34,896 bases of DNA from Nitrospira lenta (GTDB taxonomy: Bacteria; Nitrospirota; Nitrospiria; Nitrospirales; Nitrospiraceae). The DNA is taken from contig CAMDPZ010000015.1 of NCBI GenBank assembly GCA_945905765.1, positions 7,501-42,396 on the forward strand, written 5' to 3'. The position numbers and the translations under genes were made by a program. Numbering within the stretch: position 1 is the first letter of the stretch; each line of letters begins with the position of its first letter. Positions 1 to 34,896 of this stretch are shown here, one piece after another. Below the pieces are notes generated by a model. That model searched no databases and was not told the origin of the DNA. It saw only the letters and a program-made list of their open reading frames with translations.

Positions 1-67
1 TCAATGGAGACCTTGCCGAGGCGGGGATGGCTCCGATTGATTGGCAGATCCCAGATGTCTAATGGGG

Positions 68-102
68 ACGTAAAATGTGAGGCGTAAGGCGTGAAACGAG
101 AG
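68..102. repeat. Degenerate heptad tandem repeat (5 units, consensus about RCGTRAR)
   Basis: Consecutive heptamers acgtaaa|atgtgag|gcgtaag|gcgtgaa|acgagag read directly from the sequence. Confidence 0.6.
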
Positions 103-113
103 GCAGCCGCTCG

Positions 114-150
114 CCTGCGGCCTTGCTGGACGGCATTTTCGAGCATCCTG
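114..150 (+). repeat. Interspersed repeat, right arm copy
   Basis: cctgcggccttgctggacggcattttcgagcatcctg resembles the right arm at 34176-34210 (ctgcggccttgctgacggactttttgagcatcct). Confidence 0.65.
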
Positions 151-303
151 TAGGAGTGTTTCTTTTTTGGTCCTCATCTCAATCCTCTGTTTCATGCGAC
201 AGAGCTGAATAATTATTACTCCATGATATCCATCTGTTACGGACTATTCCTGCCTCCCTTCCGTTGACTCATGGCGCTGCGCCCTGTAAGGTGAGGCACG
301 ACG

Positions 304-384
304 TATTGAGCCACGCCGACTGTCCCATCTCTCGCACTGCACTCCCTCCCACGTTCCTGTGCGTCTGATTCTCCGGTCTCCGCC
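304..384 (+). promoter_or_regulatory. Upstream element copy A
   Basis: tattgagccacgccgactgtcccatctctcgc...gcgtctgattctccggtctccgcc aligns with copies at 4372-4446 (+) and 8900-8823 (-). Lies 153 nt upstream of the CsbD-like start. Confidence 0.55.
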
Positions 385-537
385 GCTGCTACGCCAGAGT
401 GCCCATTGTTTGCCGCATATGTCGTGGTCCGCTATTGCTGTCTCCTGGAGGCAGGGTAGCTGGAACCATGAGATGCGTGCATGGGGGCATTTCCTATTTA
501 CGGCTGTCAGTACAATCATGTCTGAAAGGAGTGCCAG

Positions 538-783
538 ATGAATCAAGAACAATTCAGCGCGTTTTGGACCCAATTGAAGGCGCCACTTAAAGCGAAGTGG
601 GAGAAGATTACGGATGCGGATCTTCTGGAGATTGCGGGAAATCTTGTGACGTTCACAGCCGTGCTGGCGAAGCGCTATGGCGCAACCCAGAATGATGAGG
701 TGAATACCTGGGCCAATCGACGCTACTCCCATTGGAGCAGCAACTATACGAGTAAATATGCAGACCCAGTGAAGGTAGCCTGA
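538..783 (+). CDS. CsbD-like stress protein
   Basis: 81 aa; WTQLKAPLKAKWEKITDADLLEIAGN...KRYG matches the CsbD pattern (WKQLKGxxKxxWGKLTDDDLxxIxG...RYG). Start follows aaaggag. Confidence 0.8.
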   Translation: MNQEQFSAFWTQLKAPLKAKWEKITDADLLEIAGNLVTFTAVLAKRYGATQNDEVNTWANRRYSHWSSNYTSKYADPVKVA

Positions 784-874
784 CGAGCCGTGTAGGGCGA
801 TGGGCCTGAGAGGGTCCCGTTCGTGACGGCTGCATTCTTGAGAACTTCGATAGAGGAGAGGGAAGGATCGGTCC

Positions 875-1219
875 ATGAAAAAGATTGTGGTCAATAAGAG
901 CTATGACAAGTTTTCGGTGAGTCATTTAGCGTTTCTCAGATTGCGTGAGCTGGGTCAGCAGGATGCGCTTAAGGAGACAGATCTTGGAGCCTACTGGCCC
1001 GAATCGGCGACGCCGCGCGAGCCAAGCCTTAACCAGTGCGGAATTTTGATTCCACGCGATGATCTAAAGTTGGCTCAAGTCGTGGAAGAACTCGGCGTGG
1101 CGGCAAACGGCCATGGCGCAGAGTTGCGTGTGGTCACGATCCCGGACGATGTTCGCTGGGAAATTAGCGCAGTGGGTGGGATCGAGCACGTGAGCGAAGT
1201 TCACCGGACCTGGGCGTAA
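875..1219 (+). CDS. Hypothetical protein (114 aa)
   Basis: Complete ORF with upstream purine-rich RBS (gagggaagg); no family recognised. Confidence 0.6.
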   Translation: MKKIVVNKSYDKFSVSHLAFLRLRELGQQDALKETDLGAYWPESATPREPSLNQCGILIPRDDLKLAQVVEELGVAANGHGAELRVVTIPDDVRWEISAVGGIEHVSEVHRTWA

Positions 1220-1437
1220 GAGTTTCAAAACGAGCGCCTGCCTGCACGGTGTGAAGCCAGTGCGGGTGGGCACCTCGTGCTGACGGTGAATGTAGCGTTT
1301 CGTGATGGTCTGATGAGCGGATGATGAATTCGATCCGTTGCGCGTAAGGATCGGAACAGTTTGAGTTGGGGTCTGCCGAGTGAGCTTCTTCAGCTGAATT
1401 GAGCCAGGGCTACTGCGAGTAACTCCACAATGGTTTG

Positions 1438-1686
1438 TTAGGTCTTCTCAGGCAGGCGTCCCTCTGCGACCTCTTGCGACCCATCCAGCAGCAACTTTGC
1501 TCGTTGAAACGCGTTGCTTCTGGCTTCCCATTCCGTATTGTAGCCCTTCGACGAATCTTGGCCATGAAGACCTCCGTCGAGATGGCTGGACCCAGGAATC
1601 GTAAACTTGCATAGCCATTTACCGTTTTTGATCTGGCTGGTAACCAAGATCACTTTCTGGCCTTTTGAGTAGCAAGTTTCTGTCAT
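1438..1686 (-). CDS. Hypothetical protein (82 aa)
   Basis: ORF with protein-like composition; no family recognised. Confidence 0.5.
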   Translation of the reverse strand: MTETCYSKGQKVILVTSQIKNGKWLCKFTIPGSSHLDGGLHGQDSSKGYNTEWEARSNAFQRAKLLLDGSQEVAEGRLPEKT

Positions 1687-1789
1687 GGGTACTCCGACTC
1701 AAGCTAGCTCTAACAGGATGCCGAAACTGCATAGGCGCTGCTGTCGCTTGACGCGAGGTTCCCAGTTTCGTAGGCCTCGCGCCGATTCG

Positions 1790-2137
1790 CTAGGACAGCT
1801 TGATAAAGCGATCCGCTGCCAGCACGCCCTGTAGCGACTGTGTGACCGCGCGGCGATAGGGAGCCTTCTGGCGCAACATAATGACGAGTTCTTCATCGTC
1901 GATCAGAATCGACAAGTCGTCCTCGGTTACGAGTTGCCGATCCGGCGCCCCGATATTCATGCGATATTGGGTTTTCCCATCAGGATTACGGTTGGGGCCG
2001 GTGACGATTTCGGTGAGCCCATCGATAAATCCGATATGTCCTTCATGTCGGTGCTTGACCTTCGTGCCATCAGGGATGCGGACCCAGGAGGACTTGGTTG
2101 TTCCTGTCGGTACTGGCTTCACGGTATTCATGGTCAT
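1790..2137 (-). CDS. Hypothetical protein (115 aa)
   Basis: ORF with protein-like composition (WVRIPDGTKVKHRHEGHIGFIDGLTEIV...); start preceded by agggaga. Confidence 0.6.
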   Translation of the reverse strand: MTMNTVKPVPTGTTKSSWVRIPDGTKVKHRHEGHIGFIDGLTEIVTGPNRNPDGKTQYRMNIGAPDRQLVTEDDLSILIDDEELVIMLRQKAPYRRAVTQSLQGVLAADRFIKLS

Positions 2138-2291
2138 GGTCTCTCCCTGTAATCCGATACGAAGTGAAGAATATCTGCCGGGTCTGTATCGCCTGCCTCA
2201 CGATGACGGAGAGGCGGCAGCGTCTTTCTTTGTAAAAGCCTCAAGCAAGAACGAAATAGGTTAGCGCACTCTTACCGGAGAAACAATGGAA

Positions 2292-2329
2292 GCGTGGCAC
2301 CTGGTTGCATCAAGGCAACGCTGCCACGC
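2292..2329. other. Nested hairpin (possible terminator or small structured RNA)
   Basis: GCGTGGCA-cctg-GTTGC-atcaag-GCAAC-gc-TGCCACGC: 8-bp outer and 5-bp inner perfect stems; no T-run follows on either strand. Confidence 0.5.
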
Positions 2330-2444
2330 CATGAACCATGAGGGGATGCATAGTATTTCTGATTCAGCCTATGGTCAACATCGTACCACAGGCACCTTCG
2401 CCATAGCGAACAGGGCGGGAACCCCTTAGTTGGTCATTTTTGTC

Positions 2445-3446
2445 CTATGTGGCTGGTTGGGGATTGGTCGTTTCGGCCTTCTCCAGGCAACAGTGCTTAT
2501 ATTTCCTGCCGCTGCCGCAGGGGCAGGGTGTGTTACGGCTGATCCCCTGGCGGCGCCTGGGCATCAGGGGGAGCAGCGATTCTGTGTCCTGGTGAAACAG
2601 GTCCCGGAGCATGGAGTACAAGACGGGATCCCGACGTTTCAAGAGCTCGGGGGAGGTAAAGAAATACTCCGCCAATACCGCGAAAAATTCATGTTCGTTC
2701 GTATAGGCATAGGAACTGACGTGGGCGCGATACTTCATGGGGCGGGCCAGTTCTCTGGCCACATACCGCACCCATTGCCGGACGACCATCCAGGGTACTT
2801 CCGGCGGGAGCCCATACTCGCTCGCTTCCTTTTCAACCAGGTGGGCAAACTCATGCACGCCCACGTTCTGCTTGCCTGATTGATGGGCGAATCCAGCCAG
2901 GAGGGCCGGTTTGGATAAAATCATCACCCCGCTCAAATGGTGTAGGCCGACCATTCCGAGAATGTTCTCATCGGGTCCTCCATGGCTTTGATAGGCGTCG
3001 TCGAACGCATCAGGGTAGATGAGTACCTCGTGGAGCCGATGATATTCCCAATCGTGGAACCCGAAGATGGGGATGGCCGCACTCGCCGCCACCAGCACCC
3101 GAATGGTCTCATCCACCTCCGTGCGAATGCCCGTGATCCGGACCTCGTCGAGAAAGATCTGCACCAGTTGCCTGAACCGCGCCTTCCCCGCCTCGTCAAG
3201 CGCTGCGAAGAAGGCGACGTGTGTGAGAAGGATCTGTTCCCAGTTGTTAGAAAACGGCTGCTGTACGATCGTCATTCGCCTGAGGCACCGTCGTCGTCCC
3301 CACCAGTAACTGAACGGACTGAGTCCCAGCAGGAGCCAGAGAGGAGGGAAGAGCCAGCCCAGCAAACCGGCTGCCCAGGCGACTAGCCCCGCAGCCACAA
3401 GGGCCTGTTGTTGATTCCGGCTATTGGCTTCCGATGTGACGATCAT
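2445..3446 (-). CDS. MtfA-like (M90) zinc peptidase with C-terminal SEC-C motif
   Basis: HEFAHLVEKE zinc motif in an MtfA-like context, N-terminal hydrophobic segment, C-terminal ISRNTPCPCGSGRKYKHCC SEC-C motif. ATG start chosen over the upstream TTG at 3461. Confidence 0.85.
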   Translation of the reverse strand: MIVTSEANSRNQQQALVAAGLVAWAAGLLGWLFPPLWLLLGLSPFSYWWGRRRCLRRMTIVQQPFSNNWEQILLTHVAFFAALDEAGKARFRQLVQIFLDEVRITGIRTEVDETIRVLVAASAAIPIFGFHDWEYHRLHEVLIYPDAFDDAYQSHGGPDENILGMVGLHHLSGVMILSKPALLAGFAHQSGKQNVGVHEFAHLVEKEASEYGLPPEVPWMVVRQWVRYVARELARPMKYRAHVSSYAYTNEHEFFAVLAEYFFTSPELLKRRDPVLYSMLRDLFHQDTESLLPLMPRRRQGISRNTPCPCGSGRKYKHCCLEKAETTNPQPAT

Positions 3447-3623
3447 CCTCGAGCGCTCCAATGTCGAGATTCGGGCTGAGCCGGAATTCTACTCCGGATA
3501 AGCAGGCTCTGGCGACGAGTCCTTTCCCGCCAGGTGGCCCTCATCTATTTTTGCCAGGTAAGGATGCTATGATCGCTGTTGCTTGGCAGACCGAATGTTC
3601 ATCCATCCTGTTGAGAGGAGATT

Positions 3624-4034
3624 ATGGTCATGAATCTAACGCGTCATATTATCGGCATCTCTCTGGGCATCGTGTTGTGTGCCGGGGTCGGCTTTGCGGC
3701 AGAACCGGCGGAGGTGGAAAAGTTCGTGAAGGCTCGCATTGAGATCGGCGAGATGATGACGAATTACTTTCAGGGTGGAGAGCGGTTCAAGGAAGGGCAG
3801 AGGCCGTCGCCTGAGCAGATGCGTGAAATGGGCGTGGATATCAACGCGAAGCTCGGTAAGCTATTGGGGCAGTATGATCTGACGGTCGAGGACTACAGAA
3901 GGCGGAGCCCAGAGGTCTTCGCCGATGAGGCGGCGGTCAAGCGCTATCTCAACGAGCATCAAGACTTAAAGGCACGGTACGATGCGCTTCCCATGGATCG
4001 GATGGGACGAGGCGGCAGCGGGCGTGGGTACTAG
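3624..4034 (+). CDS. Small secreted/periplasmic protein, unknown function
   Basis: Signal peptide-like N-terminus (IIGISLGIVLCAGVGFAAEPAE); RBS gagagga upstream. Confidence 0.65.
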   Translation: MVMNLTRHIIGISLGIVLCAGVGFAAEPAEVEKFVKARIEIGEMMTNYFQGGERFKEGQRPSPEQMREMGVDINAKLGKLLGQYDLTVEDYRRRSPEVFADEAAVKRYLNEHQDLKARYDALPMDRMGRGGSGRGY

Positions 4035-4123
4035 TCCTTCTCCCTTTGCGTACGTGGCTGGACGAGCGAAACTGGTCGTTCGTTCCAGCGGATTTTCATT
4101 TGGAACGTGAGCGGGGCGCTACG

Positions 4124-4273
4124 ATGAAACAGGGGTATCGGTTGATCATTGTCGATAAAGATGGTGTGTTGGTCTCTGAGTTTCAACTGACGGAGAACGC
4201 GTTGGCTCAGCCGGAAGCCTTTGTGGCGGGGATTCAGGCCGCGATTGAGCAGGTCGAAGAGGAAGAGTCCTAA
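4124..4273 (+). CDS. Small hypothetical protein (49 aa)
   Basis: ORF from internal ATG: MKQGYRLIIVDKDGVLVSEFQLTENALAQPEAFVAGIQAAIEQVEEEES. Confidence 0.45.
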   Translation: MKQGYRLIIVDKDGVLVSEFQLTENALAQPEAFVAGIQAAIEQVEEEES

Positions 4274-4371
4274 GGGGCGACCTGTCGTACGTACAGTGCC
4301 GCGGTGATGGCTGATGGTGATTAATACTGCTTGACCAGGCTCGTTACGGCGTCTAGCATAGAGCGGTGCTG

Positions 4372-4446
4372 TGTTGAGCCTCGCTGACTGTTCTATCCCT
4401 CGCGCCTCAGGCTTCTCCCCGCGCGTTTGATTCCCCAGTCTCCGCC
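4372..4446 (+). promoter_or_regulatory. Upstream element copy B
   Basis: tgttgagcctcgctgactgttctatccctcgcgcct...gcgcgtttgattccccagtctccgcc; aligns with copies A and C. Lies 150 nt upstream of the GTG at 4597. Confidence 0.55.
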
Positions 4447-4596
4447 GGTCCTGTGTCGGAATGTTTCTGCAGTGCTGTGATAAATTCGTGGGTGTGATCA
4501 CCGGGATCTGGCTGAGCCGGTTCCTGGCTGGCACTGGAGTTCGCGGAGAGACGCGGATTCCTCTCGATAGCCCCCAACTGATGAAGGAGCGATACG

Positions 4597-4791
4597 GTGA
4601 CACCTGAAGAACAAATTACGAAGATGAAAAAAGCGATCACTCAGGCCTTGAAGGTGATGGGGGATCGCTTTGGGTCGACGGAAGCCGACGTGGCGAGGGC
4701 GATGGATGAGCTGAAGGCTTCCATGCAGACAGCTCCAGCCGCAACGGCTCAGCCTCCTCAGGCCCAGGCTGCTGTAGGCGCCGGGGCATAG
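4597..4791 (+). CDS. Small hypothetical protein (64 aa)
   Basis: GTG start with aaggag RBS 7 nt upstream; helical N-terminus with Ala/Pro/Gln-rich tail. Confidence 0.55.
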   Translation: MTPEEQITKMKKAITQALKVMGDRFGSTEADVARAMDELKASMQTAPAATAQPPQAQAAVGAGA

Positions 4792-4971
4792 GGTTCGTAC
4801 GAGCAGAGTGAGCCGCACGATCATGGTTGTGAGTGATTGACTCGCCGGCGGTTGCGCCATCACGGTGCTGGCGACGGGCGATTCCTCTTCCATCAATCGC
4901 TGTTGATAACGTGCGCTAGGAGTAGGTGCCGCTGTGGCGGCCCCTGCTTACCAAGAAAGAGGACTGCCATC

Positions 4972-5172
4972 ATGCCGGACGATGCCAACAATAAGAAGGT
5001 TCATGCTGCAGCCAAGCCGGCCGGTGCAGCGTCACGGAAGTCAGCCGATGCCGACCTCACGTGCAGTGAGTCGCAGCTTGAGGATCTCTTTGCTGAGGGC
5101 GAGTCCAGCAAGCCGATGAGCAAGAGCGACAAGGGCCTTCATCCGAAACGTCAGCCGAAATCTTCGCGATAA
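4972..5172 (+). CDS. Small hypothetical Lys/Ser-rich protein (66 aa)
   Basis: ORF from ATG at 4972 (MPDDANNKKVHAAAKPAG...QPKSSR) with agaaagagg upstream. Confidence 0.45.
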   Translation: MPDDANNKKVHAAAKPAGAASRKSADADLTCSESQLEDLFAEGESSKPMSKSDKGLHPKRQPKSSR

Positions 5173-5346
5173 GCGGCTCTAGCTCAGGTGCGTCGGTTTC
5201 TTTTCTGCCCTGCCGAATTACGCTGATTTTTTCCCGTTGTGGGCTCCTGAAGCATCATGCGAAGCTTTTAGCCGAGGCTGCGGGCTCTGTGCCATCCACG
5301 TTCAGGATGCTGGCAGCGGTATCGGCGCCACGACAGGGAGACCGAC

Positions 5347-6147
5347 ATGACTGACCTCTGGACTGCTGTGACGCCTCGCTGGCCTCTTCCCTCCCACGAC
5401 TATTGGTCCACTCCATTCGCCGAATCGTTGTTGCAACATCTGGATCTTTTTCCGGATGCGTCCATCCTCGATATCGCTTCAGGCCACGGGATTCCGGCTT
5501 TCTATCTGGCAGAGCAGGTGGGGCGAAGGGGACAAGTCTTGGCTCTCGATCTCAGCCGGCGGCAGGTCGAGAGCGCGAGAGCGATCCAGGGAGACGCGCT
5601 CCCCTGGCTGAAGTTCGAATGTCTGGACATGCGGGCCTTGCCTCCGTACCTGCCCTGTTTTGATCGCATCACCGGCAACCTTTCGGTGATGTTTTTTCGT
5701 CCCAACCGTTTTGAAGTCATCCAAGGATTGCTGGAACATCTCAAGCCCGGCGGCCAACTGGTGCTGACGTTCCCTTCGCTCGGCACGTTTGATTCCCTGT
5801 GGCGCCGGATCGATCAGGAAATGGCTGTCCGCGGTCTCCTCGCGGAGCGCCGCAAGTTGGAAGCCTACCTTGCGGAACGGCCGTCAGCAGCAGAGGCGCG
5901 GGGGTGGCTGGAGCGGCTTCATCTTGGACGCATTGCCGTCACCGAGTCTCCGTTGAAAGTGGCGTCTGGCGCCGGTCAGGCGTTTCTCCACCACCCATTG
6001 CTCCGGGGCGGTTTTCTCGATGATGCCTACGAATGTTTCGAGGATCAGGGGTTGGCGAATGAGGTCATGACGAAGGTATCTGAAGATATGGAGAGCCTCA
6101 CGCCGTTGATGGCGCAGCGCTGTGTCATGTCCGGATGGAAGCTCTAG
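5347..6147 (+). CDS. SAM-dependent class I methyltransferase
   Basis: ILDIASGHGIPAFYLAEQV motif I, LALDLSRRQVESAR motif II, LKPGGQLVLTFPS. Confidence 0.85.
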   Translation: MTDLWTAVTPRWPLPSHDYWSTPFAESLLQHLDLFPDASILDIASGHGIPAFYLAEQVGRRGQVLALDLSRRQVESARAIQGDALPWLKFECLDMRALPPYLPCFDRITGNLSVMFFRPNRFEVIQGLLEHLKPGGQLVLTFPSLGTFDSLWRRIDQEMAVRGLLAERRKLEAYLAERPSAAEARGWLERLHLGRIAVTESPLKVASGAGQAFLHHPLLRGGFLDDAYECFEDQGLANEVMTKVSEDMESLTPLMAQRCVMSGWKL

Positions 6148-6234
6148 CTTGATGCAGGGAAATCATCCCAGCGCCGTTTTCGATTCGTTAGAATCCTCAG
6201 TCCATCCCAGAGAGTAGATTCCAGGATTTGACTT

Positions 6235-6254
6235 GCCTGCGGCCTTGCTGGGCG
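6235..6254 (+). repeat. Short repeat fragment (gcctgcggccttgctgggcg)
   Basis: Shares gcctgcggccttgctggRcg with 113-133. Confidence 0.45.
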
Positions 6255-6351
6255 CCTTGTTGTGCTTGCACGAGTGTAACCGCTAGACGGGATTTCGTTC
6301 GTTGTGCCGAATTGAATGGGGAGAACTGAAAGAGGGGAGCCGGGCTCTAAC

Positions 6352-6380
6352 AAAAAGGGGCGCTTCGGATGAAGCGCCCC
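6352..6380 (-). terminator. Rho-independent terminator of the RRM gene
   Basis: On the minus strand GGGGCGCTTC-atcc-GAAGCGCCCC-TTTTT: perfect 10-bp stem plus T-run, 30 nt past the stop. Confidence 0.9.
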
Positions 6381-6409
6381 TTCTGTAGCTTGTGCTGGTT
6401 CGCGCTTCG

Positions 6410-6751
6410 TTAGAAGCGGCTGCGACCGCCGCGATCGCCACCGCCACCACCGCCACCGCTACCAAAACGACCACCGCCGCCGCCGCCGCCGCCGGTGCGG
6501 GGCTCTTGGGGCTTGGCTTCATTGACAGTCAGGGGACGGCCGTCCATCTGGGAGCCGTTCAATGCCGCAATCGCGGCCTTGGCTTCTTCCTGTGTGGCCA
6601 TCTCGACGAAGCCGAAGCCTCGTGATTGCCCGGTGAACTTATCCGTGATCACACGCGCAGACTCGACGGTGCCATGCGCGGCAAAGAGGGTGGTGAGCTG
6701 TGATTCAGTTGCCGCATAGGGCAACCCGCCGACATAAAGTTTTGAACCCAT
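6410..6751 (-). CDS. RRM RNA-binding protein with Gly-rich tail
   Basis: KLYVGGLPYAATESQLTTLFAAHG (RNP2), SRGFGFVEM (RNP1), GGGGGGGGRFGSGGGGGGGDRGGRSRF tail; aaggagg upstream of ATG at 6751. Confidence 0.92.
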   Translation of the reverse strand: MGSKLYVGGLPYAATESQLTTLFAAHGTVESARVITDKFTGQSRGFGFVEMATQEEAKAAIAALNGSQMDGRPLTVNEAKPQEPRTGGGGGGGGRFGSGGGGGGGDRGGRSRF

Positions 6752-7064
6752 GGGGGTTCCTCCTTCTGAAATTGATATTGTCTGCGACACGAGAACGAAC
6801 ACACGAGGGGAAGGAACGGGCCGAAGACGCGAACAATGAAGCGGCTTGGGTCGAACTTCCGATCAGATTCTCGGCAACAACAATATCGGTGATGGGCCGT
6901 TCTATTTGCTGTTTCATGCGAGGCCCGCCGCATGAGACAGAAGCATACTAACAGAGGTGTCTATGAAAAGCTATAGCCCCTGGTAGGCTGAATTGTCGGG
7001 ATCCAGTGGGGCAAGGTGAGGTCGGTCGAAGGACTGGGTGGCTGGAAGCGTGTAGTCGTCCACT

Positions 7065-7367
7065 CTAGACATCTGCGTTGCCGGTAGGACCGGGACCATG
7101 CCAGATGAGGTAGGGGGGCTTCTTCATCGTGTCAGCTGAGCGGGGGTAGAGGCGTTGAGCGTAGTTGTACGCGTCTTCTTGCGCCACCAGGCAGGTGGCT
7201 GCGTCCAGGTGGTTGGAGACGACGCGGAAGGCCCCTCGGTCATCGGCTTCGATGGTTGCCATATAGAGGGCGCAGGAAAAGCTTCCTTCTTTTGAGCAGG
7301 CGGTGCTGATCAAGAGATGTGATCCGTCAGGAAAGGTCATGATCGGGTCTAGATTGGTGCGGCCCAT
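7065..7367 (-). CDS. Hypothetical protein (100 aa)
   Basis: ORF between two RRM genes on the same strand; no family recognised. Confidence 0.55.
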   Translation of the reverse strand: MGRTNLDPIMTFPDGSHLLISTACSKEGSFSCALYMATIEADDRGAFRVVSNHLDAATCLVAQEDAYNYAQRLYPRSADTMKKPPYLIWHGPGPTGNADV

Positions 7368-7424
7368 AGCTCGTTCTTCTCCGTGACGTGTGTAGGGTTC
7401 GCTGGCTGATTGTTCGATGTTCTG

Positions 7425-7688
7425 TCAGGCGGGCTGGTTCGCGTAGGGTGTCACATAGAGCCTGAGGAGGTGGCCCTCCCATTCGGTGCCTTCAAGGGCG
7501 CTCACGGCGCTTACGGCCTGTTCGCCTGATCCCATTTCGACGAATCCGTATCCGGCTGACTTACCCGTATGTTTGAACCGGACGACGTAGGCTCTGGCAA
7601 CCAGGCCATAGGAGGCGAAGAGGCCGCGCAGCTCGCAGTCCGAAACCTTATCCGGGAGCCCTCCCACGTATAGAACCCGTTTCCCCAT
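7425..7688 (-). CDS. RRM RNA-binding protein, no Gly-rich tail
   Basis: RVLYVGGLPDKVSDCELRGLFASYG and SAGYGFVEMG motifs. Confidence 0.88.
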   Translation of the reverse strand: MGKRVLYVGGLPDKVSDCELRGLFASYGLVARAYVVRFKHTGKSAGYGFVEMGSGEQAVSAVSALEGTEWEGHLLRLYVTPYANQPA

Positions 7689-7708
7689 CAGCATCCCTTC
7701 GTGACCTG

Positions 7709-8638
7709 TTAGTTCGTTCGAGCGAGCGGATCTTCGACATACGAGCCGGTCCGCAGCGATGTCGCAAGCCCCAGTGAGGCGAGCCCGAGGATAAGCCATT
7801 TCGAGGGATCGAAGTGGTACCAGTTGGGACCGTTTCGGAAGTCGGTGGGATACATGTGATGGTAGTTATGATAGCCCTCGCCGAATGTGACGAGAGAGAC
7901 GAGCCAGCTATCCCGGCTGGAATCGGAGGTGCCGTGCGGTTGCCGTCCCCACAGATGACAGACGGAGTTGATGCAGAACGTCGAATTCAGCACGGCGAAT
8001 GTGCGGCCCAGACCGGCGAGGAGAAAGCAGCCTATTCCGCCCATGAGGCCGTTGTGAAGAAAGCCGATGAGGAACGTGCCTGCTAGTCCTGAGAGGACCA
8101 GGAGGGGGTAATGTTGATGTTGCCAGATCGCAACGGGGTCGTTTGCGACACGTGTTGCATATTTGGGGTCGGCGTATTGATCAGGGGTGAACAGCCATCC
8201 GCAGTGGCTATGCCAGAATCCCAGCTGCGCATTGTAGGGGTCCTTCTCGTCGTCGCAATGAGCATGGTGGCGTAGATGGTCGGAGGCCCACTTGATGGCG
8301 GAGTTTTGCAGGGCCCAGGCGCCTGCGATTAAGAGCGCACCCTTGACCCAGTTGGGGCAATCGAAGCTGCGATGGGCCATCAGCCGATGGTAGCCGACGG
8401 TAATACCCAGCCCGCTGACGACATAGAGCAGCCCGAAGAGCGACCAGTCCAGCCAGGTGTAATGGTAGAGGTATCCGTACAGCGGGACCCCGATCATGGC
8501 GCCCATGGCAATGGCGCAAAAGAGGATGATGGTCCAGATCTTGTTGTAGCGTCGGCTAATCGCGATCGGCATACCGGTGGGGGTGAGGGCGATCGTCGGT
8601 GTGCGTGGAGTCGTACGTTCTGGGGGCGTCTGATTCAT
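7709..8638 (-). CDS. Membrane fatty-acid (acyl-CoA-type) desaturase
   Basis: Histidine boxes HRLMAHRSF, HLRHHAHCD and HNYHHMYPTD; several transmembrane stretches. Confidence 0.9.
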   Translation of the reverse strand: MNQTPPERTTPRTPTIALTPTGMPIAISRRYNKIWTIILFCAIAMGAMIGVPLYGYLYHYTWLDWSLFGLLYVVSGLGITVGYHRLMAHRSFDCPNWVKGALLIAGAWALQNSAIKWASDHLRHHAHCDDEKDPYNAQLGFWHSHCGWLFTPDQYADPKYATRVANDPVAIWQHQHYPLLVLSGLAGTFLIGFLHNGLMGGIGCFLLAGLGRTFAVLNSTFCINSVCHLWGRQPHGTSDSSRDSWLVSLVTFGEGYHNYHHMYPTDFRNGPNWYHFDPSKWLILGLASLGLATSLRTGSYVEDPLARTN

Positions 8639-8822
8639 AAGGGCCTCGTCGTCCCGAAGGAGGTTCGTATTGCGGCCATAGCCGCTATTATACGCTGCAT
8701 GTCGATTTGATCAAGATCTGCACTGGCGCGCCGGATGTGTCGATCCTGAGACCGGACAAGATCTTGCGCGCGTAGCCTGGTGCAGTTCGGCGGTCTCCCC
8801 GATGGGCCTCTGTGCCGAACGG

Positions 8823-8900
8823 GGCGGAAACTAGAGCATCGGTCGCGCAGGATCTAGAGGGAGGGGAGGGAGGCGCGAGGGATAGAGTAGTGACCGAACT
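8823..8900 (-). promoter_or_regulatory. Upstream element copy C
   Basis: Minus strand gttcggtcactactctatccctcgcgcct...gcgcgaccgatgctctagtttccgcc; shares ctatccctcgcgcct exactly with copy B. Lies 184 nt upstream of the desaturase start. Confidence 0.5.
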
Positions 8901-8918
8901 TCATCTGGAAACACCATA

Positions 8919-8949
8919 GCATAGTTTCGCTGGGATAGCGAAGCTATGC
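8919..8949. other. Intergenic hairpin between divergent desaturase and helicase genes
   Basis: GCATAG-t-TTCGCT-gggat-AGCGAA-g-CTATGC: 12 paired bases with one internal mismatch. Confidence 0.55.
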
Positions 8950-9034
8950 GCCTTCCAGGGACGCATCGGGGACGGGCCGCGCAGGCGAGTATTTTCACTT
9001 AAGTTACTCGAGTGGCGCTCTTTTCTTGCGAAAG

Positions 9035-9063
9035 TTGACGCCAGGGGAGGCATGCTGTACGAT
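9035..9063 (+). promoter_or_regulatory. Candidate sigma70-type promoter for the DEAD-box gene
   Basis: TTGACG-17 nt-TACGAT, giving a leader of roughly 160 nt before the GTG at 9231. Confidence 0.5.
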
Positions 9064-9230
9064 GAGTTTTACATCGTAGTCGCAGTAGTCCGGCGGCGCG
9101 GCTGTATACACCATAACGGACTTCGCGATCGCATCGCGACCAGGTCCTATTGGAGTGGATGCCTTCCCGGTTTCTCTCCCCTCGGCTCTCTGATCCCGTC
9201 TTAATGCGATCACACTGAAAGGATAGTGCA

Positions 9231-10484
9231 GTGGATACCTCTGTTCACACGAGTTTTCATACCCTTGGTTTGTCTGAGCCGCTGTTGCGGGATTTGACGG
9301 CGGCGGGTTTACTGGTTCCGACCCCCATTCAAGCGCAAGCCATTCCTCCAGCCCTGGAGGGCCGGGACGTCATTGGTTGCGCGCAAACCGGCACGGGGAA
9401 GACTGCGGCGTTTGTGGTCCCCATGATCGAACGGCTTTCGGCTCTGCCCAAAGGGCACCCGCAGGCGTTGATTCTCGCGCCGACGCGTGAATTGGCGTTG
9501 CAGATTTTCGATTCAATCGAGAAGCTGGGCCGGAGCCACAACATCTCCGCGACGGTCATTGTCGGAGGGAGCGATATGCAGGCGCAGATCAGGGGCTTGC
9601 GCCAACGGCCCGACATCCTGGTCGCCACGCCGGGGCGGTTGTTGGACCATATGTGGAACGGGACGGTCAATATGCTTCCCATCAAGATTCTGGTGCTGGA
9701 TGAAGCCGATCGTATGCTTGATATGGGCTTTGCGCCACAGATCAATCAGATTCTTGACGCCTTGCCGCTGGAGCGGCAGACGTTGCTCTTTTCTGCCACC
9801 CTTCCGACCGATGTGACCCGTTTGGTCCAGGCGAGTCTCAAGGATGCGGTTCGTGTGATGGTGACGCCTCACTCGACGACGGCGGAAGGTGTCACGCAGG
9901 CGGTGCACTATACGTCGTTCCATGAAAAGACGAATCTCTTGGTGTCGTTGCTGGGGGTGGAACGGGGAACGGTGCTCGTGTTCGCGCGAACCAAGAGCCG
10001 GGTCGATCGACTCGGTCAGACGTTAGAGCAGGCTGGTCACCGTGTTGCGGTCATCCATGGAGATCGCACGTTGCCGCAGCGCCTCCGCGCACTCGACGGA
10101 TTTAAGCGCGGGCAAGTGAGAATTCTCGTCGCGACGGACGTCGCAGCTCGCGGAATCGACGTGGCGAATATCGGCCATGTGGTGAATTACGACTTGCCGA
10201 ACTCTCCGGAGGACTATATCCATCGTATCGGACGGACAGCCAGAATGAAGATGACTGGGCGCGCCACCAGCTTTGTGACGGCCGAGGATCATGATCAGCT
10301 GAAAGCGATCGAGACCCTGTTGGGGCATGCGGTGCCGTTGGCAGAGGGAAGTCCTGGCCCCGGTGAGCGTTCCACCTCGAGGGGCGGGGCTGACCGTTCC
10401 AGGGGCGATCGTCAGAGGTGGGGCCGTCCAGGCGAGGACCGACGCCAGCAGCAGTCTGGCCCCGTTGCGCCTGAGGGCGCCTAG
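9231..10484 (+). CDS. rhlE: RhlE-type DEAD-box ATP-dependent RNA helicase
   Basis: AQTGTGKTAAF, PTRELALQ, VLDEADRMLDMGF, LFSATLP, HRIGRTAR motifs; GTG start with aagga RBS. Confidence 0.9.
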   Translation: MDTSVHTSFHTLGLSEPLLRDLTAAGLLVPTPIQAQAIPPALEGRDVIGCAQTGTGKTAAFVVPMIERLSALPKGHPQALILAPTRELALQIFDSIEKLGRSHNISATVIVGGSDMQAQIRGLRQRPDILVATPGRLLDHMWNGTVNMLPIKILVLDEADRMLDMGFAPQINQILDALPLERQTLLFSATLPTDVTRLVQASLKDAVRVMVTPHSTTAEGVTQAVHYTSFHEKTNLLVSLLGVERGTVLVFARTKSRVDRLGQTLEQAGHRVAVIHGDRTLPQRLRALDGFKRGQVRILVATDVAARGIDVANIGHVVNYDLPNSPEDYIHRIGRTARMKMTGRATSFVTAEDHDQLKAIETLLGHAVPLAEGSPGPGERSTSRGGADRSRGDRQRWGRPGEDRRQQQSGPVAPEGA

Positions 10485-10712
10485 GCGTCTCAGCCGAGAG
10501 GGGTGGCAGGGCTCAAATGCCTGCTGCCGACGAGTGAACGTGACTTGCTGGTCTTGGTAGTTGCAGAGGGCCTGGTGCCCTTGCGAGGCGGCTGGTTGTA
10601 TCGCCGCGTGGTTGCCCTCCACGCGGCTGGCTCGGTCTTTTGCCGAACGATTTGTGAGGGCGGCGCCTGGTTGGGCGTGATGCGCGGCGAGGGGCCTGCC
10701 CTCACATCATTC

Positions 10713-10904
10713 CTAGTAGAGCGGTTCTTGCGGGCCCCACTGAAGCCCTGCCAAATCCGGATCTTCTCCTCCCTCGGTGCCCGAGGGGCGATCTGGCTTC
10801 TCGGTCTTGCGTTGTTCTCGCTTCGCGTCTTTATCGCGCCGCTGAATCTGTTTCGCTTTTTCGCGGTCTCGTTTTGCGATGGTTGTTTTTCCTGCTCGTC
10901 CGAT
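10713..10904 (-). CDS. Small, highly charged protein (63 aa) with apparent ATC start
   Basis: (M)GRAGKTTIAKRDREKAKQIQRRDKDAKREQRKTEKPDRPSGTEGGEDPDLAGLQWGPQEPLY*; AGGAGG 5 nt upstream of ATC. No ATG, GTG or TTG between the upstream in-frame stop (10971-10973) and the ATC. Confidence 0.6.
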   Translation of the reverse strand: MGRAGKTTIAKRDREKAKQIQRRDKDAKREQRKTEKPDRPSGTEGGEDPDLAGLQWGPQEPLY

Positions 10905-10970
10905 GGTGCCCTCCTTTGCGTGGCGACCCGTCGTGAGTCGCCCCTCGCATACCGTTAGGTTGTATCCAGA

Positions 10971-11255
10971 CTATGCCGACGGTTCCGTCGCTCCACGGCG
11001 TCTCTTGCCGGCTGGGGCAGGAACATGGTTGGTCGTTTTCGCTTCTCGTTCGGCCGTGCGGGAGCGAGTGCCTTGACCGAATCCTCGGCTGGCCATATTC
11101 GATACTTGTTTGCGGATGTCCTCCATGGAGGTCGTCAGGCTGGTATCAAGAGGAGTGGGGAGGCCAAGCACTTCCCATCGGATCTTTGGCTTCCGTGTCG
11201 CCCGCGCTCGGTTCTTCCTCGTCTTGTCGGCTCGCCACCCAGTGGATAGCTTCAT
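10971..11255 (-). CDS. Hypothetical basic protein (94 aa)
   Basis: ATG at 11255 with AAGGAG RBS; MKLSTGWRADKTRKNRARATRKPKIRWEVLGLPTPLD... with Lys/Arg-rich ends. Confidence 0.5.
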   Translation of the reverse strand: MKLSTGWRADKTRKNRARATRKPKIRWEVLGLPTPLDTSLTTSMEDIRKQVSNMASRGFGQGTRSRTAEREAKTTNHVPAPAGKRRRGATEPSA

Positions 11256-11622
11256 CAGTGCTCCTTTGTAGAACCAGGCATCTCCACCGTAGGGAAACGT
11301 GTGATGGAGATGAGGGGGTCGGATAGAAATGCCGAAATCGCTCCGTCCATCTGTCTGCCAGGCATCCGAGCACAGACTATAATGGAACGTATGAGCCTCA
11401 CGTTCTGAGGGGGCATCGCGCGAAGACAAGCGAGTGAGATGGGGCTGCGCAATGACCTAGTGCTGACTCGTACGATTGAACAGATTACCATGAGGACGAT
11501 CTGTAGTCAAAGCAGGGTATTTAGCTAGGCCTGGAGCATGACAGAGAGGGAGTTCAGGGCAGTTTGTTGAGGGCCGGCGTGAGCGATCAAAGCGAAGGTG
11601 TCGGTAGGTGCCGTGAAACCGA

Positions 11623-13950
11623 CTATTTGATGGCCACGGCTTTGACTTCTTTGAGCGTGGTATAGCCTAGGAGGGTCTTTTGCACTCCGTCCTGCAGGAG
11701 GGTCGTCATGCCGTCCTCAATAGCCGCTTTTACCATCTCTTCTGTGCGGGCCTTCGTTTGAATTAAACGTTTGATTCCGTCTGATCCCAGTAGCAGCTCG
11801 TGGAGCGCCACGCGTCCCTTGAAGCCGGAGCGATTGCAGGTTTCGCATCCTTTTCCGCGGGCCAGGAGGAAGGTTTTGTCCTGCGGGATGCCGAGTTTGT
11901 CCCAATGTTCCGGTCCATAGCCCTGGCGGATTTCTTCATATTCTTCCGGTGTCCCGACATACTGCTCTTTACAGTCTTTGCAGATTCGGCGGGTGAGGCG
12001 CTGGGCCAGGACTCCCAGCATGGCATCGGCAAAGCTAAACGAGTCGCAGCCCATGTCGAGGAGCCGGGTCACGGTTTCCACTGCGCTATTCGTGTGGAGG
12101 GTGCTCATGACGAGGTGGCCGGTCAGCGAGGCTTCGATGCCGATCTCAGCCGTTTCTTTGTCGCGCATTTCACCGACCATGATGACGTCGGGGTCGGCTC
12201 GCAGGAACGCCCGCATGGCCGCGGCAAAGGTGAAGCCGATCTTCGGCTGCACTTGAACCTGGCGGAGTCCGTACTGGGTGATTTCGACCGGATCTTCCGC
12301 TGTCCAGATTTTTAGGTCAGGCGTATTAATGAAGCCGAGGACGGAGTGCAGGGTCGTGGTTTTTCCCGATCCGGTTGGCCCGACGCAGAGAATGATGCCA
12401 TAGGGCCGTGCCGCAATCTCCTTGATCGCGGCGAGATTTCGCGCGGAGAACTCCATTTTGTCGAGTGGCAAGGGCTCACTGGCGGCGAGCAGACGCATGA
12501 CCACGTCCTCGTTAAACCCCGCGGTCGGAATCGTGGCGACGCGCAATTCGATTTCTTTGCTTTCCGACATTTTGAATTTGATCTTGCCGTCCTGCGGTTT
12601 GCGGCGCTCGGCAATGTCGAGGCTGGCCATAATTTTCAGCCGCGAGACGATGGCGCGCCGATAGCTGGGGGGGATCTTCATGTATTCGAAACAGTCGCCG
12701 TCGACCCGGAACCGGACGATGGTTTCGCGTTTTTCCCCGTAGGGCTCGACATGGATATCGGAGGCGCCCTGCCGGTAGGCATCGGCGATGATCTGGTTGG
12801 CCAGCCGCACGATGGCATTGTCGTTTTCGTCGAGCCCGCCTCCGGCATCTTCCGCCGCCTCTTCCTGGGCTTCGTTGGCCAGTTCGCCGAGAATGTCGGA
12901 GACATTTTCGTCCAGCTTTCTGGTGCTGCCGGGATCTCCCTGTCCCGGTCCCTGCCCTGTGGCGGAGGCGAGGAACTGGGCGATGTCGCGACGGAGGCTG
13001 ATCGCAAAGCGAATGGTGAGGCCGGGGAAGGTCCGTTTAATATCGGCCACACGATCGAGGTCGCCCGGGTCATCCGTTAAGATTTCGATGGAGGTGCGGT
13101 CCCGTTTAAGGGGCATCCAGTGGTTTTTTTTAAGGTAGTCGACATTCAGATTTTTCAGGAGTTCAACATCGACGATCGTGCGATCGCTGTATTCGATGTA
13201 GGGACATTTGTAGAACTGGGCGAGCGATTTTCCGATCTCCAGTTTTGGGATTTTATGTTTCTCGATCAGGACGCTGTCGAAGTCGGCGCCGCCCTTCTTG
13301 GCTTCGGCCAGTGCGCTATCCAGGTCCTGTTGAGTGATGCGGTTGTTGGCGAGCAGCAGATCGAATTTGGTCGGGGCTTTTTTCGTGGTCTTGCGGAGAT
13401 TGAAGAGGGCGATGCCGAGGGCCTTTGCGATTTCTGCGACGGATTCTTCGTCTTTTCTGGTGAAGCGCGCGCCGCTCTTTTTGTTGAGCAGTTGGAGGAC
13501 GCCCATCAAATACTTATTCTCTGCCACGATCGGGTAGGCCAGGACCTGCGTCGTTTTGAATCCGGTTCGCTTGTCATAGGAGGTGTCATGGAGGAGGGAG
13601 GGATGGATGCCCTGCAGTTCCGCGAGGTCATAGACGTCGGTAATGTTTACCGGGCGGAGATATTTGGCGCAGAGCCCGGCCAGGCTTTGTTCCGTGATGG
13701 GGAGGCGGATTTCCTCGACGCTGTCGAGGTGCGGCACTCTGGAGAAGATTTCTTTTTTGTCCGAATCGAAGGCGAAGATCGTCAGGTCTTCGGCGTCGAG
13801 GAGACTGAGAATTTCCGTCCGCAGATCGAGGAGGATATGGTCAAGATCGCTGGTCGCCAGGATTTGGTCGGTAATGCGTTTGACATTCTCGGCGAATGCC
13901 ACTTCCTGTTGCAGCCCTTGAAGATTTTGGGCAATGGGCTTGGTTGGCAT
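11623..13950 (-). CDS. GspE/PilB-family secretion ATPase with N-terminal GAF domain
   Basis: Walker A GPTGSGKTTT, Walker B-like RADPDVIMVGEMRD, CKDC...CETC zinc motif, MshEN-like region (LLLANNRITQQDLDSALAEAKK), GAF-like N-terminus (~1-190). Confidence 0.9.
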   Translation of the reverse strand: MPTKPIAQNLQGLQQEVAFAENVKRITDQILATSDLDHILLDLRTEILSLLDAEDLTIFAFDSDKKEIFSRVPHLDSVEEIRLPITEQSLAGLCAKYLRPVNITDVYDLAELQGIHPSLLHDTSYDKRTGFKTTQVLAYPIVAENKYLMGVLQLLNKKSGARFTRKDEESVAEIAKALGIALFNLRKTTKKAPTKFDLLLANNRITQQDLDSALAEAKKGGADFDSVLIEKHKIPKLEIGKSLAQFYKCPYIEYSDRTIVDVELLKNLNVDYLKKNHWMPLKRDRTSIEILTDDPGDLDRVADIKRTFPGLTIRFAISLRRDIAQFLASATGQGPGQGDPGSTRKLDENVSDILGELANEAQEEAAEDAGGGLDENDNAIVRLANQIIADAYRQGASDIHVEPYGEKRETIVRFRVDGDCFEYMKIPPSYRRAIVSRLKIMASLDIAERRKPQDGKIKFKMSESKEIELRVATIPTAGFNEDVVMRLLAASEPLPLDKMEFSARNLAAIKEIAARPYGIILCVGPTGSGKTTTLHSVLGFINTPDLKIWTAEDPVEITQYGLRQVQVQPKIGFTFAAAMRAFLRADPDVIMVGEMRDKETAEIGIEASLTGHLVMSTLHTNSAVETVTRLLDMGCDSFSFADAMLGVLAQRLTRRICKDCKEQYVGTPEEYEEIRQGYGPEHWDKLGIPQDKTFLLARGKGCETCNRSGFKGRVALHELLLGSDGIKRLIQTKARTEEMVKAAIEDGMTTLLQDGVQKTLLGYTTLKEVKAVAIK

Positions 13951-14155
13951 TAGGCGAATTCCTGCAGGTCACACATGCTGGTGATGGCCCGATTCGAGCG
14001 CGTGAACGGGCACAACGTTCGCACCCGCAATAGTTTTGCTGTGAAGGTCAAATGCCAGTCTAGCTGATAGCGAAGGGAAGGCAAGGAAAAGGGAGTTTTA
14101 AGCTTAAGGCTTCCTGCGCAACGGCAGGGAGACGGAATGGAGAGCGATTTGGCTG

Positions 14156-15856
14156 TTAGCTCGCCTGCGTGCGAGTGAGATGGGCTGCGACTTGGGCTGG
14201 CGGCAGCTTGATTTTGACGCCGTCTTTCCTGGTTTTGACCTCCACGACGCCTTCGGCGAGACCCTTGTCTCCAACGACGACTTGGAAGGGGGCTCCCATC
14301 AGGTCCGCATCGTTGAACTTCACGCCAGCCCGTTCATCCCGATCATCCCAGAGCACTTCCAGCCCTGCCGCCTGCAGTTCTGCATAGAGCTGTTCGGTGA
14401 CTTGGGCGGTCTGGGCCGATTGGGTGAGTGGGAGGAGATGCACATGGAAGGGGGCGATCGGGAAGGGCCAGATAATGCCTTTTGCGTCGTGGTTCTGCTC
14501 GATTGCCGAGGCGGCGGTGCGTCCGACGCCGATGCCGTAACAGCCCATGACGGCCAGGCATTCTTTGCCCTGCGCGTCCAGGTAGGAGGCCTTCATGGCT
14601 TCGCTGTACTTGGTGCCGAGCATAAAGACATGCCCGACTTCGATGCCTTTCGTCGATTTCAGCGTTCCATCTTTCCTTGGTGAGGGATCTCCCTCACGGG
14701 CGCTGCGCAGATCGGCAAACTGCTCGACCTGAAAATCGCGCTCCCAATTCGCATCGACATAGTGCGTGTCGAGCTGGTTGCCGCCGACGACGACGTTGCG
14801 CAAGGCTTTGATCGCGTGATCGGCAATGATCCGAATTTGCTTCATTCCGACGGGGCCGGCAAATCCGACCGGTGCGCCGGTGACTTGCTCGACGACGGCG
14901 GGCGTCGCGAGTTCAAGGTTCGTCGCGCGAAGGAACCGTTGGATTTTGATCTCATTGGCCTCATGGTCGCCTCGGACCAAGATTGCGACGGTCTCTTTCC
15001 CTGTCGAATAGAGGAGCGTCTTGACGAGGTGCGTCGGGGAGATGTTCAGAAACTTCGTCACTTCTTCAACGGTCCGGCAGCGCGGCGTCTGCACGGTCTG
15101 CAGGGGACGTTGGGCTTCGGTGCTCACCTCGGTCGGGGGGAGCACTTCCGCTTGCTCGACGTTGGCGGCATAGGTGCCGGTATCGCTATAGACGATGGTG
15201 TTTTCGCCGGTCTCGGCCAGCACCATGAACTCGTGTGAGGAGCTGCCGCCGATCAGGCCTGTATCGGCTTCTACGGCGCGGAACGTGAGACCGCAGCGTG
15301 TGAAGATCCGGTGGTAGGCATCGTACATCTTCTGGTAGCTGACCATGGCGCTTGCGGGGTCCTGGTCGAAGCTGTAGGCATCCTTCATGATGAACTCGCG
15401 GCCACGCATGAGCCCGAAGCGGGGGCGGATTTCGTCGCGAAATTTCGTTTGAATTTGATAGAAGTTCAACGGCATCTGCCGATAGGAGCGGACTTCGCGC
15501 CGGAACAGGTCGGTGATGACTTCTTCGTGGGTCGGCCCCAAACAGAACTCGCGATCGTGGCGATCCTTAAAGCGGATCAATTCCTTGCCGTAGAAATTCC
15601 ATCGGCCTGTTTCCTGCCAGAGCTCTGCGGGGGAGGCGATGGGCATCAGGAGTTCCTGAGCGCCGGCCCGGTTCATCTCCTCACGAATGATCTGTTCGAC
15701 TTTTCGGATGACCCGGAGGCCGAGCGGGAGATAGGTATAGATGCCCGCTGCCACTTTGCGGATCAGCCCGGCCCGAAGCATGAGCTTATGGCTGGCAGTT
15801 TCGGCTTCGCCCGGTTCTTCCCGCAATGTGGGGATTAAGACTTGAGAGGTTCGCAT
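14156..15856 (-). CDS. proS: Prolyl-tRNA synthetase
   Basis: MRTSQVLIPTLREEPGEAETASHKLMLRAGLIRKVAAGIYTYLPLG; FCLGPTHEEVITDLFR; central YbaK-like editing insertion; GCYGIGVGRTAASAIEQ. Confidence 0.97.
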   Translation of the reverse strand: MRTSQVLIPTLREEPGEAETASHKLMLRAGLIRKVAAGIYTYLPLGLRVIRKVEQIIREEMNRAGAQELLMPIASPAELWQETGRWNFYGKELIRFKDRHDREFCLGPTHEEVITDLFRREVRSYRQMPLNFYQIQTKFRDEIRPRFGLMRGREFIMKDAYSFDQDPASAMVSYQKMYDAYHRIFTRCGLTFRAVEADTGLIGGSSSHEFMVLAETGENTIVYSDTGTYAANVEQAEVLPPTEVSTEAQRPLQTVQTPRCRTVEEVTKFLNISPTHLVKTLLYSTGKETVAILVRGDHEANEIKIQRFLRATNLELATPAVVEQVTGAPVGFAGPVGMKQIRIIADHAIKALRNVVVGGNQLDTHYVDANWERDFQVEQFADLRSAREGDPSPRKDGTLKSTKGIEVGHVFMLGTKYSEAMKASYLDAQGKECLAVMGCYGIGVGRTAASAIEQNHDAKGIIWPFPIAPFHVHLLPLTQSAQTAQVTEQLYAELQAAGLEVLWDDRDERAGVKFNDADLMGAPFQVVVGDKGLAEGVVEVKTRKDGVKIKLPPAQVAAHLTRTQAS

Positions 15857-15868
15857 GGTTGTATGAGA

Positions 15869-15951
15869 AAGGTCAGAACGTCATCACGTCCGAACGTCTG
15901 CAACGTCGGTGAGAGAGGATCGGTTGTGCCGATATGACGACGTTCGACCTT
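15869..15951. repeat. Intergenic inverted repeat with ACGTC repetitions
   Basis: Arm AAGGTCAGAACGTCATCA (15869-15886) pairs imperfectly with TGACGACGTTCGACCTT (15935-15951); four ACGTC units at 8-9 nt spacing inside. Confidence 0.5.
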
Positions 15952-15971
15952 CAGACTTTCCGGCTCATGGC

Positions 15972-17357
15972 CTAGTGGGAGAAGATCCGTTCAAGGTCGT
16001 TCCAAAACGCAAAGATCATGACGCCCACTAATAGCACGAGGCCTGCTTGTTGCGCTACTTCTCTCTGGCGCTCACCGAGCGGTTTCCGGAGGATGGCCTC
16101 AATCAGGAAAAACAGCAGATGGCCTCCGTCCAGAATAGGAATGGGGAGCAAATTGAGGACGCCCAGGTTGATGCTCAGGATGGCGATGAGGAAAATTACG
16201 CTGGAGGCCCCTTGCGATGCGGCTTCTCCTGAAATATTGGCGATCGTCAGCGGGCCGCCGATATTCTTGCTGGAGATGTCCCCCACAATCATCTTGTAGA
16301 GGCCGATGGCGGTCAGCTCGGTCCAGCCCCACGTCGCTTTCAATCCGTCATAGAGGGAGAGGAGTGGGGTGCTGGAGCGCATGATCGAGCGGCCCGGTCC
16401 TGAAATGCCGATCTTGCCGACCTCGACCGATTGACCATTGACCGTCGCCTTCTCTATAGAGGGCGTCACGGTGAGCGGCAGGCGCTGTCCTTTGCGCAAG
16501 ACCTCGATGTTCAACGGCTGGCCCGGATGTTCTTTCACGATCCCGGTCAGCTGCGACCAGGCATGGATGGCTTGGCTCTCGATGGAGACCACATGGTCCC
16601 CGGCTTGAAGGCCGGCTTTGGCTGCCGGAGAACCCTGCACGACCGATGTGACCAGCGGCGGGGCTTCCTCGACGCCCAGGTAATAGCTTGGTTCCGGCGT
16701 TGAAGCCTGCGGTCCCGGCGCGGTGGCGGGGGTGACGGTCATCGTTTTGACCTGTCCGTCCCGTTTAACCTCGAGGGCCAGAGCCTGGCCCTTGCTCTTC
16801 GCCACGGCATCGAGCAGTTCGGTCCTGGTCGAAATCTCCTGTCCGTTAACCCGGGTGACGCGATCGCCGATCTGGAGGCCTGCCGTATCGGCCGGTGAGC
16901 CAGGGACCATCGCTTCGATATCGGGAGTCAGGTCCTGGAATGTGGGGACGAAGAGCGGCGCGCCGGTTGCGAGCCATGCGGAGAAAATGACATAGGCCAG
17001 AATGAAGTTAAATCCCGGTCCCGCTGCGACGATCAGGACTTTGCCGCCCAGGCGTTGGTGCGCGAACGATCGCGCGCGATCCGCTTCGGTGGTCGCCTCG
17101 GTCTCGTCTTCGCCGAACAGTTTTACATAGCCGCCGAGCGGAATGGCGGAGAGGAGATATTCGGTTTCTCCCAGTTGGCGGCCGAAAAGCTTCGGGCCGA
17201 AGCCCAGCGAGAACTTGAGGACCTTGACGCCGACCCAGCGAGCGGCCAGGAAATGGCCGAGCTCATGGAAGGCGACGAGCACGCCCAGGACGACCAGGAA
17301 CCACCAGGCTTTCTGCAAGAGCAACCAGAGCGTATCGGGGGACCAGGTGAATGCCAT
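15972..17357 (-). CDS. rseP: RIP metalloprotease (site-2 protease)
   Basis: VAFHELGHFLAARWVGVKV, two PDZ-like domains, NLLPIPILDGGHLLF; ATG at 17357. Confidence 0.95.
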   Translation of the reverse strand: MAFTWSPDTLWLLLQKAWWFLVVLGVLVAFHELGHFLAARWVGVKVLKFSLGFGPKLFGRQLGETEYLLSAIPLGGYVKLFGEDETEATTEADRARSFAHQRLGGKVLIVAAGPGFNFILAYVIFSAWLATGAPLFVPTFQDLTPDIEAMVPGSPADTAGLQIGDRVTRVNGQEISTRTELLDAVAKSKGQALALEVKRDGQVKTMTVTPATAPGPQASTPEPSYYLGVEEAPPLVTSVVQGSPAAKAGLQAGDHVVSIESQAIHAWSQLTGIVKEHPGQPLNIEVLRKGQRLPLTVTPSIEKATVNGQSVEVGKIGISGPGRSIMRSSTPLLSLYDGLKATWGWTELTAIGLYKMIVGDISSKNIGGPLTIANISGEAASQGASSVIFLIAILSINLGVLNLLPIPILDGGHLLFFLIEAILRKPLGERQREVAQQAGLVLLVGVMIFAFWNDLERIFSH

Positions 17358-17382
17358 GAACAAGGTGTATGCTCCTTTAAAA

Positions 17383-18543
17383 CTAGCGGGCCAAGGCCGA
17401 GACTAACGATTCGGCTTTCTCGCGAGCCCAGCGATCCGCCTCTAATGCCTCTTCCAACGTATCCACGTCTTTAAGGCTGTGGGCGTCCATGGTGCTGCGG
17501 ATAATCTCCACAATATCGGTAAACCGGATGCCCCCCTTGAGGAATGCATCGACGGCGATTTCGTTCGCGGCATTCATTGTGGCCGGCATCGTGCCGCCGA
17601 TCCGCAGGGACTCATAGCCGAGCCCCAGGCAGGGGAACCGGTCGTGATCCGGCTTGCAGAAGGTCAGCTTCGCAATCTCGGTCAACTCCAGCGAGGGAAG
17701 ATCCAGCGGCAGGCGCCCAGGATATCGCATCGCATAGGAAATCGGGGTGCGCATATCCGGCAATCCCAACTGCGCGATCACCGAACGATCCTGATACTCT
17801 ACCAGAGAATGGATGATGCTTTCCCGGTGGATCATTACCTCGATCTGAGATTCCGGAATGTCGAAGAGCCAGCGGGCCTCGACGACTTCGAGCCCCTTGT
17901 TCATGAGGGTGGCGGAATCGATCGTGATTTTGGCGCCCATCTTCCAATTGGGGTGCTGGAGCGCCCGTTCGGCTGTGACGTCCTGCAGTTCCTTTTTCGT
18001 CAGGGGCCAGAGGGCTCCGCCGGAGGCCGTGAGGATCAGGCGGCGGACATCTTCTTTCCGATGGCCTTCCAGCGATTGAAAAATCGCGCTATGCTCGCTG
18101 TCGACCGGGAAGATGCGCACGCCATGCTTGCGCGCTTCCTCCTGCATCAGCTTCCCCGCCATGACCATCGGTTCTTTATTGGCCAAGGCGATCTGCTTGC
18201 CGCTCCGGATGGCCGCCAGCGTGGGCACGAGGCCGGCGCCGCCGACGATCGCGGAGATGACCAGTTCGGCTTCTGGCGCAGAGGCGACCTGACTCAGGCC
18301 CTCCGGTCCATTCAGGATTTCAACGGGCAGTCCGGCGCAACGTTGCCTGAGTCTGGCGGCAGCGGAGGTATCAGAGAGGGCCACGACGCGGGGCTTGAAC
18401 TTGCGGATTTGCTCTTCGAGTTTTTCATCATTGCTGCCGGCGGTCAGCCCTGCCACGCGGAACTCTCCGGGGAACCGGTCCACGATGTCTAAGGTGCTGG
18501 TGCCGATCGACCCGGTCGATCCAAGGATCACGATCGTTTTCAT
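17383..18543 (-). CDS. dxr: 1-deoxy-D-xylulose-5-phosphate reductoisomerase
   Basis: ILGSTGSIGTSTLDIV, ALANKEPMVMAG, PVDSEHSAIFQ, ATLMNKGLEVVEA. Confidence 0.97.
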   Translation of the reverse strand: MKTIVILGSTGSIGTSTLDIVDRFPGEFRVAGLTAGSNDEKLEEQIRKFKPRVVALSDTSAAARLRQRCAGLPVEILNGPEGLSQVASAPEAELVISAIVGGAGLVPTLAAIRSGKQIALANKEPMVMAGKLMQEEARKHGVRIFPVDSEHSAIFQSLEGHRKEDVRRLILTASGGALWPLTKKELQDVTAERALQHPNWKMGAKITIDSATLMNKGLEVVEARWLFDIPESQIEVMIHRESIIHSLVEYQDRSVIAQLGLPDMRTPISYAMRYPGRLPLDLPSLELTEIAKLTFCKPDHDRFPCLGLGYESLRIGGTMPATMNAANEIAVDAFLKGGIRFTDIVEIIRSTMDAHSLKDVDTLEEALEADRWAREKAESLVSALAR

Positions 18544-18553
18544 AGCGGCGTCC

Positions 18554-19447
18554 TCATTCGATGATCCGTAGCCGGATCACCATCGTTACATAGTAGTAGA
18601 AGGCAGGGGCGGTGAACAAGAGACTATCCAGCCGGTCGAGCATGCCGCCATGGCCCGGCAGGATCCCGCCGGAATCTTTGATGCCGACGCTGCGCTTCAT
18701 GGCCGATTCGGTCAGGTCCCCCCAGAGCCCTGTGAGGGTCAGGAGTGTGCCCAGGACCAGACAGTCGAGTGCGGACAGCTCCGGGAGAAACCACCAGCGA
18801 ATGATGTATGCGGCAATTATCGCACCGACCAATCCTCCCGCCAAGCCTTCGTAGGATTTCTTTGGACTAATTGTGGGAGCCAGGCGGTGTCGTCCATAGA
18901 GAGTCCCGACATAGTAGGCGCCGGTATCGGATGCCCAGGTTACGAGTAGAAGAAAGAAAATCAGCCATTCGCCCTGGGGGAGCAGTCTCGTCATCGAGAG
19001 CGGGCCGAGCGTGAGCCCCAGGTAGAGCACGCCGAACAGGGTCATGGCCCCATCCCTCAAGCTCTGTTCGAGGGGCGCCCGGCTAAAGAGCGGGACGGAA
19101 ATAATGGCGATGAGTGTTGCGAGGAGGCTGGGCACGATGAGGTTCGGCCAATGAGCGCCCAGAATCACGGCAGCGAATCCTGCCAGGCCGATTCCGATCA
19201 GCCAGGACTGGCTGCGGTCGCTGAAACATAGTCGGTAGAACTCGAAGAGGGCAAGCACGCCTGCCAGGACCACGACGCCTGAAAATACGAGGGGCGGGAG
19301 GTAGCGAATGACGGCATAGAGCAGAGGCGCCAGGACCAGCACCGTATAGATCCGACGGGGGTCGAACCGGGCTGCCGCCACCGGCGTTGGGTGAGTCGGC
19401 TGTTGGCCGGTGTTCGTTGTTTGCATCTGGATGTTCAGGTCGACCAC
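18554..19447 (-). CDS. cdsA: Phosphatidate cytidylyltransferase
   Basis: SDTGAYYVG, SPKKSYEG, GDLTESAMKRSVGIKDSGGILPGHGGMLDRLDSL signature; start codon may be internal. Confidence 0.95.
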   Translation of the reverse strand: MVDLNIQMQTTNTGQQPTHPTPVAAARFDPRRIYTVLVLAPLLYAVIRYLPPLVFSGVVVLAGVLALFEFYRLCFSDRSQSWLIGIGLAGFAAVILGAHWPNLIVPSLLATLIAIISVPLFSRAPLEQSLRDGAMTLFGVLYLGLTLGPLSMTRLLPQGEWLIFFLLLVTWASDTGAYYVGTLYGRHRLAPTISPKKSYEGLAGGLVGAIIAAYIIRWWFLPELSALDCLVLGTLLTLTGLWGDLTESAMKRSVGIKDSGGILPGHGGMLDRLDSLLFTAPAFYYYVTMVIRLRIIE

Positions 19448-20235
19448 TATGAGGAAATCGTGCTGCTGAGGACGCGGCCGAATCGCCGCTCGCGGCGCTG
19501 GTATTCCAAGAGCGCCAGCAAAAACTCGCGGCGGCGGAAGTCGGGCCAGAGGGTTGGCGTGAAATAGAGTTCGGTATAGGCCAGCTGCCAGAGGAGAAAA
19601 TTGCTGATGCGGGTTTCGCCGCTGGTGCGAATCAGGAGATCGGGGTCCGGCAGCCCCTGGGTATAGAGGTGTTGCTGGACCAGTGCTTCATCCACCTCGT
19701 CCGGTTGTAATTTTCCCTCTTGCGCGTCGCGCAGAATTTCCCGCACCGCGTCCACGATTTCTGTGCGGCCGCCATAGCTGAGGGCGACCGTGAGGTGGAG
19801 TTTGTCGAGATGGGCGGTTGCCTGTTCCGTGTCCCGGACCCATTGGATGGCAGAGGCAGGAAGGTCTTCGAGCCTGCCGATCGTGCGAAACCTGACTCCC
19901 TGTTCGATGAGTTTCGTCCGTTCCTGCGCCAGGAAGTATTCGAGCAAGCCCATGAGAGCGGAAACTTCCGGTAATGGGCGGTTCCAGTTTTCCTGTGAAA
20001 ACGCGTAAATGGTCAGGGCCTGGATGCCCAGGTCTGAGCAGGCCTGGACCGTTTCACCAACGGATTTGATCCCTTCCCGATGACCGGCAATGCGGGGGAG
20101 GTGTCGTGATTCTGCCCAGCGCCCGTTGCCGTCCATGATGATCGCCACATGTTTCGGCAGGAGGTTTGGGTCGAGTTTCGAGGTCAGCTCTTCGGCTGAT
20201 AGCTGGTCTATGGCCGATGATTCGTTCGTACTCAT
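19447..20235 (-). CDS. uppS: Isoprenyl (undecaprenyl) diphosphate synthase
   Basis: HVAIIMDGNGRWAESRHLPRIAGHREG; SYGGRTEIVDA; DLLIRTSGETRISNFLLWQLAYTELYF. Confidence 0.97.
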   Translation of the reverse strand: MSTNESSAIDQLSAEELTSKLDPNLLPKHVAIIMDGNGRWAESRHLPRIAGHREGIKSVGETVQACSDLGIQALTIYAFSQENWNRPLPEVSALMGLLEYFLAQERTKLIEQGVRFRTIGRLEDLPASAIQWVRDTEQATAHLDKLHLTVALSYGGRTEIVDAVREILRDAQEGKLQPDEVDEALVQQHLYTQGLPDPDLLIRTSGETRISNFLLWQLAYTELYFTPTLWPDFRRREFLLALLEYQRRERRFGRVLSSTISS

Positions 20236-20433
20236 AGGCTGTTACTGATCACGATCCTTCATCTTGGGAAATCTTGCGGTAGGCGAGCAAAGTCTACTGA
20301 CGAGTAGAAGGAAAGTCAAACGAAAAGTCCTGTAAAAGCGGCAAGTTGGGCAGGTTCACATTGCGCCTGCGGAAAGGGATCGGCTATACTCCGTGGTCTA
20401 TCTGCATGCCAACCGCGTAAGGATTTTCGAACC

Positions 20434-21864
20434 ATGGGTGAACTTGTTCAGCTCGCATCTTTTGGCCTCACCGAAGGCGAAGTGCTTTCGGCGCTTGGCC
20501 GGGTCAAGGTCCGTGATGTCGATTATGCCGACCTCTATTTTGAGTCTTGCGTGTCCGAGTCCGTCTCGATGGAGGAGTCGCTCGTCAAACGAGCCACGAA
20601 AAGCGTCTCGCAGGGTGTGGGGGTGCGGGCAACGGCGGGGGAAAAGACCGGCTTTGCCTATTCCGACGAGCTGACAAAGAAAGATCTCGAGCTGGCGGCC
20701 GATACGGCCCGCTACATTGCCAATTCTCCCAGCGGGGCGCAGGCCGTTCCTGCGCCGGTCCGTCAACGTCCCACGCGCGATCTCTATCCGGTCGAACGGG
20801 TCCAGGTCGAAGTCGCCACGGCGGATCGTGTGGCCCTACTGAATGCGATCGATGCCGAAGCGCGCCGGTACGACCCGCGCATCAAGAATGTCATGGCCTC
20901 GTTTAACACGGAATATAAAGTGGTGGTGGTGGCCACCTCGGACGGCGCCTTGATTGGAGATGTTCAGCCTCTGTCGCGGCTGCAAGTCACCTGTATTGCC
21001 GAAGAGAAGGGGCAACGCCAGTCCGGTTCGTTTGGCGGGGGCGGTCGTGTCGGGTTTGAGTTCTATCATGAGGGTGACCGGCATCTGCGGTTTGCGCGGG
21101 AAGCAGCCCGTGAAGCGATTCTCAACCTCTCTGCCGTGGACGCGCCTGCCGGTGTTATGCCGGTTGTGTTGGGCGGAGGCTGGCCGGGAATTTTGTTGCA
21201 CGAAGCCATCGGCCATGGATTGGAAGCGGACTTCAATCGCAAGAAAACCTCGGCATTCTCGAACCTCCTCGGTAAGCGGGTGGCCTCCGATGTCTGTACG
21301 ATTGTCGATGATGGAACTCTTCCGGGGCGGCGAGGCTCGCTCAATATGGACGATGAAGGGACTCCGACCGGTCGCACGACACTCATCGAGAACGGAATTC
21401 TGCGCGGCTACATCACCGATAAATTGAATGCGCGCCTCATGGGCATTCCCGTAACGGGCAATGGACGGCGGGAAAGTTACCAAAGTGTGGTGCTGCCTCG
21501 CATGACGAATACTTTTATGCTGGCCGGAACCTCGGACCCGGATGAGATCATCCGGTCGGTCGATCGCGGCCTCTATGCCGTCTCGTTCGGCGGCGGGCAG
21601 GTGGACATCACCAACGGGAAGTTCGTGTTCTCTGCCAGCGAAGCCTATTTGATCGAGGGGGGGAAGGTGACGAGGCCGGTGAAGGGCGCAACCTTAATCG
21701 GCAGCGGCCCTGAGATCCTCACCAAGGTTTCCATGGTCGGGCATGACCTCAAGCTCGACGAGGGGATCGGGACCTGCGGCAAGGACGGGCAGTCTGTCCC
21801 GGTGGGCGTTGGCCTGCCGACCATTCGCATCGATGAAATCACCGTAGGCGGGACACAGCGATGA
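20434..21864 (+). CDS. tldD: TldD-family metallopeptidase
   Basis: LLHEAIGHGLEADFNRKKTSAF (HExxxH), DDEGTPTGRTTLIENGILRGY. Confidence 0.95.
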   Translation: MGELVQLASFGLTEGEVLSALGRVKVRDVDYADLYFESCVSESVSMEESLVKRATKSVSQGVGVRATAGEKTGFAYSDELTKKDLELAADTARYIANSPSGAQAVPAPVRQRPTRDLYPVERVQVEVATADRVALLNAIDAEARRYDPRIKNVMASFNTEYKVVVVATSDGALIGDVQPLSRLQVTCIAEEKGQRQSGSFGGGGRVGFEFYHEGDRHLRFAREAAREAILNLSAVDAPAGVMPVVLGGGWPGILLHEAIGHGLEADFNRKKTSAFSNLLGKRVASDVCTIVDDGTLPGRRGSLNMDDEGTPTGRTTLIENGILRGYITDKLNARLMGIPVTGNGRRESYQSVVLPRMTNTFMLAGTSDPDEIIRSVDRGLYAVSFGGGQVDITNGKFVFSASEAYLIEGGKVTRPVKGATLIGSGPEILTKVSMVGHDLKLDEGIGTCGKDGQSVPVGVGLPTIRIDEITVGGTQR

Positions 21865-23228
21865 ACCAGCAGCTACAACAGCGCGATGGATACAGCCAGC
21901 TGGCCTTGGATCTCTTGGCCAAGGCGAAGCGGAGCGGAGCGACGGAAGCGGACATCATTATTGCCGAGGGCGAAACCTTTTCGGTGCAAGTCCGGCTGGG
22001 CGCTGTCGATCGTCTCACTAAAGCGAGGGAAAAACATCTCGGCTTGAGGGTCTTCGTCGGGAAACGTTCTGCCAGCACCTCCACGTCGGATTTTTCGGCG
22101 GATTCCTTGAATGCCCTCGTCGCTGAGACCTGCACCCTGGCGAAGGCTGTCGTGGAAGATCCTGTTTCCGGTTTGCCTGAAGCGGATCAGATGGCGGGGG
22201 AGAGGCCGGATCTGGACCTCTACGATCCGACTAGACTGAATACGGAGCAGCAGATCGACTTGGCCAAACGGGTCGAGGCTGCTGCCATGTCGACGGACGA
22301 GCGAGTGACGAATTCCGAAGGGGGCGACTTCGACTCTTCTTCCGGACGTGTCGTGCTAGGGAACAGTCACGGATTCCTGGGGGAATACCAAAGCTCTAGC
22401 TTCTCCATGTCGGCCTCGCCTGTTGCGACCGATCCGGAGACCGGGGCCATGCAGCGGGACTCCTGGTACGATGTGCAGCGAAAATTTTCCAAGCTGAATT
22501 CCCCTGAGGCGGTGGGACTGGAAGCGGCCAGGCGGACGGTCCGCAAGCTGGGCGCGAGGAAAGTGGCCACTCAGCGGGTGCCGGTGGTCTTCGATGCGGA
22601 AATGGCGGGAAGTTTGATGGGGAATCTCTGCGGCGCCGTATCCGGCTACTCCCTCTATAAAGGCGCCTCGTTCCTGGCAGGCCAATTGGATAAATCGCTG
22701 GCTCCTGACTATGTGACGGTTTATGACGATGGACGAATAGTCGGAGGGCTGGGCTCACGGCCATTCGACGGCGAAGGGCTCCCGACCAGAAAGACAACCG
22801 TGGTGGAGCGGGGCGTGCTGAAGAGTTACCTGCTCGATACCTATTCAGGGCGAAAGCTCGGGATGGCCTCGACCGGGAACGCCTCGCGCAGTGTCGGTGA
22901 GAATCCGTCGGTCGGCCCTACGAACTTTTATCTCGCGCCAGGATCGAAGACGGCGCAAGAGATTATCAAGACGGTGAAGCAGGGCCTCTACGTCACGGAC
23001 CTGATCGGGTTCGGGATCAATATGGTGACCGGCGACTATTCACGCGGGGCCTCCGGCTTTTGGATCGAAGGGGGCGAGCTGGCCTATCCCGTCGAAGAAA
23101 TTACGATTGCGGGCAATCTGAAAGACATGTTCGCTGGGATCGAGATGGTCGGCAGCGACCTCGTGTTTCGAGGGCGCATTGCCAGCCCGACCGTCAAGAT
23201 TACCGAGATGATGGTCGCGGGAAGCTAG
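21861..23228 (+). CDS. pmbA: TldE/PmbA-family protein
   Basis: Paired downstream of tldD with ATGA overlap; PmbA-like sequence (STGNASRSVGENPSVGPTNFYL). Confidence 0.93.
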   Translation: MNQQLQQRDGYSQLALDLLAKAKRSGATEADIIIAEGETFSVQVRLGAVDRLTKAREKHLGLRVFVGKRSASTSTSDFSADSLNALVAETCTLAKAVVEDPVSGLPEADQMAGERPDLDLYDPTRLNTEQQIDLAKRVEAAAMSTDERVTNSEGGDFDSSSGRVVLGNSHGFLGEYQSSSFSMSASPVATDPETGAMQRDSWYDVQRKFSKLNSPEAVGLEAARRTVRKLGARKVATQRVPVVFDAEMAGSLMGNLCGAVSGYSLYKGASFLAGQLDKSLAPDYVTVYDDGRIVGGLGSRPFDGEGLPTRKTTVVERGVLKSYLLDTYSGRKLGMASTGNASRSVGENPSVGPTNFYLAPGSKTAQEIIKTVKQGLYVTDLIGFGINMVTGDYSRGASGFWIEGGELAYPVEEITIAGNLKDMFAGIEMVGSDLVFRGRIASPTVKITEMMVAGS

Positions 23229-23236
23229 GGGGAGCT

Positions 23237-23944
23237 ATGGCCGAGTCGATCAGAGAATCGCTGGTCCAGTATTCCAGTGACAAGGTGACGATGCGGGCCT
23301 ATGTGGCAGCCCCGGAGACGAAGGAGCGACGCCCTGCGATCATTGTGATTCAGGAATGGTGGGGGCTGACCGACCATATCAAGGACGTGGCGCGTCGCTA
23401 CGCCGCTGAGGGCTATGTGGCGATCGCTCCGGATCTCTACTCGCGGCTGGGCTATGCGCTCACGACCGATCCGGGCGAAGCAGGCAAGCTGATGGGGACG
23501 CTGCAGCAGGAAGACGGCTTGAAAGATTTGAACGCCACAGTCGCCTATTTGAAGTCCGTCCCGGAAGTCGATGCTACGAAGATCGGTGTCACAGGATTTT
23601 GTATGGGCGGGGGCTATGCCCTTATGCTGGCCTGCGTGAACAGGGACATCAAGGCCGCTGCGCCTTTTTATGGGCAGGTGCCGAATCCCGATGCGCCCCT
23701 GCAACAGCTGTCGGCTCCTGTGTTGTATTTCTATGGAGAGGATGACGGCTGGATTACCAAGGCGGATGTCCAGCGGCTTGCGGCAGGCCTCAAAAAGTAT
23801 CATAAGTCCGGTGAGATCAAGACCTATCCCGGCGCGCCCCATGCGTTTTTTCGGGATACGGATAAGACCGTGTATCGGCCTGAGGCGGCCAAAGACGCCT
23901 GGGTCCGCGCCACAGCATTTTTCAACCAGCATTTGAGATCGTAG
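23237..23944 (+). CDS. Dienelactone hydrolase family protein
   Basis: IIVIQEWWGLTDHIKDVARRYAAEGYVAIAPDLY; GVTGFCMGGGYAL nucleophile Cys motif; start MAESIRES with gggggag upstream. Confidence 0.92.
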   Translation: MAESIRESLVQYSSDKVTMRAYVAAPETKERRPAIIVIQEWWGLTDHIKDVARRYAAEGYVAIAPDLYSRLGYALTTDPGEAGKLMGTLQQEDGLKDLNATVAYLKSVPEVDATKIGVTGFCMGGGYALMLACVNRDIKAAAPFYGQVPNPDAPLQQLSAPVLYFYGEDDGWITKADVQRLAAGLKKYHKSGEIKTYPGAPHAFFRDTDKTVYRPEAAKDAWVRATAFFNQHLRS

Positions 23945-23960
23945 AGGAGTCACCAGCACC

Positions 23961-24410
23961 ATGCCGCTTGATGTCGAACTTGGAAAGACCATGCTCCAGT
24001 TGATTACGTCGCGATACGACGACCGGCATTGGCGCAAGAAGATTGAGAAGACCTTGGGGCTGCCGCACTCAGGCGTCGGGGATCCTTCGCAGCAGCAGAT
24101 TTTCATGTATCTCAAGCTCGGCCTTAAGGCCTACAAGTCCCGCCGTGCCGATCCGGACTCCTGGATTGTCGGGGGCTATGCCACGAAAGAAATCGTCGAG
24201 CGGGCGAAGTTTCAGCCCCAGGTGGTCGGTCCCGACATTACGAAGGATGAGGTCGCCTTTCTCGGCATCGATCCGGGGAAAGATGTGGATGAAGCCTGGT
24301 GGGACGAGATGTTGGTGTCCTGGTTCGATATGCCGGAAGAGGAACAGTCAGCAGAGGAGTCAGAGGCGGACTCTGAGTCAGCTTCTTCTGCCGAGGTAGA
24401 GAAAACGTAA
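23961..24410 (+). CDS. Hypothetical protein (149 aa) with acidic tail
   Basis: ORF directly following the DLH gene; no family recognised. Confidence 0.65.
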   Translation: MPLDVELGKTMLQLITSRYDDRHWRKKIEKTLGLPHSGVGDPSQQQIFMYLKLGLKAYKSRRADPDSWIVGGYATKEIVERAKFQPQVVGPDITKDEVAFLGIDPGKDVDEAWWDEMLVSWFDMPEEEQSAEESEADSESASSAEVEKT

Positions 24411-24625
24411 CTCAGACCACGATTCGAGTCTGTTGGAATAGCTCCCTCTGAGCCGGCTGCGGCATGTGATGACGTTCACGCTGTCGCTGTGTGCCAGTCC
24501 TGTCGACCATTCAAGAGTTTTCCCGCCGCCCCTACGAGCATTGCCCTCGCTTGTTGGTTCCCCACGTTGTCTGCCGTTCGTAAACAAGGACGTCCTCGTT
24601 TCACGAGATATCGTCACAGTTTTTC

Positions 24626-24652
24626 GCTGGCGGACTTTTTCTGTAGCCTGTT
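24626..24652 (-). repeat. Interspersed repeat, left arm fragment
   Basis: Minus strand aacaggctacagaaaaagtccgccagc resembles acaggatgctgaaaaatcccgccagc at 34086-34111. Confidence 0.5.
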
Positions 24653-25976
24653 AGCGGCGGCTGATGGCATCGGCAGAACGATTGCCGCTGACAATGGCGC
24701 TTTCAAGGTTGGGCGGCCAGCCTGTATCGGTCCAGGCGCCGGCTACGAGCAGGTTGGCGATGGGGCTGCGCTGGATGGGCCGGTGGAGTTTGGTCCCTGG
24801 TCTGAGCGAGAGGATGGCATGGGGAATCGTTCGTCGGCTGGTTGTCGCGATGTTGCTTCCTGGAGGGAGGAGTCCTAGGGATCTGAGCAGGTCGGGGACC
24901 ATCGATTCAAGGTCTTGGCTCAGCTGAGCCTGCGCGAACCGGCTGTCGGTTGTCACGAGTGAGAAGCTGGTGCGATCTGGTCCGCGCCTCGTGGCGAGGA
25001 TCGAGTGAAAGGCCGTGTCGCCTAATAGGATAAGGCGAGGGGCAACGCAGGCCTGTTCCGTCTCCGCCAGGATGGTGGTGCTGTCGGATGACTGCAAGAG
25101 CGCGAGTTGCTGGAAGTAGGCGTAGCGGGTCAGCCATCGCTCTGGAATTAAGGGCGTCAGTTGCTGCGGGGCCAGGGCTGTGATGTACCAATCAGCCTGG
25201 AGCAGAGAGCCATCCTTCAGCAGGACGCCGGAGATGCGATCTCGTTCATAGCGAAGCTCGAGGGCTTCCGTGTCGCGCAGAATGGTGGCGCCGGCTTTGG
25301 TCAAAGCCCTGGTGATCGGTTGTGTGAGGCAGCTGTGCGGCGAATTTTGCAGGATCGAAATACGGCTGTCGGAGCGAGTGTTTAGGAACAGGGGTCTCAC
25401 GGAATTTACGAAGGCATCGGCGGACAGGACGTAGAGATCGTTGCCGGTCAGCCATTGCGCGAGAGGATTCCAAACCCTACGACATGTTTCTGTACTTTGC
25501 CCAAGCGTTGCGAGCCATTCGCCAGCGGTGCGTTGTTCCAGGTCGGCTGCCAGTTGTTCTTCGTCCTCCCACAGCCGTTCCAGCCAGCATGCCAATTGCC
25601 ATCGTTCGTTCCAGGGGATGCCGGTAAATCTCAGGAGGCTTACCCAGGTGTGAAGGGGGGCCGGGAGTCCGGTTCTGGGGTAACGGATGAGTGAATGATC
25701 GGGGAGACGAAATTCTAACGGGATATTGATGGAGGCCGGCTGGGGCGAATCGGCTTGGAGAGAGCGTAGTAGGGCCTGTGTGTTGTGATGGCAGCCAAGG
25801 ACAGTGAAGGCTTCCGGTTCGTCATGAGGCTGCTCGCCTGGGGAGGCGCCTTCCAGGGAAGGGGGCTGGTCGACGAGGGTGACTCGATAGCCTTGACTGG
25901 CGAGGCGGTGGGCGGCGGTGAGGCCGGCTAGGTTTCCACCAAGAATCACAACGGACTGAGTGTGTGGGGCTGTCAC
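24651..25976 (-). CDS. hpnE: Squalene-associated FAD-dependent desaturase (HpnE-like)
   Basis: VVILGGNLAGLTAAHRLASQGYRVTLVDQ dinucleotide-binding motif; overlaps hpnD; C-terminal LLVAGAWTDTGWPPNLESAIVSGNRSADAI. Confidence 0.88.
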   Translation of the reverse strand: MTAPHTQSVVILGGNLAGLTAAHRLASQGYRVTLVDQPPSLEGASPGEQPHDEPEAFTVLGCHHNTQALLRSLQADSPQPASINIPLEFRLPDHSLIRYPRTGLPAPLHTWVSLLRFTGIPWNERWQLACWLERLWEDEEQLAADLEQRTAGEWLATLGQSTETCRRVWNPLAQWLTGNDLYVLSADAFVNSVRPLFLNTRSDSRISILQNSPHSCLTQPITRALTKAGATILRDTEALELRYERDRISGVLLKDGSLLQADWYITALAPQQLTPLIPERWLTRYAYFQQLALLQSSDSTTILAETEQACVAPRLILLGDTAFHSILATRRGPDRTSFSLVTTDSRFAQAQLSQDLESMVPDLLRSLGLLPPGSNIATTSRRTIPHAILSLRPGTKLHRPIQRSPIANLLVAGAWTDTGWPPNLESAIVSGNRSADAISRR

Positions 25977-26842
25977 GAGAATCGGGAGCGGAGCCAGACT
26001 CCGGCAGCCAGGGCCAGCCGATGGGTTGTGGAGAGCCGGACGCGCGGGCCGAATATCCGGTGTTCCGGTTTCTCGATTTTTTTCAGGATGCGAGAATAGA
26101 CCGCGCGCATGATTTCCGAGACGGCCAGCGCTCGTCGCTCTTGCGCCGGCAGGGACTCGAATGCCGCCTGGGCTTTCGCGTAGTACTCATGGGCCTTGAC
26201 CGCTTCGAAGCGGAGCAACGTATGGAGTGCCTCATTCTCTTGTTGCTGGAGGAGCATCTTTTCGGTGCAGCCGAATTGTTGGAGGTCTTCTTGCGGCAGA
26301 TAGATGCGGCCCTGGGCCGCGTCGGTCCCGATGTCCCGCAGAATGTTCGTCAGTTGGAACGCCATGCCGAGACTGACGGCGTAGTCTTGCGCTCTGGCCG
26401 ATGTTGGCCCGAAGACGTGGAGGCAGATCAGTCCCACGACCGACGCGACGCGATAGCAATAGAGCGAGAGGTCTTGCAGCGAAGCGTATCGCACCGCCGA
26501 GAGATCCATGCCCACGCCCTTGATCAGCTCTTCGAAATAGGCTCGCGGGATGGAGAGTTCTCGCACATGCTGCGCCAGGCTGATAGTCACAGGGAAGGTC
26601 GGCGTCCCTTCATAGGCGGCCTGAAGTTCATCCCACCACCGCTGCAGTTCCTTGGAGGGATTGCTGCCCGCCGGGGGATCATCGACGGCATTGTCGACCT
26701 CCTTGCAGAATGCGTAGATCGTATACATGGCGGCGCGCCGTTTTTTGGGGAGGAAGAGGAAGGAGTAGTAGAAATTGCTCCCGCTTTTTTTGGTGAGGTT
26801 GGTGCAGTAGGCTTGCGCTTTCGCCGCAGAGAGTAAGGTCAT
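25973..26842 (-). CDS. hpnD: Squalene/phytoene synthase family, presqualene diphosphate synthase-like
   Basis: SGSNFYYSFLFLPKKRRAAMYTIYAFCKEVDNAVDD; CYRVASVVGLICLHVFG; AFQLTNILRDIGTDAAQGRIYLP. Confidence 0.9.
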   Translation of the reverse strand: MTLLSAAKAQAYCTNLTKKSGSNFYYSFLFLPKKRRAAMYTIYAFCKEVDNAVDDPPAGSNPSKELQRWWDELQAAYEGTPTFPVTISLAQHVRELSIPRAYFEELIKGVGMDLSAVRYASLQDLSLYCYRVASVVGLICLHVFGPTSARAQDYAVSLGMAFQLTNILRDIGTDAAQGRIYLPQEDLQQFGCTEKMLLQQQENEALHTLLRFEAVKAHEYYAKAQAAFESLPAQERRALAVSEIMRAVYSRILKKIEKPEHRIFGPRVRLSTTHRLALAAGVWLRSRFS

Positions 26843-26854
26843 AGTGCTCAGTTC

Positions 26855-27550
26855 TTATGTCTGTGGCCACAGGCGTTCACGGAGTTCGCTGAGGCGAACT
26901 TGTGAAAGGCTCTGGGCGACTGCATGGGCTTCATGCAGGTCTTGAATGGTGTGGGTGTTCGCGACGGCGAGGACTTTCATGCCGGCGGTTTTTGCGCCGC
27001 GCAGGCCCGGGATGGAATCCTCGATGACCAAACAGGAGTCCGGGGCAATGGTCTGGTTCGGGCGTTGTCGATTGAGGGCAGCCAGGGCATGGATAAAGGG
27101 CTCCGGATCCGGTTTCCCCCTGGTGACGTCTTCTGCCCCGGTGATATGGAGGAAGGCTTTTCGGAGCCCCGCCTGTTCAAGGATGAACTCGATTTCATGG
27201 CGGAGCGCGCCGGACGCAATGGCCAAGGGATAGGCGGCGGCTGCTTCGGACACAAACTCACGCACACCGGGGAAAATGACCAGATGGTCCTTGACCGATT
27301 CCAGGTAGGCCTGCGCTTTCCGTTGCATCAGCGGCGCGATGACCGAGGGGTCGGCGGGACGTTGGTGAGCCGTCAGCGCTGCGATAAAGCAGCCGCGATC
27401 GTCATAGCCCAGATAGTTGGCGTAGTAGTCCGATTCGGTCAGGTTGATGCCGATCTCCGCCAGCGTCAGGCGAAAGCCGGCGAAATGGAGGGGCTCGCTG
27501 TCTGCGATGACTCCGTCGAAGTCAAAGATGATTGCCGAGAGTGTGTTCAT
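26855..27550 (-). CDS. HAD-superfamily phosphatase (beta-phosphoglucomutase-like)
   Basis: AIIFDFDGVIADSEPLHFAGFR; IASGALRHEIE; GKPDPEPFIHAL; CLVIEDSIPGLRGAKTAGM. Confidence 0.92.
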   Translation of the reverse strand: MNTLSAIIFDFDGVIADSEPLHFAGFRLTLAEIGINLTESDYYANYLGYDDRGCFIAALTAHQRPADPSVIAPLMQRKAQAYLESVKDHLVIFPGVREFVSEAAAAYPLAIASGALRHEIEFILEQAGLRKAFLHITGAEDVTRGKPDPEPFIHALAALNRQRPNQTIAPDSCLVIEDSIPGLRGAKTAGMKVLAVANTHTIQDLHEAHAVAQSLSQVRLSELRERLWPQT

Positions 27551-27601
27551 GAGGATTGTATCGATAATGTGAGCCGGTCGGCGCGAGCAAACATGTGAGG
27601 C

Positions 27602-28333
27602 CTAGTGTTTCACTCGAAGACGTTTCTCCGAGACCCAGCCTTTGGTTCCCTCGTCGGTGCGTACCCAGTACATCCAGCCGCTTGGCTGGATGTCTCCGTC
27701 CAGGACGGTCATGTCTACTCCTGCGCGAACGAGTGGCCCTGGCTTGGTGCCGGCGGCATCTTCGTACAACAAAATGCTTCCGCCTGGCGCATTCGGATTT
27801 GCCGTGACGGTCACTTTCTGCCCTTCGCCGAACAGGGGCGCCGGAAGGGGTTCGGCCGGTGCAGCTGGTTTTGCTGCGACCGGGGGAAGGACGGCTGTCG
27901 GGGCTGTAGGAGGCGCAGTTGCAGCGGGAGCGTTCGTCTGTGCCGATGGGGCGGAGACGTCGTCACTCGGGCTCGGTGTCGCTGCTGGCGGAGCGGGAAT
28001 CGCGAGCGTCGGGGGCGCCGGTTTCGGCTGCGTGGCCACGGTTGGCTGTGACGTATGTTCGCCCAGGTAGGGGCTCAACCAGGCCGCCAACATCTCCGGC
28101 TGCATGACGGCCAGATAGGCCATGCCGATGAGGAGCAAGAGCAAGATCCAGAGAATCGGGCGGCTGCCTCCTGATTTCTTGTGGGGGGGCAATGGGCCGG
28201 TTGCTCTCGTGGCGGTCGTCTGATCGAGTTCCTCTTCCGTAAACTCCAAGTCCGGGTCCGGTTGGCGGGCAAAGAGGAGGGTCCAATGAAAAGGATTCCC
28301 GACTGAGGTCAGGTTCCCAACGAGCGCAGCCAT
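27602..28333 (-). CDS. Membrane-anchored protein with C-terminal SH3-like domain
   Basis: Single TM ILWILLLLLIGMAYLAVM, long Pro/Ala-rich linker, C-terminal GWMYWVRTDEGTKGWVSEKRLRV. Confidence 0.75.
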   Translation of the reverse strand: MAALVGNLTSVGNPFHWTLLFARQPDPDLEFTEEELDQTTATRATGPLPPHKKSGGSRPILWILLLLLIGMAYLAVMQPEMLAAWLSPYLGEHTSQPTVATQPKPAPPTLAIPAPPAATPSPSDDVSAPSAQTNAPAATAPPTAPTAVLPPVAAKPAAPAEPLPAPLFGEGQKVTVTANPNAPGGSILLYEDAAGTKPGPLVRAGVDMTVLDGDIQPSGWMYWVRTDEGTKGWVSEKRLRVKH

Positions 28334-28452
28334 CGAGCACCTCCCTGCTGAGCGATTCAAGTACGCGTCGGTCAATTAATCTTCGAAAATACTTATCATC
28401 ATCACCCAGTGCTGTCAATTTTACGGGGCTTGTACCAGTCGGAAGGCGCTGC

Positions 28453-30221
28453 CTAGCAGGGCTGCGAAGGATGGCACGAGAGAACTTGCTGTTCCCGGCT
28501 GCCGGACCGGAAGACGGTGAGGCCTTTGCATTCGAGTCGGTAGGCGAGGAGAAAGGCCTCTGCCACCTGGGCCTTGGTCGCCGTAGCAGGCAGATTGATG
28601 GTTTTCGAAACGCCGCTGTCGCTGTACTGCTGAAACACCGCTTGCATCCGCACGTGCTGCTCGGGTGAGACGTCATGCGCCGTGACAAAGAGCCGTCGGA
28701 GCTCTTCCGGGATCGACGTGAGCTGTTGGATGGAGGGCTGAGCTTCCAAGTCGGATTGGAGCCGGTCAAGGTCGAGTCCGAGCGCCTGTGCGCGGCGGAT
28801 GAAGGCTGGATGTTGCGAAGTGAGGACCGCTCCGTCCATGACGCGGCGGGTGACCTGGACCCCGTAGATCGGTTCAATGCCGGGCGAGCAGTTGGCGAGG
28901 AGACTGAGGCTGCCGGTCGGTGCGATCGTGGTGACGGTCGCGTTGCACTGCCGCTGGTGCCGGATCTGGAGTCGGCTGCCCCGATAAGCGGGAAAGACTC
29001 CGCGTTCACTGGCGAGATCTGCGGAGACGCGATGGGCCTGTTCCTGAAAGAACTTCATCAGTGCCGTAGCGGTCTGGATCGCGGCGTCGGAGCTATAGGG
29101 GATGTTCAACGCGATCAGGAGGTCGGCAAAGCCCATGATGCCCAGCCCGATTTTCCTCGTGCGTTTCGTCATGCGGTCGATGGCGGGAAGGGGGAAGCGG
29201 TTGCGATCGATGGAATTGTCGAGGAAGCGCACGGCGAGGGGGATGGTCTCGGCCAATCTGGCGAAGTCGATGGCCGGTTGTGCCGATGCGCGCGTGACGA
29301 AGTTCGCGACATTGATGGAGCCGAGGGTGCAGGACTCATAGGGCAGGAGCGGCTGCTCGCCACAGGGGTTGGTCGACTCGATGGCGCCCAGATGCGGGGT
29401 GGGATTGGCGCGGTTGATCGTGTCCAGGAAAATCAGTCCCGGCTCACCGCTGGCCCAGGCCGCTTCTACGAGCCGATCGAACAGGAGCTGGGCCGGGATC
29501 CGTCTCGTCGGTGTATGGGTGCGGGGATTGATCAGAGCAAAGGTACGACGGTGCGCGAGCGCCTGCAGGAAGGAGTCGGTGATGCCGACGGAGAGATTGA
29601 AGTTCGTCATCTCCTCCGGCGTCTGTTTGAGCGAGATGAAGTCAGGATGTCCGGATGGTCGATCCGGAGGATGCCCATATTGGCGCCGCGTCTGGTCCCG
29701 CCTTGCTTGATGACGTCCGTCGAGAGGTTGAAGAGGCGCATGAAGGAAATGGGCCCGGAGGCCACGCCGCTCGATGAGGCGACCAAGTCGTTGTGCGGAC
29801 GTACTCGACTAAAGGAGAATCCCGTGCCTCCGCCTGATTGATGAATGAGGGCCTGATGTTTGAGGCTGTCATAAATGGAGAGGAGAGAGTCTTCGACCGG
29901 GAGGACGAAGCAGGCGGAGAGTTGCTGGAGCCGCCGCCCCGCGTTCATCAGCGTGGGGGAGTTGGGAAGGAAGTCGAGCCGGGCCATGCAGTCGTACCAG
30001 CGCTGGGCCGCCTGGGGCAGCCGGCTGGCTTGGGGGTAGAGCCGCTCCGCCTGCGCGATGTCGGTGGCCACGCGCCAGAAGAGCTGCGCCGGCGTCTCGA
30101 TGATCCTGCCTGCATTATTCTTGGCCAGGTAACGTCCACGGAGGACGGTCTTGGCATGGTCTGAGAGTCGAAGCCGTGGAGAGTTCGGCGGGCGTGAGGG
30201 TGTCGTCTTCTTGACGGACAT
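28453..30221 (-). pseudogene. nrdJ: Class II (adenosylcobalamin-dependent) ribonucleotide reductase, apparent single-base frameshift near 29642
   Basis: ORF 29607-30221 (MSVKKTTPSRP...LSACFVLPVEDS...GANMGILRIDHPDIL) continues in another frame as DFISLKQTPEEMTNFNLSVGITDSF...NPCGEQPLLPYESCTLGSINVANF (ORF 28453-29610). Confidence 0.85.
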
Positions 30222-30309
30222 GCCGCCATTATATACCGGTATCGGCATGATTGATCGAGGGACTTGGTGATTGTGTCCTGCTTGCATCTTGCTCGTCCGG
30301 TTCGGCAGA

Positions 30310-30747
30310 ATGAGCGCCCACTGGCTGACGATGATGAAATCCTATCGCGAAGAACTCTGGTTCGAAACAAAGACGCGGCGCGCCTATCTCAACATTACGC
30401 AGCAGGTTGAGGCGGCGGTCAGGAAGAGCGGCGTCCAGGAGGGGCTCGTGCTGGTCAATGCCATGCACATCACCGCCAGCGTCTACATCAATGACGACGA
30501 GCCGGGCCTGCTCAAGGACTATGACCGATTCCTGGAGGAGCTGGTTCCTCAGGGCGCGACCTACCGGCACAATGAAACGGGCGAAGATAACGGCGATGCC
30601 CATATCAAGCGGCAGCTGATGGGGCGGGAAGTCATCGTCGCGATTACCGGAGGCCGCCTGGACTTCGGCCCCTGGGAACAGATTTTTTACGGGGAGTTCG
30701 ACGGGATGAGGCGGAAACGCGTGCTGGTGAAGGTGATTGGCGCGTGA
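30310..30747 (+). CDS. YjbQ/UPF0047 family protein
   Basis: [44 protein letters not shown]...[35 protein letters not shown] family signature. Start could be 30334. Confidence 0.92.
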
Positions 30748-30875
30748 GCCCTCGGTTGGATGACCGCTGGTCTGGACCCGGTGGGAATAAACTAGTGAAG
30801 TGCTTGCTACCATAGGGGAAAGTTTGGCAACATAAGACCAGTGATGCGCGGTTATATGGTGAGGAGTATGTTTCT

Positions 30876-31889
30876 ATGTTGAGTTGGTCTCGTCCCGACC
30901 CTCTGACACGAGATCTCGTGCACTTGATCAATGCCCGTCGCCATGACCATGGCGATACCGATGCGGCGATCGATACGTTGCAAGCCTTCTTGGAGCAGGG
31001 GAGGGAGTACGACCTCCTCACTGTGCTAGCGGCGCTGGATGAGGATATGGCGGAATGGCTCTTCGACCTGCTCGCGGAGGCCTCCTGTTCCGTGATTCTC
31101 GATGGGCCGACCGATGAAAAATTATCCTATGCCATCATGGCGGCCTTGGAACTCCCGCTCCAAGCCAACCTGTCCCATCCGCTCAAGCTGAAGATCGATC
31201 CGGTTGCGACGGCGGATCTCCTGCATCGCCATCTGCGTCTCTCCGCCGGGACCGTGGTGCGGGTGGAGTCCCGGCTGCTTACCGACTCGACTTTGGAGCC
31301 TCTCAGTCTTCAGGGCTTGAACGATCACTTGAGTTCGGTGGCGGATTCGCAGCGGACCACGTCCATTGCCGCCCGGCTCTATCCGCCGGTTGAGAGTACC
31401 GCGTTTTTGTTTTTTGAGTTGATCGGTGTGCCGGACTCAGGATTGCCGGATGCGCTGGAGGATCGGCATCGCCGTGCCCTCCTCGAAGGCCTCGTGGAGC
31501 AATGTCCCGAGCTGGCCCTGGCCCCCGATATGCTTGAGGCGCCGGTCTATGCCGCTTATGCGATGTTCGATGCGCAAAACGCCGTCCGCCTCCATCGGCT
31601 GGCGGACGAGACTGCCGCAGTCTGGCGCGATCTGGATCCCCTCGTCCGTGCCCGCACGATCGTCCATTTGCATACGCAATGTGGGAACGGCGTCTACATG
31701 CCGGTCTGGACCGATCTCTTTGATCCCGAGTTGCCCGAAGACCATGGTCCCGTCTGGACTTCTCCCGATGTGTGGGTCTTTACGGCTGATTTGCCCATTG
31801 AATGGCCTGGCGAAATGTTGACCAATCGGCTCCTCGCCGAGGGTTGCACCAGGTTCGAGAACCACATCGTCGAAGCGCCAGAAAACTAA
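30876..31889 (+). CDS. Hypothetical protein (337 aa)
   Basis: Long ORF with protein-like composition; no family recognised with confidence. Confidence 0.75.
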   Translation: MLSWSRPDPLTRDLVHLINARRHDHGDTDAAIDTLQAFLEQGREYDLLTVLAALDEDMAEWLFDLLAEASCSVILDGPTDEKLSYAIMAALELPLQANLSHPLKLKIDPVATADLLHRHLRLSAGTVVRVESRLLTDSTLEPLSLQGLNDHLSSVADSQRTTSIAARLYPPVESTAFLFFELIGVPDSGLPDALEDRHRRALLEGLVEQCPELALAPDMLEAPVYAAYAMFDAQNAVRLHRLADETAAVWRDLDPLVRARTIVHLHTQCGNGVYMPVWTDLFDPELPEDHGPVWTSPDVWVFTADLPIEWPGEMLTNRLLAEGCTRFENHIVEAPEN

Positions 31890-31933
31890 TTATCGCTCAG
31901 TCAGGAAGACGGACTTGGTCGGACTGGTAACAG

Positions 31934-32782
31934 TCAGGTTCGCGTTGCGGCTTTCTTGAGCGGCTCCAAGAGTTTTTCTGAAACTTTTAGTCCTCCTCGC
32001 CCGATTCCCACTTCGATATCCGGTTTGGTGATGCCGTGGAAATCGCTTCCGCCGGTTATCAGCAAATCCAGCCTCTTGGCCAGGCCGAGATATTTCGTCG
32101 TCTGCCGTTTCGTGTGGGTGCTGTAATGGACTTCGATGCCGCCGAGCCCCGCAGCTTTTAAGGTTACTAAGAGTGGCTCCAGCTCTTCCCCTGCCGATGT
32201 GGCCCAGGTTGGATGGGCCAACACAGCCACGCCGCCTGCGGCCTTGATCCAGGCGATGGCATCAGCCGGCGGGGGCAGTTCACGCGCCACATAGGCCGGT
32301 CGTCCGTTCGCCAGATACCGGTCGAAGGCATCTTTGGCGGACGTGACATAGTGTTTTTCCATCAAGAGCCGCGCAATATGAGGGCGGCCAACCGCATCAG
32401 TCCCGGCCAGAGCCTTCACCTCGTCATAGGTCACGTCCAACCCCAAGGCGCGCAGCCGGTCGATGATTTGCGGATTGCGGCTATGTCGGCTCTCGCGCAA
32501 GGTGGCCAGCCGTTGGCTCAGTTCCTGGTCCTGCCAGTTCAAGAAATAGCCCAGGATATGGAGTTCGTTCTCGCCGACGCGGGAGCTGATCTCGACGCCG
32601 GGAATGATTTCAATGCCCAATTCCGCTCCGGTCGCGATGGCTTCGGGAATGCCGGACACAATGTCATGGTCCGTGATGGCCAGCGTGGTCACCTTCGCCT
32701 GGTGGGCGAGCCGGACCACTTCCGCCGCCGAGAAGCTTCCATCTGAGTGGGTCGTATGGAGGTGGAGGTCGATGCGGCTCAT
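31934..32782 (-). CDS. PHP-domain metal-dependent phosphoesterase (TrpH/RNase AM-like)
   Basis: IDLHLHTTHSDGSFSAAEVVRLA; LAITDHDIVSGIPEA; GVEISSR; LAHPTW; GSDFHG. Confidence 0.92.
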   Translation of the reverse strand: MSRIDLHLHTTHSDGSFSAAEVVRLAHQAKVTTLAITDHDIVSGIPEAIATGAELGIEIIPGVEISSRVGENELHILGYFLNWQDQELSQRLATLRESRHSRNPQIIDRLRALGLDVTYDEVKALAGTDAVGRPHIARLLMEKHYVTSAKDAFDRYLANGRPAYVARELPPPADAIAWIKAAGGVAVLAHPTWATSAGEELEPLLVTLKAAGLGGIEVHYSTHTKRQTTKYLGLAKRLDLLITGGSDFHGITKPDIEVGIGRGGLKVSEKLLEPLKKAATRT

Positions 32783-33729
32783 GCCGATGCCTCGGGCAGG
32801 CCGCCGGGGCCTGTTCTCTGAGCGACGAGTTGCGCCGTGAAGACCGAGCCTGGCCCCTGGCTGCCGTCATGCTCGCCTTCGTCGTAGGACAGGACGCGAA
32901 GACCGGAGGTGAGCCGGAGCAATTCGTTATGGGCGAGACAAAATTCCGCTCGGCGCGGATGTTTATGCCGCAAATGGTTGTCGATGGTGAAGGTTTCGTA
33001 GATTAAGACTCCGTTTGGTTTCAGCGATTCGATCAGGGAGGGAAAGAGCGGGCGATGGAGGTAGAAGAACACCACGATCACATCGTAGGTCTGCTTCGGC
33101 AACTCCGGCCATGCAGTGGTTGCCCGTTCGAGGTCTGTCGTCTGGACGTGGAGATTCAGAAGGTTCCCCTGCTTCGCCGCGGCCACGAGCTCTGCCAGGG
33201 TCTGCTCATCCCGGTCGATGGCCTCGACCTGAAAACCCTGTGAGGCGAGATAGAGGGCATTGCGTCCTGAGCCCGATGCGAGGTCGAGGGCTTTGCCTTT
33301 CGGCAGCCGGTGGAGTTGCTGCGTCAGAAAACGGGCAGGGGTTGGCTCTCCACCTTGAATCTGGTGAGCCAGGCGCGACCGTTCGAGTTGCACCCCCACA
33401 GACCTGGTCACAGGCTTCAGCGGCGGCGCCAGCTTCCGCAGCCAGATTTTGGCGCGGTCGACGGGGAATTCCGCAAAGAGCATGGCGAGGATTCGTTCCG
33501 CGAAGGTCTCCAGCAGCGAGAAGTCCTGCGTCGCAGCGAGTTCGAGAACCCGATTGGCGACCTGCGCATAGTCGACCGTGTGCTGAATGTCGTCCGACGC
33601 GGCAGCCGGTTCAGTCTGGCACGTCAGTTCCAGATCTATCGCCAGGGGCTGAGGCTTCCGGCGCTCTTCCTGCGTTACGCCGCAGCGTCCCTGAAATTCC
33701 AGCCGTTCGATGATGATGGTTCCAGCCAT
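32779..33729 (-). CDS. Fusion: FolB-like dihydroneopterin aldolase + SAM-dependent methyltransferase
   Basis: N-term IIIERLEFQGRCGVTQEERRKPQPLAIDLEL...TVDYAQVANRVLELAATQDFSLLETFAERI; C-term ALDLASGSGRNALYLASQGFQVEAIDRDE...YDVIVVFFYLHRPLFPSLIESLKPNGVLIYETF. Confidence 0.88.
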   Translation of the reverse strand: MAGTIIIERLEFQGRCGVTQEERRKPQPLAIDLELTCQTEPAAASDDIQHTVDYAQVANRVLELAATQDFSLLETFAERILAMLFAEFPVDRAKIWLRKLAPPLKPVTRSVGVQLERSRLAHQIQGGEPTPARFLTQQLHRLPKGKALDLASGSGRNALYLASQGFQVEAIDRDEQTLAELVAAAKQGNLLNLHVQTTDLERATTAWPELPKQTYDVIVVFFYLHRPLFPSLIESLKPNGVLIYETFTIDNHLRHKHPRRAEFCLAHNELLRLTSGLRVLSYDEGEHDGSQGPGSVFTAQLVAQRTGPGGLPEASA

Positions 33730-33731
33730 GA

Positions 33732-34052
33732 CTAGGCGATGGCGATGGCGCCTTGAATGCTGAAGCCGGTTTTCGAGACCGTGACAGGGGAGGCGCCTGC
33801 TTCCTTCAGCTTGTCTCCCAGGCCGGATGAGACGAGCGTCTGTTGCAGACCTTCGGCGGTTTGGTCGAGAAGAAAGTCCAGCCCGAGGACCGCGTAATGG
33901 AGGGGATGGCCATGAGGCCCGTCGATCCGGAAGACATGGGCGCGGCTAGTGCCCTCCTCGAAATCGGAGATATGGTGCCTGGGAAACTGCTGGCGCAGGT
34001 AGAGACGGATCACGTCGAATTTGGCGAGGTTGCTCACGATCTTCCCTTCCAC
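33732..34052 (-). CDS. Hypothetical protein (106 aa)
   Basis: ORF 2 nt upstream of the FolB-fusion gene on the same strand; no family recognised. Confidence 0.6.
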   Translation of the reverse strand: MEGKIVSNLAKFDVIRLYLRQQFPRHHISDFEEGTSRAHVFRIDGPHGHPLHYAVLGLDFLLDQTAEGLQQTLVSSGLGDKLKEAGASPVTVSKTGFSIQGAIAIA

Positions 34053-34086
34053 TTTTCACCGCACATCTTGTTCGCTACGCCGTTCA

Positions 34087-34210
34087 CAGGATGCTGAAAA
34101 ATCCCGCCAGCTTCGTTTTCGCCTTGAACAGGTCCTCAACGTACCCCTGAGGGTACGCCTGCGGCCTGTTCATCGGCTGCGGCCTTGCTGACGGACTTTT
34201 TGAGCATCCT
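34087..34210 (+). repeat. Full-length interspersed element with terminal and internal inverted repeats
   Basis: Ends AGGATGCTGAAAAATCCCGCCAG / CTGACGGACTTTTTGAGCATCCT; internal GAACAGG/CCTGTTC and CGTACCC-ctga-GGGTACG stems. Confidence 0.7.
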
Positions 34211-34323
34211 TCTCGATCGAACGTTTGCTTCATCGCTCACGGCGAAGCCTGCGGCATTATACGCCCCTGCTCTTCCTAAAGTCAGGAGGTCAGAGCAGTG
34301 GCTGGAAAGGCCCGCCAATAGGC

Positions 34324-34896
34324 CTATTTGAACAAGCCTTTGACCGCATCGACCGCCGTTTCCGCGCCTTTTTTGATGCTGTCGGCGACGTCGCCGAGAT
34401 GGAGGGGGATCACCGCGTTGGTGACGCTATGGGTGATTTCGTCCATGATCTGCTGCGCCGCTTCGCCCGCCGTCGCGCCGTGCGATTGCTTGCCGATATC
34501 TTTTAAGTGCAGGTCTGGCAACGACACCGTTATCGTTTTGCCGTTGAGCATCGCCGCGCTGGCGTTCGCCGTGCCGTTCGTGATGTCGATATGTTCGATG
34601 ATGAACTTCTTGCCAGGCTCCGTACTCTTCGATCCGCTTGTGCCGCCCAGGTGTTTCGCGACGTACCGTTCGATATTGCGCTGGATCACATCGAGGTTGC
34701 TCCCGTCCGAGGCATATTCATAAGTCGCGTCCGGTTTGACGATCGAGATCTCCTTGATCAGGATCACATCTTTGGTGAGCGAGTGGATATCGAGCGTGAT
34801 GCTGATTCTGTCCAGCGACAGCGCATGTTCGGTCTTGAATTCTTTGGGATTGCCCACCACCAGCCCGCGCAAGGCCACGCGGCCCTCGGCGAGTTC
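34324..34896 (-). CDS. AsmA/DUF748-like protein, N-terminus beyond window
   Basis: Frame open to window edge; ALRGLVVGNPKEFKTEHALSLDRISITLDIHSL...IIEHIDITNGTANAS resembles AsmA-like repeats. Confidence 0.65.
   Translation of the reverse strand, partial: ELAEGRVALRGLVVGNPKEFKTEHALSLDRISITLDIHSLTKDVILIKEISIVKPDATYEYASDGSNLDVIQRNIERYVAKHLGGTSGSKSTEPGKKFIIEHIDITNGTANASAAMLNGKTITVSLPDLHLKDIGKQSHGATAGEAAQQIMDEITHSVTNAVIPLHLGDVADSIKKGAETAVDAVKGLFK

Follow-up and report, generated by a model that had tools for sequence, protein, structure and literature searches.

What do a CsbD-like protein, an orphan protein of 64 aa and a fatty acid desaturase have in common, that the same short sequence should precede all three of them in one window (here, the whole stretch of 34,896 nt that was analysed)? 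In soil, water and treatment plants, Nitrospira rank among the major nitrite oxidisers and comammox bacteria. Our literature searches returned nothing relevant on a Nitrospira RNA element or on RNA-level stress regulation in Nitrospira. The original prediction had noted two conserved blocks in each of three copies (A, B and C), separated by a pyrimidine-rich spacer of variable length, and had proposed a shared regulon element, a 5' UTR RNA element or an upstream small RNA.

Three related copies in one window

The likeness of copies A, B and C is not due to chance. Inside the 35-kb window BLASTN connects A with B (E=6e-6) and B with C (E=2.4e-4). A profile made from the copies of other genomes only matches the window at exactly A (E=1.9e-20), B (8.3e-23) and C (4.1e-8), and the next-best match has an E-value of 3.2. 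The similarity also lies above that of shuffled sequence: the top score in 60 Markov-shuffled windows is 9.4 bits, compared with 28.6 bits for copy C.

The positions and orientations first given for A (304-384, +), B (4372-4446, +) and C (8900-8823, -) are correct, and so are the distances of 153, 150 and 184 nt from the element ends to the start codons (ATG at 538, GTG at 4597 and ATG at 8638 on the minus strand). Positions 304-384 are the core of the copy A rod, whose outer pairs extend it to about 302-393 (Table 1). In the genome that holds the window we found no further convincing copy besides these three (next E=0.135; the assembly is 90% complete and may miss others), and all three lie within 8.6 kb. 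A pattern match on another contig of this genome (L004) falls inside a pilQ/secretin-like coding sequence (gene identity by eye) and is a chance match.

Table 1. Features of the window that bear on the three copies
Feature	Position	Strand	Basis
Promoter-like sequence of copy A	264..292	+	TTGACT (264-269), 17 nt, TAAGGT (287-292)
Copy A, full RNA rod	302..393	+	fold, pair counts; cmsearch E=3.3e-26 in its set
Copy A apical loop, pyrimidine-rich	338..358	+	fold
CsbD-like protein, 81 aa, led by copy A	538..783	+	Pfam CsbD E=0.0073, NCBIfam PRK10428 E=3.2e-8, both below cut-off
Promoter-like sequence of copy B	4331..4359	+	TTGACC, 17 nt, TAGCAT
Copy B RNA rod	4378..4449 (model span 4358-4462)	+	fold, cmsearch
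Orphan protein, 64 aa, led by copy B	4597..4791	+	kept together with the element in about 25 of the collected copies
RRM protein	6410-6802		above NCBIfam cut-off for RNA-binding regulator
RRM protein frame after desaturase, same strand	7425-7799	-	RRM_1 E=1.6e-14
Fatty acid desaturase led by copy C	7709..8638	-	Pfam FA_desaturase E=4e-19
Copy C RNA rod, most divergent of the three	8825..8896	-	fold
Possible -10 box of copy C, TATGGT	8913..8918	-	sequence

A conserved RNA rod

On comparative grounds, copies A, B and C are members of a structured RNA family of about 95 nt, and we are nearly certain that the conserved RNA structure is real. The two blocks described at the outset turn out to be both arms of one stem, a long hairpin, and the pyrimidine-rich spacer of variable length is its apical loop. 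In copy B, for example, GACTG pairs with CAGTC, ATC with GAT and CGCGC with GCGCG. Copies folded individually agree on one rod, in which short helices are split by near-symmetric internal loops that are almost purely pyrimidine. With the helices in parentheses, the 5' arm of copy A reads (CGUA) UUG (AGC) CA (CG) CC (GACUG) UCCC (AUC) UCU (CGCAC) up to the loop, and the 3' arm (GUGCG) UCU (GAU) UCUC (CGGUC) UC (CG) CC (GCU) GC (UACG).

We collected 140 copies and built a covariance model from 75 of them. In this building set, 87.8% of the base-pair cells are paired, compared with 25-42% when the partners are slid, and changes on both sides occur in 11 of 22 pairs. For 69 copies outside model building, 94.1% of the cells hold standard pairs (23-45% when slid), and 46 cells are compensatory with both sides changed, compared with 14.8 in shuffles and with none of 500 shuffles as high, figures that favour structure in so far as the alignment of these copies was fitted to the model. 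Covarying base pairs, which the original prediction had put forward as a check, are therefore present. GCGC/GCGC has become GCAC/GUGC in copy A; elsewhere CGCGC/GCGCG has become CGCGU/ACGCG, and AGC/GCU has become AAC/GUU. In copy C, helix P1 is maintained through compensating changes, with ACUA/UAGU in place of GACUG/CAGUC.

Over the 17 core pairs of both sets, G.U cells exceed A.C cells 128 to 23, hence the functional RNA is the strand that is read towards the gene. The opposite strand has the lower fold energy, yet it fits the pairing pattern more poorly. The outermost helix is the weakest, with 55% of its cells paired in the building set and 79% in the non-building copies. The folds of individual copies have only a small advantage over those of shuffled sequences (z -0.7 to -1.5), and it is therefore the comparison between copies that carries the evidence for structure. 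Run by itself, RNAalifold recovered no more than 4 pairs, since the others are obscured by gaps and by the symmetric internal loops; the rod pairs were taken from the single-copy folds and then counted. Conservation extends beyond pairing to the sequences of the loops.

Position between a putative promoter and the gene

In 122 of the 140 copies TTGAC lies upstream at a near-fixed distance, 17-34 nt before the model start and nearly always at 24-29 nt or a little beyond (to 31 nt), followed by a 17-nt spacer and a TAGSRT-like (-10-like) box. We infer a promoter from this arrangement. With usual promoter spacing, transcription is predicted to start about 5 nt before the rod, which would make the rod the 5' end of the message. 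Consensus scans for terminators and promoters gave nothing decisive apart from the promoter-like sequence of copy B.

TTGAC is absent from its usual upstream place in copy C. That place, just 5' of the copy, holds a 13-bp inverted repeat with one mismatch (8919-8949 on the minus strand, GCATAGCTTCGCT ATCCC AGCGAAACTATGC), which looks like a putative operator for the desaturase gene. Eight copies in the collection have no TTGAC (L093, L096, L103, L108, L110, L115, L119 and L109), mostly before one family of small secreted proteins; seven of them have in common another upstream sequence with a GGAAC-like block, and the position of the rod is unchanged. This sequence is possibly the promoter of another sigma factor. 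At L034 (1430-1480) a strong terminator-like inverted repeat (GAGGGAGGGCGG...CCGCCCTCCCTC then TTTG) lies directly 5' of the element and occupies the place of the usual promoter-like sequence.

On the downstream side, a conserved gene starts on the same strand within 480 nt of the rod in 83 of the 94 copies with enough flank, as against 23 of 94 in a mirror-image control. The original prediction had named matches scattered at random with respect to gene starts and orientation as its refutation, and this comparison did not refute it. The distance from rod to gene is mostly 50-190 nt, and this stretch is variable: in the group of the 64-aa orphan about 80 nt of it are missing in some species, with rod and gene kept. 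For a few copies no gene is evident at short distance downstream, among them one (L102, 1755+) that is followed by no gene for about 550 nt. Back-to-back pairs of elements, a few hundred bases or more apart, occur in L131, L143, L105, L142, L098 and L102, and such outward-facing pairs can presumably place a leader on both arms of a divergent gene pair.

No convincing intrinsic terminator lies between rod and gene for copies A or C. At the end of copy B there is one weak terminator-like stem (4445-4459), which is at chance level (5 found, 3.7 expected). A riboswitch or attenuator with an intrinsic terminator was rejected on these grounds; a riboswitch that acts on translation is still conceivable.

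By its compensating changes, its same-strand place upstream of genes and a promoter read from the sequence, the element is of a general kind, the structured 5' leader RNA; that it is a 5' leader we regard as very probable. Among the functions first proposed, the 5' UTR element is the one supported by covariation, strand-specific G.U pairs, the near-fixed promoter-like sequence and same-strand placement. Its sharing by a gene set is also borne out, and the set is of stress type. A separate upstream small RNA, though conceivable, gains no positive support.

Genes that follow the rod

The genes led by the rod encode CsbD-like, zinc-ribbon-like, IscA-like, DUF1328-like, BON/OsmY-like and lmo0937-like proteins, the 64-aa orphan, a 69-aa small protein, small secreted proteins and an RRM protein, and in the window also a fatty acid desaturase; some of these assignments lie below curated cut-offs and are named as resemblance. 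The 64-aa orphan has no match in Pfam or NCBIfam. Identical gene families are led in different genomes. The led genes are mutually unrelated and mostly of stress type, although the set is not purely so (IscA-like, and a 2-oxoacid oxidoreductase region). For Salmonella, YjbJ (CsbD) and YtjA (DUF1328) are listed among the small proteins under the control of the general stress sigma factor (PMC5437024).

Two neighbourhoods deserve mention. Between 6410 and 10484 of the window, two RRM frames, the fatty acid desaturase and a DEAD-box helicase stand together, as in cold-response gene sets. Downstream of the csbD-like gene, in this window as well as in related genomes and N. moscoviensis, comes the gene of a conserved protein of 114 aa (875-1219 on the plus strand; L199) that has no match in Pfam or NCBIfam.

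Distribution

With copy B alone as the query, 33 of 61 genomes yielded relatives, and many of these genomes had several matches. The covariance model has matches in 92 of 147 genomes of the order, at 1-11 copies per genome. In a sample of the phylum 68 of 296 genomes were positive, all in the same order save one genome from another family of the same class. A degenerate DNA pattern run over 84,980 bacterial and archaeal species returned 51 stretches, all from Nitrospirota and including Nitrospira moscoviensis; it had no match in viral contigs. The cultured N. moscoviensis has three copies: one before the csbD-like gene and the 114-aa gene, one before a pair of genes for a zinc-ribbon and a small helical protein, and a third in a region with a 2-oxoacid:ferredoxin oxidoreductase-like frame (identity by eye). 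Rfam 15 has no match in the window at gathering thresholds, and relaxed E-values added chance-level matches only, elsewhere, none of which we accept as an identity. Rfam lacks this RNA family, and within the range of our searches the family occurs in Nitrospirota alone.

Pairing of the loop with the Shine-Dalgarno region

Within its apical loop copy A has GCACTCC, the complement of a GGAGTGC that lies at the Shine-Dalgarno region of the csbD-like gene, a match found in the csbD subgroup only. When duplex energies are compared with those of shuffled loops, this subgroup alone stands above the shuffles; in the groups of the 64-aa and 69-aa proteins the duplexes are no better than shuffled ones. 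We rejected loop pairing as a mechanism of the whole family, given that only the csbD subgroup stood out and that one of its four close members is mismatched. An RNA thermometer of the ROSE or fourU type, which hides the Shine-Dalgarno site, was likewise rejected: the rod lies about 50-190 nt upstream, and among the groups compared only the csbD subgroup shows loop pairing above shuffles.

Known systems of a similar kind

The element is of a known kind, a structured 5' leader RNA. What is new is that it has no Rfam family, and what is unusual is that a stress-type gene set shares it. The usual way to tie unrelated stress genes together is a promoter or sigma factor in common, and for that reason a single RNA leader on all of them stands out. 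The RpoS/sigma-S general stress regulon of enteric bacteria also includes small CsbD (yjbJ) and DUF1328 (ytjA) proteins, but the signal its genes have in common is the sigma factor, whereas here it is an RNA leader plus promoter-like sequence (PMC5437024). The cspA-type cold-shock leaders of E. coli are 5' UTRs of 145-160 nt with a cold box (PMC6719143). They resemble our element in being long 5' leaders common to several genes, and a cold-box-like sequence occurs in 30 of the 140 copies; rod architecture and gene set differ, and the covariance model does not match the E. coli cspA region. Candidate cis-regulatory motifs in Rfam likewise have a conserved, covarying structure on the same strand upstream of genes, but the rod corresponds to none of the Rfam 15 families and is confined to Nitrospirota in our searches. 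The ompA leader is a 5'-terminal stem-loop that acts as a stabiliser. As is predicted here, its stem lies within a few nt of the 5' end of the message; in our case, however, the loops are conserved in sequence and one RNA is common to many unrelated genes.

A shared leader points to predicted control at the level of the message across stress-type genes of these nitrifiers. It is also a concrete handle, since it comes with a target list, a defined structure, a cultured host (N. moscoviensis) and point mutations that are expected to break or restore function.

Alternative explanations

The main rival is a direct RNA thermosensor, or cspA-type cold-shock leader, in which temperature would alter the fold and thereby translation. 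A predicted leader length of about 150-270 nt would suit it, as would the desaturase, RRM and DEAD-box genes that lie together in the window. Furthermore, the 30 copies mentioned above agree with the cspA cold box, which is present in the E. coli MG1655 cspA leader, at 9-10 of 11 positions close to their predicted 5' end, whereas none of 300 shuffled boxes does so. Because the matching columns share a common descent, this amounts to a single event; the remaining subfamilies show no match, and copy A a poorer one. Moreover, the rod should, by prediction, stay folded between 5 and 60 C, loop pairing with the Shine-Dalgarno region rises above shuffles in the csbD subgroup only, and the model finds no counterpart in the E. 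coli cspA leader. We think a thermosensor unlikely. About as improbable is a family of trans-acting sRNAs, whose copies would be independent or processed and whose C-rich loops would pair with many Shine-Dalgarno regions, the neighbouring gene being incidental or sharing the promoter. Such RNAs could well be discrete structured units of about 95 nt with their own promoter-like sequence and pyrimidine-rich loops, and the L102 copy with its gene-free downstream region would fit. But the copies consistently stand ahead of gene starts in the same orientation, the gene families that they lead recur in different genomes, and no convincing intrinsic terminator was found after A or C. In intrinsic terminators and gene placement, the element showed neither a convincing terminator of its own nor freedom from a fixed gene link, which speaks against an independent trans-acting sRNA; release by Rho or by processing is still conceivable.

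It is very unlikely that the element works as DNA, that is, as part of an extended promoter or as an operator for a stress sigma factor or transcription factor, with an RNA-like pairing that is coincidental. One could argue that the near-fixed spacing to a conserved -35-like sequence and the quasi-symmetric sequence are what such a site would have. Yet compensating changes and a one-strand excess of G.U are unexpected for a protein site in duplex DNA, the apical loop varies in length, and one subfamily combines the rod with a different upstream sequence. Least probable of all, to the point of being negligible, is a dispersed mobile or REP-like repeat: several partly palindromic copies per genome might suggest one, but there are only 1-11 of them (three in N. 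moscoviensis), none in viral contigs, and orientation as well as distance to promoter and gene are constrained. Copy number and constrained position equally contradict a REP/MITE repeat, which we rejected.

How the leader might act

Structure, strand, promoter-proximal position and sharing by unrelated genes are established computationally, and regulation of the downstream gene by the leader is predicted from them. We consider it probable, to a moderate degree, that a 5'-terminal rod leader coordinates stress-type mRNAs post-transcriptionally, presumably through a trans factor. Transcription would start a few nt before the rod, and the rod would remain part of the message, in most cases 50-190 nt upstream of the coding sequence, where it would most likely act in cis after transcription. 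Since loop sequences are conserved and not pairing alone, recognition by a factor is suggested: a shared trans factor could recognise the 5'-terminal rod with its conserved pyrimidine-rich internal and apical loops. Under stress, the putative signal, this factor would then determine how long the mRNAs of the whole set last or how well they are translated. That control of stability or translation is mediated by a protein is a tentative proposal. Slightly more doubtful still is the broader idea that Nitrospirales coordinate part of their general stress response via one shared 5'-terminal rod, with a dedicated RNA-binding protein (possibly a linked RRM protein) or direct temperature sensing switching unrelated mRNAs together after transcription.

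Possible factors would be a cold-shock-domain protein, a DEAD-box protein or the RRM RNA-binding proteins whose genes lie close by. The two RRM proteins of the window (6410-6802 and 7425-7799) are candidates by linkage only. A related cyanobacterial RRM protein, Rbp1, is required for cold adaptability (PMC9333190). RRM frames also occur after the element in L037 and further downstream in L098.
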